This document shows, one piece after another, positions 1-64,000 of a DNA stretch of 64,000 nt. Position numbers and translations under genes: made by a program. The notes beneath the pieces were generated by a model, which made no database searches, was not told the origin of the DNA, and saw nothing but the letters and a program-made list of their open reading frames with translations. This stretch comes from a virus. How positions within the stretch are numbered: position 1 is the first letter of the stretch; every line of letters starts with the position of its first letter. The DNA lies in IMG/VR virus record IMGVR_UViG_3300032315_001715, positions 1 to 64,000 of that record, one strand, 5' to 3'.

Positions 1-606
1 ATCACCGGACCAACGGGACTTGGTGCCACGGGACCAACCGGAGCAGCATCAACGATCACCGGGCCACTTGGGTTGACCGGACCAACGGGACTTGGTGCCA
101 CGGGACCAACCGGAGCAGCATCAACGATCACCGGGCCACTTGGGTTGACCGGACCAACCGGATCAATCGGACCAAGAGGACTTACCGGATATACCGGGTC
201 AACCGGATCAATTGGCCCAACCGGTCCTAGAAACGGTCCAACCGGATCTCAGGGTCCAACCGGACCGGCCGGCATACCCGGTGTTACCGCGTATAATTTG
301 TACGTTAACTATGATGGCGGTGGTATCATATCGTCCGTTACTGGATTACCATCAGGGTGGTCAGCTTCCCTGGGACCATCGTCTGTTACCATAACACACA
401 ATGTTATTGGTCTACCGCAAAGCTTTATAGCATATGGACAAACCACCGTTGGAGGAACGATATGGACCAGCCGTGGACCAAATGCCATCATGAATTTGAT
501 ATACGACACTTCAATATCAAACCAGTTTACCCTTAATGGTATCACCGCTAATAACGTTGGTACCGTGTACGGCGGATCGGCAAGAATGTCGGTATTCTTC
601 GTGTAA
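1..606 (+). CDS. Collagen-like virion protein, 5' end outside window
   Basis: The frame is open from the left edge, so the gene starts before this window. About the first 90 visible residues are Gly-X-Y collagen triplets rich in G-P-T and G-L-T, as in trimeric phage fibres and adhesins. The last ~110 residues are a non-collagen globular end that probably folds as a C-terminal head. It is followed 12 bp later by the tail-fibre gene at 619, with no terminator between, so the two are probably co-transcribed. A role as a virion surface fibre is inferred from the composition and the neighbour. Confidence 0.85.
4..159 (+). repeat. 72-bp tandem repeat in collagen-like gene
   Basis: Two almost identical 72-bp units (24 codons) lie end to end, and the first may continue left of the window. 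Each unit encodes collagen triplets interrupted by an A-A-S-T-I segment. The period is a whole number of codons, so copy-number change would keep the reading frame. Confidence 0.9.
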
Positions 607-618
607 TAGGAGATCTAA

Positions 619-2814
619 GTGTCTGATCGAGTTCCACTAACCCTGTTTACCCATGTAGGGGCGATAACGCCCCATGCTTCGTGGAACGATCCCCTTAATC
701 CGTCTGATCCATGGAATGGTTATCCATATCAATGGTCAGTAACCGTCGAGGTTCAGAGCCAGTCTCACAGTGATCCATCCACCGTTAGACCATTTACCTA
801 CAACGGGCTTGACGTGGTAATTGGTGATTGGTTGATATTCACATCTGGTGCAATGGCACTGGAAATCATCAGCATTACCACCCAAACTGATTCCAGCATG
901 ACGCTGATTGTTGAGGATGTCGGTCTCAGCAATTTGCTAAACAACCCTGCGCAAACCGGACAAGGTATTGGACCAACCAGCGGTCATGATATTTACGATT
1001 GCTTGATCATCAATCTAAATTCGTCAGGGGTGCCAATCTTTGCACCATTGGCAGATTATTCGGTGCCAATCAATCTTGTTGCTGATATCACCAATAGATT
1101 TCAATTTCGCAACTATGTGCAGGATTACATCCCGGTTTCACAGCCTGCACACGGATTCCAAATTGGTGACATAATCTGGTTAGACACCACCGGAAATTAT
1201 CATCCTGCCATATCGTCAGACGTTAACTCCCAGCGTCGGGTTGGTGAGGTTACCAGCATTGATCAGCCAAGCGTTGGTGACTTTACCTATCGCCCGCTTG
1301 GAAGATATGTTAAAAATCTACCAACGTTGCCTGGATTGCCCGGACAAATACTCTACGTTAGTGATGCCGTTCCGGGATCACTGACTGCTATTCCGCCCAG
1401 TGGGACCGCGGCCATACCTGTTTACATACAAATCACCAACGATTCGGCGATCATGTTTGGCGGTGGTAGCAGCGGCGGTAACATCGCCATCATTGGCAAC
1501 AGCATTCTTGCTACCAATGACAACGGTAACATCGATCTGGTACCACAAGGTAATGGCACCGTTACCGTAGCCGGGCTTGGCAGTGGCCGGATCGTTCTAG
1601 CAGGTGCTGGTAATTCCTTGATCACCAGCGGATTTTATGGTTACGATCTTGACAACGCAACACTAAATGTTGGAAATATCGCCATTGGTCAAAGCTCCAT
1701 CAGCACAACGACTGATGGAGCTCCTCTGATTCTCAACGCAAACAATGCCAATGTTGTGATCAACACCACGGCTGATCTAACCGGTAATCGCATCGTTAAT
1801 CTACAGGATCCAATCGAAGACCAAGATGCTGCTACCAAGCACTATGTTGATGCCATCGCACAGGGTCTCAGCATCAAGGAAGCGGTTAAATTATCGACCA
1901 CCACTGCGCTTGATGCAACATTCACTCCGTTGGTCGCATACGGCAGCCTAACATCGAATGTCTATGAACGCCTGGAAATTGACACCATACAACCCGGTGC
2001 CAATGATCGAATATTGGTTAAAAACCAATCAGATGAGCTTGAGAACGGTATCTACAAGGTCGTGCAGATCGGTGGTCCAAGCCAACCGTGGATACTGAGC
2101 AGGACCACCGATTTCAACGGACAGGGAGTTGCTGGACAGGTATCCGCCGGCGACTTTGTGTTTGTAACGGAAGGATACCAAAACGGCGGTACCGGCTGGG
2201 TACAGACCACTCCCAATCCCATTGACATCAATGTATCTCCGATCGTTTGGACCCAGTTTAGCACTGCAGGTGTTATACAAGCTGGATTTGGTTTAACCAA
2301 GACTGGCACCATACTGGACGTCAACGTAGCGCCGATCATCAATACCAGCACTGGTCTAAACACCTCGATGGGACCACTTGGTTACAAGATCATCGAGCTA
2401 AACATCGACCCAACCGCACCACTTGAAGTATATGCCGGGGCATTACGGGTTAAGACCACCATTGCTGGCACCGGACTGAGCTACAACCTGAGTGTCGGTA
2501 ATATATCAATCAACGCCGATCAACCAACGATCACAGGCCTAGGCAATGTTATTTCGGGTACTTGGTCCGCAGGAGTCATTGCCACACAATATGGCGGCAC
2601 TGGCAATGCCATCATAGGCCTACCAGCACAGTCATTGGTCGTCAATGACAACGGAATTGGAACCAAATGGGAATATCGCAGCAAGCTAACCGAAAGCGAT
2701 TTAGCACCATATTATCCTTCCCCAGCAGATGGAGATCGATGGTTCAATACCGACACAGGTATCATGTTTACCAGGATTACCGACGTCAACGGCGGACACT
2801 GGGTCGAGCTTTAA
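619..2814 (+). CDS. Long tail fibre protein (T4-like)
   Basis: 731 aa, GTG start with AGGAGA 5 bp upstream. The middle (about residues 390-415) carries NRIVNLQDP followed by DAATKHYVD, a motif recurring in T4-like fibre and baseplate-associated proteins. Near residue 660 there is QYGGTGNA, typical of fibre shaft repeats. The N-terminal ~250 residues are beta-rich and could be the attachment domain. The C-terminal ~45 residues (DLAPYYPSPADGDRWFN) resemble a tip or 'display' module. Receptor-binding or fibre role is from motif knowledge; no receptor can be inferred. Confidence 0.85.
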   Translation: MSDRVPLTLFTHVGAITPHASWNDPLNPSDPWNGYPYQWSVTVEVQSQSHSDPSTVRPFTYNGLDVVIGDWLIFTSGAMALEIISITTQTDSSMTLIVEDVGLSNLLNNPAQTGQGIGPTSGHDIYDCLIINLNSSGVPIFAPLADYSVPINLVADITNRFQFRNYVQDYIPVSQPAHGFQIGDIIWLDTTGNYHPAISSDVNSQRRVGEVTSIDQPSVGDFTYRPLGRYVKNLPTLPGLPGQILYVSDAVPGSLTAIPPSGTAAIPVYIQITNDSAIMFGGGSSGGNIAIIGNSILATNDNGNIDLVPQGNGTVTVAGLGSGRIVLAGAGNSLITSGFYGYDLDNATLNVGNIAIGQSSISTTTDGAPLILNANNANVVINTTADLTGNRIVNLQDPIEDQDAATKHYVDAIAQGLSIKEAVKLSTTTALDATFTPLVAYGSLTSNVYERLEIDTIQPGANDRILVKNQSDELENGIYKVVQIGGPSQPWILSRTTDFNGQGVAGQVSAGDFVFVTEGYQNGGTGWVQTTPNPIDINVSPIVWTQFSTAGVIQAGFGLTKTGTILDVNVAPIINTSTGLNTSMGPLGYKIIELNIDPTAPLEVYAGALRVKTTIAGTGLSYNLSVGNISINADQPTITGLGNVISGTWSAGVIATQYGGTGNAIIGLPAQSLVVNDNGIGTKWEYRSKLTESDLAPYYPSPADGDRWFNTDTGIMFTRITDVNGGHWVEL

Positions 2815-2828
2815 ACTAGGTAATACCT

Positions 2829-3023
2829 TTATTTTGCTTTTGGATTAGGTAGCTTTTTCTGTATAAACCATACGTGTTGTCTAATGACCGGGTCATATTT
2901 TCTTAGACGTATCTTGCTGCTTGATTTTGTCCCTTTGGTAGGAACTCGAATGATGTACTTGGTCCCGGTTTCCGAATTTTCCTCAGGGACCAGCTGTACC
3001 AGCTGATATGTTGCTTTTGCCAT
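2829..3023 (-). CDS. rpmG: Ribosomal protein bL33 homologue
   Basis: 64 aa. The start is chosen at MAKATYQ because AGAGG lies 7 bp upstream. The C-terminal half (LRKYDPVIRQHVWF) matches the hallmark bL33 sequence 'LKKFDPVVRQHV', and the N-terminal MAK is also typical. No CxxC pairs, so this is the zinc-free type. bL33 binds 23S rRNA near the E site of the 50S subunit. It is the last gene of a three-gene minus-strand operon (glycosyltransferase, zinc ribbon, bL33) and also has an ATAAATA late-promoter motif at 3040-3046. The C-terminal extension of about 8 residues (KLPNPKAK) is unusual. Confidence 0.85.
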   Translation of the reverse strand: MAKATYQLVQLVPEENSETGTKYIIRVPTKGTKSSSKIRLRKYDPVIRQHVWFIQKKLPNPKAK

Positions 3024-3039
3024 GGTCAAACCTCTGAAA

Positions 3040-3046
3040 TATTTAT
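3040..3046 (-). promoter_or_regulatory. T4-like late promoter core upstream of bL33
   Basis: Reading on the minus strand the sequence is CGATAAATATTT, matching the T4 late -10 element (TATAAATA) in seven positions. It lies 16 bp before the bL33 start, inside the end of the zinc-ribbon gene. T4 late promoters have no -35 box, and none is seen here. Confidence 0.5.
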
Positions 3047-3231
3047 CGTACGATATCCTGTGAATGCCCGCATGCATGGCATTTCCAAACCTCGTCCAAT
3101 GTTAGCTCGTCGTTGGTGATTCGAGGTTCTGGGCCAGAAAGCGCTCGTTTAAGCCAATCAGGGCGCGTGGGATTGATTCCAATCCCACGCCCCATTTCGA
3201 TCTTGCATCGCGGACAGATCGGTGGTTTCAC
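3043..3231 (-). CDS. Small zinc-ribbon protein
   Basis: 62 aa. Two Cys pairs (CPRC at residues 6-9 and CHAC at 51-54) form an apparent four-cysteine zinc ribbon separated by a linker with a charged D-E-L-T-L-D-E helix. The start overlaps the stop of the upstream glycosyltransferase gene by 4 bp (ATGA), indicating translational coupling. Similar phage zinc ribbons often act as nucleic-acid or RNA-polymerase adaptors, but nothing here fixes the function. Confidence 0.75.
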   Translation of the reverse strand: MKPPICPRCKIEMGRGIGINPTRPDWLKRALSGPEPRITNDELTLDEVWKCHACGHSQDIVR

Positions 3232-3941
3232 AGATGTGGAGCTAGCTGAGTAGCGTCTCCCTGGAATTTATAATACCCCGTATGGTCAAGCTTGATGCTG
3301 AGATCGGCCCAGATCTTACCACCGTTTTCCCTCCAGAGCTTGCAGAAATAGTAGTCCTCGCTGAGGTATTCCTTGGTAACCGGATCGATCAAGGTATCAA
3401 ACAACGCATACTTGTAGGGATCATACTTGGGATCCAATCCAATCGCATCAGCATAGTGCAGATCTGGACGGCGCTGTATTAGGGTTTCAATGGCGTGCCG
3501 CTTGATCAGCATGAATCCTGTTCCAAGATTTGCTACCTCAACCAGATTTCCTTCCTTTTGGGAATTAGGTATCCGGTTTACCACATATTGGATTGGCAGA
3601 GCCTTCTTTGGATACAACCCGCCGGCAACATCCTTGTCTGCAACGATAAGCTTGAGTATCTCTTCCGGTTCAAATCCAATGTCAGCATCAACAAACATGA
3701 GATGCGTGCTCTTTGGTTCAAACGCTAGGAACTTGGCAACGAGGCTATTACGTCCTCGAGGTATTAGGCTTTCGTTGACCATGGTATCAACCGTGAAGTT
3801 CAATCCAAGGCGAGTTGCCGTTGCCATGAATTTCAACATGCTGATGAAGAAGGCCTCGTTGACCATGCCGCCGTAACACGGTATGCAAAAATGAAGCCGT
3901 GTGGTACGCATAAAATCTAGTTGTTGTTGGGTGATTTGCAT
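3228..3941 (-). CDS. Glycosyltransferase, GT-A fold
   Basis: 237 aa. The start is placed at MQITQQQL because GAGG lies 7 bp upstream; an in-frame ATG 12 bp earlier has no ribosome site. LHFCIPCYGGMVNEAF is a typical GT-A first strand, RGRNSLVAKFL follows, and MFVDADIGF contains the D-x-D metal/nucleotide-sugar motif. DAIGLDP and LSEDYYFCKLW (the ED catalytic region) complete the pattern. It probably transfers a sugar to a nucleotide, phage protein or surface glycan. First gene of the operon ending in bL33. Confidence 0.8.
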   Translation of the reverse strand: MQITQQQLDFMRTTRLHFCIPCYGGMVNEAFFISMLKFMATATRLGLNFTVDTMVNESLIPRGRNSLVAKFLAFEPKSTHLMFVDADIGFEPEEILKLIVADKDVAGGLYPKKALPIQYVVNRIPNSQKEGNLVEVANLGTGFMLIKRHAIETLIQRRPDLHYADAIGLDPKYDPYKYALFDTLIDPVTKEYLSEDYYFCKLWRENGGKIWADLSIKLDHTGYYKFQGDATQLAPHL

Positions 3942-4020
3942 GGTTAACCTCACATTGGGGATTTGTGAGTATGCCGTACGATGGCGGTTGAGATCAAATC
4001 AATAAAATCAACAACGAGTA

Positions 4021-4614
4021 TTATCTAGGCACAAGGACACCGCGATAATTCATGGCCTTTACGGCAGTTTCCCAGTCAGGAAACTGCTGCCTGAACCTAG
4101 CTGATATGCACCAACGATCCTCATCGGAACAATAGATCGCATGCGGTACATCGACCCTAACCATGGTTAGGGCCATTCCTATCTCCTTGCGTTCAATTTC
4201 TTCGAGATCTTTTACGGGCCAAGTTAGATACGGGGTTTTAGCCATGGTCCATTTGATCTCATGCTCGCCCTCGGGTTTCTTGTACCATAACATCGTGCTG
4301 CCTCGTCCATTGATAACGATGTTAAGCGCTGCGGTGGCAAATTTTGCCGGATCCTTGGTCGATACATCGACATGCGCGTCAATGTTTCGAAATCTAGACG
4401 GCCGCCAAAACAACATAACACTACCGAGATCTAGCCCGATCGATTTGACTGAATCCAGCCATGTTTGGCTGAAAATTTTCGACGGATCTGAATATTGCCA
4501 GATCATGTTCCGACCGTTTTTGTCAACAACCGGCCACTCAAAATTTTCATTAATGGCATGGCTGGTATCAACATCCAAGTTGTACCAACAATGATTTGGA
4601 TTAAAGTGGGTCAT
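4021..4614 (-). CDS. 2OG-Fe(II) oxygenase-like protein, paralogue 1
   Basis: 197 aa. A jelly-roll (double-stranded beta-helix) iron site is suggested by A-H-V-D-V (H-x-D, residues ~79-81) and a distal VPHAIYC with RWCISARF, the expected second His and the 2OG-binding Arg. It is one of three paralogues flanking lpxC. AGG sits 7 bp before the ATG, and an ATAAATA late-promoter core lies at 4650-4656. The fold resembles the aspartyl/asparaginyl beta-hydroxylase group, which includes lipid A hydroxylase LpxO; the substrate here is unknown. Confidence 0.7.
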   Translation of the reverse strand: MTHFNPNHCWYNLDVDTSHAINENFEWPVVDKNGRNMIWQYSDPSKIFSQTWLDSVKSIGLDLGSVMLFWRPSRFRNIDAHVDVSTKDPAKFATAALNIVINGRGSTMLWYKKPEGEHEIKWTMAKTPYLTWPVKDLEEIERKEIGMALTMVRVDVPHAIYCSDEDRWCISARFRQQFPDWETAVKAMNYRGVLVPR

Positions 4615-4649
4615 ATGATTACCTACTGTTCGTTATCATGTGCATGTAA

Positions 4650-4656
4650 TATTTAT
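4650..4656 (-). promoter_or_regulatory. T4-like late promoter core
   Basis: The minus strand reads CATAAATATTA, 36 bp upstream of the oxygenase-like gene and overlapping the lpxC stop codon. It matches the T4 late promoter consensus and has no -35 box. Confidence 0.5.
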
Positions 4657-5552
4657 GTTGGGTAATCGTCGTGATTAGCCCATTCAAATTTCCAAGATTC
4701 TGGATCTCTCATCAAGGTTCGAATCAATTCTTGATTGAGGTTATGGCCGCTGCGATAGCCACGAAACCGTCCTGCTATGCGATATCCGGCCAGTGATAGA
4801 TCACCAATAGCATCAACTAGCTTGTGCCGAACTGGTTCGTTATACCAACGCAGGCCGTCGTGGTTAATGACGTTGTTTTCATCAAAGACCAGGGTGTTTT
4901 CCAAGCTAGCACCTTGCGCTAGTCCTTTCGACTTTATATGATCTAAGTCTTTGAAAAACCCAAAGGTTCTAGCCCTAGATAGATCATTTTTAAACACCTC
5001 CGCGTTTAAGACCGTTGACATTGATTGGCTAGCGATCATCGGATGTGGATAACCCATCTCATACTCGAGGAACAGATCCTGGGAACCGTCGTTGGGCTCA
5101 AGGATGCACCATGCGCCGCCGAGATTGCATTTAACCCTCTTGGTAACACGTATCAGCTTCTTTTTATACGGAGCTTGCATTTCAAGCGGACCAGTTTCAT
5201 TAATAAGCTCAATCCACCCATTGGTGCTGCCGTCCATGATGGGAACCTCGTTTCCCCAAATCTTTATCACAGCATTATCAACTCCATATCCAACCAATGC
5301 AGCTAATATGTGCTCAACCGTGTCGATTGATCGGTCGTCAACTTTGAGAACGGTCCTAAGGTCGCCGCAGTGTGCATTTTCTATGGAAGCTCTAACGACG
5401 GCTGCACATTCCCATTCACTCATAGAGTGAAAAACAAATCCCTGATTAGGATCCCCAGAGAGGATATGTATCTCAGATATCTCGCCAGAGTGAAGACCAA
5501 TACCGCGAAAGCACGCGGGCCTACCTATTGTCGTTTGATAATCTGAGAGCAA
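4653..5552 (-). CDS. lpxC: UDP-3-O-acyl-GlcNAc deacetylase LpxC
   Basis: 299 aa, close to the bacterial length (~305). LpxC removes the acetyl group from UDP-3-O-acyl-GlcNAc, the committed step of lipid A synthesis, in the cytoplasm. All signature elements are visible: GIGLHSG, SIDTVEHILAAL (zinc His ~81), EVPIMDGS, SRARTFGF, GASLENTLVF, VRHKLVDAIGDL (zinc His and Asp) and SGHNLN (catalytic His). The catalytic set is intact, so the enzyme should be active. The start is a TTG; AGGA lies 11 bp upstream and no in-frame ATG fits. It sits between oxygenase-like paralogues. Confidence 0.95.
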   Translation of the reverse strand: MLSDYQTTIGRPACFRGIGLHSGEISEIHILSGDPNQGFVFHSMSEWECAAVVRASIENAHCGDLRTVLKVDDRSIDTVEHILAALVGYGVDNAVIKIWGNEVPIMDGSTNGWIELINETGPLEMQAPYKKKLIRVTKRVKCNLGGAWCILEPNDGSQDLFLEYEMGYPHPMIASQSMSTVLNAEVFKNDLSRARTFGFFKDLDHIKSKGLAQGASLENTLVFDENNVINHDGLRWYNEPVRHKLVDAIGDLSLAGYRIAGRFRGYRSGHNLNQELIRTLMRDPESWKFEWANHDDYPT

Positions 5553-5625
5553 TTTACAGACATTCCTAATGATTTGGCCATATCGGTCATGCTAGATATG
5601 ATCCATGTGGATTAAACTATGGAAA

Positions 5626-6222
5626 TTATCTTCCCCAATCAGTGTAGCTTACGTTTTTGAAGAAGCCAACCGCGTCCTCCCAGGTTTTTAGGATACCGTG
5701 GCGAACTCGTAGGCTTACGCACCATCGAGCGAGTTGCCCACATCGTATCGCATGGGGAATATTGGTTCGTACCAACGTGAATGTGGGACCGACATGATAG
5801 CTGTGAAGCTCGGCTAACTGCTCGACCGGGAACATTGCCGCCGGAATACCATCAGCAACATACTCAAGCCGGTTGGTTGCGATTTTCTGCCAGTACCAAA
5901 CCATTGAACTGTTTCCGCCGCCAATGGTAAAATTCAAAGCACAGGTTACCGGTCCTTGATCGTTTGAACGAGTTACATCTATATGGGCATGCGTCGGTTG
6001 GTATCCAGGCGGTTTGTAAAATATCACGGCTGTTGCAACATCAATACCAATGGCTTTGGCATTGTTATACCATGTTTGGTCCAATATACTCGATGCATTG
6101 CCAAAATATTCGATCTGGCTTGATTCTAGATTTTTGATTTTTGGAAAATCAAAGTCAGACCTAAGAACGTTGATGCACGGCAAGGCCGGAAGAGGTAGAT
6201 AAAAGCTTGATTCAGCACCCAC
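5626..6222 (-). CDS. 2OG-Fe(II) oxygenase-like protein, paralogue 2
   Basis: 198 aa. The GTG at 6222 is chosen because GAGGA lies 7-8 bp upstream and because the N-terminus then aligns in length with the other two paralogues; a longer open frame has no ribosome site. THAHIDVT gives the H-x-D and IPHAIRCG...RWCVSLRVR the distal His and Arg. It overlaps the stop of paralogue 3 by 11 bp, so the two are translationally coupled and precede lpxC in transcription order. Confidence 0.7.
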   Translation of the reverse strand: MGAESSFYLPLPALPCINVLRSDFDFPKIKNLESSQIEYFGNASSILDQTWYNNAKAIGIDVATAVIFYKPPGYQPTHAHIDVTRSNDQGPVTCALNFTIGGGNSSMVWYWQKIATNRLEYVADGIPAAMFPVEQLAELHSYHVGPTFTLVRTNIPHAIRCGQLARWCVSLRVRHGILKTWEDAVGFFKNVSYTDWGR

Positions 6223-6808
6223 TGCCCAGTCCTCGATCGTTAACCAGATAGTCCACCGCATGATCCCAGAGTTGATATCGTCCACCAAACCGCATGCTTA
6301 CGCCCCATCTGCTCGAGTTGCCCACCAATACCGTGTGCGGCATGTTGGTTCTCACCAATGTAGGTTGGGTGCCGATGTTGCAACGGCTAATCTCATGCAG
6401 GTCGGCGATTTCAAAGGCCAAGTTGTGCGTGTTACCCGGAGCAATGTTAACAGGCCTATCCGCAATTTCCGCGGCGCCGGGCGAATCATACCATACCATT
6501 TCGGTAGAGCCGTTGTCGTATGCCCAATTAATCGCACAGGTGGTAACGTATCGTTTGGCATTAACGTCAATGTGTGCCCAGCCGTGATCCGATCCGGCTG
6601 CTCTCCAAAATAATATCACCGATGTGATGTTTGATTGCATGCTTGTCCAAAATTCAAGCCAATCGTTTGACATGATATCAGCCGGATTAGAATAGAAGAA
6701 TTCTCGTCTCTTGATATCTGGATCCAATGTTGGCCAAACGAAATCCGATCGCAATGCGGTCGAGGAATCCAAGGATAGCCGATACCACGGCTTGATCTGT
6801 TCTATCAT
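6212..6808 (-). CDS. 2OG-Fe(II) oxygenase-like protein, paralogue 3
   Basis: 198 aa. GWAHIDVN (H-x-D) and MPHTVLVG...RWGVSMRF (His, Arg) repeat the pattern of the other two. The start MIEQIKPWYRL is chosen by alignment; no Shine-Dalgarno is seen. An ATAAATA motif at 6817-6823 is only 8 bp upstream, so a transcript from it would be nearly leaderless. An ATG 60 bp earlier is the alternative. Confidence 0.65.
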   Translation of the reverse strand: MIEQIKPWYRLSLDSSTALRSDFVWPTLDPDIKRREFFYSNPADIMSNDWLEFWTSMQSNITSVILFWRAAGSDHGWAHIDVNAKRYVTTCAINWAYDNGSTEMVWYDSPGAAEIADRPVNIAPGNTHNLAFEIADLHEISRCNIGTQPTLVRTNMPHTVLVGNSSRWGVSMRFGGRYQLWDHAVDYLVNDRGLGSGC

Positions 6809-6816
6809 ATTGACGA

Positions 6817-6823
6817 TATTTAT
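6817..6823 (-). promoter_or_regulatory. Possible T4-like late promoter core
   Basis: The minus strand reads GCATAAATATCG just before the first oxygenase-like gene. It matches the other late-promoter cores but is unusually close to the start codon. Confidence 0.35.
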
Positions 6824-6906
6824 GCGAAAAAAGGTGATACGTTGCCGTACCACCCTTTCCTGGACCATATCAATGGGCGAGACAGTAACCCCGCCCTCCG
6901 TGGTTC

Positions 6907-8208
6907 TCAGATCCTAGCAATTTTAGAGTCACGCCAACCGTTGGCATAACCCTCGCGATAGATACCTTCATCATCACAAGCCGGCGGGGGCTCGTCGTTA
7001 TAAGGCTGATTATTCACAACATTAACCTCGGCCTTGTGGTATCCGACCTCTTCCCAGTCAACGTAGTAGTTGTCGGAATAGCCTGCCTCGTATCCTAGGT
7101 TAAAATCGGAGCTTTCGCCCAGGGGAGTGGTATCGTCGTAAGAGCCCGCAGCGTCACTGTCCTTCTCTGCTTGGATCTGGCCGGCATCGTAACCACGATC
7201 GTAGGCATCCTCCGGGCTTTCGACCGGCTTGCTTGGCACCGAGGCATTGCCATTGCGCACGCCGTAAAAGCCCTTTCGATAAGCCTCAAGATACCGATCA
7301 GCATCCGCACCGGTAAATCGAGCATCCGTACCATTAAACTGACGCCATGCGCCTGCATCACTGCGACCCTGGTCGTAACCAGCAAGGGCCGGGCTAGGCG
7401 TGTTGGTTGCCATCGGCCGGACCTTGGCCGCAGGAGCTGCCGGTGCAACATTGTTCACCTGGGCGGAATACACCGGAGCGGTGAAGTAGTCCCGGCTTTC
7501 ACGATCGTCGCCCTCGTATTCGCCCACGATCTCATAGCGAGCAGCACGACCCTTGGCGTTGTTGTAGTCGCTTGGGATGCTGACCACGTCGGCCGGATCG
7601 ATCTTCACGATCACCACGCGACCCGATCCACCGTGATAGTGCGGCAGATAGCTGAGGCTGCAAAAGTGCAGACCGTAGGAGCAGGTCTGATCCTTGTTGT
7701 CATCGACCTGGTTGCGCGGCATCTCCAGCACCTTGCCAACGCTGTTGTCCATCTTGCCGGTATAGAAGTCTCGGTAGTCACTGTTGACCTTCTTGTAGGC
7801 TAGGAAGTGACCGTCCTCGGTGATGGGGAGCTTGGTGGCCTCGAGGAAGCCATACAGCTCGTCCACCGCACGCTTGCTGGGATTGCGCATGAGGTTGGCC
7901 AGGAAGTTCAGCATGGGCTGGGCATCAAAGCCCTCGCGAACCATCTGCAGGATGCGGTTGACCACCGATCCCTTGACCTCCATGTCACCGTAGAACACCT
8001 GATCGCCATCAACGCGGACCGCGCCCTGGACGAACTTGATCAAGGTGTTCTTGACGTTGATCAACTGCTCAACCAGCACATGATCCTTGGCCTTGAGGGC
8101 CTCCCGGATACCAGCGTAGTTGGCATGATCACCATTGATTGTATGGGTCACACCATCCATCATCACCGTGATGAACGTAGGACCAACGATAGAAGCCGTA
8201 ATGGCCAT
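6907..8208 (-). CDS. rIIB: RIIB-like protein with acidic repeat tail
   Basis: 433 aa. Residues ~95-245 carry the RIIB core as known from T4-like phages: LPITEDGHFLAYKKV, DFYTGKMDNSVG, CSYGLHFCS and VSIPSDYNNAKGRAARYEIVGE. In T4, RIIA and RIIB together affect lysis inhibition and exclusion. The C-terminal ~160 residues are extra: an acidic tail with at least five loose Y-x-x-G-[YFR]-x-x-G units (GYDQGRSDAG, AYDRGYDAG, GYEAGYSD, YREGYANG). Start has AGGAGA 10 bp upstream. Own promoter TTGACA-16-TATACT at 8257-8284 overlaps the rIIA stop. Confidence 0.92.
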   Translation of the reverse strand: MAITASIVGPTFITVMMDGVTHTINGDHANYAGIREALKAKDHVLVEQLINVKNTLIKFVQGAVRVDGDQVFYGDMEVKGSVVNRILQMVREGFDAQPMLNFLANLMRNPSKRAVDELYGFLEATKLPITEDGHFLAYKKVNSDYRDFYTGKMDNSVGKVLEMPRNQVDDNKDQTCSYGLHFCSLSYLPHYHGGSGRVVIVKIDPADVVSIPSDYNNAKGRAARYEIVGEYEGDDRESRDYFTAPVYSAQVNNVAPAAPAAKVRPMATNTPSPALAGYDQGRSDAGAWRQFNGTDARFTGADADRYLEAYRKGFYGVRNGNASVPSKPVESPEDAYDRGYDAGQIQAEKDSDAAGSYDDTTPLGESSDFNLGYEAGYSDNYYVDWEEVGYHKAEVNVVNNQPYNDEPPPACDDEGIYREGYANGWRDSKIARI

Positions 8209-8256
8209 GTGTTAGGCTCTCCTATGAGCGCTTGGGGTTGTTGTAGTTACTTTGAT

Positions 8257-8284
8257 AGTATAGCACACCTTAGTGATGTGTCAA
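8257..8284 (-). promoter_or_regulatory. Sigma70-type promoter of rIIB
   Basis: TTGACA, 16-bp spacer, TATACT on the minus strand, of the same type as the promoters of the right-hand gene array. It overlaps the last codon of rIIA. Confidence 0.8.
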
Positions 8285-10452
8285 GCGGAGATCACTTCTT
8301 TGATCGCCGTTTCAAGCTCCAGTGCAGCCAGTCGATCGCACTGGTTGATGTAGTCCTGCACCTTGCGGGTCAGTGCCGGAGCATCAAATCGGCTGCCGTA
8401 GCCGTAATGGCTGCGATCAAGCACGATGTCCAGCATTGGATAGGCTGCCGTCACCTCGCCGTAGAGATCCTTGGCATTCACCGATGGCAACACCGTTTGC
8501 ACCGTGTTACCAAAGATCTTTGCCAGCTCGATCAGCTGTTGATCCTTGACGGCCTTGTCATTGGCCGCGGAAAGCTGTCGCATTGCCACTGCAAATCTAC
8601 CCAACGGGCCATTCGATCGATCCAGCCGCCAGTTATTGGTCCACAGTCCACGATCACGAGCCGAGCTAGCAACTTCATTGAAGTGTGCGCTGTCAGCCAC
8701 CGTTTGCATCACCGACGGCTTCAACCGCTTGGTTACCTCGTCTCGAACCACGCTCCAGACGTCCCTCCAATCTGCACTGTCCTCAACCTTCTTTTTGAAT
8801 GCACCGCGCGGCGCATAGATCGTATCGGTTTCCTTGAGAATGCCCAGGGACTTGGCCAAGGCAACCGTGCGTTCGAGCTTGTTGCCATGACCTAGACCGC
8901 CATCCGGACCTCGAACGTCCCAGTGATCTAGCAGCACATAGATACCGCCGTCCTCGAGGGTAACGTCCACCGGCTTCCATGCCTTGGTGTTGGACCCCAC
9001 TCCTCGATAGGACATCATGCTGATCTTGGTGCGTGCCGCGGAAGGCCGCTTGGGCAATGCGCTGGCCATCTCAAAGGACGGATTACCCAGGATCTTTACG
9101 ACGTCGTCCTGGGTCTTCTTAGCAGTGGTTAGATCAAAGAAATAAATCTCTGCCGAGGCCGCGCTGGTCTCGATCAGGTAATTCACCCGGCTAAGGGCAC
9201 CCTTGTCGAGATCATTAAAGATGAATCGCGCACGATCCGAGCAGCGAATGGTGAGATCGGCATGGCAGGTCTGCTGCCGAACACGCTTGTAGTGTGCGTT
9301 ATTGGCATAGACATCGGGAGATTTTCCTGCCGTGGCATCCCAGATATCCTGAGTTTTCAACGTGACATGCGCTTCCTTGATGAGCTGGTTCTTCCACTTG
9401 AGCCCATGGTTGCCAAATGCCTTTTCAAATTCCCAGCGGAACCCGCTGTCATTACCAAAGATGTTTGAAAAGATCTTGCGTGCTTCCCATTCGGTTGCGG
9501 CACCAGCCATTTGCTTTTCAAAGACCTGACCAAGCTCGTTCAGCACGACATCCAATCGTGCGACGATGCTCTTCTGCGTGCGTTCGTCATATCCCAGGGC
9601 TTCGCGGGAAGCGGCGATCTCAAGATCGCCGATGCCAAAATCCACAACCAGCGGCGTTTCGAGGATCGCGGTCTGTGCCTTGCTGAGGCCATTGATCGAA
9701 TTGCGATCCAACGGATACGCCACCCGCCCCATCAAAGCCACCGGACGATTCTGCTCCCGGGAATAATAGTCGTCATTCTTGCGGAGTATCCGCCAGCCAT
9801 TGCCTTCAAATGCAATCTTAGGTTCGGAAATTTCCAGCTTGTTGACACCGGTGATCTCCGGACGAACGGAAAACCAACGGAATACCATGGCGGCTTTTTC
9901 GGCAAAGCGACGCATGTCGTCCTGCTTGACCGGCATCTTCACCGTGACGCCATTGGGTTCCGAGGTAGGCTTTTCTCCCAGCAACGCCACGCTGGGCATG
10001 CCAGACTCGTTCTTGTACATGGAATACTGGCGTTCAATGCCATTCTTGATGGCGGTGACATCAAACGCATCCACGTAGCTGAACGGGCTCTTGCAGCCCA
10101 ATCCCAGCTGACCGATCAACTCGTTGCTGTGGATCTTGGTGCTGGCACCATAGGTGGTAAACGTGCTGATGACCTCCTGATGATTCATGCCGATGCCAAA
10201 GTCTCGCACGTGGAAGAAGGGCTCAAACATCGTGGGTAGATGCACTTGGATGGGCACGCCGGCCTTGCCGACCTCAACATGGCTGTCCACCGCGTTGCAG
10301 CTCAGTTCGCGGATGATGCTTTGGATCTTGTCCGAGTAGAGGCCGTCCGATAGGATCTTGGCCATCTTGGCATTGAAGATGATACCATAGGCACCATCTG
10401 ATGCAAGTCCATCTCGCTCAACGACGGTCTCATTCGTAGAATTGATCTTCAC
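8281..10452 (-). CDS. rIIA: RIIA-like protein, GHKL ATPase fold
   Basis: 723 aa, close to the T4 RIIA length. N-terminal motifs fit a GHKL (Hsp90/histidine-kinase-like) ATP site: IIRELSCNAVDSH (N box), VRDFGIGM (G1), TTYGASTK and IGQLGLGCKSPF (G2). The GTG at 10452 is chosen because AAGGAA lies 7 bp upstream and the promoter TTGACC-16-TATGTA (10487-10514) would start transcription just before it; longer in-frame starts lie inside or upstream of this promoter. Partner of rIIB immediately downstream. Confidence 0.9.
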   Translation of the reverse strand: MKINSTNETVVERDGLASDGAYGIIFNAKMAKILSDGLYSDKIQSIIRELSCNAVDSHVEVGKAGVPIQVHLPTMFEPFFHVRDFGIGMNHQEVISTFTTYGASTKIHSNELIGQLGLGCKSPFSYVDAFDVTAIKNGIERQYSMYKNESGMPSVALLGEKPTSEPNGVTVKMPVKQDDMRRFAEKAAMVFRWFSVRPEITGVNKLEISEPKIAFEGNGWRILRKNDDYYSREQNRPVALMGRVAYPLDRNSINGLSKAQTAILETPLVVDFGIGDLEIAASREALGYDERTQKSIVARLDVVLNELGQVFEKQMAGAATEWEARKIFSNIFGNDSGFRWEFEKAFGNHGLKWKNQLIKEAHVTLKTQDIWDATAGKSPDVYANNAHYKRVRQQTCHADLTIRCSDRARFIFNDLDKGALSRVNYLIETSAASAEIYFFDLTTAKKTQDDVVKILGNPSFEMASALPKRPSAARTKISMMSYRGVGSNTKAWKPVDVTLEDGGIYVLLDHWDVRGPDGGLGHGNKLERTVALAKSLGILKETDTIYAPRGAFKKKVEDSADWRDVWSVVRDEVTKRLKPSVMQTVADSAHFNEVASSARDRGLWTNNWRLDRSNGPLGRFAVAMRQLSAANDKAVKDQQLIELAKIFGNTVQTVLPSVNAKDLYGEVTAAYPMLDIVLDRSHYGYGSRFDAPALTRKVQDYINQCDRLAALELETAIKEVISA

Positions 10453-10486
10453 CTGTGGTTCCTTGTTGTGCTGTTCATGTAGCGCA

Positions 10487-10514
10487 TACATAGCATGCTT
10501 TGCGCAATGGTCAA
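10487..10514 (-). promoter_or_regulatory. Sigma70-type promoter of rIIA
   Basis: TTGACC, 16-bp spacer, TATGTA on the minus strand. It supports the GTG start of rIIA. A weaker divergent plus-strand signal (TTGCGC-17-TGTATG at 10500-10528) could serve the gene at 10557. Confidence 0.7.
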
Positions 10515-10556
10515 TGAAATATTGTATGGAATTGCGAAATCCACGCATAATTTTGC

Positions 10557-11288
10557 ATGAAAATCGCACTTTGCTTGTATGGACATTTTCGTTGCTTCGA
10601 TGCCTGCTGGCCCGAGCTTCGTGATAACCTGCTGATCCCAAATCAAATCAAGGATGTTTTTGTCCACAGCTGGACCGACAGCATGGGATATTTCCAGCAT
10701 CCGGAGTCAAGCATTGGACACAAATTCCATCCAGGATATGATCTTGCCAGCGAGCAACCATCTGCCAGTTACATCACGTCCGTATTGGATAGGTTGCAGC
10801 CCATCGAACATCAATTCCAGGACTATCGGGCATATGATGCCAAGTTCTCCAATATGGTTGATGATCTACACGAATGGCATCATCCCAGCATCCATCATCG
10901 CCCAAAAGGCACGCTGGGACAGGTGTTTGGACGATGCTGTGCGATCAAGATGAAGCATGATCACGAGCAACGGCACGGATTCACCTATGATCTCGTGGTG
11001 GTAACACGCTGGGATATTGGATATTCCCGACCAATAGACCTGCGCTCAATGGGCATCGATGCCGTGAACATGGACGGTATGTACGGTCCTGATGTAATAA
11101 GTGATGCGTGGGCTTGTGGCCCAAGCAATCTTGTTGATCTCTGGGGTCAACAATTCAGCTGCATCAACGGATTGATAGAACGCGGAACCATGAATCTAGG
11201 ACCACATGATTGGCTCAAGGCCCACTTTGATCTAAGGTCAATAGCATGGGAAAATCGACCAGACGTTGGCATCTGGATACGGCGATAA
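10557..11288 (+). CDS. Glycosyltransferase-like protein
   Basis: 243 aa, lone plus-strand gene. The N-terminus KIALCLYGHFRCFDACWPEL and VFVHSWTDS resemble a family of sugar-transferase-like proteins in large viruses that begin 'alCl.G..R' and have 'D.fihtW'. LVVVTRWDIGYSRP supplies an R-x-D motif in place of D-x-D. HDWLKAHF near the end may be the catalytic-base region. No clear ribosome site precedes the ATG. Function is assigned from motif resemblance only. Confidence 0.65.
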   Translation: MKIALCLYGHFRCFDACWPELRDNLLIPNQIKDVFVHSWTDSMGYFQHPESSIGHKFHPGYDLASEQPSASYITSVLDRLQPIEHQFQDYRAYDAKFSNMVDDLHEWHHPSIHHRPKGTLGQVFGRCCAIKMKHDHEQRHGFTYDLVVVTRWDIGYSRPIDLRSMGIDAVNMDGMYGPDVISDAWACGPSNLVDLWGQQFSCINGLIERGTMNLGPHDWLKAHFDLRSIAWENRPDVGIWIRR

Positions 11289-11307
11289 TCTGCCGTATCC
11301 AAATGGA

Positions 11308-11730
11308 TTATTGTTGGGTTCTCCACATGGCTGCCAAGCGAAAATACCCGGACGCAGTTGGATGCACACCGTCCTGACCAATGAAAGGTCTTGAGTCTAT
11401 CACGCGGTCCATGTGTTCCCGTGCAATCTTGCGGGCAATATCTGCCGTGCGCTGATTGTTTGCGCTCAGCAGCCAGGTCACCTGATCAGCGTTGATCCTG
11501 GACCGCAGGAGCCGCATGGCTGCTTCGGACTTAGGATCGGAAGAATCGTTGCTGCCTAGGCTGATCAGTACCTGTCCGGCATGCACACCATTTCGAAATC
11601 TAGAAACATATACATCGCTGGTGATGCCAACAACGGCTTGGACCTGGCAGGTGTTACGCAGCCGTGCCACACCAACGGCAATGCTATCACCCAGTACCGC
11701 GCATTCAACCATGTTAGTTGCGGTTCTCAT
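11308..11730 (-). CDS. SGNH/GDSL-type hydrolase
   Basis: 140 aa. Three SGNH blocks are visible: VLGDSIAVG (nucleophile Ser, block I), SLGSNDSS (block III G-x-N-D) and DGVHPTASGY (block V D-x-x-H). Such enzymes cleave esters, for example O-acetyl groups on glycans; the substrate is unknown. It is short for the family (~200). The ATG at 11730 overlaps the end of the small upstream gene by 17 bp and no own ribosome site is seen, suggesting translational coupling. Confidence 0.75.
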   Translation of the reverse strand: MRTATNMVECAVLGDSIAVGVARLRNTCQVQAVVGITSDVYVSRFRNGVHAGQVLISLGSNDSSDPKSEAAMRLLRSRINADQVTWLLSANNQRTADIARKIAREHMDRVIDSRPFIGQDGVHPTASGYFRLAAMWRTQQ

Positions 11731-11914
11731 GCTCAGCAGGGGTTTCCTTGACACAAATAGCAACCCACTGGGTATCACTGGTGTGCCAAGATTGGTTAAC
11801 CCCGGCGATCACCGCCACCTCGGAACGGCAATCATCAGTGATTGCCTGGAGACGCATGGGCTGACCTACAAATAGCCCGTTGACCATTAGGCCAACTATG
11901 ATAACTGAAAACAT
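11714..11914 (-). CDS. Small exported or membrane protein
   Basis: 66 aa. An N-terminal hydrophobic stretch (FSVIIVGLMVNGLFVG) looks like an uncleaved anchor or signal peptide. The rest is polar with three Cys. AAGGA sits 7 bp before the ATG. It lies between dCMP deaminase and the SGNH hydrolase in one operon. Function unknown. Confidence 0.65.
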   Translation of the reverse strand: MFSVIIVGLMVNGLFVGQPMRLQAITDDCRSEVAVIAGVNQSWHTSDTQWVAICVKETPAEHENRN

Positions 11915-11934
11915 TGGATTTTCCTTTCAAGATC

Positions 11935-12381
11935 TCAAATATCGCTGGTGACCAGAGTAACTTCAACGCCAGCCTCGTCAAACATCGCAGCAGCCTCGAC
12001 AAAGCTTTCTCGCCATCCTTCGCCGCCGTCTGAACCAATCCGTGCCACCACGCGGGTGATTCCTGCTTGGATGATCGCTGCTGCACATTGGCTACACGGG
12101 TGCAAGGGACTCACGTATATTGTATAACCGTGCAGGGGTTCACGAGCGGTTAAAATCGCATTGAGCTCGGCATGCACCGTTCGGCGCAGCTTGGTGGGCT
12201 TGTCCGCCAGCATCGCTGGATCATCCTTGACGTGGCGCGGGAAGCCGTTATAGCCTGCCGAGGCAATGGTGTTGTCGGGTCGCAGGATTATCGCACCCAC
12301 GTGGCGGCCGGGGTCCTTGCTGCGGGTGGCCATCCAGGCTGCACCTTGCAGCGCCCATGTTTGCAGATCAGGGCGTTCCAT
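11935..12381 (-). CDS. Deoxycytidylate (dCMP) deaminase
   Basis: 148 aa. The zinc site is complete: TVHAELNAIL (H-A-E) and PLHPCSQCAAAII (P-C-x-x-C). SKDPGRHVGAII and SAGYNGFPR match the dCMP deaminase subgroup (T4 gene cd type), which makes dUMP for dTTP synthesis. Start MERPDLQTW overlaps the upstream coiled-coil gene by 14 bp. Confidence 0.9.
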   Translation of the reverse strand: MERPDLQTWALQGAAWMATRSKDPGRHVGAIILRPDNTIASAGYNGFPRHVKDDPAMLADKPTKLRRTVHAELNAILTAREPLHGYTIYVSPLHPCSQCAAAIIQAGITRVVARIGSDGGEGWRESFVEAAAMFDEAGVEVTLVTSDI

Positions 12382-12592
12382 AGCGATCCGGATACAGGGT
12401 AAAGCGAACGCTCCAGCGTCCCTTGACCAAGGGGTCAATATGTGAGTGTAGGATCTGGTTGAGCCTCCGGTCAAGCTCGGCTGAACGTTGTCCCAGTTCA
12501 GTCTGTCGCTTGCGCAGCCCGTCCTGCTCCGTGCGTATCGAGTCCAGCTCGATACAGATGCCGGCGATCTCGCCGGTCATGTCATCGTACAT
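12368..12592 (-). CDS. Small coiled-coil protein
   Basis: 74 aa. Residues ~5-50 are a heptad-rich helix (IELDSIRTEQDGL...ELGQRSAELDRRLNQIL); the last 20 residues are basic and aromatic. AGGAG lies 8 bp upstream. First gene of the dCMP deaminase operon. Function unknown. Confidence 0.65.
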   Translation of the reverse strand: MYDDMTGEIAGICIELDSIRTEQDGLRKRQTELGQRSAELDRRLNQILHSHIDPLVKGRWSVRFTLYPDRYGTP

Positions 12593-12645
12593 TGACGATC
12601 TCCTCTAGTTTCCATACCGACATCGTAATCAGTGTCCTTGTTGTA

Positions 12646-12894
12646 TTAGATCTTGATGTCTAGCTTACTTGGAGCCGTTGCCGAAGTCAACAGGGCCTTT
12701 CCCTGCCAAAAATCAAAGAACATCCTTGATGCCTCGGTGAGCTGTTCCATGTTCTCATGTGCCAACTTGAACGGTGCGATGGCAGCGTCAAGCGCCTCCG
12801 CGCTGGCTCGCATGGCACGGGCATTGGCTTCCAGTGCATCGGCCTGCGCTCGGATCGAGGCGATCATCTTTTCGGTATCTTCGATGTTGAACAT
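12646..12894 (-). CDS. Small helical protein
   Basis: 82 aa, Ala-rich and amphipathic (residues 8-60), resembling the helical layout of phasin-like proteins, but no conserved motif supports that. A weak TAGGG precedes the ATG. Function unknown. Confidence 0.55.
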   Translation of the reverse strand: MFNIEDTEKMIASIRAQADALEANARAMRASAEALDAAIAPFKLAHENMEQLTEASRMFFDFWQGKALLTSATAPSKLDIKI

Positions 12895-12903
12895 GAATAC
12901 GCC

Positions 12904-13131
12904 CTATCTATTGGTGTAGTGGCTAACCACGGTATTACTGTTAGCCACGCATGCTGCGGCCCGCCAGATATTGGCTTGCATGTGAAGAAATGCGGATTGT
13001 GAGATGTTTGCATTACCTCGCAATTGTTTAGATTGGTTTTCCAAACTGTTTGCCCTGGCAATCAAACGTAGAGCAGCCAATTCTACCTCAGCTGCGGGAA
13101 GATTCCATTCTAGAATGGCGTCGATATCCAT
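12904..13131 (-). CDS. Small helical protein
   Basis: 75 aa, helical N-terminal two thirds (LPAAEVELAALRLIARANSLEN). AGGG lies 11 bp upstream. It lies 9 bp upstream of the 12646 gene, so the two form a unit. Function unknown. Confidence 0.55.
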   Translation of the reverse strand: MDIDAILEWNLPAAEVELAALRLIARANSLENQSKQLRGNANISQSAFLHMQANIWRAAACVANSNTVVSHYTNR

Positions 13132-13203
13132 GTGCGTTACCGCCCTGATTGGATTGATAACCAGCGAGTGGAGCGGGCACCAATGTCCCGCCCCAGGCTC
13201 GTC

Positions 13204-13545
13204 TCAAGCCTCTTCGACCGCCTTGAGGAGCTCAGCCGCGGCATCAACGGTCTTGCTCTTGCCGGCGCCTTTCTTGATGGTCACGGTCTTGGCCTTGACC
13301 TCCTTGGCCGGCTTGGCTTCCTTTTCATTCGGCACACGGATGTTGGCCGCCTCGGGGAACTGCGCCGTATATGCTTCGATCGCGGCCATCTTGCCCATGG
13401 CTTCTGGCAGAGTGATCAGATTGATGTCGCTGTGGCCGTTGCGCTCCAGCACCTTGATGCGCTGGGCCATGTCGCCGTTGGCGAATCGAAACTTGGTGAT
13501 CTTGCCCTGCGTGCTGACGCCGACGATCGTAAAGGGTTTGTCCAT
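13204..13545 (-). CDS. 'RFANG-GHTD' family protein 1
   Basis: 113 aa. N-ter FTIVGVSTQG, then FRFANGDMAQRIKVLERNGHSDINLITLPEAM: this is the shared core of a family found at six loci in this window (13204, 35211, 35799, 50981, 53976, 57056). The C-terminal 40 residues are Lys/Ala-rich and probably disordered. Own promoter TTGACG-17-TAAATT at 13593-13621; AGGAGG precedes the start. Function unknown; the compact alpha-beta core with a basic tail would fit nucleic-acid or protein binding, which is inference. Confidence 0.8.
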   Translation of the reverse strand: MDKPFTIVGVSTQGKITKFRFANGDMAQRIKVLERNGHSDINLITLPEAMGKMAAIEAYTAQFPEAANIRVPNEKEAKPAKEVKAKTVTIKKGAGKSKTVDAAAELLKAVEEA

Positions 13546-13592
13546 GGTCTATGTCCTCCTTGGGGTTGTGACCAAACGTTGCTAACATTCAA

Positions 13593-13621
13593 AATTTAGC
13601 ACACGAACGGATTGGCGTCAA
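13593..13621 (-). promoter_or_regulatory. Sigma70-type promoter of 13204 gene
   Basis: TTGACG, 17 bp, TAAATT on the minus strand, of the same type as the right-hand array although this gene lies in the left part. Confidence 0.65.
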
Positions 13622-13625
13622 CCGG

Positions 13626-14084
13626 TTATTTTGGTGCGTTGCTCGATTTTTTACTTGCAGCAATCGTATCCCCGTTCATCATGGTCTTGATGTTGTTGCA
13701 GACGTTGCACAGCGTTTGTATGTTGTCCTCGGTGTCCAGTCCGCCGTCGGCCTTTCGTTCCTTGTGATCTCCAATGAGACAAGCGCGCTGGGCACTGAAC
13801 TTAATCGCAGGATTGGTTATGCGATCAAACCGCGGATCCTCCCTGGGGTCATATCCACACCAGTCACACAGCCACCTACGATGATGGCTGTGCATGGCAC
13901 CAGGCGTGCCCAGCCCACCGTAGTTAACGGTGCCAACCTGGTGATCACGGCAATATATCCGGCATCCAGGTCCCTGGAATGACGTCAGCGGTTGACCACA
14001 TCCGGGGACCTTGCAGATCTTGCCGTGATCTCGCTGGGCCTGCTCCAGGGACTTTGTGAGGTCCCATTTGGCATGGCGTATCAT
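13626..14084 (-). CDS. HNH endonuclease
   Basis: 152 aa. Cys pairs CKVPGC...YCRDH and CDWCGYD, then LIGDHKERKADGGLDTEDNIQTLCNVCNNIKT, the HNH beta-beta-alpha metal core with a structural CxxC zinc site. The ATG overlaps the stop of the ParB-like gene by 4 bp (ATGA). May be a homing-type or packaging-associated nuclease. Confidence 0.85.
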   Translation of the reverse strand: MIRHAKWDLTKSLEQAQRDHGKICKVPGCGQPLTSFQGPGCRIYCRDHQVGTVNYGGLGTPGAMHSHHRRWLCDWCGYDPREDPRFDRITNPAIKFSAQRACLIGDHKERKADGGLDTEDNIQTLCNVCNNIKTMMNGDTIAASKKSSNAPK

Positions 14085-15256
14085 TGGAGATCGCCGGGCA
14101 GCGGCCAAAACTCCGAATGGCTGTCAACGCTGGGCAACGGGCGCGCAAAGCTCTTGGAAAGCTGGGCAATCATGAAAGGAAAGCCGTGTATGGGTTCCTT
14201 GCTCATCTTTGGTTTGGCCACCACCACTGGCTGTGCGGCATGCCAGTTTACATAAGCAACATGGCAGCGATCCCAGAACACGCCGTTTGGATTGAAATCC
14301 GCATCCCAGAGAGATTTGATCTTGAGATAGAGGTCAGCAATGTATGCTGCATCAACCTTCACACCGTCCAAACGACAGCGCTCAAAGAAATGCCCAATCA
14401 TCACCATTTCCTTTTCAGCCGCAGGACGAGAACCCGCCGCGCTAAACGAAAGATATCGGCACAGCCAGTCCAGGCTTTCAAGCGGCATGCGATTGATCTC
14501 TGGCATTCGACCAATGGCACCAGGCATGTGGGCATCGCCAAATTTCTTGTGGGTGACAAAGAGATCGTACCGTTCGAGTATCTGTTGCTTTTTCTCAGCT
14601 TCTAGCCAAGCCGGATTATCACTGCCGTCAACACGAACACCAAAAATCATCTGACGATAGATATCAATGTCAGACAAACCGTTCTTGCCGGCATCGCTGT
14701 TGAGCTTAATGAAATTATCCCGCATGGCAGCTTTGCGATCGCTTTGATAGATGCAAACGGGAACCATGCAATTGGCAATGTCCTCACCGAAGATCTTTGT
14801 GGCCAGCAGCCAAAGCAGCACAATGGTGTGTTGACCATCCCAGGCTACCAAACGATGGGTGGTTGGTTCTCGATACACATGTATTGGGACCACGCTGACA
14901 TCAGCAAAGTTACCGATCAAATTGATCACCCAGCTTATTTCAAGCTCTCGCTGCATGGTGGTATCAATGTCAATGGCTGACATTGGAGAAAATTTAGCTT
15001 CAGCCAGCTTGAGATCAGACCATTTGCGCAGCGTTGGATTGCGCTTTTTAAACTCTACCAATACCGATGTCAGTAGGTTTTCCGCAGCTTCCCTGGAAGA
15101 GTCCGGCATGGCACCAAGCGAGGTTTTCCATCGGTCTTGCACTGACACAAAGTTCGATGCGGTGTTGGAGTAAACGGAATTCCTTTGAGAGGCATAGCTT
15201 TGGGGTAGCTTGATGGCAATTGCTGGTGGTTGTATCATCGAGTTAATGTATCCCAT
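14081..15256 (-). CDS. ParB/DGQHR-like protein
   Basis: 391 aa. The segment VVPIHVYREPTTHRLVAWDGQHTIVLLWLL resembles the ParB/sulfiredoxin-like or DGQHR fold, in which a preferred-value strand is followed by 'DGQHR' (here DGQHT). The rest is helical (residues 180-360). The family includes ParB nucleases and DndB-type proteins; the catalytic state is uncertain because the final Arg is Thr. Coupled to the HNH gene. No strong ribosome site at the start; M7 is an alternative. Confidence 0.65.
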   Translation of the reverse strand: MGYINSMIQPPAIAIKLPQSYASQRNSVYSNTASNFVSVQDRWKTSLGAMPDSSREAAENLLTSVLVEFKKRNPTLRKWSDLKLAEAKFSPMSAIDIDTTMQRELEISWVINLIGNFADVSVVPIHVYREPTTHRLVAWDGQHTIVLLWLLATKIFGEDIANCMVPVCIYQSDRKAAMRDNFIKLNSDAGKNGLSDIDIYRQMIFGVRVDGSDNPAWLEAEKKQQILERYDLFVTHKKFGDAHMPGAIGRMPEINRMPLESLDWLCRYLSFSAAGSRPAAEKEMVMIGHFFERCRLDGVKVDAAYIADLYLKIKSLWDADFNPNGVFWDRCHVAYVNWHAAQPVVVAKPKMSKEPIHGFPFMIAQLSKSFARPLPSVDSHSEFWPLPGDLQ

Positions 15257-15859
15257 GTGATGTGAATTTTGTTAATGATATGGGATTTTTATATTGGCAT
15301 CAAGCATCGACAGCATCTCATTTGGCAGTTCTATGGATTTTGCGGTTGGTTGATTCCATAGACCATATCTCCCCCGAAAAATCGGGGGAGATATGTGGAA
15401 TCTGCGTGCAGGTAGCACCACAGACCGGTTTTCATGCTTGATTTGTAAAATCGCTGGCGGTTGTCCGGTACCAGCATCACATGCACATCTTGGACAGCGT
15501 TGTCCAACAGCGGCAGGCACGCATTGGATTACCAATCAACCAATGCTAGCCTTGGTCGTTATCAATGGTGGATAGAGCGACCCTTTTTGACATCCGGCGT
15601 CACCGGAGAAGATGATTTGTATCGCCCGATGTCCGCTAGACGATGATATCCCGGGCTCGGGCCGGTGAGATTTCACCATAGGACACAGCCGTGCTTCCCG
15701 GACGGCCAGAGCATGTGGCCGTTTGTTCGCGTTCCTGGCGATACAACCGCCCCTTCCGCGCGTGGTTACCAACTACCACGATATCATGTGCTCTTTCTAC
15801 AAAGCACATGATGCGGGCAATAGGTTTTGGTCACTAGATCGATTTTGGACGAATCACTT
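15257..15859. other. 600-bp region without a convincing gene
   Basis: Two minus-strand open frames abut here (15272-15535, TTG start, with CPRC and CACD; and 15536-15772) but neither has a ribosome site or clear family. The region carries two perfect dyads: 15365-15393 (13-bp arms around AAAA, CTCCCCCGA core) and 15784-15811 (9-bp arms). No canonical tRNA T-arm was found. It may be a decayed gene or a non-coding transcript. Confidence 0.4.
15365..15393. terminator. Perfect inverted repeat, terminator-like
   Basis: ATATCTCCCCCGA, AAAA, and its exact complement form a 13-bp stem. There is no T tract, so termination is uncertain; it lies about 110 bp upstream of the ParB-like gene. Confidence 0.45.
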
Positions 15860-16159
15860 TTATATGGACAGCTCGGCAAAATCTTCCTCGGTTGGGATTT
15901 CGCGCCCATACAGTGCTGCATGTTGCCCGGGAGTGAGATAGTAACGCTCGTGGTCGCTAAATCCATTGATGATGGCACGCCATATTTCTTCATGCGGCAA
16001 TCCGGTACCTTGCCTATAGACACGATGTCCTGTTAGAAGGATATCATATACCATCATCGGAGTGATGTTTCCAGCAGCAAGGAAGTCGCTCACTTTCTCG
16101 GTGAGCAGCTCCTTGATACCTGGCGGTTTCCTCTTACGATTTTTTCTCGACTTGCTCAT
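15860..16159 (-). CDS. Conserved small basic protein
   Basis: 99 aa with a strongly basic N-terminus (SKSRKNRKRK) followed by a mostly helical body. The ATG lies 1 bp after the stop of the Mesh1-like gene (TAACATG), so it is translated by coupling. Function unknown. Confidence 0.65.
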   Translation of the reverse strand: MSKSRKNRKRKPPGIKELLTEKVSDFLAAGNITPMMVYDILLTGHRVYRQGTGLPHEEIWRAIINGFSDHERYYLTPGQHAALYGREIPTEEDFAELSI

Positions 16160-16160
16160 G

Positions 16161-16700
16161 TTAGTGAGAGCTGTTCAGCAATTCTCGGCTCTCATTCAAC
16201 ACTCGGTATGCTTCGGCTAGCAATCCTGGATCAGCGTCCTTGCAGACATCTAGGATGCGAGACTTCTCATGCAGATAAACGCGGGCAAAATCCGGATCGT
16301 GTTGGACGATGCTGCGGCTATTGGAGATGAGATCTGCCAGCTTGACGCTCTTGCTGGCCGGCAGTGCCGCAGCAGTGTGGTTCAGGTCCTTCTGCTTGCG
16401 CACCCGTCGATTACCATCCCCGGGACGGCTCACGTCGGTGAGATCCTCCACAAACCGGGCCACCACGTCGCCAAACTGCTCACGCACCAAATCCAGTTCC
16501 ACGCCGGTGTCCTCGACCACGTCGTGCAACAGTGCCGCAGCTTCCTGCTCGATGCTAACCGGGTTAGCAGCGAACTCCAGCAGGATCAAGCGGACCTCGC
16601 GCGGGTGGTTGATGTAGGGCTGCTGATCATACTTTCGCATCTGCTTGACGGCAGCGTGGGCCGCGGCTGCAAACGCATCCGCCTTGCTAACCAAGTCCAT
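16161..16700 (-). CDS. Mesh1-type HD hydrolase, (p)ppGpp-like
   Basis: 179 aa, the size of small alarmone hydrolases. HAAVKQMRKYDQQPYINHPREV, then AALLHDVVEDT (HD) and KSVKLADLISNSRSI match the SpoT/RelA hydrolase half and MESH1, which remove pyrophosphate from (p)ppGpp or NADPH phosphate. No synthetase domain. Start MDLVSKAD is chosen because AAGGA lies 9 bp upstream and the promoter (16726-16753) would start transcription near the earlier ATG. Confidence 0.85.
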   Translation of the reverse strand: MDLVSKADAFAAAAHAAVKQMRKYDQQPYINHPREVRLILLEFAANPVSIEQEAAALLHDVVEDTGVELDLVREQFGDVVARFVEDLTDVSRPGDGNRRVRKQKDLNHTAAALPASKSVKLADLISNSRSIVQHDPDFARVYLHEKSRILDVCKDADPGLLAEAYRVLNESRELLNSSH

Positions 16701-16725
16701 GTTATGTTCCTTTTCCATTAATTGG

Positions 16726-16753
16726 ATTATAGCACAAATGTCTTTATGGTCAA
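16726..16753 (-). promoter_or_regulatory. Strong sigma70 promoter of Mesh1-like gene
   Basis: TTGACC, 16 bp, TATAAT on the minus strand. Divergent from the plus-strand promoter at about 16780. Confidence 0.85.
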
Positions 16754-16779
16754 ATGATTTAGTGATCTCTAGGCATCTT

Positions 16780-16788
16780 TGGTATAAT
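16780..16788 (+). promoter_or_regulatory. Extended -10 promoter of TauD-like gene
   Basis: TTGGTATAAT is an extended -10 (TGnTATAAT) with no good -35. It lies 35 bp before the TauD-like start, which has a strong AAAGGAGG site. Confidence 0.7.
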
Positions 16789-16822
16789 ACTTTATGTTAG
16801 GACATTTTAATTAAAGGAGGCT

Positions 16823-17698
16823 ATGTTGAGAATCGAAACGATATTTGATGAGTGGGGTAGCATATTCCATAACGATGACATAGATGCTGCGATAGCGCTT
16901 GGGCCTAGATATTGGAAACAAGCAATGTACGATCGGCGTGTGGTGGTTCTAAGAAATCCAGATGCTACCATGGAACAATATTGGAAATGGTGTGCATGCT
17001 TTGGTACACCATGGAACGATGCGCAGTATCGAAGGATGCAAGAAAGATATACCCCGATATCGGTTGATGGTCAGCAGCAGTATATTGGATTGTTTAGCAA
17101 CCAGATATCAACGAGATTATCCAGCGGCGGCATGGTATGGCATGCGGACAATCCAGATCTTGGAGAAAAAAGCCTACCCATGCGAGCGCTACGAATGGTC
17201 AAATGTCCAAATCCAAAAGATGGTCGTACTGGATTTTTAAATGTCGAACTGGCATGGAAGTCCATTCCGGAGTCCGTTAAACAAGAATGGCGTAGCAAGA
17301 AAGTTGAACAACAAAGCTGGTACCAAATTGGTACTAATTTTGAAATCTATCCGGCGGTTAAAACTCATCCGATCACCAAAGTTGAAAGTCCTCGTGCCAA
17401 CGATTGGTGTGTTGCGGGTACCAAAAGGAATGATCGATGGATCCACGATGTTCTAGATGCTGATGACAACCGTGTCGGTGGTCAGGCAATGGGAGATCTG
17501 ATCGGGCTGATGGAAAAGGTTCCGAATTCCATATGGTATCATAACTGGATGGAAGGCGACATCATCATTTATGATAATCAAGCATTTGTACACAACCGCA
17601 CGCCACTAAATCTAAGCGAGGGACAAGAGCGATTATTATGGCGAATGAATGTTGACCATGATTTTGATTTTAAATGGACGGCACCTGATCAATCCTAA
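16823..17698 (+). CDS. TauD/TfdA-like 2OG dioxygenase
   Basis: 291 aa. VVVLRNPDATMEQY resembles the TauD N-terminus; MVWHADNPD gives the H-x-D of the iron site, and AFVHNRTPLNL...ERLLWRMNV the distal His and the 2OG-binding Arg. TauD enzymes hydroxylate small substrates; the target is unknown. AAAGGAGG lies 3 bp before the ATG. Unrelated in sequence to the three oxygenase-like paralogues near lpxC. Confidence 0.85.
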   Translation: MLRIETIFDEWGSIFHNDDIDAAIALGPRYWKQAMYDRRVVVLRNPDATMEQYWKWCACFGTPWNDAQYRRMQERYTPISVDGQQQYIGLFSNQISTRLSSGGMVWHADNPDLGEKSLPMRALRMVKCPNPKDGRTGFLNVELAWKSIPESVKQEWRSKKVEQQSWYQIGTNFEIYPAVKTHPITKVESPRANDWCVAGTKRNDRWIHDVLDADDNRVGGQAMGDLIGLMEKVPNSIWYHNWMEGDIIIYDNQAFVHNRTPLNLSEGQERLLWRMNVDHDFDFKWTAPDQS

Positions 17699-17751
17699 CC
17701 CTGGTCTCCATTTAGATTAATATCTAAAATCCAACCAAGCCATGTTATGGA

Positions 17752-18159
17752 TCATTTGACCAATATCAAGAATTCTTCATACCATGTGATCACGGACGGT
17801 AATCCCTTGGTATGATAATGTGCATGTTTGAGAGCCATTTGATACAGAATTTCTTGTTTTGGATGACCGATCATACCGTGCTGGACAGCGAGATCGTGAG
17901 AAAATTGTTCTAGCAATTGGTTCTGTTTTAGATGCCAACTTTCCAGCATGGATTCGTATTCTACCATCCGGTTTTCCCAATCTTCGAGGGCAGCAGCGTA
18001 TGCCTTGTAATCCGCCGATCCAGGTACATCGGTACCAATTGAGAATACTGGGATCGGGCGAGCCGGCGAGACTGGCCTTGGATCAGAGAGATCATATAGC
18101 CCGGCTTGCACTTTTTCTCGTATGCACATCATGATGAATTGGTCCGCCATTTTGGCCAT
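17752..18159 (-). CDS. Conserved phage protein, unknown
   Basis: 135 aa, mostly helical, with LYDLSDPRPVSPARPIP near the N-terminus. The start is weakly defined (no clear ribosome site; M4 is an alternative). It is followed on the left by a convergent TauD-like gene. Function unknown. Confidence 0.55.
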   Translation of the reverse strand: MAKMADQFIMMCIREKVQAGLYDLSDPRPVSPARPIPVFSIGTDVPGSADYKAYAAALEDWENRMVEYESMLESWHLKQNQLLEQFSHDLAVQHGMIGHPKQEILYQMALKHAHYHTKGLPSVITWYEEFLILVK

Positions 18160-18220
18160 TGATAGCTAACAAACACTACACTTTTGTTTTATGGTCTAGC
18201 CCTAAAAAAATGTCTGTCAA

Positions 18221-18259
18221 AGAAAAACGGTGGATTTGGTCAAATCCACCGTTTTAATA
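18221..18259 (-). terminator. Bidirectional Rho-independent terminator
   Basis: AAAACGGTGGATTT, loop GGTC, and its exact complement; the minus strand continues GTTTTTCTTTG. It ends transcripts of the 18326 gene. Confidence 0.8.
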
Positions 18260-18325
18260 CAAACATGGTAATCAGTTACGGCGCAAATGCCATGGATATG
18301 TCCGTGGCATTTGCCGTTTGGCAGA

Positions 18326-18559
18326 TTAGTTAGCCTGCCAGCTAATCACGCGGTCCTCACGGATGCTGCGCCATTCGCCCTTGACGATATCCCACACGGG
18401 GATCACGCCGGGGTTCTGCCGCATGGTGCCGCCCTTGAAGTCGTAGTTAAACAGCGTCTGGTTCGTCGTGGCCAGCATCTGGCGCTCAGAACCGTCAGCC
18501 TTTACAAAACGAACGTCAACCGGACCGGCGTTCAGGCTTTCAACTAGAGTCATCTTCAT
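18326..18559 (-). CDS. SH3-like barrel protein (DUF2693-like) 1
   Basis: 77 aa. VDVRFVKADGSERQMLATTN, VWDIVKGEWRSIREDRVISW matches a phage family of small SH3-like barrels (DUF2693 type). A paralogue lies at 42044. The start is M3 of the open frame because AAGGA is then 8 bp upstream. Confidence 0.75.
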   Translation of the reverse strand: MKMTLVESLNAGPVDVRFVKADGSERQMLATTNQTLFNYDFKGGTMRQNPGVIPVWDIVKGEWRSIREDRVISWQAN

Positions 18560-18689
18560 TTGCATTTTCCTTCTATATGCTTATGACATCACTAGCTTGC
18601 GCTATAACATTGGTGCTCGCAACCGCTCTTTCTTAGATTATTTTGAGCAGCGCCATATTAGTTTAATCGTCCGGCGTTCGGACAACGGA

Positions 18690-18896
18690 TTAGCCGTCCT
18701 CATTGTTGGTGCAGTCGATCACCCGAAGGCCGCCGCGGCTCAACAGTTTGATTCTGTTCTCCACGTCCTTCAATGCACCAATCCGATGATGTATGGCAAG
18801 GTCGCGTGGGTGATCTTCCAGTGATCGTTCGAGTTCCCGTCGAAAGTCTTCAATTACCGACATAACGTCGCCGCGTCGGAGCAAATCTCTCATCAT
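18690..18896 (-). CDS. Small helical protein
   Basis: 68 aa, one long charged helix (VIEDFRRELERSLEDH) with a short basic end. GAGGA lies just before the ATG; TTGACA at 18926-18931 with a poor -10 may be its promoter. Function unknown. Confidence 0.5.
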   Translation of the reverse strand: MMRDLLRRGDVMSVIEDFRRELERSLEDHPRDLAIHHRIGALKDVENRIKLLSRGGLRVIDCTNNEDG

Positions 18897-18934
18897 GTCC
18901 TCATTAAGCCACTAAATGGCAAGCTTGTCAATGG

Positions 18935-19411
18935 CTACCAAAGCTGATATGGATTAATGGCAAGATTTGCATTAACGTATCTCGAATCATTGGTAACGTC
19001 TTTGAGCAACCAACTTGGAGCTGTCCAACTTTCATTTTCGTTTAACAGCTCGATCTCAGCCAGCCATAACCCATGATTTCTCCCGGCAAACACATCAACT
19101 GACCATTCGTGATTATCGTGATTTAGGAAATACCTGCGTTTTTCAATGGTAGCTACGCACATGTGTTCTAGCATTTCGCTGGCATCGGCTACAGGTATTT
19201 GATATTCGTGTTCGATCCTAGTAATACCAGTGGTCCGTCCCTTGGCGGTGAAATAAGCTTCCTGTGAACCGTCCGGGCTGGTTTGTATCCTAACCCTGAT
19301 AGAAGCTCGGGGGTCAATCGATAGATAGCCTTGGACTATATCCACATACCCCTTGGCATCTCTCCAGGGTATTATGCTTATAGTGAATTTTCGTTCGATT
19401 TCGAGTGCCAT
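18935..19411 (-). CDS. CYTH domain (triphosphate tunnel) protein
   Basis: 158 aa. MALEIERKF is the E-x-E-R-K signature, followed by VQGYLSIDP, ASIRVRIQ, AYFTAKGRT, and WLAEIELLNEN, the acidic and basic residues that line the triphosphate tunnel. Such enzymes hydrolyse inorganic triphosphate or related compounds. AGAGGA lies 8 bp upstream; promoter TTGACC-17-TAGAAT at 19437-19465. Confidence 0.88.
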   Translation of the reverse strand: MALEIERKFTISIIPWRDAKGYVDIVQGYLSIDPRASIRVRIQTSPDGSQEAYFTAKGRTTGITRIEHEYQIPVADASEMLEHMCVATIEKRRYFLNHDNHEWSVDVFAGRNHGLWLAEIELLNENESWTAPSWLLKDVTNDSRYVNANLAINPYQLW

Positions 19412-19436
19412 TTTTATTCCTCTGTATGATAGCAAT

Positions 19437-19465
19437 ATTCTAGCAAATGACACGGAGAAGGTCAA
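19437..19465 (-). promoter_or_regulatory. Sigma70-type promoter of CYTH gene
   Basis: TTGACC, 17 bp, TAGAAT on the minus strand. Confidence 0.65.
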
Positions 19466-19493
19466 TTGATGATGGAATTGTGCAGGTTTATTG

Positions 19494-19500
19494 ATAAATA
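19494..19500 (+). promoter_or_regulatory. T4-like late promoter core
   Basis: TTGATAAATATC lies 31 bp before the 19531 gene and matches the T4 late consensus over ATAAATA. Confidence 0.6.
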
Positions 19501-19530
19501 TCTACATAACAAATCAAAGGATTCATACAT

Positions 19531-19827
19531 ATGTTTTTAGTCCAACGAATCAACACTCGCCCGTCAACTTTGATCAAGTTTTATGCTCCAACGGAAGCAT
19601 ATGCCCTGCATTTCCAAACAGCCTATCGTGAGCATGGGATGGTCCTGTTCGACAGCAGGACCTTGAGCGATGATCTCATGACGCTGACCATCGACACTGT
19701 ATGGCGCGACGAAGATGCATTGAACGTATATCTCGCCGATCCGGTCGTTCGAGAAATGATATCCGTGAGAGATCTATACCTCGCAGAAAACAACATTGAT
19801 GTTGTTCGCAAGGCCAATCCTATTTGA
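19531..19827 (+). CDS. Phage protein, probable late gene
   Basis: 98 aa. FLVQRINTRPSTLIKFYAP, FDSRTLSDDLMTLTIDTVWRDEDALNVYLADP resembles the layout of ABM-like ferredoxin-fold proteins, but this is weak. AAGGA lies 9 bp upstream and a late-promoter core 31 bp upstream, suggesting expression with virion genes. Confidence 0.65.
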   Translation: MFLVQRINTRPSTLIKFYAPTEAYALHFQTAYREHGMVLFDSRTLSDDLMTLTIDTVWRDEDALNVYLADPVVREMISVRDLYLAENNIDVVRKANPI

Positions 19828-19831
19828 TTTG

Positions 19832-19861
19832 GAAAAATCGCGCAATAACAGCGCGATTTAG
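19832..19861 (+). terminator. Rho-independent terminator
   Basis: AAATCGCGC, loop AATAACA, GCGCGATTT just after the 19531 gene; it can also serve the convergent minus operon ending at 19923. Confidence 0.7.
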
Positions 19862-19922
19862 CTTGTGATCGAATGGCAGGTTGGTGTACTGTGCGATCCA
19901 ATCTAATCCAATCTAATGTATG

Positions 19923-20813
19923 TTATCTCTCCCGATACTTGTCAACCAAGGACTGGATGTCAAGCAGCATGGCATCCATACTGGGAACCCGGCTCACCAC
20001 CGCGGATAGGTTGCCATAGTGTTGTTCCAGGCAATTCATCAGCAGCGCCTTGACGCGCTCCTCGTCAGGCCCGTGCGGCAGTTTGGAATTGGCATAGGCC
20101 GTTTCCAATGCATGCTCCTTGTTCTGGAAGTATGCCTCAAACTGATCCAGGGCCCACTCACCGCGCCGGATGCTTTTCAGCTGTTCACGATTGCGTTGCA
20201 GATCAAGATCGCCTTCCACAAGGATCTGCTCAACCTCGTTCATCAGCCGCACGCAGTGATAGGCGAACTTGAGATCGTATCCAAACTCAGCAATCTGCGC
20301 AGCCCTCTTCTCGTTGGAACTGTTGACCTTGTTGCGGATCTTAGATGCCTGCGCATAGGCATAACCCTTGAACTTGTGCCACGCGCCCTTGTGCAAGAAT
20401 GCCTTGCGATTCTCGCGAAATATCTCGGCGATGGGCGTGGTGTGGATGATGGCAGTTCGGGGGACGAACAGCGCATCGATCATGTTTGGATTGTTGTCCA
20501 TGCACAGTTGGAAGAATTGAACGATTGAATAGACTGCAAAATCATATTCAACCTTCTTGTCGGGGTGATGGATGTGATGCTCTTGCCACACGCCGAACCG
20601 CTGGATCTGCCGCCCAAATCCTGGGATCTCTCCGGCCAAATGCGGGAACACCAGTTCCTTGGGAGGGATGCAGACTCCATAGATGTCCTGGTCGCTAGTG
20701 TCGTTAGAGACGCCATAGGCCTGACTGCCCATGACTGTCAAATAAATGGTGTTGTCCGGTAACCAACGCGGAGGATGGATTAGATTTCGCTGGTTTAGAT
20801 CATGTAGCAGCAT
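19923..20813 (-). CDS. RlaP-type nucleotidyltransferase
   Basis: 296 aa. MGSQAYGVSNDTSDQDIYGVCIPP is the nucleotidyltransferase G-S...D-x-D site of the predicted nucleotidyltransferase (RlaP-like) family seen in large phages and bacteria, often with RNA repair enzymes; the third acidic residue may be in VEYDFAVYS. The start is chosen at MLLHDLNQ because AAGGAG lies 8 bp upstream. It overlaps the upstream gene by 14 bp. Confidence 0.8.
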   Translation of the reverse strand: MLLHDLNQRNLIHPPRWLPDNTIYLTVMGSQAYGVSNDTSDQDIYGVCIPPKELVFPHLAGEIPGFGRQIQRFGVWQEHHIHHPDKKVEYDFAVYSIVQFFQLCMDNNPNMIDALFVPRTAIIHTTPIAEIFRENRKAFLHKGAWHKFKGYAYAQASKIRNKVNSSNEKRAAQIAEFGYDLKFAYHCVRLMNEVEQILVEGDLDLQRNREQLKSIRRGEWALDQFEAYFQNKEHALETAYANSKLPHGPDEERVKALLMNCLEQHYGNLSAVVSRVPSMDAMLLDIQSLVDKYRER

Positions 20814-21159
20814 GCTTGGTCTCCTTGAATCCTGGATGCTCGAACCCATAGGCCGTAAATCCGCCACGGGTATCAGTGTCGATGTAGTCCGCGCCAACGA
20901 TGGCAACATCTCCCATGATGGACGTTAGGATTTCACCCGTGGCCACGAGGCCCAGGGCCCACAGCGGCAACAACATGAGACTATCGTCCCAGTTACCGAG
21001 CCCGACATCAAACAGCTCTCGGCATCCGATCGCTTGTAGCTCTGACACGCGGAGCCTGCGATCATCCTGCACCATCCACGGCTGGTACCGCGAGCTGCCA
21101 TCCACGGTCAGGCGGAAACGGGTAAATTCACCGCGGAGTATTTCAATGGTATGGTTCAT
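20800..21159 (-). CDS. Unknown phage protein
   Basis: 119 aa. MNHTIEILRGEFTRFRLTVDGSS start with AGGAG about 11 bp upstream. Mixed alpha/beta, no recognisable motif. Second last gene of a four-gene operon ending in the nucleotidyltransferase. Confidence 0.6.
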   Translation of the reverse strand: MNHTIEILRGEFTRFRLTVDGSSRYQPWMVQDDRRLRVSELQAIGCRELFDVGLGNWDDSLMLLPLWALGLVATGEILTSIMGDVAIVGADYIDTDTRGGFTAYGFEHPGFKETKHAAT

Positions 21160-21181
21160 ACTTCTGGAGTCTCCTATTCCT

Positions 21182-21412
21182 CTACCTATTCGTTTTTTGT
21201 AAAATTTCCTTGATGACAATAGCATTGGCTACCATCTCAATCTCGGATGTAGAGAAAGCACATAATATCCTGCACTCAATACCAGATCTCATGGCTGTTT
21301 CACATAGATACTCGTCTTGCTCGTTGCCCCAAAGATACCGATGTTGCCATTCTAAATCATAGCGGGCCTTGTAGGAACGGCGCATGCGAGTATAATAGTC
21401 ATTTGCAGTCAT
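21182..21412 (-). CDS. Unknown small protein
   Basis: 76 aa, rich in Tyr/Arg at the N-terminus (DYYTRMRRSYKARYDLEWQ). Its ATG overlaps the stop of the upstream gene (ATGA). Function unknown. Confidence 0.6.
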   Translation of the reverse strand: MTANDYYTRMRRSYKARYDLEWQHRYLWGNEQDEYLCETAMRSGIECRILCAFSTSEIEMVANAIVIKEILQKTNR

Positions 21413-21828
21413 ACTCCGAGGATCTCACGTTCTTCATCGGTGAGACGAGCGAGGATCTCCCGGCGTCGCCGTTCCAATGCAAACGCTTCCTGCGCTCGAC
21501 GCTCGGCGTCGCGCTCCTGGTGATCCTCCCACCATTCTTCCAACTGCTGCCAGGTCACGCCACACTCTGTTTCATCAAAATTATCATGGACAGCGTTATA
21601 AACTGCCCTGCGGGCCGCAGCCACGGGCGCTGCGGAGCATTCATATCCTTCCAGATATGCCAGGCTTCTCATCACACCGCACAGCATGGCTTCTAGCTCT
21701 GCGATCTGACGGCCTTGGATATCAATCTTGGCCAGCAGAGGTCCGGTTAGATTGGAATCGCGCTCAGCCTGAGCGGCACGAGCACGAGCATTGATCTCTT
21801 CGGGACTTTCATAAGTCATGCAGGGCAT
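21409..21828 (-). CDS. Coiled-coil rich protein
   Basis: 139 aa, long charged helices with many Arg/Glu. AGGAG lies 9 bp upstream and a promoter TTGACA-16-TATCCT is at 21852-21879. First gene of the nucleotidyltransferase operon. Function unknown. Confidence 0.65.
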   Translation of the reverse strand: MPCMTYESPEEINARARAAQAERDSNLTGPLLAKIDIQGRQIAELEAMLCGVMRSLAYLEGYECSAAPVAAARRAVYNAVHDNFDETECGVTWQQLEEWWEDHQERDAERRAQEAFALERRRREILARLTDEEREILGV

Positions 21829-21851
21829 TGTAGGTCTCCTATGGTTAATCT

Positions 21852-21879
21852 AGGATAACATGATTTTTGTCGTTGTCAA
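21852..21879 (-). promoter_or_regulatory. Sigma70-type promoter of 21409 operon
   Basis: TTGACA, 16 bp, TATCCT on the minus strand; it overlaps the start of the divergent gene at 21860. Confidence 0.65.
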
Positions 21880-22429
21880 CGCCGATATGTTAAATGGGTA
21901 CATGAAAGTTTTGGATCTATTCGCCGAATCACGCCTAGGGCTCGACGAGCTGTTCATGGGCGCGCCAAAGGAAACCACCTGGAGCCATAGCGAGGAAATT
22001 GGTGTGCAAATTTGGAGAACCAAGTTTAAATTCCTTGCTGCTGACAGGCAAGTGGATGTTCACATCGAGCTCGTTGAGGATTTTGAACAGACCTTTGGCA
22101 AATATCTATTCAAGTCCAATGGCATGGCGATCAATCCAAATGCCAAGGGCTTTATCACCGGCTTTGCCGTTGACGGGTCAATGGATATCACCGGATCACT
22201 GGGTACCGAAGCTGCCAAATTGATCGGTGAGGTGCTGTCTCGTTGCATGTATTTTTGGAATCAACACAGTGAGTTCAGCTATGTTGGATTCTCCGCTGCT
22301 GAACAATCCAGGATCAAGCTCTACGCTGCCATGTCTCGTAGATTGGCTGCCATGGCAAGCGCCAAGACGATCACCTCTCGTGGCGATTTTTTGATATATC
22401 TCCCCGAAGCGGAAAACACATCCGCGTAA
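21860..22429 (+). CDS. Unknown phage protein
   Basis: 189 aa, mixed alpha/beta (FVVVNADMLNGYMKVLDLF; DVHIELVEDFE; MDITGSLGTEAAKLIGEVL). AGGA lies 5 bp before the ATG. No family recognised. Confidence 0.65.
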   Translation: MIFVVVNADMLNGYMKVLDLFAESRLGLDELFMGAPKETTWSHSEEIGVQIWRTKFKFLAADRQVDVHIELVEDFEQTFGKYLFKSNGMAINPNAKGFITGFAVDGSMDITGSLGTEAAKLIGEVLSRCMYFWNQHSEFSYVGFSAAEQSRIKLYAAMSRRLAAMASAKTITSRGDFLIYLPEAENTSA

Positions 22430-22430
22430 A

Positions 22431-22437
22431 ATAAATA
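22431..22437 (+). promoter_or_regulatory. T4-like late promoter core
   Basis: AAAATAAATAACATC directly after the 21860 gene and 28 bp before the GTG of the next gene. Confidence 0.5.
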
Positions 22438-22464
22438 ACATCATCACACGCAAGGAGCCACATC

Positions 22465-22809
22465 GTGCGCATATTTGAAATACTGGAAGCCGGAGTTTCA
22501 TCATCAAAGGTCGTTGATAATTTTACCATTGATGACATCAAGCATCTGGAAGGCATGCGAGATCTGGAACAGATGAAGGCCTTTGCTAAAGGCTTGATCG
22601 CCAAACCCAGTGCTCGTCCGATGAAACCGCAAAAGGTCATGTGGCTGACCCAGGCCATTGATGCCAAGACCAATCCGTCAGCCTTGATCAAGCTGATGTA
22701 TGATCTCATGCTGGGCGGCGAAGGCTATGGCGTGATCGGCAGCCGCCGTTCAATGGATCCGAATTCATACCGCCGTACATTTGGAGAGGACGAGTCGAAC
22801 GAGGGCTAG
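22465..22809 (+). CDS. Unknown late phage protein
   Basis: 114 aa, GTG start with AAGGAG 8 bp upstream and a late-promoter core upstream. N-ter MRIFEILEAG; helical middle with basic patches. Likely a minor virion or assembly protein, by regulation only. Confidence 0.65.
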   Translation: MRIFEILEAGVSSSKVVDNFTIDDIKHLEGMRDLEQMKAFAKGLIAKPSARPMKPQKVMWLTQAIDAKTNPSALIKLMYDLMLGGEGYGVIGSRRSMDPNSYRRTFGEDESNEG

Positions 22810-22821
22810 TTGCCCTTGGAG

Positions 22822-22855
22822 AATCCGGTGTATGGATGATACACCGGATTTTATC
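22822..22855 (+). terminator. Bidirectional terminator
   Basis: AATCCGGTGTAT, loop GGAT, and complement, then TTTTAT. It separates the plus gene from the convergent minus cluster of LTW-family genes. Confidence 0.75.
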
Positions 22856-22858
22856 AGT

Positions 22859-23092
22859 TCACGTCCACACAAACGCAAACAACGTGCGATCGTCAATGTT
22901 TTTAAACCAAAATCTGCCACCTTGGTCACAGCACCAGCTATCCGGTAGCAGCTTGTTGTCACACCATATGCGTGCCCGCAATATCCGTTCTAGCTGTCCA
23001 GATCCGTCGCTTGGATCGCCCGGCAACATGCCCACGTGATACGGATAGTCGTCTCGGCGAACCTCTGTTGCGGTCAAAGATAATCCTTCCAT
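22859..23092 (-). CDS. LTW-family small protein
   Basis: 77 aa. Family signature: W-C near the middle (RIWCDNKL) and a C-terminus FWFKNIDDRTLFAFVWT. Its ATG lies inside the V-W codons of the upstream gene (GTATGG). Last of the first cluster. Function unknown. Confidence 0.65.
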   Translation of the reverse strand: MEGLSLTATEVRRDDYPYHVGMLPGDPSDGSGQLERILRARIWCDNKLLPDSWCCDQGGRFWFKNIDDRTLFAFVWT

Positions 23093-23328
23093 ACCATTTC
23101 AAACATCACGGCATCCTCATGCTGTGCAAAATGCCAAATTTCCCCTAAACCATCAGGACGGCTCCAAGAATCGGTAACCCGCAGCGAGGAAGGCGCGATC
23201 CAATTGATGCGTCCGGGCACAGCGGCGATGTTGCTGCGGCACCACCGCCGGCGCGCCGGGCGTAGATCAGCATCAATTGGCAGGGTTACCTGCCAGTAGG
23301 CTGCTTGATGTGGGCGCCTAACCGGCAT
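23074..23328 (-). CDS. LTW-family small protein
   Basis: 84 aa. RRWCRSNI and IWHFAQHEDAVMFEMVW carry the W-C and D-A-V-x-F signatures; a short tail KDYL follows. Start overlaps the HNH gene end by 11 bp. Confidence 0.65.
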   Translation of the reverse strand: MPVRRPHQAAYWQVTLPIDADLRPARRRWCRSNIAAVPGRINWIAPSSLRVTDSWSRPDGLGEIWHFAQHEDAVMFEMVWKDYL

Positions 23329-23884
23329 TGAGTTTTTCTAACAGTTGTCGTTTTCTTTCCAGTTCAACCGGGCTATCTGGATCAAATTTGTTGCCTTTGC
23401 TGGCATTTTTGCTGGCAGCAATTACCTGTAGATTCCACGGAACATGCAGACCGCAAACATTGCTGCCTTGCAAGGGCACGATGTGATCTACCTGGTGTGG
23501 GATGCCAGTGGATTTGGTCAGTTCATCGGCCAGCACATACATGGCCTTTATTTCATCCAGCTGTGATGTGGTCAACCATTTTGGTGTTGCCTTAAGCTTG
23601 GCTGCCCTGCGTTGGGCCTTTAATTTATTGTAATTTGCTCTATTTGTCTTTTGCTCTGCCCCCTTGCATGCATGGCACTTGATTTTGTCACGGCCATCTT
23701 GCGCGGTATGATCCGTGTAGCGAACAAAATCATAACCACCGCAGCGCACACAGGGGGTAGATCGACGGAAACGGACCATTCCTAGCTCGGCAGCACGCCA
23801 TACCGGCATAGCAGCATCATCAAACAGCCCATCAAACAACTCCGCGCGGGTATCGCTAAGATCAAAATCAACGTTGTCAGTCAC
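23318..23884 (-). CDS. HNH endonuclease
   Basis: 188 aa. GTG start with CAGGAG 6 bp upstream; the open frame extends further but overlaps the preceding gene. CVRCGG...CHACKG is a zinc ribbon; HQVDHIVPLQGSNVCGLHVPWNLQVIAAS is the HNH core with N and H in place. It sits inside the LTW cluster, as a mobile HNH nuclease might. Confidence 0.85.
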   Translation of the reverse strand: MTDNVDFDLSDTRAELFDGLFDDAAMPVWRAAELGMVRFRRSTPCVRCGGYDFVRYTDHTAQDGRDKIKCHACKGAEQKTNRANYNKLKAQRRAAKLKATPKWLTTSQLDEIKAMYVLADELTKSTGIPHQVDHIVPLQGSNVCGLHVPWNLQVIAASKNASKGNKFDPDSPVELERKRQLLEKLNAG

Positions 23885-23918
23885 ATTAAGCTCCTGTTGA
23901 AATCGCAAACATCTGCCA

Positions 23919-24143
23919 TCATGGCGTGTCTCCGAGGCAAACAAAGTAAAACATCACAGCATCTTCCTCGGTGAGAAAATGAAACGTCCCCCGACCAGCT
24001 TGGCAGATCCAGCGAGAATGGGGTTGGTTGTCAACCAACCAACGCCATGCTGGAATACAATATCGTCGGGAGCCGGCGGAAAGGGTCACGCACCAAGGAT
24101 GCGTTGGGGTGCTGGTATCGTGCGCTATGGCTCCCTGGGTCAT
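23919..24143 (-). CDS. LTW-family small protein
   Basis: 74 aa. WRWLVDNQ, FHFLTEEDAVMFYFVC. The ATG overlaps the TGA of the upstream family member (GATGA). The conserved Cys after W is replaced by Leu. Confidence 0.6.
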   Translation of the reverse strand: MTQGAIAHDTSTPTHPWCVTLSAGSRRYCIPAWRWLVDNQPHSRWICQAGRGTFHFLTEEDAVMFYFVCLGDTP

Positions 24144-24376
24144 CGCCACACCAACTGGAACAACACTCGGGATTCCAGGATTCGAAAGCGCCAGACATAA
24201 CCGTTGTTGGTCCAGACATGATGCCATTCTCGAAATTCCTCACCGAGATTGGCCTGGCACCACGCTCGACGAGCATTGAACGCTCCGACGGCGAGATCAA
24301 CGCCCTCAGCAACATCATGCCATCCCTGCCATTGCTGTGCAATCTCTGCCATTCTTAATAATAACTGCGACGCCAT
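24140..24376 (-). CDS. LTW-family small protein
   Basis: 78 aa. RAWCQANLGEEF and WRFRILESRVLFQLVWR fit the family. No clear ribosome site; it starts 6 bp after the preceding gene. Confidence 0.6.
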   Translation of the reverse strand: MASQLLLRMAEIAQQWQGWHDVAEGVDLAVGAFNARRAWCQANLGEEFREWHHVWTNNGYVWRFRILESRVLFQLVWR

Positions 24377-24382
24377 GGCGAG

Positions 24383-24598
24383 TCAACACCATGTTAGCTG
24401 GAAAAGCACAGCAGCATCTTGGTCACGGAACCGAAACCTGCCATGTTGGCTTTGGTATTCCCAGTCAGCACGTTCAACGCCCGCGTTGGCCCGGCACCAT
24501 ACCCTGGCATCGTGGATGTCGGTATATCTGCGCAGGCTCCAGGGCACGGTGTACCATGTGATGGTGGAAAACACCGCACCACGGCGGTTTGCCATCAT
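24383..24598 (-). CDS. LTW-family small protein
   Basis: 71 aa. RVWCRANAGVE and FRFRDQDAAVLFQLTWC: the most typical member. It follows the nuclease-like gene by 6 bp. Confidence 0.65.
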   Translation of the reverse strand: MMANRRGAVFSTITWYTVPWSLRRYTDIHDARVWCRANAGVERADWEYQSQHGRFRFRDQDAAVLFQLTWC

Positions 24599-24604
24599 GG
24601 TGTG

Positions 24605-25315
24605 TCAGCCGTCGGATCTCACCACGCGGCTGGCGTGCATGCGATATACTGGTATCTTGTCGCTGGTCTTGAGCTCGTTGATCCATGCATCCCAGCCCAT
24701 CAACGGCGCTCGCGGATTGAACGATATTTCCCTGCCGTGATTGATGAATGATCCCACGGTGACGGTGACGGATCCCGACTTGGTCAATCGGTTTTCCACC
24801 AACCAATCACCATCAAGTTCCCAGGCAGCCACGGGAGCTTCACAGTTGGTCTCGCTGTGAACATCAAACAACGTTAGGATGGTGCGCAGCCTCTTGGTGT
24901 TGCGATGCGCGAGATTTCCCAGCTTATATGCCGCTTGTATCTGGCTGGTCAATCCCGAGGGGATTTTGCCCTCAACGGCTGCCCCGTGGAACAAGGCGCC
25001 GTTTTGATTGCGCCATATCTTGTTGCGATTGACGTCGCAGCTTTTGTGCTCAAAAAACCCAATGGTGCCGTCCTCATCCATGTCATATGCGTCAGGACCG
25101 GTTTGATCGAGGTTTGCTAGATGACCCTGGAACATGCTGGTGATGATGTCGTGGAAGTTGGCCTGTAGAAGATGGGAACTAATGGGTTCGTTGATGCCGC
25201 GCTGCCATGTTGCTGCTGCCATCACCGCGGCCATGGCGGTTATGGTTCCTGCTAGCACGCGGTTAGCCAGTGAGTAGTTGTGATTGATGCGACGCATAAA
25301 CTCTTGGTAGTCCAT
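24605..25315 (-). CDS. Possible PD-(D/E)xK-like nuclease
   Basis: 236 aa. The segment YDMDEDGTIGFFEHKS places D ~10 residues before E-x-K, as in restriction-like nucleases; the rest (LFHGAAVEGKIP, NELKTSDKIPVYRMHASR) is not assignable. Promoter region 25316-25471 contains a GTTGAC-GTT-GTCAAC palindrome. Assignment is tentative. Confidence 0.55.
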   Translation of the reverse strand: MDYQEFMRRINHNYSLANRVLAGTITAMAAVMAAATWQRGINEPISSHLLQANFHDIITSMFQGHLANLDQTGPDAYDMDEDGTIGFFEHKSCDVNRNKIWRNQNGALFHGAAVEGKIPSGLTSQIQAAYKLGNLAHRNTKRLRTILTLFDVHSETNCEAPVAAWELDGDWLVENRLTKSGSVTVTVGSFINHGREISFNPRAPLMGWDAWINELKTSDKIPVYRMHASRVVRSDG

Positions 25316-25383
25316 GGTGGGTCTTGCCGATGACTGTTTACACGGCCTTGATTGGTCCGTGACAGCAAGAAATGCTGATCAAT

Positions 25384-25398
25384 GTTGACGTTGTCAAC
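25384..25398. promoter_or_regulatory. Operator-like palindrome GTTGAC-GTT-GTCAAC
   Basis: Perfect 6-bp arms in the divergent region between the nuclease-like gene and the fibre gene; each arm also resembles a -35 box in opposite directions. Confidence 0.45.
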
Positions 25399-25442
25399 AG
25401 GTGTGATCAAAAACATTGATATGGTAACCAATTAACAAACTG

Positions 25443-25449
25443 GTAAATA
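25443..25449 (+). promoter_or_regulatory. T4-like late promoter core (GTAAATA)
   Basis: CTGGTAAATATGCC, 23 bp before the fibre gene; one mismatch from ATAAATA and sharing ATATGCC with the 27733 copy. Confidence 0.5.
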
Positions 25450-25471
25450 TGCCATCAAGGAGACCACACAC

Positions 25472-26980
25472 ATGGGTATGAGATCAGTCATAACGAAAAT
25501 CGAATCACTAAATCCAGAAACCTATGCAGGGTTTGCCGGAGAGCTGTGGTTGGACAACATCAGCGGTAAGCTGCACGTCGGTTCCGGTGCAACACCTGGT
25601 GGCAACATCGCGGTCACCACAGATGCCACCGGTAACATAACCTTGTCGCCGGGCAGCACCATCAATTTCAGCGATGGCAGCAACGCACTGACAGGCGGCG
25701 GTGGCAGCGGCTCATCACTGATCAATGGTTCATACTCGGTGACGCTTGAATCCAATGGTAACCTCATGCTACCCGGTGGTGTGGCACAGATCGCCGTTGA
25801 AAGCGACGGCGGGGTTCGCATTGGTGACGCGCCCTTAAATACAGCGCCTAACACGCAGATCAAGATCGGCGGTGCCAACAACGCATTTGAAATCTTCGGA
25901 GGACCTCCGGGGTATAGCTGGACATTTGGTTCCGATGGTAGCTTGGGCTTCCCGGGCAATGTTTACATCGAAGACAACATAGAAGGCACCGGATTGTTTG
26001 GAATTGGAGCACCGGAGGGATTTACCGTGCTGACCGGTGCGGGTGCTGGCGAACAATGGACGTTTGGCGCTGCCGGCAACCTACCCCTGCCTGATGCAGG
26101 AACCGTTACCAACAATGGCAATACCTGGACCTTTGGCATGGATGGCGGTTTGACATTCCCAAGCGGTGCAGGATTTACAAAAGGTGCCAGTGGAACGCTC
26201 AAAACCAACGATGGTACCACACAAGCGTTGGACTTCCGCGACGCTGCAGGAGGTGGGTTTTTCACCGATGGCAGTGGGTTCACTCTAAGGGCAAATGGCA
26301 GTAAAAACTGGCAGTTTGGCACCAGTGGTATCCTAACGCTGCCGTCAAACAACTACTTAGAAACCACCGATGGTAACTTAAAAGTTGGTTCACAGGGCGT
26401 GGTGACGATTCGCAGCAATGCCGCAACCGTGGGATCAACAAAATCATGGACATTTGGTTCAGATGGCACGCTGACGATCCCCGGCGAGATCAACTCCGCC
26501 GCCGGCTCGGGCAACGTGGTGATCAATGCCAGCAACGGCGTGGTGCGTACCTGGACCTTTGATGGTGATGGTGCCCTGGAGTTTCCGGATTCAACACAAC
26601 AGACCACCGCATATAAGAGAACCACCGGCAGTTGGACGGTGGCCACGGGCTCCGCCAGCTATAGTTTCACGGTGCCGGGAAACGCCACCTATGTCATGTG
26701 GGTCAGGGGGAACATCGCCAACGGGATCATCGTGTGGAATGCCACTGCCACGGTGACCAACAGCAACGTTCCGGTGATAGGACAGCAATATGCTTGGAAC
26801 TACACCGGCGGCGGCACCCCCATAGAAATCACCGCAATACCCGACCAATTCATCGGCACAGCAAATGCCATAGTTTCCTCCACCCCCTTGGTCGGTAACA
26901 CCTCCAACGTGTTTGATTTTACCATTAACAACACCAGCGGCGCAGCACAAACGGTGTACTGGGGATATGTAACACAATGA
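25472..26980 (+). CDS. Fibre/adhesin protein with beta repeats
   Basis: 502 aa. Residues 1-50 (RSVITKIESLNPETYAGFAG, ELWLDNISGKLHVGSGATPGG) form an anchor shared with the gene at 27770 and resembling the N-terminal domain of phage tropism determinants. Residues ~145-375 contain at least six W-x-F-G-x-D-G-x-L-x-x-P repeats, a probable trimeric shaft. The last 110 residues are a Thr/Asn-rich head. AAGGAG lies 10 bp upstream; late promoter upstream. Confidence 0.85.
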   Translation: MGMRSVITKIESLNPETYAGFAGELWLDNISGKLHVGSGATPGGNIAVTTDATGNITLSPGSTINFSDGSNALTGGGGSGSSLINGSYSVTLESNGNLMLPGGVAQIAVESDGGVRIGDAPLNTAPNTQIKIGGANNAFEIFGGPPGYSWTFGSDGSLGFPGNVYIEDNIEGTGLFGIGAPEGFTVLTGAGAGEQWTFGAAGNLPLPDAGTVTNNGNTWTFGMDGGLTFPSGAGFTKGASGTLKTNDGTTQALDFRDAAGGGFFTDGSGFTLRANGSKNWQFGTSGILTLPSNNYLETTDGNLKVGSQGVVTIRSNAATVGSTKSWTFGSDGTLTIPGEINSAAGSGNVVINASNGVVRTWTFDGDGALEFPDSTQQTTAYKRTTGSWTVATGSASYSFTVPGNATYVMWVRGNIANGIIVWNATATVTNSNVPVIGQQYAWNYTGGGTPIEITAIPDQFIGTANAIVSSTPLVGNTSNVFDFTINNTSGAAQTVYWGYVTQ

Positions 26981-27708
26981 CCTTTGTCATCAATCCGGGC
27001 ATGGCGATCGGACCAGGTGTTGCCATGACCTCGCTGACATATTCGCTGGTCACCGCGGGCATGTTGCTGAACTTTGACGCAGCAACCTATACCACGGGCG
27101 ACTGGATCGATTCCCGCAACGGTGTTGCGGCCACTCCCACCAACTCTCCGGTGTGGAGCGCCAGCAACGGCGGCACCTTTGAACTGAGCACGGCATCGGT
27201 GCAATACTTCACGGTGCCCTGGCCCACGTTCCAACCCACGTTCACCATAGACATGTGGTTCAACCTCACCGCCAGCCAAACGGCAGACGCGCCCTGCTTG
27301 ATTTCCGATGATTTTTCCGGTCCCTTTAACTTCGCCATAAATGCCTCGGGCAATCGCTTGAAAACGGGCTGGTACACCACCAACTGGGAAGGGCAATATG
27401 CTGACAACAACATGGGTGCCGAGTTCACCCATGACGGATCAACATGGTACAACATCACCATGGCCGTGGGCGCCACCGAGTACCGCGACCACATCAACGG
27501 GGCAGTGAGCTATGCTCCCGGCGATTTCGGCGGTGGTAGTGCTCCCAACGGTTCGGGCTCAGCACAGAGATTCTTCATTGGCAAGCGCTGGGATCTCACC
27601 GACACGGTGAATGCCAAGATCGCCGTGGTGAACCTTTACGATCGCGCGTTGACGGCAGAGGAAGTCGCGGAAAACTTCAACCACTATCGCGCACGTTTTG
27701 GCCTATAA
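26977..27708 (+). CDS. LamG/concanavalin-like virion protein
   Basis: 243 aa. LLNFDAATYT...DSRNG, FTIDMWFNLTAS and IAVVNLYDRALTAEEVAENFNHYRARFGL are the marks of a LamG/ConA-like jelly roll, usually carbohydrate binding. Its ATG overlaps the TGA of the fibre gene (ATGA), so it is co-translated with it; probably a receptor-binding or decoration subunit. Confidence 0.85.
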   Translation: MTFVINPGMAIGPGVAMTSLTYSLVTAGMLLNFDAATYTTGDWIDSRNGVAATPTNSPVWSASNGGTFELSTASVQYFTVPWPTFQPTFTIDMWFNLTASQTADAPCLISDDFSGPFNFAINASGNRLKTGWYTTNWEGQYADNNMGAEFTHDGSTWYNITMAVGATEYRDHINGAVSYAPGDFGGGSAPNGSGSAQRFFIGKRWDLTDTVNAKIAVVNLYDRALTAEEVAENFNHYRARFGL

Positions 27709-27732
27709 GCAAGGGAACTGCCCCGGTCGTTG

Positions 27733-27739
27733 ATAAATA
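27733..27739 (+). promoter_or_regulatory. T4-like late promoter core
   Basis: GTTGATAAATATGCC, 31 bp before the second fibre gene, with AAGGAGG between. Confidence 0.6.
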
Positions 27740-27769
27740 TGCCGAACCCGCCCAAGGAGGCTCCCAGTC

Positions 27770-28783
27770 ATGGCCATACGATCAGTCATTACCAAGTTTG
27801 AACCAATAAACCCCAACACCCACCCCGGCTTTGCCGGAGAGCTGTGGGTTGACAACATCACCGGCACGCTGCATCTAGGCGACGGCGCCACGCCCGGCGG
27901 CCAAGCCGCGTTGACCTACAATTTCAACGGTGGAGGCATGGCATTTCCCCTGCTGGAGGTTGACCTGCACAACGGCGGCGTGCAAACCGGCCAGGTACTT
28001 CAGCTGGGAACCGCCGGCTACCAGGCCATCATCACCGGCCCCACGCCCACGGGCAACGACAGCGCTGAACGCTTGATAATACAGGGACAGCGCGGTGCCG
28101 GCTCGGGCGAGGGTGGCGACGTTTATTTCTGGGGTGGTGATGCCGAATACAACGGCGGCGACATCAAGATCTACGCCGGCAACGCCGACAACGTCACCGT
28201 GGGTGACGGCGGATACGTCAACATCAGCGGCGGGGACGGTGCCACCATTGCCGGGGATGTTGCCATCAGTGGCGGCGGCTCCAACGCGGGAACGGGCGGA
28301 GATGCCAGCCTTGCCGCGGGAGCCGGTGTCATTCCCGGCAACGTGTGGATCTACAACAACGGCTATTCATGGAAGTTCGACGCTGATGGCACGGTAACGA
28401 CTCCCGGCAACGTGGCATTTCCCGGCAACGTGCTGATCACACCATCACAGGTGCGTTCGGGACAGGGCGCGGGTGCCACCGGGGGCTACAGCTTCACCGG
28501 CAACGAAGGTGGCAACGACACGGGCTTGTTCAGCCCTGCTGACGGCAACGTCAGCATCTATTCCAACACCAACCATGCGATGAATCTCAAGCCGGTATCG
28601 GTGGCCAACACCGCTGACTGGACCATGTTTGGCACGCTACAGCTGATCCCGCAGAGCAGCCAGCCCACGGGTCGTCCCGGCATGCTGGCGGTGTGCGATG
28701 GCACCGCCTGGAACCCAGGCGGCGACGGCAACGTGCATTTGCTTTGCTATACCACAACATGGAACATCGTCGGCGGCACATAA
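27770..28783 (+). CDS. Second fibre/adhesin protein
   Basis: 337 aa. The first 45 residues duplicate the anchor of the 25472 gene (AIRSVITKFEPINPNTHPGF; ELWVDNITGTLHLGDGATPGG). The middle is Gly/Asn-rich (GGDVYFWGGDAEYNGGD), then a W-K-F-D-A-D-G repeat and a distinct tip. AAGGAGG 10 bp upstream. Confidence 0.85.
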   Translation: MAIRSVITKFEPINPNTHPGFAGELWVDNITGTLHLGDGATPGGQAALTYNFNGGGMAFPLLEVDLHNGGVQTGQVLQLGTAGYQAIITGPTPTGNDSAERLIIQGQRGAGSGEGGDVYFWGGDAEYNGGDIKIYAGNADNVTVGDGGYVNISGGDGATIAGDVAISGGGSNAGTGGDASLAAGAGVIPGNVWIYNNGYSWKFDADGTVTTPGNVAFPGNVLITPSQVRSGQGAGATGGYSFTGNEGGNDTGLFSPADGNVSIYSNTNHAMNLKPVSVANTADWTMFGTLQLIPQSSQPTGRPGMLAVCDGTAWNPGGDGNVHLLCYTTTWNIVGGT

Positions 28784-28798
28784 TAACCAACACACAAC

Positions 28799-28827
28799 GC
28801 CAGGGCCCACGATGAACGGGGCCCTGG
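28799..28827 (+). terminator. GC-rich hairpin after fibre gene
   Basis: GCCAGGGCCC, 9-nt loop, GGGCCCTGGC. No T tract, so a weak terminator at best. Confidence 0.45.
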
Positions 28828-28829
28828 CC

Positions 28830-28972
28830 GTGTGAAGATCTCCCCACACCATGCCAAACAAAACCTGTGACCTAAACCGCGCCAATGATCCCACCCGGGT
28901 TGATCAATCTCGGTCCCGGCACAACACGAACTCGCGCCACGGTGACGATGGATGGGATCTAGCAGCAAAAGG
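28830..28972 (-). other. Degenerate end of LTW cluster
   Basis: Open frames here carry family fragments (an FGMVWGD and an HRFCLAWC stretch) in different frames and lack starts, consistent with decayed family copies. No intact gene is supported. Confidence 0.35.
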
Positions 28973-29203
28973 TCACGGTTCTATGGCGAACCTATACCAA
29001 ACGGCAGCTTCAATGTCACGGAAGAACAACCATCCTGCTGCGCAAGTCCATTGGTCCCCGCAGGGTCCCAGCACGGCAACAACCCTGCTGATGATACCAT
29101 GATCTGGCCAGGGAAGGATCCATGCATAGGGATATGCCGATGTGTCCATGTGCGTCGACAACAGCAGCCTAGCAGCAGATTCCATTGGATGTGGTTCAAA
29201 CAT
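28973..29203 (-). CDS. LTW-family small protein, divergent
   Basis: 76 aa. The C-terminus WLFFRDIEAAVWYRFAIEP keeps the aromatic-D-x-x-A-V pattern. The ATG overlaps the TGA of the upstream micro-ORF (ATGTTTGA). Conserved W-C is absent. Confidence 0.5.
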   Translation of the reverse strand: MFEPHPMESAARLLLSTHMDTSAYPYAWILPWPDHGIISRVVAVLGPCGDQWTCAAGWLFFRDIEAAVWYRFAIEP

Positions 29204-29291
29204 CAGCATGGGCGCCAGTGGTCCCCGCAGGTGACGGCACGATGCTGATTGACCCCGAAATGATGGTGTGCAATTCACGGGGCGATGCCAC
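29196..29291 (-). CDS. Micro-ORF with palindrome-encoded PAGT
   Basis: 31 aa from a possible GTG, ending IVPSPAGTTGAHADV; PAGT is encoded by the dispersed CCCCTGCGGGG-type element. Start uncertain. Confidence 0.3.
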   Translation of the reverse strand: MASPRELHTIISGSISIVPSPAGTTGAHADV

Positions 29292-29325
29292 GGCAATCAA
29301 CGGCAACGACCCAGCATTGCGGCCA

Positions 29326-29544
29326 TTACAATAGCCACGCAAGACACCAAGGCGCCACCACGACAGGCGTGTAAAACCACGATGACGCGGTGACGCTGCG
29401 TGGTGATGGCAGCAGCACGACGGGGCCACGTGATGCTGATTTCTCCGTGGATGACGCAGGCCGCGCCATTTTGGCACCAACGCAACACCAGCAAAAAACC
29501 GTGGTGGAGGCGACGCTGAGTGGTGGAGAAAAGATCAGCCCCAT
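29326..29544 (-). CDS. Small protein of LTW chain, divergent
   Basis: 72 aa. It starts in the T-W codons of the upstream gene (ACATGGGGC), contains FCWCCVG and ends APWCLAWLL, so it only loosely fits the family. May be a decayed copy. Confidence 0.45.
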   Translation of the reverse strand: MGLIFSPPLSVASTTVFCWCCVGAKMARPASSTEKSASRGPVVLLPSPRSVTASSWFYTPVVVAPWCLAWLL

Positions 29545-29759
29545 GTGAGCAGGACCCTGGCGTGGAGATCTGACGAGCTGGTTCCCACCACCAACCAACA
29601 CGAATCCACACGTTGATCGATCCTAAAGCTCCATATGCCTGGGTTCGGCCAGACTCCGAAATGGCAGCGACACCATGCGATGATGCCATGCACCTCACCA
29701 GGAGAGGTCAACAGTTCAGCACGATAGGGATAGTTCTCCGCTGGGATCATCAACTCCAT
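29535..29759 (-). CDS. LTW-family small protein
   Basis: 74 aa. IIAWCRCHFGVW and HARVLLTWG match the family. Its ATG lies inside the T-W codons of the preceding micro-ORF. Confidence 0.6.
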   Translation of the reverse strand: MELMIPAENYPYRAELLTSPGEVHGIIAWCRCHFGVWPNPGIWSFRIDQRVDSCWLVVGTSSSDLHARVLLTWG

Positions 29760-29827
29760 GTTAGCGTGACCAACATGTGGCCGTGGAAAAACCTGGTCCC
29801 CGCAGTGGTTATCGCATTCAGCCCCAT
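29750..29827 (-). CDS. 25-aa micro-ORF, fused family ends
   Basis: It encodes MGLNAITTAGTRF joined directly to HGHMLVTLTWS: the PAGT-type N-terminus and the LTW C-terminus with no middle. It starts in the LTW codons of the upstream gene and ends in an LTW that starts the next. It looks like a deletion product that kept the chain intact. Confidence 0.5.
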   Translation of the reverse strand: MGLNAITTAGTRFFHGHMLVTLTWS

Positions 29828-30042
29828 GTTAGCGTGACCAACGCATGATCCTCTGGATTGTCGGTAACCACGGCAGTGAACAGGCCGACGCGGGCCACGG
29901 CGGCCATTCTGATCTCGTGGCCGCCAGAATCGCTGAGGTTCCGATAACACCATGCGTCGACCGTGCCACGCTCACGCCATGCCATGGTGGTAACACGGCG
30001 ATAGGGAAACCCGGTCCCCGCAGGGGTTGTGTTTTCAATCAT
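29818..30042 (-). CDS. LTW-family small protein
   Basis: 74 aa. IENTTPAGTGFPYRR, DAWCYRNLSDSG, NPEDHALVTLTWG. It carries both the PAGT element near the start and the LTW end, so it is the reference full-length member of the second cluster. Starts in TATGATTGA of the upstream micro-ORF. Confidence 0.65.
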   Translation of the reverse strand: MIENTTPAGTGFPYRRVTTMAWRERGTVDAWCYRNLSDSGGHEIRMAAVARVGLFTAVVTDNPEDHALVTLTWG

Positions 30043-30148
30043 ATTTTTGATCTATCGCGTAATCTTCGCAAACCGCGTCCCGTGGTCTCGCGCAAGATTG
30101 TTGCGCAGCATACCTGGTCCCCGCAGGGGTTAGTGTATTCAGCACCAT
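30038..30148 (-). CDS. 36-aa micro-ORF with PAGT element
   Basis: MVLNTLTPAGTRYAAQQ start, no LTW end. It begins in the R-W codons of the upstream gene. Could be an N-terminal remnant of a family member. Confidence 0.4.
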
Positions 30149-30462
30149 CGCAGCGACACCAGCATGTGGTCCTCGGCCGTGCAGGTGAATATGGCTATCG
30201 AGAATGGCGACCGCTGGCGATCCACCACCCTGTCGTCATGCATCAGCTGGGTCCACCATCGGCCAGTGGGGTCCTGCAGGTTGTCACACTGTGGTCCCAG
30301 GTTCTCTCTGCACCATTCGTTCACGTCTGGAAACCACGCAGAGCCTAGCTGGGTCTCAGCACGGTGATTGAGAACCATGGTCCCCGCAGGGGATCTCACC
30401 GGTTGCGCAATCTTCGCAAACCCCATCCCGTGGTTCGACGTAATATTATTACTCAAATCCAT
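30139..30462 (-). CDS. LTW-family protein, long form
   Basis: 107 aa. RSPAGTMVLNHRAE, then NEWCRENLGPQ and TAEDHMLVSLRWC. The N-terminus carries an additional ~25 residues. Its ATG lies in the R-W codons of the preceding micro-ORF. Confidence 0.6.
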   Translation of the reverse strand: MDLSNNITSNHGMGFAKIAQPVRSPAGTMVLNHRAETQLGSAWFPDVNEWCRENLGPQCDNLQDPTGRWWTQLMHDDRVVDRQRSPFSIAIFTCTAEDHMLVSLRWC

Positions 30463-30548
30463 CTCCCAGTAACCATGGTCCCCGCAGGGGTTAGTGTGCT
30501 AAACCTGGTCCCCGCAGTGGTTGTTGTCGACAGCACGGTCAGCACCAT
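30453..30548 (-). CDS. 31-aa micro-ORF with two PAGT elements
   Basis: TTTTAGTRF and LTPAGTM are both encoded by copies of the palindromic element 30 bp apart. It starts in the T-W codons of the upstream gene. Confidence 0.4.
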   Translation of the reverse strand: MVLTVLSTTTTAGTRFSTLTPAGTMVTGRWI

Positions 30549-30751
30549 GTCAGCTGGAATAGCACGAAATGCTGTGGCACTGCAAAGCAGATCACCCGGC
30601 CATCCTCCTCGGTCCACCAGAAACCATTGGTACGATCGGGTCGGCCACAGTTGGTTACCAGCCATCTTGACAGGGTCCTGCGGCCTTGCTTGGTTAGGTG
30701 CTCTGGAGGTATGGTAGCACAGAGGATCTCGGGTGTTTCCTCTAGAGACAT
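30539..30751 (-). CDS. LTW-family small protein
   Basis: 70 aa. SRWLVTNCGRP and FVLFQLTWC. Starts in ACATGTCTC, overlapping the stop of the upstream gene. Confidence 0.6.
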   Translation of the reverse strand: MSLEETPEILCATIPPEHLTKQGRRTLSRWLVTNCGRPDRTNGFWWTEEDGRVICFAVPQHFVLFQLTWC

Positions 30752-30984
30752 GTCAGCTGGAACCTCACCGAGTTGCTGATGGCAGCGAAGCTGAACTGGT
30801 ATTCCATGGGCTGGTTCTCCGGAACCCTCCATGCACACCGCCACTCGTCGTCATCCATGTGGAGACCACACCATTCGATAGCGTCTTCGGCGATCTCCCA
30901 GGGTACCAGCACGCGGTGCTCGAGCGGGTCTTTCCAGCGCTGACCCTCGATGGTCACCCATTGCCCGGGGCTGGAGCCGCTCAT
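30742..30984 (-). CDS. LTW-family small protein
   Basis: 80 aa. DAIEWCGLHMDDDEW, SFAAISNSVRFQLTCL; the final W is Cys here but the following ATG is retained. Start overlaps the stop of the membrane peptide gene (ATGA). Confidence 0.65.
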   Translation of the reverse strand: MSGSSPGQWVTIEGQRWKDPLEHRVLVPWEIAEDAIEWCGLHMDDDEWRCAWRVPENQPMEYQFSFAAISNSVRFQLTCL

Positions 30985-31097
30985 GATATCCACACCCAGG
31001 TGATGATGCACAGGGTGGCGATCACCGTGTACAGGCAACGGGTGGCCCAGGGCTCACGTATGGTGATGGTACGTCGTGGCGTGGTGATGCGCAACAT
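30981..31097 (-). CDS. 38-aa membrane peptide, first gene of LTW chain
   Basis: LRITTPRRTITIRE, then a membrane segment (CLYTVIATLCIITWVWI). AGGAG lies 9 bp upstream, and promoter TTGACA-16-TATTAT at 31122-31149 is the only strong promoter for the chain down to about 28.97 kb. Confidence 0.65.
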   Translation of the reverse strand: MLRITTPRRTITIREPWATRCLYTVIATLCIITWVWIS

Positions 31098-31121
31098 GGC
31101 AGAGACTCCTGTGATCCAAGT

Positions 31122-31149
31122 ATAATAGCAGGATCCGCAGCGGTGTCAA
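31122..31149 (-). promoter_or_regulatory. Promoter of LTW gene chain
   Basis: TTGACA, 16 bp, TATTAT on the minus strand, 25 bp before the membrane peptide gene. Confidence 0.8.
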
Positions 31150-31220
31150 CGGCTGATCGCGGCACGACGGCGATTTAATTGGGCCGGGCAGATGATTACA
31201 ATCCAGCAATCCAGCGTTCA

Positions 31221-31322
31221 GGGTGTTACCAGCACCACACCACCCTGTTACCGGTACCAGGCTGTTACCAAAACCACCATGGCCTGTTACCAAAACCACC
31301 CTGTTACCGGCACCACACCACC
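31221..31322 (-). repeat. Five GGTAACAG-type repeats
   Basis: On the minus strand GGTAACA recurs five times with 17-25 bp spacing, linked by GGTGGT-rich segments. They lie downstream of the promoter at 31341-31369 and contain no ORF longer than about 10 codons after a start codon. Confidence 0.7.
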
Positions 31323-31340
31323 TAGGACGAACGGAGGAGC

Positions 31341-31369
31341 ATGGTAGCACCCTTGGAGCAGCCTGTCAA
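31341..31369 (-). promoter_or_regulatory. Promoter reading into GGTAACAG repeats
   Basis: TTGACA, 17 bp, TACCAT on the minus strand, with no gene downstream before the next promoter. Confidence 0.65.
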
Positions 31370-31383
31370 CCGACATCCACGTC

Positions 31384-31479
31384 CGTTACGTCCACGCAAT
31401 AAAATGGTCAGGTTTCGGCAACCTCCCGGTGTCTCGTTGCCCTATGTCCGCATAATAGCACGTCTCGCGGCGGTGTCAA
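31384..31479 (-). ncRNA. Structured RNA element, copy A
   Basis: Promoter TTGACA-16-TATTAT (31452-31479), then a conserved ~60-nt transcript without ORF. Hairpin 1 pairs GGCAAC with GTTGCC around GAGACACCGGGAG; hairpin 2 pairs around GTGG near the 3' end. Five other close copies share the sequence. Confidence 0.65.
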
Positions 31480-31544
31480 CGGTTATTTTGGCCCTTGGAC
31501 CGCATTTCCGCGAAGCTCCATGCGGCACTAGACCCCCGCAGAAA

Positions 31545-31625
31545 CGGTTTTAAAGCCGCTACACGGGGGTCAACCACCAGGGCCGCTACTAGGGGTGCAG
31601 GCCATTGCGGAGGCGGCTGTACGGC
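31545..31625. repeat. GC-rich dyad block H1
   Basis: TTTTAAAGCCGCTACACGGGGGTC is shared with blocks at 34868, 42312, 52370, 55672, 58863 and 62956. Here followed by GGGCCGCTACTAGG. Lies downstream of RNA copy B. Confidence 0.6.
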
Positions 31626-31637
31626 GGTCTGTGTCGC

Positions 31638-31733
31638 TGTTGCGATCACGCAACGATAAGGTCAGAGTTCGGCAACCTCCCGGTGTCTCGCTGCCCTATG
31701 CGCGCATAATAGCACGTCCTCGGCTAGTGTCAA
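31638..31733 (-). ncRNA. Structured RNA element, copy B
   Basis: Promoter TTGACA-16-TATTAT at 31706-31733. Hairpin 1 GGCAGC/GTTGCC, hairpin 2 GTTGCG-TGAT-CGCAAC. This copy shows both helices most clearly. Confidence 0.7.
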
Positions 31734-31763
31734 CCCCTTTTATTGGCCGTCCGGGAGATATCC

Positions 31764-31841
31764 TCAGTCCTTGATCAGCACGGCTGCGGCAATCAGTGCC
31801 AATGCGACCAGCGTGAGCTCTGATAACAGTTCAACGTTCAT
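31764..31841 (-). CDS. 25-aa membrane peptide
   Basis: MNVELLSEL followed by a hydrophobic helix (LVALALIAAAVLI). No strong ribosome site (GGA 9 bp upstream); lies beyond a terminator, so expression is uncertain. Confidence 0.4.
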   Translation of the reverse strand: MNVELLSELTLVALALIAAAVLIKD

Positions 31842-31859
31842 TGTATCATCCATTCCATG

Positions 31860-31893
31860 AGAAAGGGGCTTGCGCTTGTGCAACGCAAGCCCC
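31860..31893 (-). terminator. Terminator after 31924 gene
   Basis: GGGGCTTGCG, loop TTGCACAAG, CGCAAGCCCC, then TTTCTC on the minus strand. Confidence 0.7.
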
Positions 31894-31923
31894 GCGTGAT
31901 GTTATATAGCGCGTCTCTCGGTG

Positions 31924-32211
31924 CTATGCTAGCTCAGCCGAGGTATCCGACCAGAGCTTGCCGTGGTCGGGCTCGTCCTCCTCGGGATCCTCGTCCTCGG
32001 CCAGCTGATCCACCATCTCCTGGTATTGCTCGAGGAGATGGATCAGGCCCTGGCAGCGATCCATCATGCCATCAAAGGGCCGCTGCTCGTAGCGGTTGAG
32101 ATCCAGCCGCTCGTTTGCGTCAATGGCCTCCTGGATCATGTTGGCGATCTGCTCCATGGCATTGGCGGTGTTTTCGAACGCGCAATAGCTCATGTTGGGG
32201 AAATTGCTCAT
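31924..32211 (-). CDS. Small acidic helical protein
   Basis: 95 aa, helical, Met-rich N-terminus, acidic end (AEDEDPEEDEPD). AGGG 7 bp upstream; own promoter TTGACA-16-TACAAT at 32240-32267. Confidence 0.7.
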   Translation of the reverse strand: MSNFPNMSYCAFENTANAMEQIANMIQEAIDANERLDLNRYEQRPFDGMMDRCQGLIHLLEQYQEMVDQLAEDEDPEEDEPDHGKLWSDTSAELA

Positions 32212-32274
32212 CGTATCCCTGTTCCTTTGTTGCACGCGCATTGTAGCACCATGGACGGCAGTGTCAACCGAAAT

Positions 32275-32715
32275 CTAGCCGCCCGGCAGCTTGCAGGCGT
32301 AGTGGTTGACGAAGCTGGGCCAGCTGGGCCCCATCAGCCGGGGGTGGATGGGCATGCTGTGGAACCCCCGGCAGAACACCGCGCGGGCCAGCAACAGCGG
32401 GATCATGCCCGGGGTCTCCTGCAAGAGCTCCTCGCGGGTCACGGGTCGGTTATAGGGACTGATGCCAGCCTGTGCCAGCTCGGCCAGCCGCTCCTCGGAA
32501 AGCACCGTGCGGCGGAACATCACCCTCACCGCATCCACCTCGACCGTGTCAATGTCGTGGACGAAGTGGTCCAGGGCAACACCCAGCATGGTGCCGAACA
32601 TTCCGCTGAGGATCTCATGTTCCTCAGGATTGGCCTGATGGTGGTCACACACCGTTTGGTAGAGGGCCACGACCTCGTCTACCGCCCTTGCGAAGGCATC
32701 GTCATCCATGGGCAT
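32275..32715 (-). CDS. Conserved phage protein, unknown
   Basis: 146 aa, helical. AGGAG 8 bp upstream; promoter TTGACA-16-TATAGT at 32742-32769 whose -10 is flanked by the inverted repeat GCCCGGGCA/TGCCCGGGC. Confidence 0.75.
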   Translation of the reverse strand: MPMDDDAFARAVDEVVALYQTVCDHHQANPEEHEILSGMFGTMLGVALDHFVHDIDTVEVDAVRVMFRRTVLSEERLAELAQAGISPYNRPVTREELLQETPGMIPLLLARAVFCRGFHSMPIHPRLMGPSWPSFVNHYACKLPGG

Positions 32716-32779
32716 TGCCGGCTCTCCTGTGTTGCCCGGGCACTATAACACATGCCCGGGCGGTGTCAACCGATCGATG

Positions 32780-33607
32780 TTAGCCCTCCTGGGCTTCAAC
32801 GTAACGCTTGGGCTTGAGCATGATGGACTCGGCCATGCTCTTCCAGTCCTCGTCGGTCTTGACCAAGCTGGCCAGCTGGAGCACCGTTCGGATGCTCAGC
32901 ACGCGCACGCGGCTGAGGTTGGGGGCCAGCCACCGCATCATCTCCTGGCTCTGTGCCTTGGTGATGCCGTTCTCCTTGAGGAAGCTCTGGCTGAACACCA
33001 CCTGTCCCACGCGCACGAGGATCTCACGCTTGCTGTGGATGCCGAGGTCCACATACATGCAGCGGCTCATCAGCGCCTTGTAGTGCGGCGACATCTTCTT
33101 GTCCGCTTCGATCTCAGCGGTGAAGTCGATGTTGGTGATGAACACCACGGCACCCTCGAACTCAAAGCTCCGATCGATGCCCTCGTCGTCCAGCACGCGG
33201 CTTTCCTTGTTCCAGTGGACCTTGCGGCTCTTGCCCGTGTCCAGCGCGGCCTTCAGCAGGTTCAGCGCGTCCAGGTCGCCGAAGATGCCGTCGCAGTCGT
33301 CGATCACCAGCACGTTGCCCGGCTCACGGCACTCCCAGAGCTGGCGGTACAGCCCAATGGCACTCATGGCACCCTTGACGCTTTGGAAGTTCACCAGCCC
33401 GTCGCTTTCGGCCTTTTGCAGGGCCTTCTCCAGCGTGTAGGTCTTGCCGCAGCCAGCAGCACCGCTGGTGATCACCGCGGTGATGTTGCCGTCGATGATG
33501 CCCTGGGCGACCTTGCCCAGCACGGCAAAGGTGTTGCGGATGCGCAGATCGATCTCCGCCATCGCTTCGTTCTCGCTGGAACGCTGGGCGGTTGCAATCA
33601 TGTTCAT
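32780..33607 (-). CDS. AAA+ ATPase
   Basis: 275 aa. Walker A GAAGCGKT (residues 50-57), Walker B NVLVIDDCDG (~98-107), sensor-1-like VVFITNID (~154-161) and an Arg-rich ALMSRCMYV follow the AAA+ order. It is a compact single-domain ATPase, similar to phage ATPases of unknown client. AAGGA 8 bp upstream; promoter TTGACG-16-TACAAT at 33638-33665. Confidence 0.85.
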   Translation of the reverse strand: MNMIATAQRSSENEAMAEIDLRIRNTFAVLGKVAQGIIDGNITAVITSGAAGCGKTYTLEKALQKAESDGLVNFQSVKGAMSAIGLYRQLWECREPGNVLVIDDCDGIFGDLDALNLLKAALDTGKSRKVHWNKESRVLDDEGIDRSFEFEGAVVFITNIDFTAEIEADKKMSPHYKALMSRCMYVDLGIHSKREILVRVGQVVFSQSFLKENGITKAQSQEMMRWLAPNLSRVRVLSIRTVLQLASLVKTDEDWKSMAESIMLKPKRYVEAQEG

Positions 33608-33677
33608 GTCGTTGTCCTTGCTGCTGTTAGTTCGCGCATTGTAGCGCCGTTGTGCTCCGCGTCAACCAAAATCCAGC

Positions 33678-33869
33678 CTAGTTCTGCGGCACCGCGGGGA
33701 TCGCGTCCATGAGGATCTCGTTCAGCCGTTCTTCGGCCACGCTCTGGGCCTCGTTCACGGCAAACCAAACCACGTCCTCGTCGTCGGGCTTGGCCGCGGT
33801 GGTCTCCATGAGGTACAGGGCCGTCTCGAGATGGAAAAGGATCTCGGTGAGGAGTTCTTTGCGATCCAT
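33678..33869 (-). CDS. Small acidic helical protein
   Basis: 63 aa, two helices with many Glu/Leu. GGAGGA 9 bp upstream, inside the end of the preceding gene (3 bp gap), so an operon with it. Confidence 0.7.
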   Translation of the reverse strand: MDRKELLTEILFHLETALYLMETTAAKPDDEDVVWFAVNEAQSVAEERLNEILMDAIPAVPQN

Positions 33870-33872
33870 GGT

Positions 33873-34028
33873 TCAGTCCTCCAGCTTGCGCACATCGCGC
33901 ATTTCGGTTTCGATGACGTCGGGATGATCGATGGTGTAGTCGAGGTTCTCGACCACGTCATCCAGATCGGCATCCCCGGTACAGATCAGCGCAAAGGTCA
34001 CGTAGACCACCTTGCTGGGTTTGGACAT
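33873..34028 (-). CDS. 51-aa acidic protein
   Basis: MSKPSKVVYVTFALICTG then an acidic helix (DADLDDVVENLDY). AAGGAG 5 bp upstream and promoter TTGACG-16-TATAAT at 34056-34083 make it convincing despite its size. Confidence 0.75.
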   Translation of the reverse strand: MSKPSKVVYVTFALICTGDADLDDVVENLDYTIDHPDVIETEMRDVRKLED

Positions 34029-34079
34029 CTTGCTTGCTCCTTTGCTTGCAGGACCATTATAGCATGGACGCCGGCTGCG

Positions 34080-34769
34080 TCAACCGTTTCCTTCTACCAC
34101 GAAGCCCGTGGTATCACGCCGGGCACGCCGCCCCTTGGGCTTGAGCCCGAGGATCACGTTCTTCGGATCCAGGAAGCGCAGGTCGTCCTCGTCAGCGCTG
34201 ATCACCGGCAGCCCGAGATAGGTCTCGGGGAACTCGCCGCCAAACACCACCGCCACGTTCATGCCCGCTGCAATGGCTTTCGCCACGTCCCGGTCGTTGC
34301 CATCGGCCTTGCTGAAGGTGAGGTGGTAGTTGGAGTATTGCGCAACCCGGCGGTTCAGCATCTTGGTGTAGTCGTAGAACTGGATGCTGGGGAACATCTC
34401 GAAGACGTTCTGCCCCTTGACGCGGATGCGTTCCCAGGGAATGTCACTGGTGCCATTGAGGCGAAAGCACGGCGTGGCATCCTCGCGCTCGGCCTTGCGG
34501 ATGCCGGCGTTGATGTCCCAGATCAGCTGGCTCATGAACAGCCCGCGATCCTCGAAGTAAAGCCGGGTCTTGCGAAGCCGTCCCGCCTGCACCTTTTTCA
34601 TCTGCCCGCGACCCGCATGGTTCAAGCAGGCAGCGGTGCAGCCCGGCGTTCGCTTGGGACAAACCTCGTTGCCCGAGCTGTCAGCCGGAGCAAGATGCAG
34701 GATGCAGGTCATGTAGCCGCGACCCGTGCCCTTGAGGATCTTGGTATTGTTGGTGGTCAATAGTTGCAT
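34080..34769 (-). CDS. Gp88-like phage protein
   Basis: 229 aa. CPKRTPGCTAACLNHAGRG resembles the Cys-rich core of the 'gene product 88' family of tailed phages; FRLNGTSDIPWE and QFYDYTKMLNRR fit a TIM-barrel-like or radical-SAM-like layout that has been proposed for this family. Start has GAGGA 9 bp upstream; promoter TTGACC-16-TAGTAT at 34801-34828. Role unknown. Confidence 0.75.
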   Translation of the reverse strand: MQLLTTNNTKILKGTGRGYMTCILHLAPADSSGNEVCPKRTPGCTAACLNHAGRGQMKKVQAGRLRKTRLYFEDRGLFMSQLIWDINAGIRKAEREDATPCFRLNGTSDIPWERIRVKGQNVFEMFPSIQFYDYTKMLNRRVAQYSNYHLTFSKADGNDRDVAKAIAAGMNVAVVFGGEFPETYLGLPVISADEDDLRFLDPKNVILGLKPKGRRARRDTTGFVVEGNG

Positions 34770-34867
34770 ACCGTCGTCCTCTTCGCTCTTGTTATCCGGG
34801 ATACTAGCATCAATTGCCCGTGGGTCAACCAAAAATATCGGGTCGATCTCGATCTTTTTGCCGCAGC

Positions 34868-34975
34868 CCGGAACCAAACCGCGGCGTTAAACGCGGTTTT
34901 AAGCACCCTACACCGGGGTCTAGCACCATGGCCGCTACCATGACCGCGGACAGGGACGGAAGCGCTTGTAGCACG
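34868..34975. repeat. GC-rich dyad block H2
   Basis: GTTAAACGCGGTTTTAAGCA, CCCTACACCGGGGTCTAGC: a variant of the H block, upstream of the Gp88-like gene and downstream of the divergent RNA copy at 34998. Confidence 0.55.
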
Positions 34976-34997
34976 CTCTATGCGGTCATCTTGGTCT

Positions 34998-35100
34998 TGC
35001 AACGATTTGGTCAGGATTCGGCTGGGCATGCCCACTGGTCGAGCTGGCGATCACCCGTTCGACATCATCCATGCATAGCATGGTCAGCACCATTGGTCAA
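34998..35100 (-). ncRNA. Divergent structured RNA element, copy G
   Basis: Promoter TTGACC-17-TATGCA at 35072-35100; the transcript keeps only the 3' motif (GCCGAATCCTGACC, ATCGTTGC) of the RNA family. No ORF. Low similarity in the 5' half. Confidence 0.45.
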
Positions 35101-35133
35101 GAAAAAACCCACCGGGACGAACTTCCCGGTGGG
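35101..35133 (-). terminator. Strong Rho-independent terminator
   Basis: CCCACCGGGA, loop AGTTCG, TCCCGGTGGG then TTTTTTC on the minus strand, ending the 35211 gene just upstream of copy G. Confidence 0.85.
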
Positions 35134-35210
35134 CCAAGTTTCACAAAATGAACCAAAACGCGCATCGCAGGGCTTATGGGTTCATCACCCTGCCTGCACC
35201 ACCTCGGCCC

Positions 35211-35726
35211 TTAGGCCTCGTTTGCTTCTTGCTCAGCGTCAGCACCCAACACCGCCAGCAGCTCGTCGGCAGCAGCCACCGCAGCAGCCTCGTCCTCGGC
35301 GGTGACCACCGCCGGCGTGGTGTCCGCATCGGGCACCTCGACCTGCTCACCTCCCGTCAGCGCGGCGAGATAGTTCTCGTCCTGCGCAGCAACACGGGCA
35401 GCACGCTTGGCAGCACGCGCTTCCGCCATGCGCCGCGTGAACTCCGCCTTGCGGGCAGCCTCAGCAGCAGCGGCCTTCTGCTCGTCGCTCAGCTCCACCG
35501 GGCCGGTCTTGCGATTGGTGGGGATCACCGCATCACGCCCTTGGTTGACCAGGAACGCCACGGCGTCCTCCTTGCTCATCGAGCCAGGCAGCTGGATGAG
35601 ATCCACGTCCGTGTGCCCGTGCCTCTTGAGCTTGGCAACTCGCACGTTGACCTTACCGGTGGCAAAGCGGAAGGTGTTGGTCCCATTCAGCGTGCTGGTA
35701 CCAGCGATGGTAAAAAGCTTGCTCAT
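35211..35726 (-). CDS. 'RFANG-GHTD' family protein 2
   Basis: 171 aa. FTIAGTSTLNGTNTFRFATG, HGHTDVDLIQLPGSM, AVAFLVNQG. An Ala/Arg-rich helix (RRMAEARAAKRAARVAA) and an acidic Ala-rich end follow; the helix is shared with the 57056 paralogue. AAGGA 5 bp upstream; promoter TTGACA-16-TAGCGT at 35757-35784. Confidence 0.8.
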   Translation of the reverse strand: MSKLFTIAGTSTLNGTNTFRFATGKVNVRVAKLKRHGHTDVDLIQLPGSMSKEDAVAFLVNQGRDAVIPTNRKTGPVELSDEQKAAAAEAARKAEFTRRMAEARAAKRAARVAAQDENYLAALTGGEQVEVPDADTTPAVVTAEDEAAAVAAADELLAVLGADAEQEANEA

Positions 35727-35798
35727 ATGCATCCTTTCTCTGTTTCTCGTGTCCGCACGCTAGCACAGCATGTGGACCTGTCAAGTGTTTTTTTGGCC

Positions 35799-36134
35799 TT
35801 AGGCCTCCACGGCGACCTTCTTGGCCTCGCGGGTGGCACGCGCCTTGGCCACCGCAGCGGCCTTCTTCTCCGCCGCCAGCAACACGTCGTTCTTCACGGT
35901 CTTGTCCGCGGCGCGGGTGGGGATCACCGCGCTCTTGGCACCCTTGATGTTCTGCAGCACCCAGGTGGTGGCCTGCACCTTGGTCATCGCCTTGGGCAGC
36001 TCCACGAGGTTGATGTCCGTGTGCCCGAAGTGATTGAGCATGTTCACGCGCAGGTTCAGCTTGCCGTTGGCAAAGCGGAAGGTCTTCACACCGTTCAGGG
36101 TGGTGAGGCCAGCGATGGTAAAGGTCTTTTCCAT
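35799..36134 (-). CDS. 'RFANG-GHTD' family protein 3
   Basis: 111 aa. FTIAGLTTLNGVKTFRFANG, FGHTDINLVELPKAM, TTWVLQNIKG; basic Ala-rich tail. Tandem with member 2. AGGGA 8 bp upstream; promoter TTGACG-16-TACAAT at 36203-36230 with a long (~65 nt) leader. Confidence 0.8.
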   Translation of the reverse strand: MEKTFTIAGLTTLNGVKTFRFANGKLNLRVNMLNHFGHTDINLVELPKAMTKVQATTWVLQNIKGAKSAVIPTRAADKTVKNDVLLAAEKKAAAVAKARATREAKKVAVEA

Positions 36135-36234
36135 GTGTTCAGTCCCTTGTCCGTTGCGCTTGCTTGCCCAATGCTCGCCTAGCGCTCTGTTTCAACACCC
36201 GCATTGTAGCACCATGCTACGCCGCGTCAACCAA

Positions 36235-36327
36235 AAAGTTTCGTCTTGCTCAGTTGGTGCTGCCTTTTGTTTTCAGCACCAACCTTGCCCAACATCGGTA
36301 TGTTAGCACCGTTTTGGTGCGCGTCTA
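36235..36327 (-). ncRNA. Possible small RNA with hairpin
   Basis: Promoter TAGACG-16-TAACAT (36300-36327) followed by a transcript with hairpin GTTGGTGCTG/CAGCACCAAC and TTTTT before the next promoter. A 22-codon ORF exists but has no ribosome site. Confidence 0.4.
36300..36327 (-). promoter_or_regulatory. Promoter of the possible small RNA
   Basis: TAGACG, 16 bp, TAACAT on the minus strand; same architecture as gene promoters in this array. Confidence 0.5.
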
Positions 36328-36339
36328 CCGAAAAGTTCA

Positions 36340-36579
36340 TCAAGCAGCGATCTTTTCCAGCTCGCTGCGCGCACCCTCCAGCATCTTGCGGCGCTGGGCC
36401 ACCTTGGCACGGCTCAGCTCACCGTCACAGGTGAGATTCTCCGGGCTCAGCTTGGTTTCGATCTGATCCAGCAGCGTGCTGACATCACCCCGGCTGAGAT
36501 TGCTGGCATCCAGCAGGGTCTCGTTGAACAGCCGGCGAACGCGGTTGACATCCTCGACCAGCTTCGTGGTATAACGCAT
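36340..36579 (-). CDS. Small helical protein
   Basis: 79 aa, charged helices (VRRLFNETLLDASNLS; AKVAQRRKMLEGARSEL). AAGGGAG upstream; promoter TTGACG-16-TACAAT at 36607-36634. Confidence 0.7.
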   Translation of the reverse strand: MRYTTKLVEDVNRVRRLFNETLLDASNLSRGDVSTLLDQIETKLSPENLTCDGELSRAKVAQRRKMLEGARSELEKIAA

Positions 36580-36666
36580 GTTGCATGCTCCCTTCGTTGC
36601 CAGGGCATTGTAGCACGGCTACCATTACCGTCAACCAAAATCTTTCGAAATGGCCGGAGAATTTAT

Positions 36667-36784
36667 CGTTGCGCTGTTGCAACGTCGGCGTCAGGACTCG
36701 GTCCGCGCATGGCGTGTGCTGCGATGCCGATCGGCTGGTGCAACGTCGTACCGGGAACATAGCATGCTCCCGGTACCCTGTCAA
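36667..36784 (-). ncRNA. Divergent structured RNA element, copy H
   Basis: Promoter TTGACA-17-TATGTT (36756-36784) with its -10 inside the inverted repeat GTACCGGGA/TCCCGGTAC. The transcript ends in GAGTCCTGAC and a CGTTGC/GCAACG hairpin as in the RNA family. No ORF. Confidence 0.45.
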
Positions 36785-36799
36785 CCCCGAGGTATCGGG

Positions 36800-37069
36800 T
36801 TATATGCTGGCATCCATTTCAAAGATGAAGTCTACCACCTCGCTGAGCATTTCTCGGCTGTAGGCCTTGCTGCCGGTGTGGATACCCTGGCCGATTGCCA
36901 GCCTGAATCGCGTCAGCTGGATCTTGCGATCGTAAATTTCACGCAGATTACGCTCGACATTTGGCTCGAGCAACTGCTCGAGACTGTGGTTGATGTCGTC
37001 GTTGCATTGGCCGATCCAGTCATCAACCACGCCGAGGATCACGTTCTTCAAAGGCTCACGCTTGCACAT
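36800..37069 (-). CDS. Small helical protein
   Basis: 89 aa. CKREPLKNVILGVVDDWIG start with AAGGGA 11 bp upstream; promoter TTGACG-16-TACACT at 37096-37123. Function unknown. Confidence 0.7.
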   Translation of the reverse strand: MCKREPLKNVILGVVDDWIGQCNDDINHSLEQLLEPNVERNLREIYDRKIQLTRFRLAIGQGIHTGSKAYSREMLSEVVDFIFEMDASI

Positions 37070-37129
37070 GTTGCTGATTCCCTTGTTGCCTGCGCAGTGT
37101 AGCAGGCATTGCGTTGACGTCAACCGAAA

Positions 37130-37363
37130 TTAGTAGTGATGTCGGCTGCCCACATAGTTGGGATTGTTGAGGAGATCCTCCTCGCTCTCTGCCTCTTCTT
37201 CAGCCTCCTCCTCCTCGTCTTCGAAGAAGCCATTGGCCTCGCACATGTCCTTGACCTCGGCCTCGCTGAGATAGCTCAGGGCAGCATTGATCACCGTGTC
37301 GCGATCGAGCACGCCTTCCTGGATGGCTTCCATCAGCTTGCGAGTGTATTCACGATAGACCAT
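37130..37363 (-). CDS. Small protein with Glu-rich stretch
   Basis: 77 aa. Helical N-terminal half, then DEEEEAEEEAESEED (DNA-mimic-like charge) and NPNYVGSRHHY. Promoter TTGACA-17-TATGTT at 37390-37418; AAGGGA upstream. Confidence 0.7.
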   Translation of the reverse strand: MVYREYTRKLMEAIQEGVLDRDTVINAALSYLSEAEVKDMCEANGFFEDEEEEAEEEAESEEDLLNNPNYVGSRHHY

Positions 37364-37424
37364 TTGCGTGTTCCCTTCGTTGCAGGAGCAACATAGCATG
37401 CCACTCCGAGTGTGTCAATTGACG

Positions 37425-37745
37425 TTAGGCCGCTGCCATGCTCCAGTGGTTCTCCACCACCTGGCGTGCCGCTTCCTTGAGGATGCAGACACTGGTACCG
37501 AGGCTCCAGCCTTCGCCGAGCTCGCGCATCAGCACGCGGTTGACCATCATGCCCACACACGGCATCAGCTGGTCCCACTGATTCAGTGGTATGGTGTTGA
37601 ACCAGAGCTGATCGCTGCAATTCACCAACCGCTCGGCGGTGAAGCGGCGTTCCACCATGTGGAAGATACCGGGAGTCACGAACTGGGCGTAGTAGGTGCG
37701 GTGCAGATTCTGCGAATTCGCCATGTATTCATTGCGCGTCAGCAT
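37425..37745 (-). CDS. Conserved phage protein, unknown
   Basis: 106 aa. LHRTYYAQFVTPGIFHMVERRF resembles a motif seen in proteins of other large phages. AAAGGAG 8 bp upstream; promoter TTGACG-16-TATAAT at 37771-37798. Confidence 0.75.
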   Translation of the reverse strand: MLTRNEYMANSQNLHRTYYAQFVTPGIFHMVERRFTAERLVNCSDQLWFNTIPLNQWDQLMPCVGMMVNRVLMRELGEGWSLGTSVCILKEAARQVVENHWSMAAA

Positions 37746-37794
37746 TGTGTGCTCCTTTGCTTGCAGGGCCATTATAGCACGGGCAGGGATGCCG

Positions 37795-38088
37795 TCAACC
37801 AAATTCCACGGGCTTGCGGGATTCTTCCACCGTGTAGCTGCGTGCTTGGCACATCGCCGCCATCTTGTCCAGCCCACGCTGGGTCACCGAGAACAGCTTG
37901 GCCCTGCCGGCCTTACGCATGGTGAGGTAGCCACGATCCACCATCTCGGGGAAGAGGATCGTGGTCAGCGAGGTGTTGCCTCGTCCGCTGGTGCCCCACA
38001 CCGCCTCGGTGAGTTCGGTCTGGTTGATCTCACCAGCCTGCTGCACCTCGTAGATCACTTCTGGAATGTAGTCGATCAAGCGTGCCAT
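37795..38088 (-). CDS. Winged-helix DNA-binding protein
   Basis: 97 aa. EINQTELTEAVWGTSGRG, TSLTTILFPEMVDRGYLTMRKAGRAKLFSVTQRGLD fits a winged helix-turn-helix with recognition helix and beta wing (ArsR/MarR-like layout). Could be a regulator of this array. GGGAG 7 bp before M3; promoter TTGACT-16-TATAGT at 38115-38142. Confidence 0.75.
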   Translation of the reverse strand: MARLIDYIPEVIYEVQQAGEINQTELTEAVWGTSGRGNTSLTTILFPEMVDRGYLTMRKAGRAKLFSVTQRGLDKMAAMCQARSYTVEESRKPVEFG

Positions 38089-38154
38089 CTGCATGCTCCC
38101 TATGTTGCCCGTGAACTATAGCACAAGTTTGTTAGTAGTCAACCAAAATACCGG

Positions 38155-38316
38155 CTATTTTTCGTCCTTGCGTCCGATCTTATCCACGATCTCAACCCGT
38201 GCTTGGCTGATGCGATGAGCTAGGTTGCCTAGATCAAACTCTTTTTCCAGCTCGGCCACTCGCGCAGCCGCCTCATCGAGTTCCTTGAGCTTGGCTGCCA
38301 TCCGTTTGTTGTTCAT
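38155..38316 (-). CDS. 53-aa coiled-coil protein
   Basis: MNNKRMAAKLKELDEAAARV, then a charged helix. GGAG 8 bp upstream and promoter TTGACA-16-TATAAT at 38343-38370. Function unknown. Confidence 0.75.
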   Translation of the reverse strand: MNNKRMAAKLKELDEAAARVAELEKEFDLGNLAHRISQARVEIVDKIGRKDEK

Positions 38317-38374
38317 CTTGTCTGCTCCGTTGTTGCAGGGTCATTATACTAGGCCCTGCAACCGTGTCAACCTC

Positions 38375-38530
38375 TCAGTGGTTGCTGTGCCGCTTATACC
38401 AGCGGTTCAGTTCGCGCAGCTCGTCCTCGTAGGCAGCATCAGTGATGCGACCCCGATCCAGCTGGCGTTCGAGGAACGCCGCATGGGTTTCGGCGACCTG
38501 CTGGACCTGTTCGAGGCTCATGTAACGCAT
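38375..38530 (-). CDS. 51-aa helical protein
   Basis: MSLEQVQQVAETHAAFLER, RITDAAYEDELRELNRWYKR. Its ATG overlaps the TAA of the YubB-like gene (TAATG), so the two are coupled. Confidence 0.7.
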   Translation of the reverse strand: MRYMSLEQVQQVAETHAAFLERQLDRGRITDAAYEDELRELNRWYKRHSNH

Positions 38531-39156
38531 TAGTCCTGTTCCTTTTCGATAGTCATGTTGTTTGCCTGTTCCTTGGCGTTCCATTCGGCCTCCTCGGCCT
38601 CCCAGTTGGCCATGTTCTCGACGATGGCAAACATCTCGTCGATCTCTGCCGGGATATCCCGCTCGACCTCGTCAGCGGTGCCCCGGATATCGTAGTAATC
38701 ATCGATGCCGTTCGTGTAACGCCCGCAGAAGGCGCAGCCGGGCTCGTAGTAGAACGCGTCGACGGCAAAGCCCATCTCTTCCATCTTCTCGTAGGCACCC
38801 ATGGGCGGGCTCCATGCGCTGTCAAAGGAGAACTGCACGCTGAGGCCGTCGTCGCCGATGGTGGGCTCGCCGTTGTTCTCAGCGGTGATGTCCCACTTGG
38901 TGCCCCAGTTGGCCACCGCCCAGTCATACCAGTTCTTGTGGCCGAAGTCCCGGAGGTTGTCCTGCTCCTTCTGCTCCAGCTCTGCCTGCCGCGGGTCGTC
39001 AAACCCATAGCTACCGGCCATGGTGTTGACCAGCCGGTCGGGGATGGGAAGGAATTCCGAAAGCAGCCCCTCGCCCGTGTATCCGGCGACCACGCGCCGG
39101 ATCATCTCGGGATCCTCGTGCGTGAAGGTAACAACGTTCTGGCACCAATTGGGCAT
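38530..39156 (-). CDS. YubB/Api92-like protein
   Basis: 208 aa. MPNWCQNVVTF, NWYDWAVANWGTKWD and FDSAWSPPMGAYEKM are the signatures of the DUF1281/YubB ferredoxin-like family found on plasmids and phages; role unknown. An extra acidic C-terminus (AEEAEWNAKEQ). GAGG 6 bp upstream; promoter TTGACA-16-TATAAT at 39195-39222 inside CCCGTGC/GCACGGG. Confidence 0.85.
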   Translation of the reverse strand: MPNWCQNVVTFTHEDPEMIRRVVAGYTGEGLLSEFLPIPDRLVNTMAGSYGFDDPRQAELEQKEQDNLRDFGHKNWYDWAVANWGTKWDITAENNGEPTIGDDGLSVQFSFDSAWSPPMGAYEKMEEMGFAVDAFYYEPGCAFCGRYTNGIDDYYDIRGTADEVERDIPAEIDEMFAIVENMANWEAEEAEWNAKEQANNMTIEKEQD

Positions 39157-39229
39157 GTTGGCCTCGTCTGTGTTTGTGTTGCGCTTACCCGTGCATTATA
39201 GCACGGGTTGATTCTCTGTCAACCGCTTT

Positions 39230-39550
39230 TTAACGGGTCAACACCCTGTTGTCTACCCGCAGGCTGAGGTAAATGCCGCTGGCGATGTGGTAGGTACCGC
39301 GTACCTGTCCACGTAGCTGGGGGAACCTGTCCTCCAGCCGAAGGATCAGCTGATCGCGGCGATGGTTGCAGTCATCCCAGTGGGCTTGTGCCACGTCGGA
39401 GAACCGCTTGTTGCGATATCCGCCGTGCCAGCCGAGGCTCATGCGGTACTCGTCGGTGCTCTTGAGGTTTGCGGTGCTGTAGATGTATGTGTTCCCGCTC
39501 AGCTCCATGACCGCGGCGCGCAGCACCGCCTTGGAAACCAGTTCCGTCAT
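39230..39550 (-). CDS. Unknown small protein
   Basis: 106 aa, basic; HWDDCNHRRDQLILRLEDRF helix and beta-rich end. AAAGGAG 9 bp upstream; promoter TTGACA-16-TATAAT at 39577-39604 with GCCCGGGC inverted repeat around the -10. Confidence 0.7.
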   Translation of the reverse strand: MTELVSKAVLRAAVMELSGNTYIYSTANLKSTDEYRMSLGWHGGYRNKRFSDVAQAHWDDCNHRRDQLILRLEDRFPQLRGQVRGTYHIASGIYLSLRVDNRVLTR

Positions 39551-39603
39551 CGCATCAACTCCTTTGTTGCCCGGGCATTATAGCACATGCCCGGGCCGTG
39601 TCA

Positions 39604-39618
39604 ACCCCTGCGGGGACC
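39604..39618. repeat. CCCCTGCGGGG palindrome between genes
   Basis: ACCCCTGCGGGGACC sits exactly between the stop of the 39619 gene and the next -35 box. Same element at 40105-40119, 50284-50298, 49751-49765 (CCCCTACGGGG), and many times at 29-30.5 kb. Confidence 0.8.
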
Positions 39619-40041
39619 TTATTCCGCGTCAGCCGCCTGCAAGCGAGCGGCCATCTCCAGCGTGACGAAGCGATCGTTGGTGGAGTAGCATTCCACCTTC
39701 CATGCACCGTCTTCCCAGAGGTAGTTGTATTCCTCGCAGAGGCTGTCCCGCAGCGCCTGGAAGGTGGGCCGGGTCACGGCCGCAACGTTCGTCTCGCCGC
39801 GGTCCCGACCATAGGCATTGCACTCGCCCCGGGGAGCAGCGTCGAAGTCGTGCTTGGTGCCGATCTCGGGAGCGAGGCTGGAGAGGCTGCCCAGCGCCAT
39901 CAGCTGGTGGATCTTCTCCTCGTCGGTGTAGTGCTCGCTGAGGATGCGACCGTTGTTCTCGAGATAGCCGTCCCAGTGGCAATAGATGCCGGTATAGCTG
40001 CCGTCAGCGTTGCGGATGGAAATCGTGCTGCGAGTTGCCAT
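39619..40041 (-). CDS. Conserved phage/bacterial protein
   Basis: 140 aa. MATRSTISIRNADGSYTGIYCHWDGY, LSEHYTDEEKIHQLMALGS, NAYGRDRGE belongs to a widespread family seen in phages, plasmids and bacteria; function not known. GGAAC upstream; promoter TTGACG-16-TATAAT at 40078-40105. Confidence 0.85.
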   Translation of the reverse strand: MATRSTISIRNADGSYTGIYCHWDGYLENNGRILSEHYTDEEKIHQLMALGSLSSLAPEIGTKHDFDAAPRGECNAYGRDRGETNVAAVTRPTFQALRDSLCEEYNYLWEDGAWKVECYSTNDRFVTLEMAARLQAADAE

Positions 40042-40122
40042 TGCTGTGTTCCGTTGCTGTGTTGCTGTTGCCCGTGCATTATAGCACGGGCGGAGCTTGC
40101 GTCAACCCCTGCGGGGACCGGT

Positions 40123-40344
40123 TCAGTTCTTGTTGGTGCTGACCGAGGTGTTCTTGAACAAAAAGCCAAAGAGGATCATGATGCCCCAGCTCTGCAGCCA
40201 GGTGATCTCCCGCACGCCGTCGATGGCGCCCACGAGGCAGCCATTCCACAGCAACCACACCGGGATGCTCAGCAAGAGGCTGATGCCCACCAGTGCTCCC
40301 AGGGCCACCACCACCACCATCACGGCCTTGATAACGTCGTCCAT
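40123..40344 (-). CDS. Small inner-membrane protein
   Basis: 73 aa. Two membrane helices (residues ~6-30 and ~47-63) with WLLWNGCLVGAIDGVREITWLQSWG between, a layout seen in many phages. AAAAGGAG lies in the upstream stop region, so co-transcribed with 40360. Confidence 0.75.
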   Translation of the reverse strand: MDDVIKAVMVVVVALGALVGISLLLSIPVWLLWNGCLVGAIDGVREITWLQSWGIMILFGFLFKNTSVSTNKN

Positions 40345-40359
40345 TTGTCAGTTCTCCTT

Positions 40360-40587
40360 TTAGCCGAAATCGGCTTCGATTTGTTCGATCATGATCTCGA
40401 GGATCTCCTCGAAGTCGTCGTCGGGGTGCAGCTGATGATCCTGGGCGATGCTGTCGTACATCTCCTGGATCAGCACGTCCTCACCTGGCTGGATGCGATC
40501 CTCGCGATCCGTCAGGATGTCGTAGAGGTCGATCTGATCCTCAAGGATCAAGCGGGCGGTGCGATCGGAAAGCCCAAAGGCCTTCAT
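40360..40587 (-). CDS. Small acidic helical protein
   Basis: 75 aa. SDRTARLILEDQIDL helix pair and DDDFEEILEIMIEQIEADFG end. AGGAG 8 bp upstream; promoter TGATAC-16-TAGCGT at 40617-40644 is weak. Confidence 0.7.
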   Translation of the reverse strand: MKAFGLSDRTARLILEDQIDLYDILTDREDRIQPGEDVLIQEMYDSIAQDHQLHPDDDFEEILEIMIEQIEADFG

Positions 40588-40641
40588 CAGTCTCTCCTGT
40601 GTGGTGTGCTGCCCGCACGCTAGCACGGGCAGCGGATGGTA

Positions 40642-40983
40642 TCAGCCCTCGCGGTAGACCCGCACGCCCTTGATGCCGTTCTCCTCGGTGCTGCGCACGG
40701 TCCACACGATGGAGTTGTTCTTGGAGTAGCCCTGCGTGCGCAGATACTTGAGCCGGGTGTCCGGATCCACGTAGTTGCTGGTATAGCCCTCGAGGAACAC
40801 GCTTTCACCGATCTGGATGTTGCGGAACACATCGCAGAGCCGGGCCTTGGGGCGCGTCAGCTTGACCCGCATGTTGGCCTTGCTGTTGACATCCACCAGC
40901 AGGCGGATATCACCGGGCTTGGCACGCTTGATGGGCAGGCCGGTCGTCTTGGCCTTGACGCGGTTGATGGTCATGGTTGCCAT
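40642..40983 (-). CDS. GVRV-family protein, paralogue of 50301
   Basis: 113 aa. KTTGLPIKRAKPG, RNIQIGESVFLEGYTSN, SIVWTVRSTEENGIKGVRVYR: the same order of motifs is in the 50301 gene (VGDSFFAAGYARS, SSWAVREARENGRVGVRVWR). Beta-rich, basic. Promoter TTGACA-17-TAGAAC at 41014-41042. Confidence 0.75.
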   Translation of the reverse strand: MATMTINRVKAKTTGLPIKRAKPGDIRLLVDVNSKANMRVKLTRPKARLCDVFRNIQIGESVFLEGYTSNYVDPDTRLKYLRTQGYSKNNSIVWTVRSTEENGIKGVRVYREG

Positions 40984-41059
40984 TGTTGTCAGTCCCTTCG
41001 TTGCTACCCGTGTGTTCTAGCACGGGCAGCTGGTTGTGTCAATCCCCTTGCGGAGCAGT

Positions 41060-41503
41060 TCAGGCCTTGACGACCTGGTAGCCGGCTTCCTTGAGCAGCT
41101 TGGCGGCGTTCTTGATGCGATCGGCAGCGGCCTTGGCGTTCTCGGCCTTGCGGGCCGCCTCCCAGCGGGCCTCGTCACGTGCCGCGGCCTCGCGGTCGGC
41201 CTTTTCCAGGGCCAGCGTCGCGGTGGTGATCAGCGAGTGCTCGCCGTGGCCGATGTCGCCGTGGCGGATCTCGTTCTCGATGCTGTCCAGCGCGCTTTTG
41301 ACCATCTGCCGGGTGATGCGCTGGATGAAGACGGGATTGCCAGCCAGGTCCTGCTTGAGCTTGGCCTTGGTGAAGCCGGCGGCCTTGAAGTGCTGGGCGT
41401 CGAAGTCGTCGATGTCGTAGAGGCTGGCCTCGATGGCACGATCCAGCATGGCCTTGCTCACCGGCACGTTGATGACGAAAGCCGGAACACTCTTGCGGGG
41501 CAT
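41060..41503 (-). CDS. Helical protein with Ala-rich end
   Basis: 147 aa; N-terminal half mixed, residues 95-147 a long Ala/Lys/Glu helix (coiled coil). AGAGGA 9 bp upstream; promoter TAGACA-16-TATACT at 41528-41555. Confidence 0.7.
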   Translation of the reverse strand: MPRKSVPAFVINVPVSKAMLDRAIEASLYDIDDFDAQHFKAAGFTKAKLKQDLAGNPVFIQRITRQMVKSALDSIENEIRHGDIGHGEHSLITTATLALEKADREAAARDEARWEAARKAENAKAAADRIKNAAKLLKEAGYQVVKA

Positions 41504-41563
41504 TGTCGTATCCTCTGTTGCCCGTGCAGTATAGCACGGTATTTGATGATGTCTACCGAAATC

Positions 41564-41887
41564 TCAGGCAGCCTTGGCCTGCTTGGCCTCAGCTACCTTC
41601 TTCAGCTGGCCAGCGTAGATCTCGATGCGGGTCTTGCCCGAGTCGGTGCGCGCCCGCCACCACGCCAGCTGCTTGGGGGTGAGGAATCCCGTCTTGAGGT
41701 AGAACCGTGCCATGCTGGTGCCACGCTTGGCGTGCATGGGACGGAAGCCCTGCTCGTTGTGGTAGCGGGTGACCTCATCGCGCTGCTCGTCAGTGGTCTG
41801 GCGATCATTCAGCGCAACCAGTGCGCGGGCCAGCCAGCGATCGTCCGTCAGCAGCTTCTCGCGGATGAGTTCAGCGGTGAGAACCAT
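41564..41887 (-). CDS. Conserved phage protein, unknown
   Basis: 107 aa. DDRWLARALVALNDRQTTDEQ, HAKRGTSMARFYLKTGFLTPKQLAWWRAR matches a family common in large phages. AAGGAG 8 bp upstream; promoter TTGACT-16-TACAAT at 41914-41941. Confidence 0.8.
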   Translation of the reverse strand: MVLTAELIREKLLTDDRWLARALVALNDRQTTDEQRDEVTRYHNEQGFRPMHAKRGTSMARFYLKTGFLTPKQLAWWRARTDSGKTRIEIYAGQLKKVAEAKQAKAA

Positions 41888-41950
41888 TTAGTTGCTCCTT
41901 GCTCAGTGATGCCATTGTAGCAGGATTTGGACGGCAGTCAACCGAAAAGA

Positions 41951-42047
41951 TCGTTTTGATCACGCAACATTAACATGAGATTTCGGCGTCCTCCCGGTGT
42001 CTCGCTGCCCTATGTGCCTACTATAGCACGTCAGCAGCCGCTGTCAA
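41951..42047 (-). ncRNA. Structured RNA element, copy C
   Basis: Promoter TTGACA-16-TATAGT at 42020-42047, then the conserved GGCAGCGAGACACCGGGAGG core. Hairpin 1 is weaker here (GGC/GCC only); the next gene's promoter follows directly. Confidence 0.65.
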
Positions 42048-42316
42048 CCGGAAACTGGTCCAGCTTCCTGCCACGACAATATCCGATTGCGACGCAGCGC
42101 ACGCCAACCGATCTTGTGTTCCCAGACCATGATGTTGCGCTTGATCGCTGCTCGGCGATCTGGCCGGCGATAGGTGTATGAGAACAGCCGGGGGTTGGTG
42201 GTGGCTAGCATGATCCGTGTCATGCCGTCAAGCCTGACATAGCGTATGCGGACCCAGCCGCGGCGCAGGGCACCATCCAGTGGAGCACCCTCGAGGAGCA
42301 ATTCTTGTGCGTTCAT
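42044..42316 (-). CDS. SH3-like barrel protein (DUF2693-like) 2
   Basis: 90 aa. VRIRYVRLDGMTRIMLATTN, RLFSYTYR, VWEHKIGWRALRRNRILSWQ aligns with the 18326 gene. Start lacks a ribosome site and lies beside block H3. Confidence 0.7.
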   Translation of the reverse strand: MNAQELLLEGAPLDGALRRGWVRIRYVRLDGMTRIMLATTNPRLFSYTYRRPDRRAAIKRNIMVWEHKIGWRALRRNRILSWQEAGPVSG

Positions 42317-42440
42317 CAACGCTATTTAACGCCGCTACACGGGGGTCGCCATCTTGCCGCTAGCTATGCAGCGACCCCCGTGCTCGACCCCCGTGTAGCG
42401 CGCTTAAAACCGCTCTAGCGACCCCTAAAACCCAGGGGTG
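42312..42440. repeat. GC-rich dyad block H3
   Basis: Contains the core in both orientations (GCCGCTACACGGGGGTC and GACCCCCGTGTAGCG) and a GGGGGTCGC/GCGACCCCC stem. It separates the 42441 and 42044 genes. Confidence 0.65.
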
Positions 42441-42614
42441 CTACGACGCTACCGCGTAGCCTACGCCCACCGCGATGAGATAGGCCACGCTGACGAACGA
42501 GAAGATCACACCAACGCCAAGGGCGTTATCGGCCTTGCCGACCCAGCCCAGCAGGGCAATGGCCAGCCAGAACAATAGCCAGAACACTCCCCAGCCAACG
42601 AGGAACCCGATCAT
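42441..42614 (-). CDS. 57-aa two-helix membrane protein
   Basis: MIGFLVGWGVFWLLFWLAIA and a second hydrophobic helix (GVIFSFVSVAYLIAVGVGYA). Its ATG overlaps the stop of the upstream gene (ATGA). Small membrane proteins recur in this array. Confidence 0.7.
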   Translation of the reverse strand: MIGFLVGWGVFWLLFWLAIALLGWVGKADNALGVGVIFSFVSVAYLIAVGVGYAVAS

Positions 42615-42904
42615 GCTGCCAGCAGTTCGCGAGGGGCATAGCGGTATGCCGTGTCACGCAGCTCGATGCTGATGTCCGCGCGGAACAGCATCAGCAGGTC
42701 AGCCTGCACCCGCAGGGCATTGAGGGTCACCAGCTCTCCATGCTCCAGCTCGAAACTGCCCTGCCGGTAGGCAGCACGCAGCCGATGCTTGGATCGTTGG
42801 ATGGCCCGGGAGACGGTGGCGTATTGCCGACGCCAGCGATCACGATCGGCAATGGCACGCTTGTTGGCCCGTCGCTGGGACTCGGGAACGATCACGTAGT
42901 TCAT
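42611..42904 (-). CDS. Basic helical protein
   Basis: 97 aa, Arg-rich helix (SQRRANKRAIADRDRWRRQY). AAAGG 8 bp upstream; promoter TTGACG-17-TACAAC at 42936-42964. May bind nucleic acid; inference. Confidence 0.7.
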   Translation of the reverse strand: MNYVIVPESQRRANKRAIADRDRWRRQYATVSRAIQRSKHRLRAAYRQGSFELEHGELVTLNALRVQADLLMLFRADISIELRDTAYRYAPRELLAA

Positions 42905-42968
42905 CCTTGGAACCTTTCCATATTCATCTGCTGCTGTTGTAGCACGGTATCCGCTGGCCGTCAATGCC

Positions 42969-43283
42969 TCAGACACCGTAGTTGGTGAGAACATTCTCAC
43001 CAACGCCGCTGGTTGCTGCTGCCAGCGCGGCCCGCGGCACCATGGCGAAGAACTTGCTGCGGCGATCGCTGGCATCGGCAAATGCTCGGGCTTCTCGCTG
43101 ATCGTAGGCCACTGCCACCACGAGGAACTGGCCGTTGTCCACCAGCACCACGGGGATGAGCCCCTTGCTCATGGTGTCCTCATAGCGAGCCAGCCATTCG
43201 GCACCGTCGAACACCAGCTCCACGGCATTGTCTCCCAGCCAGTTTTCCTTGCTGGTGTTGGTGGGGTTCACGTAAAGGCCCAT
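42969..43283 (-). CDS. Conserved phage protein, unknown
   Basis: 104 aa. MGLYVNPTNTSKENWL and VVAVAYDQREARAFADASDRR match a small family in large phages. GAGGAG upstream; read with the 43332 gene from its promoter. Confidence 0.8.
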   Translation of the reverse strand: MGLYVNPTNTSKENWLGDNAVELVFDGAEWLARYEDTMSKGLIPVVLVDNGQFLVVAVAYDQREARAFADASDRRSKFFAMVPRAALAAATSGVGENVLTNYGV

Positions 43284-43331
43284 GGTATTTGCTCCTCGTG
43301 TGGTATGTTGCAGTGGGGTGTTGGCCGGGAA

Positions 43332-43484
43332 CTATTCCCAGCCCTTGTTGCTGCGATCACGCCGCCGGTAGTTCTTCTTGCTGCGAACCACCTGTTTGCG
43401 GAACTGCCCTGCGCTGAGCGAGGCAGCGATGGGGTTGCGACGGGCAACGGTGTTAGCCAGCACCAGCTTGACGGAAGTCTTCAT
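43332..43484 (-). CDS. Small basic protein, possibly ArfA-like
   Basis: 50 aa. NPIAASLSAGQFRKQVVRSKKNYRRRDRSNKG resembles the active part of ArfA (N-x-I-x-x-L-x-x-x-x-F-R-x-R..K-K-x-x-x-Y-x-R-K), a ribosome-rescue factor. The match is by eye and short. GAGGAG upstream; promoter TTGACG-16-TATAAT at 43510-43537. Confidence 0.6.
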   Translation of the reverse strand: MKTSVKLVLANTVARRNPIAASLSAGQFRKQVVRSKKNYRRRDRSNKGWE

Positions 43485-43544
43485 TGCAGTTCTCCTCTCT
43501 TGCCCGTGCATTATAACAGCCGTTGCAGCCGCGTCAACCGGAAA

Positions 43545-43748
43545 TCAGCGCCGGATGCACACCGCCGAGCTGCCATCACCCTTGGTGGGCACGAAGTTAC
43601 CACCGCTGGAGATGCACTGGGTCATGGTCTCGTAATACTGCCGGTTGTTCTCGGCCACCAGGTATGTGCAGCCGCCGATGCCCGACGCTGCCACGCCCAG
43701 GATGCACAGGCCGATGATGGCAGTATTGGCAAGTTCCTTGGTGTCCAT
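43545..43748 (-). CDS. Small membrane protein with Cys pair
   Basis: 67 aa; membrane helix (TAIIGLCILGVAASGIGG) followed by a periplasmic-like domain with CISSG...AVCIRR. AAGGA upstream; promoter TTGACA-16-TACAAT at 43777-43804. Confidence 0.75.
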   Translation of the reverse strand: MDTKELANTAIIGLCILGVAASGIGGCTYLVAENNRQYYETMTQCISSGGNFVPTKGDGSSAVCIRR

Positions 43749-43815
43749 TTATGCTGTGTCCTTGTGTTGCGTTGGTATTGTAGCATGTCGTGCCAGGGTG
43801 TCAACCGGTACGTTC

Positions 43816-44085
43816 CTAGGCCAAACGGAAGTTTTGGCTGAGGAATCGCAGCACCACGCCGTACCCGTGCTCGATGCACAATGTTGTAACCAGCTTGTCG
43901 GCCTCTGCGTCGTTGCCCACAAGCAACAAACGGTTGGCATCGATGCAGCCTTCGATGGCCGCGTCGTTGTCCAGCTCGTCGCCCATCGCCTCCGCGGCAG
44001 ACATGAGGTCCGACGCAATGTTGTACCAGGTGTCGAGGATGGGATAGCGAAGCCGCTCGATGATGGCGTTGTCCAGTGCGGGCAT
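43816..44085 (-). CDS. Unknown helical protein
   Basis: 89 aa, acidic helices, ending GVVLRFLSQNFRLA. AAAGGAG upstream; promoter TTGACA-16-TACAAT at 44110-44137. Confidence 0.7.
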   Translation of the reverse strand: MPALDNAIIERLRYPILDTWYNIASDLMSAAEAMGDELDNDAAIEGCIDANRLLLVGNDAEADKLVTTLCIEHGYGVVLRFLSQNFRLA

Positions 44086-44227
44086 GTGCGCTCCTTTGCT
44101 TGCAGGGCCATTGTAGCAGGCCCTGCACCGTTGTCAACCGGCGATCACACGCCTGCCCAGTCCCGGCCCTGGCGTTCCATCCTCGCACCATAGCCGTAGC
44201 CAAGAAAAAATTGGGACTTGAGTAGTA

Positions 44228-44314
44228 TGGTGAACCCGGTCGGGATCGAACCGACTGTGGGATTTCTCCCGAGAGATTAAAAGTCTCTTGCCATACCGTT
44301 ACGGCGGCGGGTCC
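44228..44314 (-). tRNA. tRNA-Lys (UUU) with long variable arm
   Basis: 87 nt. Acceptor GGACCCG pairs with CGGGTTC, CCA is encoded, T-stem GTCGG/CCGAC holds TTCGATC, and the anticodon arm AGAGA-CTTTTAA-TCTCT gives UUU. Between the anticodon and T stems are 16 nt with a GGGA-GAAA-TCCC hairpin, as in class II tRNAs, which is unusual for Lys. Expressed with the 44365 gene. Confidence 0.85.
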
Positions 44315-44323
44315 TTTATTCAT

Positions 44324-44357
44324 GGGCCCATAGCTCTAACCATTGAGCTATGGGCCC
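44324..44357 (-). ncRNA. 34-nt tRNA-half-like hairpin
   Basis: GGGCCCATAGCTC, loop AATGGTTA, GAGCTATGGGCCC: a perfect 13-bp stem whose order (7-nt acceptor, TA, GCTC D-stem, D-loop, GAGC) is that of a tRNA 5' half closing directly on its own acceptor. It lies 9 nt upstream of tRNA-Lys. Confidence 0.55.
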
Positions 44358-44364
44358 GTTGATG

Positions 44365-44727
44365 TTACAATGCGTTGACCAATGCGATCATCTTCGCACG
44401 CGCATCCTCGCCGATGGCACACTGTTCGCCACGACCATTGCGATGATCATCGATCAGCTTGCGCAGCTCGTTTGCCGCCGCGGCCCGTGCCCGCCCCTCG
44501 GCAATGCGTTGCAGCTCAGCACGCAGCCTCTCGGCCACCATGAGGTGGGATCCGCCGTAGTCCCGGTTGCGTTCTTGGCCGCGCCGGTCAAAGACCCGAC
44601 CGTTCTCCAGGTGGATGTGCCCGTGATGGTTGATCTTCACCACTTGGCTGAACCCGTGGTGCAACAGCGTGCCCCACTGATGATAGCGACCATAGCCAAC
44701 CTCGTCACCAACCGCAACTTCGAACAT
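44365..44727 (-). CDS. Conserved phage protein, unknown
   Basis: 120 aa. VVKINHHGHIHLENGRVFDRRGQER suggests a small SH3/beta domain, then a charged helix. AAGGGAG upstream; promoter TTGACG-16-TATAAT at 44756-44783. The transcript continues into the tRNA. Confidence 0.75.
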   Translation of the reverse strand: MFEVAVGDEVGYGRYHQWGTLLHHGFSQVVKINHHGHIHLENGRVFDRRGQERNRDYGGSHLMVAERLRAELQRIAEGRARAAAANELRKLIDDHRNGRGEQCAIGEDARAKMIALVNAL

Positions 44728-44792
44728 CGCTGCACGCTCCCTTGCTTGCCCGTGCATTATAGCAGGCCCTGCACGGGCGTCAACCAAAATCC

Positions 44793-45167
44793 TTAGGTGC
44801 TGTGCTGGAACATGATGCGCCCGTCCGGTGCACGGTAGGCGAACAGCGCCGAGTCCAGACCCAGCTCGCCAGCCGCACCATAGTCGAAGGCCTTGACCAG
44901 ATGATCCGAGATGTCGTCGGCGGTGCAGGGTCCCGTGGATCGCATGTGGATCAGCCCGTAGAACTCCTCGGGAGTCAGCCTCCGCTGCACACCATAGACG
45001 AGGATCAGCTCCTTGCCTTCCCGGCGGCTGTGGCTGGAGAAGCGGTCCAGCACCAGGAACTCGCCCGTGGCGCGATCCACCACCTCGTCGCCGGGCAGCT
45101 CGTTGTCATCGCGCATCTCGATGTTTTCCAACACGCAACCCGGTGCCGGAATGTTGTCAATGGCCAT
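44793..45167 (-). CDS. Unknown phage protein
   Basis: 124 aa, mixed (GEFLVLDRFSSHS; LILVYGVQRRLTPEEFYGL). GAGGAAC upstream; promoter TTGACA-16-TATAAT at 45194-45221. Confidence 0.75.
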   Translation of the reverse strand: MAIDNIPAPGCVLENIEMRDDNELPGDEVVDRATGEFLVLDRFSSHSRREGKELILVYGVQRRLTPEEFYGLIHMRSTGPCTADDISDHLVKAFDYGAAGELGLDSALFAYRAPDGRIMFQHST

Positions 45168-45227
45168 GTCGCTTGTTCCTCGCTTGCAGGACCATTATAC
45201 TAGGCCCTGTCCGTGTGTCAACCGAAG

Positions 45228-45602
45228 TTAGAAGGGCCGGCTCATCCCGTGCTGGGCCATGTAGGCCTCCACCCAGTCCTTGGCCTCCTTGAGGCCCAAG
45301 CCGCTCTCGCCGCGGAATTCCTTGATGGCGTTGATCTTCTTGTCCTCCCGCATGTAGCCCAGCACCACCTCGCTGACCTCCCGGCCCTGGAACATCGGCC
45401 GGCCCAGGGAGAGCTTGGCCAACGCGTCGCGGCTGATGCGGTCAAACGCCAGGATCTCCAGCGCATCGCGGGCCGTGCGGTAGATCTCAAAGCCGCGGGC
45501 TGAGCCATCCAGGGCCATGTCCTCGCCCAGCCGCTTGATGCGGGCCAAGGCCCTGACCACCGCGTCGGCGTCGCCATCGACCAACTCATGCAGCTCGTTC
45601 AT
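45228..45602 (-). CDS. bL12 C-terminal-domain-like protein
   Basis: 124 aa. Residues ~90-118 (KKINAIKEFRGESGLGLKEA, KDWVEAY) closely match the ribosomal bL12 C-terminal domain ('KKIavIKaVReaTGLGLKEAKdLVE'), which recruits translation factors. The N-terminal 85 residues are helical and unlike the bL12 dimerisation domain. ATG overlaps the upstream TGA (TGATG), with GAGGAG 9 bp upstream. Confidence 0.8.
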   Translation of the reverse strand: MNELHELVDGDADAVVRALARIKRLGEDMALDGSARGFEIYRTARDALEILAFDRISRDALAKLSLGRPMFQGREVSEVVLGYMREDKKINAIKEFRGESGLGLKEAKDWVEAYMAQHGMSRPF

Positions 45603-45793
45603 CAGTAGAGCTCCTCTGTCACTGCCCACGCGATCTCGCAGGCACGGGTGTGGGTGGCCCCGGCATCCACCGCACCATCATGTGCCAGGGTCCAGGCCTC
45701 GTCCCGGATCACCGCGAGGTCGTCATCGCCGCTGCACACGTCGCCGATGTGGCGATCAATGTTATCGCGTGCGGCCTGTTCAAACCGGTCCAT
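45602..45793 (-). CDS. Small acidic helical protein
   Basis: 63 aa. Coupled to the bL12-like gene. GAGGAAC upstream; promoter TTGACA-16-TATAAT at 45818-45845 serves both. Confidence 0.7.
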   Translation of the reverse strand: MDRFEQAARDNIDRHIGDVCSGDDDLAVIRDEAWTLAHDGAVDAGATHTRACEIAWAVTEELY

Positions 45794-45854
45794 TGCTTGT
45801 TCCTCGCTTGCAGGGGCATTATAGCACCGGCCCCTGCCGTGTCAACACGATTGG

Positions 45855-46184
45855 TCAGCGGCAGTCGCCGAGATTCTCCGCCCAGGTCTCGATGGCCTCG
45901 TCGGACCAGTCCTCGTAGCGGTCGTAGTCTAGGTCGAAGTTCGGGTGGCCCTCGGGGATGAGGTAGACGGCGTTCTCCTCACCGGCCGACCAACCATAGG
46001 CACCGTTGCCGCTCTTCATGGCACGCGAGTAGAACTCGCGCTGGTAGCTGGAAGCATAGGCTCTCTCGTCGCTGGCCATGCCGCGGGCGTAGGGCCACAG
46101 CGGGCCGTCGACATCCACCTGCTCGAGATCCAGCTTGTTGAGCCGGCCCCGGCAGTAATCAGCGCGGATGATCAGCACCTTCAT
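45855..46184 (-). CDS. Unknown phage protein
   Basis: 109 aa. KVLIIRADYCRGRLNKL start; acidic and aromatic end. Follows 46197 by 12 bp with AGGGAG between, same operon. Confidence 0.7.
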   Translation of the reverse strand: MKVLIIRADYCRGRLNKLDLEQVDVDGPLWPYARGMASDERAYASSYQREFYSRAMKSGNGAYGWSAGEENAVYLIPEGHPNFDLDYDRYEDWSDEAIETWAENLGDCR

Positions 46185-46196
46185 CGTCCTTGCTCC

Positions 46197-46460
46197 CTAG
46201 AAGCCGTAGAGCGGGCGGAGGCAGTCCTTGATGGACTCGTAGACCCCTTCGTCGTAGATCAGCCCGTAGCCGTCTGCACTCTCGTCGTAGTCCTTGTCGG
46301 TCTGCATCTCGTGGACGCCGGCAAGGTGCCCTTCGTCGGTGCAGCCCAGGGCTTTGAGGTGCTTCTTCAGCCCCCGGACGTCCTTCTTGTATTGCGTGGC
46401 CAGCATGCGTGCGGAGTCGCACACCAGGGTATCGTAGCGCATCGAGTCCTTGGCATTCAT
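46197..46460 (-). CDS. Unknown phage protein
   Basis: 87 aa; GLKKHLKALGCTDEGH helix, acidic end. AAGGAAC upstream; promoter TTGACC-16-TATAAT at 46490-46517. Confidence 0.7.
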   Translation of the reverse strand: MNAKDSMRYDTLVCDSARMLATQYKKDVRGLKKHLKALGCTDEGHLAGVHEMQTDKDYDESADGYGLIYDEGVYESIKDCLRPLYGF

Positions 46461-46524
46461 CGGCGTGTTCCTTCGTTGCTTGCAGGGGCATTATAGCACC
46501 GGCCCCTGCAGGGTCAACCAATTT

Positions 46525-46842
46525 TTAATCCCAGCGGCTGTCAGCGTAGGCGTCAATGCCGTTGCGCCTCAGCACCCCAGCATATGCATCAGCACCCGCC
46601 TTGAGGATGTCCACGTTCTGGGCCCGGTTGCGGGACGGGTTCCAAAGCTGGATTCCGCCACCATGGTTCTTGCTGAACCCGACCGTCTTCAGGTCCTTGC
46701 CCAGCTTGGTGCTGAGCTTGACCCCATGTACCACCACCCAGGCAAAGCCGCAGGGGAAGCCGTCGCCCCGTTGGGCCTTCATGTCGGCAGCGGCCTTTTC
46801 AGCGGCTGCTGTGGCTTCCTGGTGGATTTGTGCGATGTCCAT
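46525..46842 (-). CDS. Conserved phage protein, unknown
   Basis: 105 aa. GFPCGFAWVVVHGV, KLGKDLKTVGFSKNHGGGIQ, LWNPSRNRAQNVDILKAGA belongs to a family common in large phages; function unknown. AAGGGAG upstream; promoter TTGACG-16-TATAAT at 46871-46898. Confidence 0.8.
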   Translation of the reverse strand: MDIAQIHQEATAAAEKAAADMKAQRGDGFPCGFAWVVVHGVKLSTKLGKDLKTVGFSKNHGGGIQLWNPSRNRAQNVDILKAGADAYAGVLRRNGIDAYADSRWD

Positions 46843-46905
46843 TTGTGCATGCTCCCTTGCTTGCAGGACCATTATAACACGGACGGCATCCGCGTCAACC
46901 GATTT

Positions 46906-47289
46906 TTACCTGGAGACGGTGTAGGTCTTGGGAGCGAGGTAGAAGGTGATCGCGGACTCTCCCATCCCACCGCGGCCCCAGTCGAACCAGCTGCTACGGG
47001 TCTTCAGCACGGCGAACCCGGCTTTGGTCAGCTTGGCAGCGATCAGCTGGTGGACTTCCCGGTTGTCGCTGCACGGATCGGTGTTGCCGCGGACCAGCTT
47101 CTCGTCGGGGTTAGTGCCGTTGTAGACACGGACCTCGGCCTTGACCGCCACGCAACGACCGCCACGTCCGTCGCCGGTGTTGTAGGCCTTGGTTTCCCAG
47201 GACCCGTAGCGCGCTCCGGCTTCGTCGACGGCATCTGCTACCGCGGCGGCATAGAACTTCAGAGTTTCGTTGTGAACGGTCACGCTCAT
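46906..47289 (-). CDS. Unknown phage protein
   Basis: 127 aa, mixed alpha/beta; basic GDGRGGRCVAVKAEV. AAGGGAG upstream; promoter TTGACG-16-TATAGT at 47317-47344. Confidence 0.75.
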   Translation of the reverse strand: MSVTVHNETLKFYAAAVADAVDEAGARYGSWETKAYNTGDGRGGRCVAVKAEVRVYNGTNPDEKLVRGNTDPCSDNREVHQLIAAKLTKAGFAVLKTRSSWFDWGRGGMGESAITFYLAPKTYTVSR

Positions 47290-47347
47290 CGACCTTGCTC
47301 CCTTCGTTGCAGGTGCACTATAGCAGGATGGACTGTTCCGTCAACCC

Positions 47348-47578
47348 CTAATCAAAGTAAACGGTCAGCGCGCGATTGTCGCCGTAGCTGACGTTCATGA
47401 AGCTGGTGTTTACGTCGTCCTCAGCGGGCGTGTAGCTGGGCCACATGCGGGCGAAACGCTTGACACGCTTGTCAAACGCGGGCTCACCGCGCTCGGCATA
47501 GCTGCCCTTGCAGCCGCAGCGGCAAGCGCGATCCTGCCCCAGATACACCCGAGTAACCGCTTCAGCGTTGAACTGCAT
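47348..47578 (-). CDS. Small Cys-rich phage protein
   Basis: 76 aa. RVYLGQDRACRCGCKGSY is a known phage motif (C-x-C-G-C-x-G), perhaps a metal site. AAGGAAC upstream; promoter TTGACG-16-TATAAT at 47604-47631. Confidence 0.75.
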   Translation of the reverse strand: MQFNAEAVTRVYLGQDRACRCGCKGSYAERGEPAFDKRVKRFARMWPSYTPAEDDVNTSFMNVSYGDNRALTVYFD

Positions 47579-47636
47579 GTGCTTGTTCCTTCGTTGCCCG
47601 TGCATTATAGCACGTTGGACGCTGACGTCAACCGGT

Positions 47637-47873
47637 TTATTCGCCGGTGCGGATCACCACCGGTACGCACATGATCAGCTTGATGTCAACGCCGTTTTCG
47701 CCAACGGCTCGGCTTGAGCGTGCCATGGCCTGCGCGTTGGTCCCGGTGATCAGGGCCTGTGCGTTCGAGCAGGCCTCACGGCTGGCAAAGCCCGGGATCT
47801 GCATCGAGGTCATGTTCGAGGATCCCCTGGACTCTGCCACCAGCAGCAGGGTCCACAGCGTGATGGTGAGCAT
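47637..47873 (-). CDS. Small exported or anchored protein
   Basis: 78 aa. MLTITLWTLLLVAESRG is a short hydrophobic leader. ATG overlaps the upstream TAA (TAATG), AAGGAG 11 bp before. Confidence 0.65.
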   Translation of the reverse strand: MLTITLWTLLLVAESRGSSNMTSMQIPGFASREACSNAQALITGTNAQAMARSSRAVGENGVDIKLIMCVPVVIRTGE

Positions 47874-48085
47874 TACCGTCGGATCTCCTTCAACGACCGT
47901 TCCCGGGCTTCCACCCACATCGGCGCCAGCGTGGCGTTCTTGAACACGTGATCATCCTTGCGCTTGCCGCTGCCGGTGTTGACCGTGACCTTGCCGCGGA
48001 TGGCGTTGATGTCAACGCCATAGCCCATGCGCTCCACGGCAGCGATCAGCTCGTCCTCGATGGTGCCGGTGAACATGTCAGCCAT
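47873..48085 (-). CDS. Small basic protein
   Basis: 70 aa. GKVTVNTGSGKRKDDHVFKN suggests a beta hairpin with basic patch. AAGGGAG upstream; promoter TTGACG-16-TACAAT at 48112-48139. Confidence 0.7.
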   Translation of the reverse strand: MADMFTGTIEDELIAAVERMGYGVDINAIRGKVTVNTGSGKRKDDHVFKNATLAPMWVEARERSLKEIRR

Positions 48086-48148
48086 TTGCTTGCTCCCTTG
48101 CTTGCCCGTGCATTGTAGCATGTTAGGCAGTGACGTCAACCAAAACCG

Positions 48149-48331
48149 TCAGCTCTTCTCCAGCGACGACACCTCGTCGTTGTCCAGGTAGAAGTCCGTG
48201 GTGGGATCCCAGTAGCGGCCTTCTTTCGGCGAATAGTAGAGCACACGCCCGTTGGCATACTGGAAGGGACCTTCCAGGCCCTTGCGGGGCTGCCAGCGTT
48301 CGTCCAGCTTGCCAATCACCCGATAGCCCAT
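48149..48331 (-). CDS. Small unknown protein
   Basis: 60 aa, aromatic (YANGRVLYYSPKEGRYWDP). CAGGGAG upstream; promoter TTGACG-16-TATAAT at 48359-48386. Confidence 0.7.
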   Translation of the reverse strand: MGYRVIGKLDERWQPRKGLEGPFQYANGRVLYYSPKEGRYWDPTTDFYLDNDEVSSLEKS

Positions 48332-48387
48332 CGTGCCAACTCCCTGTGTTGCCCTTGCATTATAGCAGGGAATTGGACTGCGTCAAT

Positions 48388-48417
48388 GGAAAAATCAACC
48401 AAGATCCGGATTTTTCC
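48388..48417 (-). terminator. Terminator-like hairpin
   Basis: GGAAAAATC/GATTTTTCC with a 12-nt loop; the minus strand carries T5 within the arm, just upstream of the 48149 promoter. Confidence 0.5.
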
Positions 48418-48458
48418 ATCAACGATTACAGTGGGTTATCCCTGTTGGTTTTGGACGC

Positions 48459-48629
48459 CTAGAGCGTGAATGCCCGGGCGGCTTCTCGCCGGTATTCCTG
48501 CGCCAGGCGCGTGGCCGCATGCCAGAACACCCGCAGGGTGCTGAGCGGGATGCGACCGCAGGGGTCATGTTCCACGATCATCTGCTGGAAGTGGAACTTG
48601 CGAACGCTGGTGAAGGGCATGCCTATCAT
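48459..48629 (-). CDS. 56-aa basic protein
   Basis: MIGMPFTSVRKFHFQQMI, RVFWHAATRLAQEYRREAAR. Starts 1 bp after the stop of the 48631 gene (TGACATG), coupled to it. Confidence 0.65.
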   Translation of the reverse strand: MIGMPFTSVRKFHFQQMIVEHDPCGRIPLSTLRVFWHAATRLAQEYRREAARAFTL

Positions 48630-48630
48630 G

Positions 48631-48867
48631 TCACAGGGTCTCCATGGAAAGGCTGTTGATGCACCAGCCGGTTTCGTCGGTGATGTATTCCACCATGTCG
48701 TCCACCAGTCCTGTGTCTTGGTGCAGTGCTTCGCCGACGGCCCGCTGCGTGCTCTTGAAGAGATTCACCATGCCCAGATCTTCTCCATCCAGGAAGGTCG
48801 CTGCTTCTTCATCGGTCATGTCGAACTCAACCTCGACATTGATGGTGACCGGAACGGTGATCTTCAT
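48631..48867 (-). CDS. Small acidic protein
   Basis: 78 aa. Beta start KITVPVTINVEVEFDMTDEE then helix. AAAGGAG upstream; promoter TTGACA-16-TACAAT at 48895-48922. Confidence 0.75.
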   Translation of the reverse strand: MKITVPVTINVEVEFDMTDEEAATFLDGEDLGMVNLFKSTQRAVGEALHQDTGLVDDMVEYITDETGWCINSLSMETL

Positions 48868-48930
48868 CCTAGCGTGCTCCTTTGTTGCAGGGACATTGTA
48901 GCACATGTCCCTGCCGTGTCAACCAAATTC

Positions 48931-49248
48931 CTAGGCCTCGACGAGCTTGACCTCCGCGATGCGTGCCGCCTGCCACAGTGCCAGCTTCTGTTTTGCTTCG
49001 GCGAGCTCGGCAGCAATGCGCTCGGGCGTGTACCAATCGCCGTGGGGCTTGGCATTGATGCAGGAATTCACAGAGTTCTCTGCCCAGGCGAGCCGCTCAG
49101 CGAGGAACTTTTCAGCATTCACCAGCTTGCCCATCTTGTGTGCGGTCTTCAGAGAGATCTTGGCAGAGAATCCAGAACGTCCGCCGCCGCAACCACCACC
49201 CTTGGTGTAACGCAGGTCGCCGCTCTTGATGATATACATGGTGTCCAT
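48931..49248 (-). CDS. Unknown phage protein
   Basis: 105 aa. Gly-rich GGGCGGGRSG near residue 20, then helices. AAGGGAAC upstream; promoter TTGACA-16-TACAAT at 49275-49302, -10 flanked by GGGCA/TGCCC. Confidence 0.7.
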   Translation of the reverse strand: MDTMYIIKSGDLRYTKGGGCGGGRSGFSAKISLKTAHKMGKLVNAEKFLAERLAWAENSVNSCINAKPHGDWYTPERIAAELAEAKQKLALWQAARIAEVKLVEA

Positions 49249-49308
49249 TTGCATGTTCCCTTGCTTGCACGGGCATTGTAGCACATGCCCGTGCCGTGTC
49301 AACCGATT

Positions 49309-49695
49309 TCAGCGAACGTGGAAGAGATAGCTGTTGGTCTGCTTGGAGAACACGATCTCCACGCCCAGCGCACGCAGGGGGTCCAGATACTCGCTTTGCT
49401 TGCGCTGCTGGCTCACCACGGGGAACCGGGGCTTGGTGACCTTCACGGTGGTAAAGGGCTTGCCGCGGTTCTCGCGATGGTTGACATAGACACCGCTGTG
49501 TGCCTTGAAGAACCCGTCGACGATGTTCTGCACGGCGTCGATCTTGTTCTGGTGCTGCTTGGTGCCGAAGAACTTGTTGTTGGCCAGCGCGACCTTGTTG
49601 CGCTCCTGGGCATCAATGGCTGCCCACCTGGCGTTGAAGGCAGCGGTGGTATTGATGATGCGATCATGATCTTGGCTAAAATTGGACTTGCTCAT
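49309..49695 (-). CDS. Unknown phage protein
   Basis: 128 aa, basic helical; ends VEIVFSKQTNSYLFHVR. AAAGGAG upstream; promoter TTGACG-17-TACACA at 49723-49751. Confidence 0.75.
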   Translation of the reverse strand: MSKSNFSQDHDRIINTTAAFNARWAAIDAQERNKVALANNKFFGTKQHQNKIDAVQNIVDGFFKAHSGVYVNHRENRGKPFTTVKVTKPRFPVVSQQRKQSEYLDPLRALGVEIVFSKQTNSYLFHVR

Positions 49696-49769
49696 GCTGC
49701 ATGCTCCTTTGCTTGCAGGGACTGTGTAGCACGCCCCTGCCGTTCCGTCAACCCCTACGGGGACCTATA

Positions 49770-50228
49770 TCACCAGCTGGAGTGGTATTGGAAGTCCCAG
49801 CCGTTCAGCTCCTCCCGGCCCAGGATGTCCCGCAGCCGATCCCGCGTGTATTCCACGTTACGGCGATACCACTCGTCGTAGTTGGTGCTGCCGAAGAAGA
49901 AGCCGCTGGCGGTGGGCAACAGCTCGCTGGCCTGTTCCGGGTCCTGGAGCACCTGATCGCAGATGTTGGCCAGCTCTTCCAGCTGCTCGCGATCGACGTC
50001 GTAGTAGCCGCAGTCGTCCTTGCCATCCTGGACATTCTTGACGAACCAGTCGTGGACGGCATTGGCCTTGCGCCAGTAGGCGGCCTCGGCGGTGACGTAT
50101 TGGAGCCTCATGTCGCCCAGTTCGGGCACGGCCTCGCGGATCTTCCGCACCATCTCGGCATCCTTGCCGGTGCCATCGTCGAATGCCCACATGAAGCGAC
50201 GTGCATCGAGATACATGTCCAAGCCCAT
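49770..50228 (-). CDS. Conserved phage protein (MGLDMYL family)
   Basis: 152 aa. MGLDMYLDARRF, RKANAVHDWFVKN, CGYYDVDREQLEEL, TASGFFFGSTNYDEWY define a family widespread in phages, role unknown. CGGAGAG 9 bp upstream; promoter TTGACA-17-TATGTT at 50256-50284. Confidence 0.85.
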   Translation of the reverse strand: MGLDMYLDARRFMWAFDDGTGKDAEMVRKIREAVPELGDMRLQYVTAEAAYWRKANAVHDWFVKNVQDGKDDCGYYDVDREQLEELANICDQVLQDPEQASELLPTASGFFFGSTNYDEWYRRNVEYTRDRLRDILGREELNGWDFQYHSSW

Positions 50229-50300
50229 TTTAACTCTCCGTGTCGTTGCGTTGGAAACATAGCAGGGGTTGGTGTTGCTGTCAACCCCTGCGGGGACCAT

Positions 50301-50558
50301 TTAGGCCGTGCGCCACACCCGCACGCCAACCCGGCCGTTCTCACGGGCCTCACGCACCGCCCAGGAGCTGTTGGGCACCATCTTGTAGCCCATGGTCGTG
50401 CTCATCTTGGCGCGCTTGGAGGTGGCCTTCGACCGCGCATAGCCCGCAGCGAAGAAGCTGTCGCCCACCGTCATCTTGGTCCAGGGGAACTGGCTGCGGT
50501 GGCCGGTGGTGTTGCGGCGTGCCGGGATGGGGATTGCGCGATCGATCTTGTAGCTCAT
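50301..50558 (-). CDS. GVRV-family protein, paralogue of 40642
   Basis: 85 aa. IPIPARRN, MTVGDSFFAAGYARSK, SSWAVREARENGRVGVRVWR. AAGGA 9 bp upstream; co-transcribed with the gene at 50609. Confidence 0.75.
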   Translation of the reverse strand: MSYKIDRAIPIPARRNTTGHRSQFPWTKMTVGDSFFAAGYARSKATSKRAKMSTTMGYKMVPNSSWAVREARENGRVGVRVWRTA

Positions 50559-50608
50559 CTTTGGATGTCCTTGTGTGGTGTGGTGGAAACTTGTTGCGGG
50601 GACCGGTG

Positions 50609-50917
50609 TTAGCTGCTCCAGTAGCTGTCGCTGGCCACCGAGCAGCCCCAGGGCAGATCCGCACGCTCCATGACCTTCTTGCCCGTCATGAGGTTGGTAA
50701 CCTCACGCATGGGCACCTGTGCAGCGTAGGCAACCTCGTCCATGATCTCGTAGTCGGTGCGGGGATACTTCTTCAGGGAGACGTAAGCCTCCCGGTCGAT
50801 GTTGACCAGCCGGGTCATCGCCGCACGGGCAGCGGCCAGGGTGGCATAGCGTTGCTTGCCCGTGCGCGGGTGCCGCACGCTGCACCGGGTGCTGCTGTCA
50901 ACGATCACGTAGTGCAT
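50609..50917 (-). CDS. Conserved phage protein, unknown
   Basis: 102 aa. YATLAAARAAMTRL, VTNLMTGKKVMERADLPWGCS, SDSYWSS matches a common phage family. AAGGAG upstream; promoter TTGACG-16-TACAAT at 50944-50971. Confidence 0.8.
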   Translation of the reverse strand: MHYVIVDSSTRCSVRHPRTGKQRYATLAAARAAMTRLVNIDREAYVSLKKYPRTDYEIMDEVAYAAQVPMREVTNLMTGKKVMERADLPWGCSVASDSYWSS

Positions 50918-50980
50918 GCCACCTGCTCCTTGCTTACCTGTGCATTGTAGCACGGTTGCGTGCCGCGTCAACCGTTTTTC

Positions 50981-51502
50981 TCAGCCCTGCACCAACGTGC
51001 CGTCGGCCATGATCTTGACCTTTTCCTTGCGGAGCATGGCTTCCAGCTCGGGATAGGTGCCCGGGGGGCATTTGATGCCCGCTGCCGTTGCGGCATTGCG
51101 GCACATTTCCTGCCGGGTTTCCTCGCTGATGTGATCCCAGTCCAGATAGCTGATGCCGCTGGACTTGTGGGCGGCCCGCCCCAGATCCTCGTGGGCTAGG
51201 GCAGTGGCCTTTCGCACCAGCTCGTCCGCCAGCCTGGATATCGTGCGCTCCCGGGGAGTCCGCTCCACCTTGGGCTTGTCCACCTTGGGAGCCTGCACCG
51301 GCACCACATCACCCTGGGCAGCCAACCACTCCGTGGCCGCAGCGGTGGTCATCTTGCTGGGCAGGTCCCAGAGGCACACCTCGGTGTGTCCGTCCTTTTC
51401 CAGCACCTTCTGGCGAGCGTCGGCCGTGCCGTTGGCAAAGCGCAGCTTCTTCTCGCCGCGCTTGATGCTGGTCCCAACCACGGTCCAAGTCTTGTCGTCC
51501 AT
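50981..51502 (-). CDS. 'RFANG-GHTD' family protein 4
   Basis: 173 aa. WTVVGTSIKRGEKKLRFANG, KDGHTEVCLWDLPSKM, ATEWLAAQGD, then ~100 residues of helical extension unique to this member. GAGGAG upstream; promoter TTGACG-16-TACAAT at 51530-51557. Confidence 0.8.
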   Translation of the reverse strand: MDDKTWTVVGTSIKRGEKKLRFANGTADARQKVLEKDGHTEVCLWDLPSKMTTAAATEWLAAQGDVVPVQAPKVDKPKVERTPRERTISRLADELVRKATALAHEDLGRAAHKSSGISYLDWDHISEETRQEMCRNAATAAGIKCPPGTYPELEAMLRKEKVKIMADGTLVQG

Positions 51503-51565
51503 CGCTCTAGCTCCTCGTCTCGTGCAGGCATTGTAGCACGGCTAGCACTACCGTCAACCGAAATC

Positions 51566-51793
51566 TCACCCCTGCAACGCGGCCAGCTCAGCTTCAAGCT
51601 GGTTGATGAGTGCGGTGTGGCGAGCATACTTGCCGTTGGAGTAACACAAGTCGTCGCTCATCTCGTCGCAGTAGCGGGCATCCTTGGCAGCTCGGATCTG
51701 ATCTTCCAGATCCGCCATGCGAACCTCACGCATGGCAGCGGCCTCGTCGATGGTGTAAACTTCCTCGCACTGCACGGTGTCGAAGTCGTCCAT
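51566..51793 (-). CDS. Small acidic coiled-coil protein
   Basis: 75 aa. AAGGAG upstream; promoter TTGACG-16-TATAAT at 51820-51847. The region to its right (TTTTCGGTTG inverted repeat) joins it to the divergent plus gene. Confidence 0.7.
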   Translation of the reverse strand: MDDFDTVQCEEVYTIDEAAAMREVRMADLEDQIRAAKDARYCDEMSDDLCYSNGKYARHTALINQLEAELAALQG

Positions 51794-51872
51794 GTCGCTT
51801 GCTCCTTGCTTGCATGGGCATTATAGCACGTTGGGTCCCTGCGTCAACCGAAAAAAATTGGAATCTTTTCGG

Positions 51873-51901
51873 TTGCGTGGCACGGCGTCCGCTGCTATGT
51901 T
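51873..51901 (+). promoter_or_regulatory. Plus-strand promoter of 51934 gene
   Basis: TTGCGT, 17 bp, TATGTT. The upstream TTTTCGGTTG mirrors the upstream part of the divergent minus promoter, giving a 10-bp inverted repeat. Confidence 0.7.
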
Positions 51902-51933
51902 GCTCGAGTTAACGCAACAACGGAGCACACAAA

Positions 51934-52185
51934 ATGGCAACGCTTTTCGCTACGCTGCGCATCAAGCGCAAGCCCACCAGCAATGACATCGTGTGCCTCA
52001 AGCTTCGCGTCGCGCACGCGCTGCCCGTCCACACCTATCCCCTGCACGACGAGGACATCACGGACCGCGCGACCATGGACGTGGTCACCCGCACGCTGGA
52101 AGAGCTGCGCCTGCGCTACAAGTGCAAGGACGTTGAGCTGGACGTGAAGAAGGACGTGCTGAAGCTGCTGGAGCGACAGGGCTAG
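51934..52185 (+). CDS. Unknown plus-strand small protein
   Basis: 83 aa, mixed (TLRIKRKPTSNDIVCLKLRV; KCKDVELDVKKDVLKLL). ACGGAG 9 bp upstream. One of only three plus-strand genes in the right part. Function unknown. Confidence 0.75.
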   Translation: MATLFATLRIKRKPTSNDIVCLKLRVAHALPVHTYPLHDEDITDRATMDVVTRTLEELRLRYKCKDVELDVKKDVLKLLERQG

Positions 52186-52192
52186 CACATCG

Positions 52193-52254
52193 CACCCAGC
52201 AGAGCAAGGCAAAAGATCGCTTGCTCTGCTGGGTGGATGATGCTGTATTTTTTT
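52193..52254 (+). terminator. Rho-independent terminator
   Basis: CACCCAGCAGAGCAAG with exact complement, then a T7 run after 13 nt. The right arm contains a TTGCTC box spaced 17 bp from TGTATT, so it may also be a promoter toward RNA copy D. Confidence 0.8.
52221..52249 (+). promoter_or_regulatory. Convergent promoter facing RNA copy D
   Basis: TTGCTC, 17 bp, TGTATT inside the terminator; it would transcribe the antisense of copy D. Confidence 0.4.
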
Positions 52255-52349
52255 GTTGCTGTATCGCAACGCCGAGGTCAGAGTTCGGCAATCTCCCGGT
52301 GTCTCGCTGCCCTATGCGCGTATAATAGCACGATCGCACATCCTGTCAA
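52255..52349 (-). ncRNA. Structured RNA element, copy D
   Basis: Promoter TTGACA-16-TATTAT at 52322-52349; conserved GGCAGCGAGACACCGGGAG core and 3' hairpin GTTGC/GCAAC. Confidence 0.65.
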
Positions 52350-52369
52350 TGGGAAAATCGCCGGATACC

Positions 52370-52486
52370 AAACCCGTTTAAACGCTGCTACACGGGCTTG
52401 GATTCAGGGCCGCTATAGCACTAGCGGCCCCCAAGCTAGACCCCGCTGCACGGTCGTCTCTGCGGGAGCTAGCCGGGGTTTTGGTG
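52370..52486. repeat. GC-rich dyad block H4
   Basis: GTTTAAACGCTGCTACACGGG, then hairpin GGGCCGCTA/TAGCGGCCC and CTAGACCCCGCTGCACGG. Between copy D and the SprT-like gene. Confidence 0.6.
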
Positions 52487-53293
52487 CTATGCGCGGGCCC
52501 AGTTCTCGCTGACGTAGCGTGCCGCCTGCGCCCTGGGCATGCCGAGGGTCGTCATCGCCCGGGCCACCACCCAATCCTGCCCGCCACCCTGGACGCGGGC
52601 ATCGCGTATCATTGCCCTCACCTGCTCAGCCTTGCTGGCACCAGCCCGTGCCGTGGTCTCTACCACCGGGCTGCGCTGGACCTCGATGACGACCTTGGGT
52701 GCGGTCCTGGGAGCAACGGGCCACGCTCCTGCCACGTTGGCGGGCCTCGGGCCGTTTCTGCTGATGGTGGGCAGGGGTTGACCGCTGGGTGCAAAGACGC
52801 TATAGCGGTCGATCGTGCCCTTGCCGCGCTTGAAGTTCAGCACACCGCCCTGCTGGACGTGATCGTGATATCGCTTGGTGATGCTGACCTTGTGACCGAG
52901 GTCAGTGAGGTAGTCCCAGCGCCCCTTGACCACCACGTCGTAGTCGTGTCTGGTGTTGCCGTTGCCACCCAGCGCGAGGCACACCCGCCGCCAACCCATG
53001 TCGTGCTTGCGACCCAGCTCGGGGCGGGCGAAGCACACCAGGTGGGCCACCTCGTGGGCAACGGTCTCGTCCCGGATGTCCTCGAAATGGTTGCCCTGGA
53101 TCAGCTCGCAGTTGAAGCGCAGGGTGAAGTCCTTGGCCCTGCGCGTCATCGCACAGAACTTGCATCCCGCCCAACCAGCCACCCGACCACGCAGGTTGTA
53201 GCTGACGGTGGGCTTGATGTCAACACCGTAGAGCGCCTTGGCATTGGCCAGCACCTCGTTGGTCTTGCGGGTGATCTCAGCAAACCTGTCCAT
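52487..53293 (-). CDS. SprT-like zinc metalloprotease
   Basis: 268 aa. ETVAHEVAHLVCFARPEL carries HExxH (HEVAH), with HDMGWRRVCLALGG supplying the third ligand His, and FNCELIQG before it, as in SprT/Spartan proteases, which cut DNA-bound proteins. The C-terminal ~70 residues are a separate helical domain after a Pro-rich linker. M2 has AGGGAG 7 bp upstream; promoter TTGACC-17-TATCTT at 53319-53347. Confidence 0.88.
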   Translation of the reverse strand: MDRFAEITRKTNEVLANAKALYGVDIKPTVSYNLRGRVAGWAGCKFCAMTRRAKDFTLRFNCELIQGNHFEDIRDETVAHEVAHLVCFARPELGRKHDMGWRRVCLALGGNGNTRHDYDVVVKGRWDYLTDLGHKVSITKRYHDHVQQGGVLNFKRGKGTIDRYSVFAPSGQPLPTISRNGPRPANVAGAWPVAPRTAPKVVIEVQRSPVVETTARAGASKAEQVRAMIRDARVQGGGQDWVVARAMTTLGMPRAQAARYVSENWARA

Positions 53294-53372
53294 CATCTAG
53301 CTCCCTGCCTACCAATGGAAGATAGCACGGCATCCCGGGTTGGTCAACCAAAAAATGCCGTCACATCCGCCA

Positions 53373-53906
53373 TCACTCGGGTCGTTGCAGCACGGGTCCT
53401 AGCACGGTGAAGCGATACCGGGCCTCGCTGGGCGTCAAAACCTCGCCGGAGAAATCACGCCAGCTCTCCTGGTCCCAGAGCCACCACTCGCGGCCATCCT
53501 GGGTCTCCACCTCGTAGACCCCATCGGTGAGATCGTTGCGCTGGGCCAGGTCGTGGGAGTTGAGCTCCTCGAAGCTGACTCCCTCACCATAGTAGCCGTT
53601 GGAGGTGCCCAACCAACGCAGGGTCATGCTACCACGATTGGTGGCCAGCTCGTAGAAGGTCCACGTGGAGCTTTCGTAGCGACTGGGACCCTTCATGGTG
53701 CGTTCCTCGGCCACGGTGATGGGGTGACCGATGAGATCCTCGACGTCGCCGCAGGCATCCTCGATGCTGACGTTCTCGCAACAATCCTGCTGGTGATACA
53801 TGCGGAACTGCCGTCCGCAGGTGGCCTCGAACACCACCTCTCCGCTGCCGCGGGTCATGCCCGTGATGCCGGACAGCGTCAGGCCTTCCAGTTGCTTGAT
53901 CGTCAT
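53373..53906 (-). CDS. DUF7448-like phage protein
   Basis: 177 aa. FRMYHQQDCCENVSIEDACG, DVEDLIGHPITVAEE is the 'DCCESV' signature of a phage family (DUF7448-like). The C-terminal part (YGEGVSFEEL, EWWLWDQESWRDF) may be a second domain. AGAGGA 7 bp upstream; promoter TTGACC-17-TATGTT at 53932-53960. Confidence 0.8.
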   Translation of the reverse strand: MTIKQLEGLTLSGITGMTRGSGEVVFEATCGRQFRMYHQQDCCENVSIEDACGDVEDLIGHPITVAEERTMKGPSRYESSTWTFYELATNRGSMTLRWLGTSNGYYGEGVSFEELNSHDLAQRNDLTDGVYEVETQDGREWWLWDQESWRDFSGEVLTPSEARYRFTVLGPVLQRPE

Positions 53907-53975
53907 CTTCGGTCCTCTTGCTTGCATGATGAACATAGCAGGGTTGGCCCTGATGGTCAACCAAAAAATGTCAAA

Positions 53976-54248
53976 TCAGCCGACTCGTCCGCTCCGTGTC
54001 ACCAGCCTCGGATGCCACGGAGCATCAATCCCTTGTTTTTGCAACCAGTTCCATGCCTCTGTGATGCACAACATTGGGGTCGGAAGGTCCAGCATGATGA
54101 TGTCGGTGTGATCGCCTAGATGCCGCATCCTGCCGGTGGCTGTTCTGGCACACGCTCGCTTGCTCGCCCTGAAGTGTCGATTACCATTGACATCGGTTGA
54201 CACTCCGACGGCAATATACGGCACGTCCTGATAAAGCACCAACGGCAT
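53976..54248 (-). CDS. 'RFANG-GHTD' family protein 5, divergent
   Basis: 90 aa. YIAVGVSTDVNGNRHFRASK, GDHTDIIMLDLPTPM, AWNWLQKQGID keep the family spacing with FRASK for RFANG and D-H-T-D for G-H-T-D. Promoter TTGACC-17-TAGATT at 54276-54304. Confidence 0.7.
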   Translation of the reverse strand: MPLVLYQDVPYIAVGVSTDVNGNRHFRASKRACARTATGRMRHLGDHTDIIMLDLPTPMLCITEAWNWLQKQGIDAPWHPRLVTRSGRVG

Positions 54249-54300
54249 GTGCTGCGACCTTCTTGCTTGATGTTGAATCTAGTACCGATCCGCGATATGG

Positions 54301-54687
54301 TCAACCGGCAATTGCCACCGCGTTCTTCATGGTGCAGTTGATCTCACCCTCGTTCAAATAGCTGATGCCCCAGGTGTAGCAATAGAAGCCCGTGTCGCCG
54401 TCGCAGTCCATGGCGGCCATGTCCCAGCGCAGCGCGGTGGCACGATCAATGGCGTTATCCGCCATCAGCTTGGTGATGTGGGCGGCCCACCGAGCCTCGG
54501 CACGCTGCTGGGCCGCGTGCTCACGAGCGGTCTCCTCGTCAGCCGCACGACCGAGCCGGTCCCACTCCTCCTGCCGGCCCTGGTCGTCCATGCCGTTCCA
54601 CGCGGCCCACCAGCCCTGCCCGGGGCGGAAGCCATAGGCCTCCTTGTGCAGATCGCTGACCACATTGCTGTCGAAGGTCGAATCCAT
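54301..54687 (-). CDS. Conserved phage protein, unknown
   Basis: 128 aa. HKEAYGFRPGQGWWAAW and AAMDCDGDTGFYCYTWGI. AAGGAG 9 bp upstream; promoter TTGACT-17-TATGTT at 54715-54743. Confidence 0.75.
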   Translation of the reverse strand: MDSTFDSNVVSDLHKEAYGFRPGQGWWAAWNGMDDQGRQEEWDRLGRAADEETAREHAAQQRAEARWAAHITKLMADNAIDRATALRWDMAAMDCDGDTGFYCYTWGISYLNEGEINCTMKNAVAIAG

Positions 54688-54756
54688 TGTCACCGCTCCT
54701 TGCTCCATGCCCAAAACATAGCATGGGTCTTGGGCCGAGTCAACCGGAAATTCGCG

Positions 54757-54939
54757 TCAGACCCAGCCCAGCACACCGCCCAGAGGTGCGACGAAGATGC
54801 CGATGCCGCGCAGGATGGTGATGGTGGTGACAGGGTCAGCAGCGTGCCGGAACAGGGTAATGATGTTCATGACCCAGCCCACGGCAAGGGCAGCGATGAC
54901 CATGAGCCACACCATGCCCAGGGAAGCAATGAAATGCAT
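54757..54939 (-). CDS. Small membrane protein
   Basis: 60 aa, two helices (GMVWLMVIAALAVGWVMNII; GIGIFVAPLGGVLGWV). AAAGGA upstream; promoter TTGACA-17-TAAAAT at 54971-54999. Confidence 0.75.
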   Translation of the reverse strand: MHFIASLGMVWLMVIAALAVGWVMNIITLFRHAADPVTTITILRGIGIFVAPLGGVLGWV

Positions 54940-55002
54940 GTGATTGTATCCTTTGTTGGTTGGAGCCGTTATTTTAGCAGGGTTTCGCCAAGGTGTCAAC
55001 AC

Positions 55003-55287
55003 CTAGTCGTTAAACACCATCAGCGTGAGCTGCCGCCCGGCGCCCAGGTGTGCGCGGAACTCCACGTGGGTCAGCTCGCCCTCGGCATCGCGATGCTCCT
55101 CCTTGCGCTGGAACCACAATAACCGCCCGGTGCGATGGCTGCGCATGTGGAACCCCCATTGCCCGTCGCGATAGTCCAAGCGACGCTGGCCCTGGCGACC
55201 CATCTCGTGTTCCAGCTCCGACGCTTCCCCGGCAAAGCTGAGGCTCTCGGGGTTCCAGCTGAACATCTTGCTGCTGATCTCAAGCAC
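55003..55287 (-). CDS. Conserved phage protein, unknown
   Basis: 94 aa. GTG start with GAGGAG 7 bp upstream, because the promoter (TTGACA-17-TATGTT, 55313-55341) excludes the longer frame. LSFAGEASELEHEM, GFHMRSHRTGRLLWFQ. Small beta-rich family. Confidence 0.75.
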   Translation of the reverse strand: MLEISSKMFSWNPESLSFAGEASELEHEMGRQGQRRLDYRDGQWGFHMRSHRTGRLLWFQRKEEHRDAEGELTHVEFRAHLGAGRQLTLMVFND

Positions 55288-55347
55288 GATATGCTCCTCG
55301 TTCCGTACCAGCAACATAGCAGCTCAGGTGAGGTATGTCAACCGTGT

Positions 55348-55602
55348 TCAGCCCGCCTCGTCCTCGGTGATGGCCAGCGGGTTCATCGCCCGCTGCAACC
55401 GCAGGTGCCCGGCCTCGGCGTCAGCCCGCGTCTGGTAGCGGTCCTTGACGTCGCTGTCGCCGTCAGCGTAGAACATGCAGCTTTCATAGCGATAGCCCAT
55501 GCTGGGCAGGCCGAGGGCCGCGAGATTGGGCATCTCGGTGGTGCAGAGCTCGTTGCCGGTGCGTGTGTCCAGGGTCTTGATCTGCCAGAGCTTGTTGAAC
55601 AT
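55348..55602 (-). CDS. Conserved phage protein, unknown
   Basis: 84 aa. WQIKTLDTRTGNELCTTEMP, YRYESCMFYADGDSDV, AGHLRLQ matches a phage family. AAGGGG 10 bp before M4; promoter TTGACA-16-TACAAT at 55630-55657. Confidence 0.75.
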   Translation of the reverse strand: MFNKLWQIKTLDTRTGNELCTTEMPNLAALGLPSMGYRYESCMFYADGDSDVKDRYQTRADAEAGHLRLQRAMNPLAITEDEAG

Positions 55603-55671
55603 CGTCGTCATCCCCTTCGTTGCATGGGCATTGTAGCAGCCGCAGGCACGGTGTCAACCAAAATCTCACCG

Positions 55672-55753
55672 ATTTTAACGGTGCTAGAACGGGGTCAATC
55701 CTGTGCCGCTGTCACACTAGCGGGGGCCAACCTAGCCCCCGCTACAGCGCCGT
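55672..55753. repeat. GC-rich dyad block H5
   Basis: TTTTAACGGTGCTAGAACGGGGTC, then AGCGGGGGC/GCCCCCGCT hairpin, between the 55754 gene and the next promoter. Confidence 0.6.
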
Positions 55754-56260
55754 CTAGCGCCACTCTTGCCCGTTGGCCCGCAGCGCGATGACGCTGTCCA
55801 GGGCAAAGGTGCGGATCACCACCTTGTTCTCCAGGCCGCCCTGCCCGGTGCCGTCCCGCTGTTCCTCCAAGCCCTCCACGTCCTCGCGGGCGATGGCAAC
55901 ACCGTCGAGGAAGAACTGCGTCTTGCCACTGTGGAGGAAGATCACCTCCAGGTAGTGATTGCCCCGGTGCTCAACAAATGGAGCACCAACCTCCCGCGTG
56001 CCCCAAGCGCGGGGACCGATCTGGAAGTCCTCGGCAGCACGACCCTCGGCCACCAGCCGCCGCTTGACCATGGCCTCGTAGGCGCTGCCGCTGGCGTTGG
56101 CAAAGCACATCACCGTGGCACCCACCATGCGATTGGTCACCCGGCCCTGCTGGGGATTCTTCTTGCCGCCCTTGAGCGCGGGGACCGTCTCGGTGTCCAT
56201 GCCCACGAACGTGCCACCAGCCAAAGCAGCGAAAGCCTTGCGTGCTGTGATCAGTTCCAT
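55754..56260 (-). CDS. Unknown phage protein
   Basis: 168 aa. VGATVMCFANASGSAYEAMV, HYLEVIFLHSGKTQFFLDGV. AGAGGAG 7 bp upstream; promoter TTGACG-17-TAAGTT at 56287-56315. Confidence 0.75.
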   Translation of the reverse strand: MELITARKAFAALAGGTFVGMDTETVPALKGGKKNPQQGRVTNRMVGATVMCFANASGSAYEAMVKRRLVAEGRAAEDFQIGPRAWGTREVGAPFVEHRGNHYLEVIFLHSGKTQFFLDGVAIAREDVEGLEEQRDGTGQGGLENKVVIRTFALDSVIALRANGQEWR

Positions 56261-56289
56261 GTAGTGCTCCTCTTGCCTATGAAGCGAAC

Positions 56290-56487
56290 TTAGCACGCCG
56301 AGTCCACGGCGTCAACCGATTTTTCCCAGTTTTTGGGCCCAACACCGGTGGCATCACGTATCAGTTCCTGTGCCAGGGTCACGGTGTTGGCACGTACATA
56401 GTGTCCCTCGTCCTCGAGCTTGAGCCACAGGATCCTCAGGCGTTCCTGCACCTCATCAGCACGCCGCCGAATCGCATCATCCACCAT
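56290..56487 (-). CDS. Small helical protein
   Basis: 65 aa, helical. AGGGAGG upstream; promoter TTGACG-17-TATCCT at 56511-56539. Confidence 0.7.
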   Translation of the reverse strand: MVDDAIRRRADEVQERLRILWLKLEDEGHYVRANTVTLAQELIRDATGVGPKNWEKSVDAVDSAC

Positions 56488-56556
56488 TGGTCGCCTCCCT
56501 GCTGAGCCGCAGGATAGCATGGCCCTGCGGCCGCGTCAACACCCGCGGGGACCGTT

Positions 56557-56910
56557 TTATCGCATGACTTGGTAGGCTACCCGCACCACCCCTTGGTCAC
56601 GCATGCCCAGCTCACGTGCCGCGGCCTCGCTGAGGTCCAGCCCGCGATTGCGAACGAACGGCCCTCGATCGTTGACCCGAACCACCACATGCCGGTTACC
56701 ATGCGTGATCATCAGCAGGGTTCCCATGGGATAGTGCCGTGATGCTGCGGTGAGCTGTCGATGATCGAAGCGCTCACCGCTGGCCGTCAAGCGACCGGTC
56801 CATCGAGCACCATACCAGCTGGCCACCGTGGACCTTTGAACCGAAGCCGTGGTGCTAGGAGGTGCAGCATGGGCCGGCACCGGCATGCCCACCATCAGCA
56901 GGCCCAGCAC
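56557..56910 (-). CDS. RlpA-like protein (double-psi barrel)
   Basis: 117 aa with a signal peptide (LGLLMVGMPVPAHA). VASWYGARWTGRLTASGERF, LTAASRHYPMGTLL, VVVRVNDRGPFVRNRGLDLS is the RlpA double-psi barrel, a periplasmic septal/peptidoglycan-related fold. GTG start inside the end of the 31-aa leader gene. Confidence 0.85.
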   Translation of the reverse strand: MLGLLMVGMPVPAHAAPPSTTASVQRSTVASWYGARWTGRLTASGERFDHRQLTAASRHYPMGTLLMITHGNRHVVVRVNDRGPFVRNRGLDLSEAAARELGMRDQGVVRVAYQVMR

Positions 56911-56990
56911 AAGCCATGGGTGCCGAGGTTAGCATCCAGCGTGACGTTGGCCGCGTTGCCGTTGACGAACGCGTCGATGTCGTATGCCAT
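56895..56990 (-). CDS. 31-aa leader peptide before RlpA
   Basis: MAYDIDAFVNGNAANVTLDA. ACGGAG upstream; promoter TTGACG-17-TATGGT at 57019-57047. Its stop overlaps the RlpA GTG region by 16 bp, so RlpA translation probably depends on it. Confidence 0.6.
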   Translation of the reverse strand: MAYDIDAFVNGNAANVTLDANLGTHGLCWAC

Positions 56991-57055
56991 GTTTGCTTGC
57001 TCCGTTTGCTGCCCGCACACCATAGCAGCGGGCAGCAGCACCGTCAACCGTTTTC

Positions 57056-57484
57056 TCAGGCCGCCGCCTCTTCCTCTTGCACCGCGGCCAGCAGCCGCTT
57101 CGCAGCACGCGCCGCCGCCATGCGCGCAACAAAGTCAGCTGCCTTGGCAGCCTTCTCCGCCATCGCCGCAGCGTGCGTCTGCACGTGGGCGTCCAGCTGC
57201 ACCGCAGCCTCCACCACCGCCGCTTCGCTGCGCCCGTTCTGCCCGCGGCGCTGTCCGTAGGGCAGCTCAGCATGGACGCCCTGCGCCTTGAGGAACGCCA
57301 CCGCGTCCTTCAGCACCATCGCGCGGGGCAGCTCCATCAGCACCACGCTGGTGTGCCCGTTGCGTGCCAGCACCGCGGCGCGCTTCAGCGTGTTGGCAAA
57401 GCGGTAGGTGTTCACGCCGTCCTGCACGCTGGTGCCAGCCACGGTGTAGGTGTGCTCAACAGCGGTGTTGTTCTCGTTGCTCAT
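57056..57484 (-). CDS. 'RFANG-GHTD' family protein 6
   Basis: 142 aa. YTVAGTSVQDGVNTYRFANT, NGHTSVVLMELPRAM, AVAFLKAQGV; C-terminal helix (ARMAAARAAKRLLAAVQEE) shared with the 35211 gene. ACGGAG upstream; promoter TTGACG-16-TATTAT at 57524-57551. Confidence 0.8.
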   Translation of the reverse strand: MSNENNTAVEHTYTVAGTSVQDGVNTYRFANTLKRAAVLARNGHTSVVLMELPRAMVLKDAVAFLKAQGVHAELPYGQRRGQNGRSEAAVVEAAVQLDAHVQTHAAAMAEKAAKAADFVARMAAARAAKRLLAAVQEEEAAA

Positions 57485-57575
57485 GTCGCTCGCTCCGTTG
57501 TGTTGTGCGCTCTTCATGTCCGTATAATAGCACCACCGCAGCGTCCGTCAACCAGAAAAGTGCCAATCTTTTTGG

Positions 57576-57604
57576 TTGACCTACCAGCTGAATGGTGCTA
57601 GCTG
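57576..57604 (+). promoter_or_regulatory. Convergent promoter facing RNA copy E
   Basis: TTGACC, 17 bp, TAGCTG on the plus strand, directed into copy E. Confidence 0.45.
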
Positions 57605-57609
57605 GCATG

Positions 57610-57704
57610 GTTACGATCCCGCAACGATGGGATCAGGTTTCGGCGTCCTCCCGGTGTCTCGTTGCCCTATGTCCGTATAATAGCACGCTCGCACACGCCG
57701 TCAA
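57610..57704 (-). ncRNA. Structured RNA element, copy E
   Basis: Promoter TTGACG-16-TATTAT at 57677-57704; GGCAACGAGACACCGGGAGG core and 3' hairpin GTTGCG/CGTAAC. Confidence 0.65.
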
Positions 57705-57870
57705 CCAAAAAGATCCCTTGACATGCTGACAACAAGCTGCTAGCCAACGTTGCCTGTGTCGTTGCGCACACCAAACGATCGCCACTGTCAACCGAAAAGA
57801 TTGGTTGACGCAGCGACGACACGGTGCTAGCGTTTTTATCGTTACAGGGATGCAATGATGCAGATTTGGC
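57705..57870. other. Promoter-rich non-coding stretch
   Basis: No gene. Two plus-strand promoter-like pairs (TTGACA-17-TAGCCA near 57718, TTGACG-17-TAGCGT near 57805) and a CAACCGAAAAGATTGGTTG dyad lie between copy E and the plus-strand gene at 57927. Confidence 0.45.
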
Positions 57871-57899
57871 TTGCGTGTTGGCTTTGGGCGTGCTATACA
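57871..57899 (+). promoter_or_regulatory. Promoter of 57927 gene
   Basis: TTGCGT, 17 bp, TATACA on the plus strand. Confidence 0.7.
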
Positions 57900-57926
57900 C
57901 TTGCTTGCAACACAGGAGCAAGCAAC

Positions 57927-58277
57927 ATGTTGACGCAGACGTATAAGGACTATGATAACACGGTTGTTGCGCTTAAGGCAGAATACGGCAAGCACAAGAG
58001 CTATGTGCTGCGGCGCGACAATGCACGCGAGCAGGTGGCGCTGCTGGCGCAGCAGCACGGGCTGGCAGAGAACGACTGCAAGGGCGGCTATGTGCAATGC
58101 ACGGCGACTATTGGCTTTGGCTGGAGCGTTTACGAGGAGGGCGACAAGGCGGTGCTGCTTTACAGGGACGGCGGCATGGGCTGGGACAAGGTGGTGCTGA
58201 TGGGCAAGGACAGGGCAACGCTGGCTGCGCTGCGACAGACGGGCGTGGAGCTGGGCTTGGTGAAGCTGCGCAAGTAG
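57927..58277 (+). CDS. Unknown plus-strand protein
   Basis: 116 aa, basic helices and a beta part (QCTATIGFGWSVYEEGDKAV). AGGAGC 8 bp upstream. Separated from neighbours by a terminator. Function unknown. Confidence 0.75.
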   Translation: MLTQTYKDYDNTVVALKAEYGKHKSYVLRRDNAREQVALLAQQHGLAENDCKGGYVQCTATIGFGWSVYEEGDKAVLLYRDGGMGWDKVVLMGKDRATLAALRQTGVELGLVKLRK

Positions 58278-58291
58278 GGCTAGCACAAAAC

Positions 58292-58332
58292 GTCCAGCAA
58301 TGCAAGCAAACAAAACGCTTGCATTGCTGGAC
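58292..58332 (+). terminator. Terminator that carries the next -35 box
   Basis: GTCCAGCAATGCAAGC and complement, 9-nt loop. The right arm contains TTGCAT, the -35 of the promoter at 58319-58347. Confidence 0.7.
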
Positions 58333-58347
58333 TGGCAGTGCTATAAC
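58319..58347 (+). promoter_or_regulatory. Promoter of 58381 gene
   Basis: TTGCAT, 17 bp, TATAAC on the plus strand; its -35 lies in the hairpin arm. Confidence 0.7.
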
Positions 58348-58380
58348 GCTGATGTTGCAGCAAACATGGAGCAAGCGACG

Positions 58381-58659
58381 ATGACGAAGGTGACGCTGGA
58401 AGTGGTTGACATGGGCGTGCGCTATGTGCATAGCAATGGGCGCGTGCTGGACATTGTGGGCGAGGCAAGCGACGGCGAATGGTTTGTTTACGCTGACGCA
58501 ACGGATGACGCTGAGTGCTTGGCGCAGGGCTTTTACGAGGAGGACGCTGAGGGCGAAGGCACGTTTTACACAACGCATGACGGGCTTGAGCTGAACACTG
58601 GGCTGGCGGTGGCGGGCGACGAGCTGGAGCTGCTGGCGGTGGAACTGCTGGAAGCATAG
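58381..58659 (+). CDS. Small acidic plus-strand protein
   Basis: 92 aa. KVTLEVVDMGVRYVHSNGRV, DIVGEASDGEWFVYADATDD; acidic C-terminus. GGAG 9 bp upstream. Confidence 0.7.
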   Translation: MTKVTLEVVDMGVRYVHSNGRVLDIVGEASDGEWFVYADATDDAECLAQGFYEEDAEGEGTFYTTHDGLELNTGLAVAGDELELLAVELLEA

Positions 58660-58670
58660 CACGCAACACG

Positions 58671-58713
58671 CACTAGCGCAAGCAAAAAGAACGCTTGCGC
58701 TAGTGCTGTTTTT
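58671..58713 (+). terminator. Terminator with T tract
   Basis: CACTAGCGCAAGC/GCTTGCGCTAGTG, then CTGTTTTT. Its right arm includes TTGCGC of a third plus promoter. Confidence 0.8.
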
Positions 58714-58723
58714 GTGCTATTAT
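58695..58723 (+). promoter_or_regulatory. Convergent promoter facing RNA copy F
   Basis: TTGCGC, 17 bp, TATTAT on the plus strand, with no gene downstream; it reads into the antisense of copy F. Confidence 0.5.
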
Positions 58724-58754
58724 GCAGCGACGGCCGGCCGCCCGGCGACGGATC

Positions 58755-58849
58755 GTTTTGCCAGCGCAACAATGGGGTCAGGGCTCGACAGCCTCCCGGT
58801 GTCTCGCTGCCTTATGCGCGTATAATAGCACGCCTAGCAGCAGCGTCAA
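58755..58849 (-). ncRNA. Structured RNA element, copy F
   Basis: Promoter TTGACG-16-TATTAT at 58822-58849. Hairpin 1 is GGCAGC/GCTGTC, a compensatory change from the other copies (GTTGCC). Confidence 0.65.
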
Positions 58850-58862
58850 GCGAAAAAACACA

Positions 58863-58977
58863 ACGCAAGCGGAGTCGTAGACGGCGCTGTAGCACTGGGA
58901 CGGCAGGGCCGCTGTAGTGGTAGCGGCCCTGGTGCTTGACCCCCGTGTAGCGGCGTTAAAACCGCCCTAGTGGGGTG
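58863..58977. repeat. GC-rich dyad block H6
   Basis: AGGGCCGCT/AGCGGCCCT hairpin, then GACCCCCGTGTAGCGGCGTTAAAACC. Immediately after the stop of the 58978 gene. Confidence 0.6.
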
Positions 58978-59304
58978 CTAGATGCACACCCCATGCAACA
59001 TGTTCTCGCTGGGCGCATCCTCCAGCACCAGTTCCAGCGTGGTGTCAATGTCAGCGAGGTTGAGCTGTTCGATATCCATGCTCTCAAAGTCCTCGTCGCG
59101 GTAGCGGTCGGTGCTCTCGGGGTTGGCACGCAGCGCAGCGATGACGGTGTGGATGCCCTCGGCGGTGAGCAACACCACGTCCTCTTGGGTGGTAATGTCG
59201 TTCCAGGTGCGGGTGATCTGGGTGTTGCGGAGGTGGTGCGTGCTGGGCAGCGCGCGGTTGCAGCGGGCGATTTGGTTGGCGGACATGCAGAGATTGTAAT
59301 ACAT
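58978..59304 (-). CDS. Unknown phage protein
   Basis: 108 aa; helical N-terminus, TTLELVLEDAPSENML end. AAGGAG upstream; promoter TTGACA-17-TAGTGT at 59333-59361. Confidence 0.7.
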   Translation of the reverse strand: MYYNLCMSANQIARCNRALPSTHHLRNTQITRTWNDITTQEDVVLLTAEGIHTVIAALRANPESTDRYRDEDFESMDIEQLNLADIDTTLELVLEDAPSENMLHGVCI

Positions 59305-59367
59305 GTTGTGCTTGCTCCTTGTTAGCTTAGGGACACTAGCGGCATTTGGTGAGAGTGTCAACCGGTT

Positions 59368-59892
59368 TTAGGCCAGTGCCAGCTCCTCGTGGTACCAGCG
59401 TGCAAGCGTGGCCTTGCTGGCAGCGAGATCCGCGCGGTACTGCCTCCGCTCCTGGCGATCATCCTCCTCGGAGTCGTAGTCCCGGCCGTTGTCCTCGGCG
59501 TAGGCCCGTTCCCAGCCCGTGCTCCAGTCCCAGTGTTCCTCGCTGTCCTCAACGTGGGGGTTGTCGCCGTATTCAACCTCGGCGTGGTAGGCAGCGTGAC
59601 CAGCGTTGCGGGCCTCGTCCTCAACGTGCAGATAAAAGCGCCCTGCGTAGAGCCTGTTGGCTTCTTCCACGGTAACCTGCCTCAGCGCATAGCCCTCCTC
59701 GCCGGCTTCAACCTGCTCGAGGTTTTCCTCCCACATCCCCTGCACCATGTCGAAATCGTTTTCCATGATCATCACGCCGGGCACTTCCATGACCTCGGTG
59801 CCCAGCAAGAGGGTGATCCTCGACGTGGAGTAGCCCTCGTGGCTGCCATCATCAACGTCACCGACCCAGTAAACGGTGTCCTCATCACGCAT
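59368..59892 (-). CDS. Acidic phage protein
   Basis: 174 aa, very acidic and aromatic (YGDNPHVEDSEEHWDW). AAGGAG upstream; promoter TTGACG-17-TACGTT at 59919-59947. Highly acidic phage proteins can mimic DNA; inference only. Confidence 0.7.
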   Translation of the reverse strand: MRDEDTVYWVGDVDDGSHEGYSTSRITLLLGTEVMEVPGVMIMENDFDMVQGMWEENLEQVEAGEEGYALRQVTVEEANRLYAGRFYLHVEDEARNAGHAAYHAEVEYGDNPHVEDSEEHWDWSTGWERAYAEDNGRDYDSEEDDRQERRQYRADLAASKATLARWYHEELALA

Positions 59893-59958
59893 GGTAGTTG
59901 CTCCTTGCTTGCCCGGGCAACGTAGCAGGATTGGATCAGGGCGTCAACCACTTTTCCA

Positions 59959-60126
59959 TCAACGCAAGATCACGCTGGGCGCACACAACATGCCCAGCAC
60001 CAGCTGGGGGCGATGCTTGACCTCCACGAGGTATCGCTCGTCATCCTTGTATTCGTCGCCCTGTCGCACCACCACGGCGTCCTGCGGCATCTTCTGCAAG
60101 AGCTGGATCAATTCTGCCACGGTCAT
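59959..60126 (-). CDS. Small conserved phage protein
   Basis: 55 aa. MTVAELIQLLQKMPQDAVVV is a widespread small phage family. AAAGG 11 bp upstream inside the upstream gene end; operon with 60134. Confidence 0.75.
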   Translation of the reverse strand: MTVAELIQLLQKMPQDAVVVRQGDEYKDDERYLVEVKHRPQLVLGMLCAPSVILR

Positions 60127-60133
60127 GTTTACG

Positions 60134-60355
60134 TCAACCTTTTCCTGCCGCTGCGTCCAGCACCGTGCGGAACCAGCCCAGGTTCTCGCTGATGATCCGG
60201 GCGGTGTCCTCGGCGGTGTCGTGGTCGATGTTACGCATGTAGAGGAACTCGGTGATCTTGGTGATGAGATCCTGCTTACGCTCGTGGTTGACGGCATCGG
60301 CCTCGCTGTCGAACAGCCGGCCATATGCTGCCCACTTCGTCACCTTCTCGACCAT
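60134..60355 (-). CDS. Small helical phage protein
   Basis: 73 aa. VTKWAAYGRLFDSEADAVNH, helical. AAAGGGAG upstream; promoter TTGACA-16-TATAAT at 60383-60410. Confidence 0.75.
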   Translation of the reverse strand: MVEKVTKWAAYGRLFDSEADAVNHERKQDLITKITEFLYMRNIDHDTAEDTARIISENLGWFRTVLDAAAGKG

Positions 60356-60406
60356 GTCACCGTCTCCCTTTGCTGTGTGGGCATTATAGCAGGTCTACCG
60401 GCCGTG

Positions 60407-60664
60407 TCAACTGCTTTCCAACAGGGTGTTGACCAGCTGCACAGCATGGAACACTTCGGCGTCCTCGGCCGCAGCCATCTCCGCATAGCGCAGGGCCGGC
60501 CAGGAACTGTAGTCGGGACCATCGTCGCTGCGGCGCATGATCATGCCGGTCTCGTCCAGCATGCTGCCGTAGGCATAAACATCGCAGTTCAGCGTCCTGC
60601 CAGCATAGCGGCAGCAGCCGGGACGCAGGCAGTCGTGCTCAAAGCGAGGAGTGTTGGTCCGCAT
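60407..60664 (-). CDS. Small Cys-rich conserved phage protein
   Basis: 85 aa. CLRPGCCRYAGRTLNCDVY resembles a phage zinc-site motif. ACGGAGG upstream; promoter TTGGCA-17-TATGTT at 60702-60730 (variant -35). Confidence 0.75.
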   Translation of the reverse strand: MRTNTPRFEHDCLRPGCCRYAGRTLNCDVYAYGSMLDETGMIMRRSDDGPDYSSWPALRYAEMAAAEDAEVFHAVQLVNTLLESS

Positions 60665-60736
60665 GCTGGCCTCCGTGTGCGTTGCGCATCCCCATGATCA
60701 CAACATAGCACGGAGACTGCCCCGTGCCAAGTGATT

Positions 60737-61003
60737 TCAGCGATAGTAGCCGTGGCGGGGAGCGTGGTAGTGGCGGGGAACGGCGTAGGGGGGATTGCTG
60801 CCGTAGGAGCTGTGGTAGCGTGGAGCGGCATAATGGTTGTGGTAGCGTGGAGCGGAGTTCTGGCCGGCAGCGTAGCCCAGCGCACCCACGGCCAGCGCAC
60901 CAGCACCGACCGCCAGGCCCGTGGCCAGGGGATCGACCCTGCCGTAGGGATCAGTGCAGGCGGTGGTCAGCAACACGGCAACAACGGCGATGATCTTCTT
61001 CAT
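60737..61003 (-). CDS. Lipoprotein
   Basis: 88 aa. Signal peptide with lipobox LLTTAC (Cys16), then a Gly/Ala-rich hydrophobic stretch and a His/Tyr/Pro-rich end with AAPRYHNHYAAPRYHSSY-type repeats. Outer-surface exposure or metal binding is inference. AGAGGG upstream; promoter TTGACA-16-TATAAT at 61039-61066. Confidence 0.8.
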   Translation of the reverse strand: MKKIIAVVAVLLTTACTDPYGRVDPLATGLAVGAGALAVGALGYAAGQNSAPRYHNHYAAPRYHSSYGSNPPYAVPRHYHAPRHGYYR

Positions 61004-61084
61004 TTTCGAAGCCCTCTAGTTCCAGCGTCTATGCGATGATTATAGCAGGTTGCCTGCGGGTGTCAACCGATTTTTTGCCGGATC

Positions 61085-61516
61085 CTAGCCGGGATCATGA
61101 TCCCGATTGGCCGGGAACCGCCACGAGGTGAACCGCACGATCAGCACGCTGATGGCCATGACCAGCGTGGCACCAGCCACCGCCAGCATCTCGTTGGTGT
61201 TGACCGGTATGTGGCTCACCGTGTCCACCATGTGGCGGGTCAGCGCGGTGATGGCGATGTAAAGCAAAAACCGCACCGGCATGTGGTTGGTGCGGAAGTA
61301 GATGCCCACCATGGCCCCGATCTCGAGGTAGATGAACAAGAGGAGGATGTCGGCGATGGTGGCGTGGCTCTTGTCCAGCAGGCCAACGAAGGTCATCGCC
61401 GCGGCCCACACCGTGGTGGCACCGATGGCAAAAAGGGCCAGGTGGTGGAACACCGCTGCCAGGGTGTTGCCAGCTCGGTTGGCCGCTTGCACTAGCTTGT
61501 TGTGGTCTATCGTCAT
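61085..61516 (-). CDS. PsiE-like membrane protein
   Basis: 143 aa, four helices. LLLFIYLEIGAMVGIYFRTN and MPVRFLLYIAITALTRHM match PsiE (phosphate-starvation-inducible E), function unknown. No ribosome site: promoter TTGACA-17-TAGCAT (61523-61551) would start transcription at about the ATG, so the mRNA may be leaderless. Confidence 0.85.
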   Translation of the reverse strand: MTIDHNKLVQAANRAGNTLAAVFHHLALFAIGATTVWAAAMTFVGLLDKSHATIADILLLFIYLEIGAMVGIYFRTNHMPVRFLLYIAITALTRHMVDTVSHIPVNTNEMLAVAGATLVMAISVLIVRFTSWRFPANRDHDPG

Positions 61517-61522
61517 GTGCTG

Positions 61523-61551
61523 ATGCTAGCACGCGACTGCGGCGGTGTCAA
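61523..61551 (-). promoter_or_regulatory. Promoter giving a leaderless transcript
   Basis: TTGACA, 17 bp, TAGCAT; the -10 ends 6 bp before the psiE-like ATG. Confidence 0.7.
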
Positions 61552-61567
61552 CCCCAGATCAGCGGTG

Positions 61568-61759
61568 CTAGGTGCGATATCCCACCTGCTCGCAGCGGGG
61601 CTGCACGATGCGAGCACCGTGCCTGAGGCGTGCTTGGTAATCCCGCACCAGCCTGGCACAGTGCTCGATCCCGGTGAGGTTCTGCACCGAGGTCTCCTGC
61701 CGCACCGGCTGGCCCTGCATCACGGCCACGATGACGAATGTTAGGGTCCACGTCATCAT
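61568..61759 (-). CDS. Small exported or anchored protein
   Basis: 63 aa. TWTLTFVIVAVMQGQ is a hydrophobic leader; basic remainder with Cys pair (HCARL, RCEQV). AAAGGA 10 bp upstream; operon with 61764. Confidence 0.7.
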   Translation of the reverse strand: MMTWTLTFVIVAVMQGQPVRQETSVQNLTGIEHCARLVRDYQARLRHGARIVQPRCEQVGYRT

Positions 61760-61763
61760 TGCA

Positions 61764-61970
61764 TCACATCCTTTCGTTGAGCCAGCGCGGCATGGTGATG
61801 TCAACGATGTCAACGGCTATCTGCCGTCCCCGGCTGGCCCTGCTGGTGGTGCCGGTCTTCACCACCGTTGCTTGGCTCTTGGGCACATAGGTGCCGCCCC
61901 AGATCATCCACGCCTTGGGGGTTTCCTTGCTGGGCACCAGGATCGTTTGAAAGGTCACCATGTCTTGCAT
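61764..61970 (-). CDS. Small unknown protein
   Basis: 68 aa. TETPKAWMIWGGTYVPKSQA-like beta core (KAWMIWGGTYVPKS). CAGGGAG upstream; promoter TTGACG-17-TATGTT at 61999-62027. Confidence 0.7.
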   Translation of the reverse strand: MQDMVTFQTILVPSKETPKAWMIWGGTYVPKSQATVVKTGTTSRASRGRQIAVDIVDITMPRWLNERM

Positions 61971-62040
61971 CACCGCGTGCTCCCTGTTCCGTATGATGAA
62001 CATAGCACCGCGGCCCTCCACCGTCAACCGATTTCCTCGG

Positions 62041-62463
62041 TTAGATCCGCTGCCCGCGGAACCAGCAAACCCTGTGCCGCTGGTTCAGCACATACATGGC
62101 TCCATGCAATACCAACTCCGGCGTGGTGGGAACCTCACCGGTCATGGTGTAGAACCACGGATCGTTGCGCGAGTCCTGCCCCTGTGCCAGCACCGACACG
62201 CGCTGGTCCCTGACCGCACCGTTCCACGTTTCCGCCCACGGCACGCCCGATCGGTGCTGACCGCTGCTATCGCCTCGCAGGGACCCGTTGGTGATGGTCA
62301 GCGTCAAGCCCTGTCGGCTCCATCCCGGATGGCGCAGGCCGGTGGTGGGATGCGGCAGGCTGGTGCCGCAGGCCATGGTTCCACGATAGACGCCGTCCCC
62401 GGGCAGACCCCACGCTGGCCCAGCGATCAGCACCAACGCCGCGATCAGGCACAACCGCATCAT
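62041..62463 (-). CDS. Secreted protein
   Basis: 140 aa with a signal peptide (LCLIAALVLIAGPAWG). Beta-rich, three Cys. ATG overlaps the stop of the membrane-protein gene upstream (ATGA). Function unknown. Confidence 0.75.
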   Translation of the reverse strand: MMRLCLIAALVLIAGPAWGLPGDGVYRGTMACGTSLPHPTTGLRHPGWSRQGLTLTITNGSLRGDSSGQHRSGVPWAETWNGAVRDQRVSVLAQGQDSRNDPWFYTMTGEVPTTPELVLHGAMYVLNQRHRVCWFRGQRI

Positions 62464-62597
62464 CGCCGCAGATCCGGATCGATGATGTTCCAGGTGCCGT
62501 CCATGATGCGTGTGACCAAGCTGGTGGCACCCAGCAGCAGCACCACGAAGCCCAGCAGGATCAGCGGCTCAGCGAGGATTTCCATCAGAGTGTCCAT
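62460..62597 (-). CDS. 45-aa membrane protein
   Basis: MDTLMEILAEPLILLGFVVL: one membrane helix and a polar end. CCGGGAG 9 bp upstream; promoter TTGACA-17-TATGTT at 62623-62651. Confidence 0.7.
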   Translation of the reverse strand: MDTLMEILAEPLILLGFVVLLLGATSLVTRIMDGTWNIIDPDLRR

Positions 62598-62661
62598 GGT
62601 GTCGTCTCCCGGTTGCAGGGCCAACATAGCATGCCGGCCCTGCGGTGTCAACCAACATTCC

Positions 62662-62889
62662 TCAGAAGATCTCGCTGCGGGCTTCCCGCTCACGCTCGCG
62701 ATAGCTGCGATCGATCCTGCGCGCCCAGCGCACGCTTTCGATCTTGCCACGGATGCCGTCCCGCGTCAGCGCTGCCCGCAGCTCGTCGTCGGTGTAGCAC
62801 TCGTCGATCACGCTGCAGGACCCAACACCCACCTTGTCGTCCCTGCGCACCGCGTTGATCCAGGCCGGCATGCCAGTGATCTTGTCCAT
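62662..62889 (-). CDS. Conserved small phage protein
   Basis: 75 aa. VGSCSVIDECYTDDELRAAL is a known small phage motif; Arg-rich end. AGGGAG upstream; promoter TTGACA-16-TATAAT at 62919-62946. Confidence 0.8.
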   Translation of the reverse strand: MDKITGMPAWINAVRRDDKVGVGSCSVIDECYTDDELRAALTRDGIRGKIESVRWARRIDRSYREREREARSEIF

Positions 62890-62955
62890 TGCAATCTAGC
62901 TCCCTGTTCCGTGTGGTGATTATAGCACGGTGGAACAGGGTGTCAACCATAAAAT

Positions 62956-63068
62956 GTCCCGCGTGCAACGCCGCTGCAACCCCCTCGGCATCTCTCCGTG
63001 GTCACGCTAGCGGCCACCATGTTTGACCCCGGTGTAGCGGCGTTAAAACCCGCCTAGCACCGGGGATA
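62956..63068. repeat. GC-rich dyad block H7
   Basis: GACCCCGGTGTAGCGGCGTTAAAACC, CGCTAGCGGCC; between the 63069 gene and the promoter of 62662. Confidence 0.6.
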
Positions 63069-63368
63069 TCAACCCCACCGCGTGATGTCTTCGAAACGAT
63101 CACTGCCCATGGTGAGATAGTCCATCTCGGTATAGCCCAAACGGTCCACACCCGCACCAATGCCCAGGTAGACACCATCTACATCAAAGGCACCGTAGCC
63201 GTAGCTGTCATAACCTTCGTCGTCATAGTTGCCAAAGTGCCGTTGCTCGTCGTAAACGTCTCGGGTGTGATCATATGGCACAGGAAGCTCACCACGGCAG
63301 TTGAACCTGTATTCATACTGGTTGTCTCGCGCATGCGGGCAGCGAGGTGAGTATTTGCCCTGTCCCAT
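63069..63368 (-). CDS. Tyr/Asp-rich protein
   Basis: 99 aa. Cys-rich start (CPHARDNQYEYRFNC), then NYDDEGYDSYGYGAF. AGGA lies 3-4 bp before the ATG; operon with 63373. Confidence 0.65.
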   Translation of the reverse strand: MGQGKYSPRCPHARDNQYEYRFNCRGELPVPYDHTRDVYDEQRHFGNYDDEGYDSYGYGAFDVDGVYLGIGAGVDRLGYTEMDYLTMGSDRFEDITRWG

Positions 63369-63372
63369 GATC

Positions 63373-63576
63373 CTAGGCCGCGCGGGCCACTTGCTCGACG
63401 AAGGGCCGCACCACCGACATCTCACGGCGGGTCAGCGGCGGCTCAAAGGGCTGGCCAATGTGCTGCACGCGGCTGGCCACGCGGGCCACCTCCACGCTGA
63501 GGCGATCGTTCTTGGTGTTGCTGGCGAACTTGGTCATGGCCGCGATCACCGCGTCCAGCTGGTTGTCAGGTGTCAT
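63373..63576 (-). CDS. Small helical protein
   Basis: 67 aa, helical. AAGGA 8 bp upstream; promoter TTGACG-17-TAGACT at 63608-63636, the rightmost of the array. Confidence 0.7.
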   Translation of the reverse strand: MTPDNQLDAVIAAMTKFASNTKNDRLSVEVARVASRVQHIGQPFEPPLTRREMSVVRPFVEQVARAA

Positions 63577-63632
63577 ACCGGGATCCTTGCTAGCTGTGTT
63601 GATCAACAGTCTAGCACGGCCTCACCGTGCCG

Positions 63633-63866
63633 TCAAGCGTTTTCCAGCCCCATGGCGGCTGATACCGCAGGAATCCTGCGCCTCGCCATCGCCACGTACC
63701 GTGCCCACATCGCCAGCAGGGTTTCCGCTGCCAGGGCCGCAGCGGCCGTCATCACGCCCAGCAAGGTCCAGGCCACCACCGCGGCACCTACCCAGAAAAT
63801 CACATCCATCATGGCCGTTGCCCCTCCCAGGGCTACCAAGCGAATCATCGTGTTCGCCGATGCCAC
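63633..63866 (-). CDS. Small membrane protein
   Basis: 77 aa, two hydrophobic helices (LVALGGATAMMDVIFWVGAA; WTLLGVMTAAAALAA). GTG start without ribosome site; M7 is an alternative. No typical promoter is visible. The last ~130 bp to the right hold only an ACCAAAA/TTTTGGT dyad. Confidence 0.55.
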   Translation of the reverse strand: MASANTMIRLVALGGATAMMDVIFWVGAAVVAWTLLGVMTAAAALAAETLLAMWARYVAMARRRIPAVSAAMGLENA

Positions 63867-64000
63867 AATGTAGCGGATGAATGTGTTGCAAATGCGTTAA
63901 CACAGTGCAGAACCAGTGTGGAACCAAAATATATTTTTGGTCGCGGAAAACCCCCGTGGCCACTGGTGCCGCCGGTGGTTTCGGTGTTAGTAGTTGCTGA

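Follow-up and report, generated by a model that had tools for sequence, protein, structure and literature searches.

The gene at positions 50,981 to 51,502 of the window, which is the stretch of 64,000 nucleotides analysed here from the uncultured phage record IMGVR_UViG_3300032315_001715, raises the question of why one jumbo phage should carry several copies of a small gene without a named family and what the products of these copies might do. We addressed this question by comparing the copies with each other and with relatives in other phages, and by examining their promoters, their predicted fold and their C-terminal ends.

Six genes with a common N-terminal core

In an all-against-all BLASTP comparison of the 292 minus-strand open reading frames of the window, one cluster consisted of exactly the genes 13204, 35211, 35799, 50981, 53976 and 57056, named here by coordinate (E 6e-22 to 8e-4; Table 1). 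The closest pair, 35211/35799, are tandem neighbours with 51% identity over 73 residues (E 6e-22), and the weakest link joins 57056 to 53976 (E 8e-4). The latter is the weakest member, with this one BLAST link only; it scored 92 bits in a profile search in which the profile had been built from all six genes including 53976 itself. BLASTP and the profile thus agree with the first-pass annotation that the six genes at these coordinates have a common core of ~60 residues; all six are minus-strand reading frames, and the core is N-terminal. Its description of the tails as unrelated was borne out as well, no relatedness being found among the tails of the six. When the six-member profile was run across the whole 452,799-base record, the same six places were returned and no seventh copy. 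The genes had also been called scattered through the genome, which is inaccurate because all six are confined to the first 57.5 kb of the 453-kb record.

The motif string proposed earlier describes the consensus of the core reasonably well, but not every member conforms to it. Three of the six genes (13204, 35799 and 50981) have RFANG exactly; the motif reads RFATG in 35211 and is missing from 53976, and in 57056 RFAN is followed by a loop two residues shorter. Likewise, [GD]HTD is found in three of six, as GHTD in 35211 and 35799 only and as DHTD in 53976; the corresponding residues are GHTE in 50981, GHSD in 13204 and GHTS in 57056. Invariant across the window six are G10, R21, A23, R30, H39, L47, P48, M51 and A56 (numbering of 50981). 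In a family alignment of 55 sequences, G9, R20 and H38 are invariant, and S11, G15, F21, A22, N23, R29, L33, G37, T39, D40, L46 and K52 are conserved in at least 90%. For 57056 the true start is most likely the internal ATG at base 57484, because ~7 nt separate the putative -10 element from the first ATG, and the second ATG has a GGAG ribosome site ahead of it.

Table 1. Coordinates of the family genes, their predicted promoters and further features of the window
Feature	Position	Strand	Description	Evidence
Family member 1	13204..13545	-	113 aa; core and basic K/A-rich tail, end AVEEA	ORF, BLAST/profile links
Promoter of member 1, sigma-70-like	13593..13621	-	TTGACG-17-TAAATT	
Family member 2	35211..35732	-	171-173 aa; core and long Ala-rich tail, basic then acidic	
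Promoter of member 2	35757..35784	-	TTGACA-16-TAGCGT, weak -10	
Family member 3	35799..36134	-	111 aa; adjoins member 2; query of both structure models	
Promoter of member 3	36203..36230	-	TTGACG-16-TACAAT	
Family member 4 (gene under study)	50981..51502	-	173 aa; core and ~100-residue private C-terminal part	
Promoter of member 4	51530..51557	-	TTGACG-16-TACAAT	
Family member 5	53976..54248	-	90 aa; most divergent; without RFAN; insertion near helix 1	
Promoter of member 5	54276..54304	-	TTGACC-17-TAGATT	
Family member 6	57056..57517	-	<=153 aa; 142 aa from 57484; Ala-rich tail, end EEEAAA	
Promoter of member 6	57524..57551	-	TTGACG-16-TATTAT	
Promoters with -10 inverted repeat, examples	39604, 48922, 49302, 57047, 36784, 62946	-	TTGAC starts	
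~105-nt direct repeat (family D4)	31382-31740, 41950-42054, 52252-52356, 57607-57711, 58752-58856			
Second paralogous trio	4021-4614, 5626-6288, 6212-6868	-	~200-aa proteins	
RNA-repair nucleotidyltransferase-like (RlaP) gene	19923-20909	-		
SprT-like metalloprotease gene	52487-53296	-		

Relatives in uncultured phages

The degenerate pattern R[FY]AN-x11-GHTD retrieved relatives in at least 120 IMG/VR contigs, which rules out a family private to the window jumbo phage. All 120 listed matches translate to the form FxVAGVSxLxGxxKVRFANDxxRxKVLxKxGHTDIxLxELPxAM, and the listed relatives are mostly 80-200 aa long, most with a K/A/P-rich tail. The variant of RFANG with a two-residue insertion was, among what was searched, restricted to the window phage and the near-identical strain IMGVR_UViG_3300037189_024364. 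With a 42-sequence core profile, 37 of 40 related records were found to hold one copy, two held two and one held three. Six copies in one phage are exceptional because single copies are the rule and three the maximum. Four of the six window members cluster in a tree (support 89/97, from few columns), and this grouping points to duplication within the lineage as the source of the set. The core of the family is, as judged from substitution ratios, under strong purifying selection and the tails less so; among relatives the median dN/dS was 0.13 for the core and 0.27 for the tails (235 pairs, which are non-independent).

Outside these phage contigs the family was not recovered. The same pattern, run against one genome each of 84,980 prokaryotic species, gave five matches, none of them encoding the family, although divergent members could escape because the scan relied on the exact motif. 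Four members gave no tblastn match among 50,697 cultured phages (three at E <=1, one at E <=0.001). Searches of Pfam, NCBIfam, PHROGs and PDB sequences yielded chance-level matches only, INPHARED gave no match, and the PADLOC defence profiles gave scattered weak matches, one member each (best E 0.004). Matches to the Cake beta-propeller profile were rejected as repeat inflation. No description of the family was found in the open-licence literature, which was searched without using the sequence itself. The family is hence new to the sequence libraries searched; as a kind, small proteins that phages make early and whose function is unknown are common. Although the family recurs in 120 or more contigs of uncultured phages, annotation pipelines overlook it because it was not found in Pfam, PHROGs, NCBIfam or the cultured-phage collection.

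Predicted fold of the core

AlphaFold2, supplied with the family alignment, predicted for 35799 a compact b1-b2-a1-b3-a2 fold with pLDDT 95-97 at residues 1-60, and a model of the core alone reached pLDDT 94.2 and pTM 0.77. A Foldseek search of BFVD returned eight uncharacterised proteins of uncultured phages at probability 1.00. These proteins of uncultured Caudovirales phages (A0A6J5LST1, A0A6J5T9P2, A0A6J7WD61, A0A6J5RVJ5 and others) have the same predicted fold with 18-38% identity and evidently belong to the same family; they carry no function, name or family.

A Foldseek search of the PDB gave nothing significant (best E 1.7). The top VIA match of the core model was the RNA polymerase epsilon subunit YkzG (4njc; Z 4.1, rmsd 3.1, 48 of 51 residues, 6% identity), with phycobilisome linkers (3.7), gyrase (3.4), CutA (3.3) and threonine dehydratase domains tied within 1 of this Z score; Foldseek assigned the YkzG match an E of 6.5. 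We take this modelled resemblance as a lead only. Epsilon (YkzG/RpoY) and T7 Gp2 are like the family in being small alpha/beta proteins of similar length, but they share no sequence similarity with it, Gp2 was not matched in the fold search, and neither protein's Pfam family was among the profile matches. The phi29 uracil-DNA glycosylase inhibitor p56 has a bbab arrangement resembling that predicted for the family core (Z 2.1-2.8 over 43-46 residues), but it is a weak match among many with 6-12% identity and is a protein of 56 residues without a long tail. UPF0213 structures appeared only among the weak Foldseek matches to the family models, and the GIY...YIG motif of GIY-YIG/T5orf172 proteins, with its catalytic Arg and Glu, is absent from the family alignment. 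The first-pass annotation had recognised no named family and had held that a confident match to a characterised domain would speak against it. Since no such match emerged from profile, PDB or fold searches, its view holds for Pfam, NCBIfam, PHROGs, PADLOC, PDB sequences and the fold searches.

Promoters of the family genes

Each gene had been said to have its own promoter, and we found TTGAC-N16/17-TANNNT shortly upstream of all six. Within 120 nt before the gene, 93% of 88 distinct relatives have a TTGACA-16..18-TATAAT promoter that deviates at no more than two positions, and in 45% the match is perfect. The corresponding values were 30% (perfect 16%) for other reading frames of the same loci and 6% (perfect 0%) for shuffled upstream sequence, a contrast that is somewhat inflated because the comparison frames include spurious ones and operon-internal genes; the absolute frequency before the relatives is striking. 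In the window as a whole, TGNTAYAAT occurs 32 times as against 2.1 expected.

A separate feature of the region is that in 15 of 71 sigma-70-like promoters on the minus strand (window 28000-64000) the -10 hexamer is flanked by an inverted repeat with perfectly matching arms of 8 bp or more (examples in Table 1). The arms pair together and differ between promoters, a layout that would put the -10 element in the loop of a hairpin or cruciform. A partner-swapped control gave a mean of 0.9 and a maximum of 3 in 200 shuffles. The feature is weaker in related phage loci (14 of 1058 vs 1.9), and the promoters of the six family genes are without it. Promoter-like sequence is also overlapped by a ~105-nt direct repeat in six copies, the others being 69-77% identical to the reference copy.

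Tails and C-terminal ends

In 38 of 89 distinct relatives the protein ends in an acidic tip finishing with Pro-Phe, Pro-Tyr or Ser-Phe (EDAPF, EDAPY, DENIPF, DDTPF, DDIPF or EEASF). Over the last five positions the entropy is 0.35-0.9 bits, as against ~2.3 before them, and these five are far better conserved than the preceding 15. The tip is preceded by a basic Ala/Lys/Pro-rich linker; of 84 relatives, 95% have a linker with a net positive charge, and in 71% the last ten residues are negative. Such ends are rare elsewhere: a regular expression found them in 3 of 2,463 other reading frames of the same loci, one being a truncated family member. Fifteen whole records contained ten matches to the tip pattern, distributed over nine records, of which nine were the family gene and one a separate orphan with ~110 residues and a DDDIPF end; the family gene was the sole match in eight of these nine records and one of two in the ninth. 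A small orphan besides the family (~110 aa, start MRLMLG), likewise with an SSB-like DDIPF end, was seen at L179 (record G034 near 150056) and at L134:2381-2713. The tip is clustered by phylogeny, with 7 changes as against 28 in shuffles, and hence reflects few independent events.

None of the six window members has the tip, and no C-terminus in the 452.8-kb record matches [DE][DE]xP[FY]. Relatives lacking it tend toward an E-A-V-[AT]-[AE] end, and several window members close on similar E/A strings. Two window tails, those of 35211 (-6) and 53976 (-1), are not net basic before the last ten residues.

With bacterial single-stranded DNA-binding protein (SSB, PF00436) about 40% of the relatives share the layout of a folded N-terminal head, a disordered linker and an acidic end in Pro-Phe. 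The E. coli SSB tip, MDFDDDIPF, contacts more than 17 partner proteins, and its terminal Pro-Phe occupies a hydrophobic pocket of RecO (PMC7913777). The heads differ, an OB fold in SSB and a 60-residue predicted bbaba topology in the family, as do the ends, DDDIPF and EDAPF/Y, and PF00436 was matched by no family member scanned. PF00436 was also absent from all 16 records tested, and a gp32-like protein was encoded in five, of which four also have family members with the tip. We rejected the idea that the family merely serves as the SSB of these phages, because a gp32-like SSB is also encoded by the tip-bearing records G007, G027 and G034 and by the EEASF-ended G009. Three gp32-like proteins (L188, L189 and L190 of records G009, G027 and G016) themselves have EDAPF/EDAPW-like strings inside the acidic linker, followed by a C-terminal RAQDILAMIRNRNK-type segment. 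Because similar strings are internal to these linkers, EDAPF-like ends could partly reflect composition.

Possible roles of the family

Our tentative reading is that the family is a phage-specific, small, early and strongly transcribed adaptor, the tips of which bind SSB-interacting proteins in the lineages that have them. The analysis itself demonstrates the family, its distribution, the predicted fold, the promoters, the tip and the selection. We infer the early timing from the host-type promoters, a likeness that suggests early expression rather than proves it, and likewise infer the adaptor action and the binding of SSB-interacting proteins. We favour an adaptor because the conserved polar residues of the head point to a single docking site, and the variation among the tails to second contacts that differ. 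In the head, the conserved polar residues R20, N23, R29, H38-T39-D40 and S11 would form a site that docks onto one shared target, probably a macromolecule of the host, and the mostly disordered, usually basic tail would give a second contact. The SSB-like tip (EDAPF, EDAPY, DENIPF or DDIPF) would fit the pockets of repair and replication proteins that interact with SSB, and thereby recruit or titrate them; by analogy with SSB, tip-bearing relatives may draw in proteins of DNA repair and replication at an early stage of infection. The tip cannot explain the whole family because it is absent from the window six and from 57% of relatives. In the window phage, duplication to six copies with differing tails and no tip would leave the same head with, maybe, different partners.

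Three other roles were weighed against the adaptor. It is doubtful that the proteins are nucleic-acid binders in which head and basic, H1-like Ala/Lys/Pro tail coat or organise the DNA or RNA of the phage, with binding under the control of the acidic end as in SSB or Hfq. The charge pattern of linker and last ten residues, the mean core charge of +1.6 and the conserved Arg, Asn and His would suit this role, and the RNA chaperone Hfq, which is autoregulated by acidic C-terminal tips, provides a precedent (PMC5606850); but Foldseek and VIA gave no convincing nucleic-acid-binding fold, the tails of 35211 and 53976 do not fit, and an end that is exactly Pro-Phe/Tyr goes beyond what acidity as such would require. 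Modulation of host RNA polymerase, with a small early head binding the enzyme like T7 Gp2 or epsilon and shutting off or redirecting host transcription, appears rather improbable. Epsilon has been described as a structural relative of Gp2 (PMC7749165, PMC7722741), YkzG heads the structural matches and host-type promoters precede nearly every family copy. The YkzG score nevertheless ties with those of unrelated folds, with a poor Foldseek E and low identity, Gp2 itself is unmatched, and the acidic tips would be left unexplained.

The first-pass annotation had read the expansion as a sign of an important, perhaps anti-defence or regulatory, role. That the expansion is unusual stands; the role is conjectural, and nothing found is specific to defence. 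The best hint at function is the SSB-like tip, which relatives have and the six window copies do not. An arms race, with each paralogue as the inhibitor of its own host defence protein, would accord with six copies, diverse tails, host-type promoters and a phage-only distribution, but the core of the relatives is conserved rather than diversifying, a single copy is usual across the family's phages and no PADLOC family matches well, so that we regard this as quite unlikely.

Returning to the adaptor, a broader form of it would be an undescribed, widespread class with a new small fold, an early head and interchangeable tails, in which many members mimic the SSB tip and capture SSB-interacting proteins and the six members here serve different partners; we consider this extended form unlikely. 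Should the SSB-like tip prove functional, phage capture of the host's hub for replication and repair would acquire a sequence-readable handle. With its six copies, the window phage supplies a natural series in which one head is combined with six different tails.

Other features of the region

The window contains a second paralogous trio, nearly tandem, the proteins of which are 28-32% identical. The RlaP-like and SprT-like genes (Table 1) also lie in this region.
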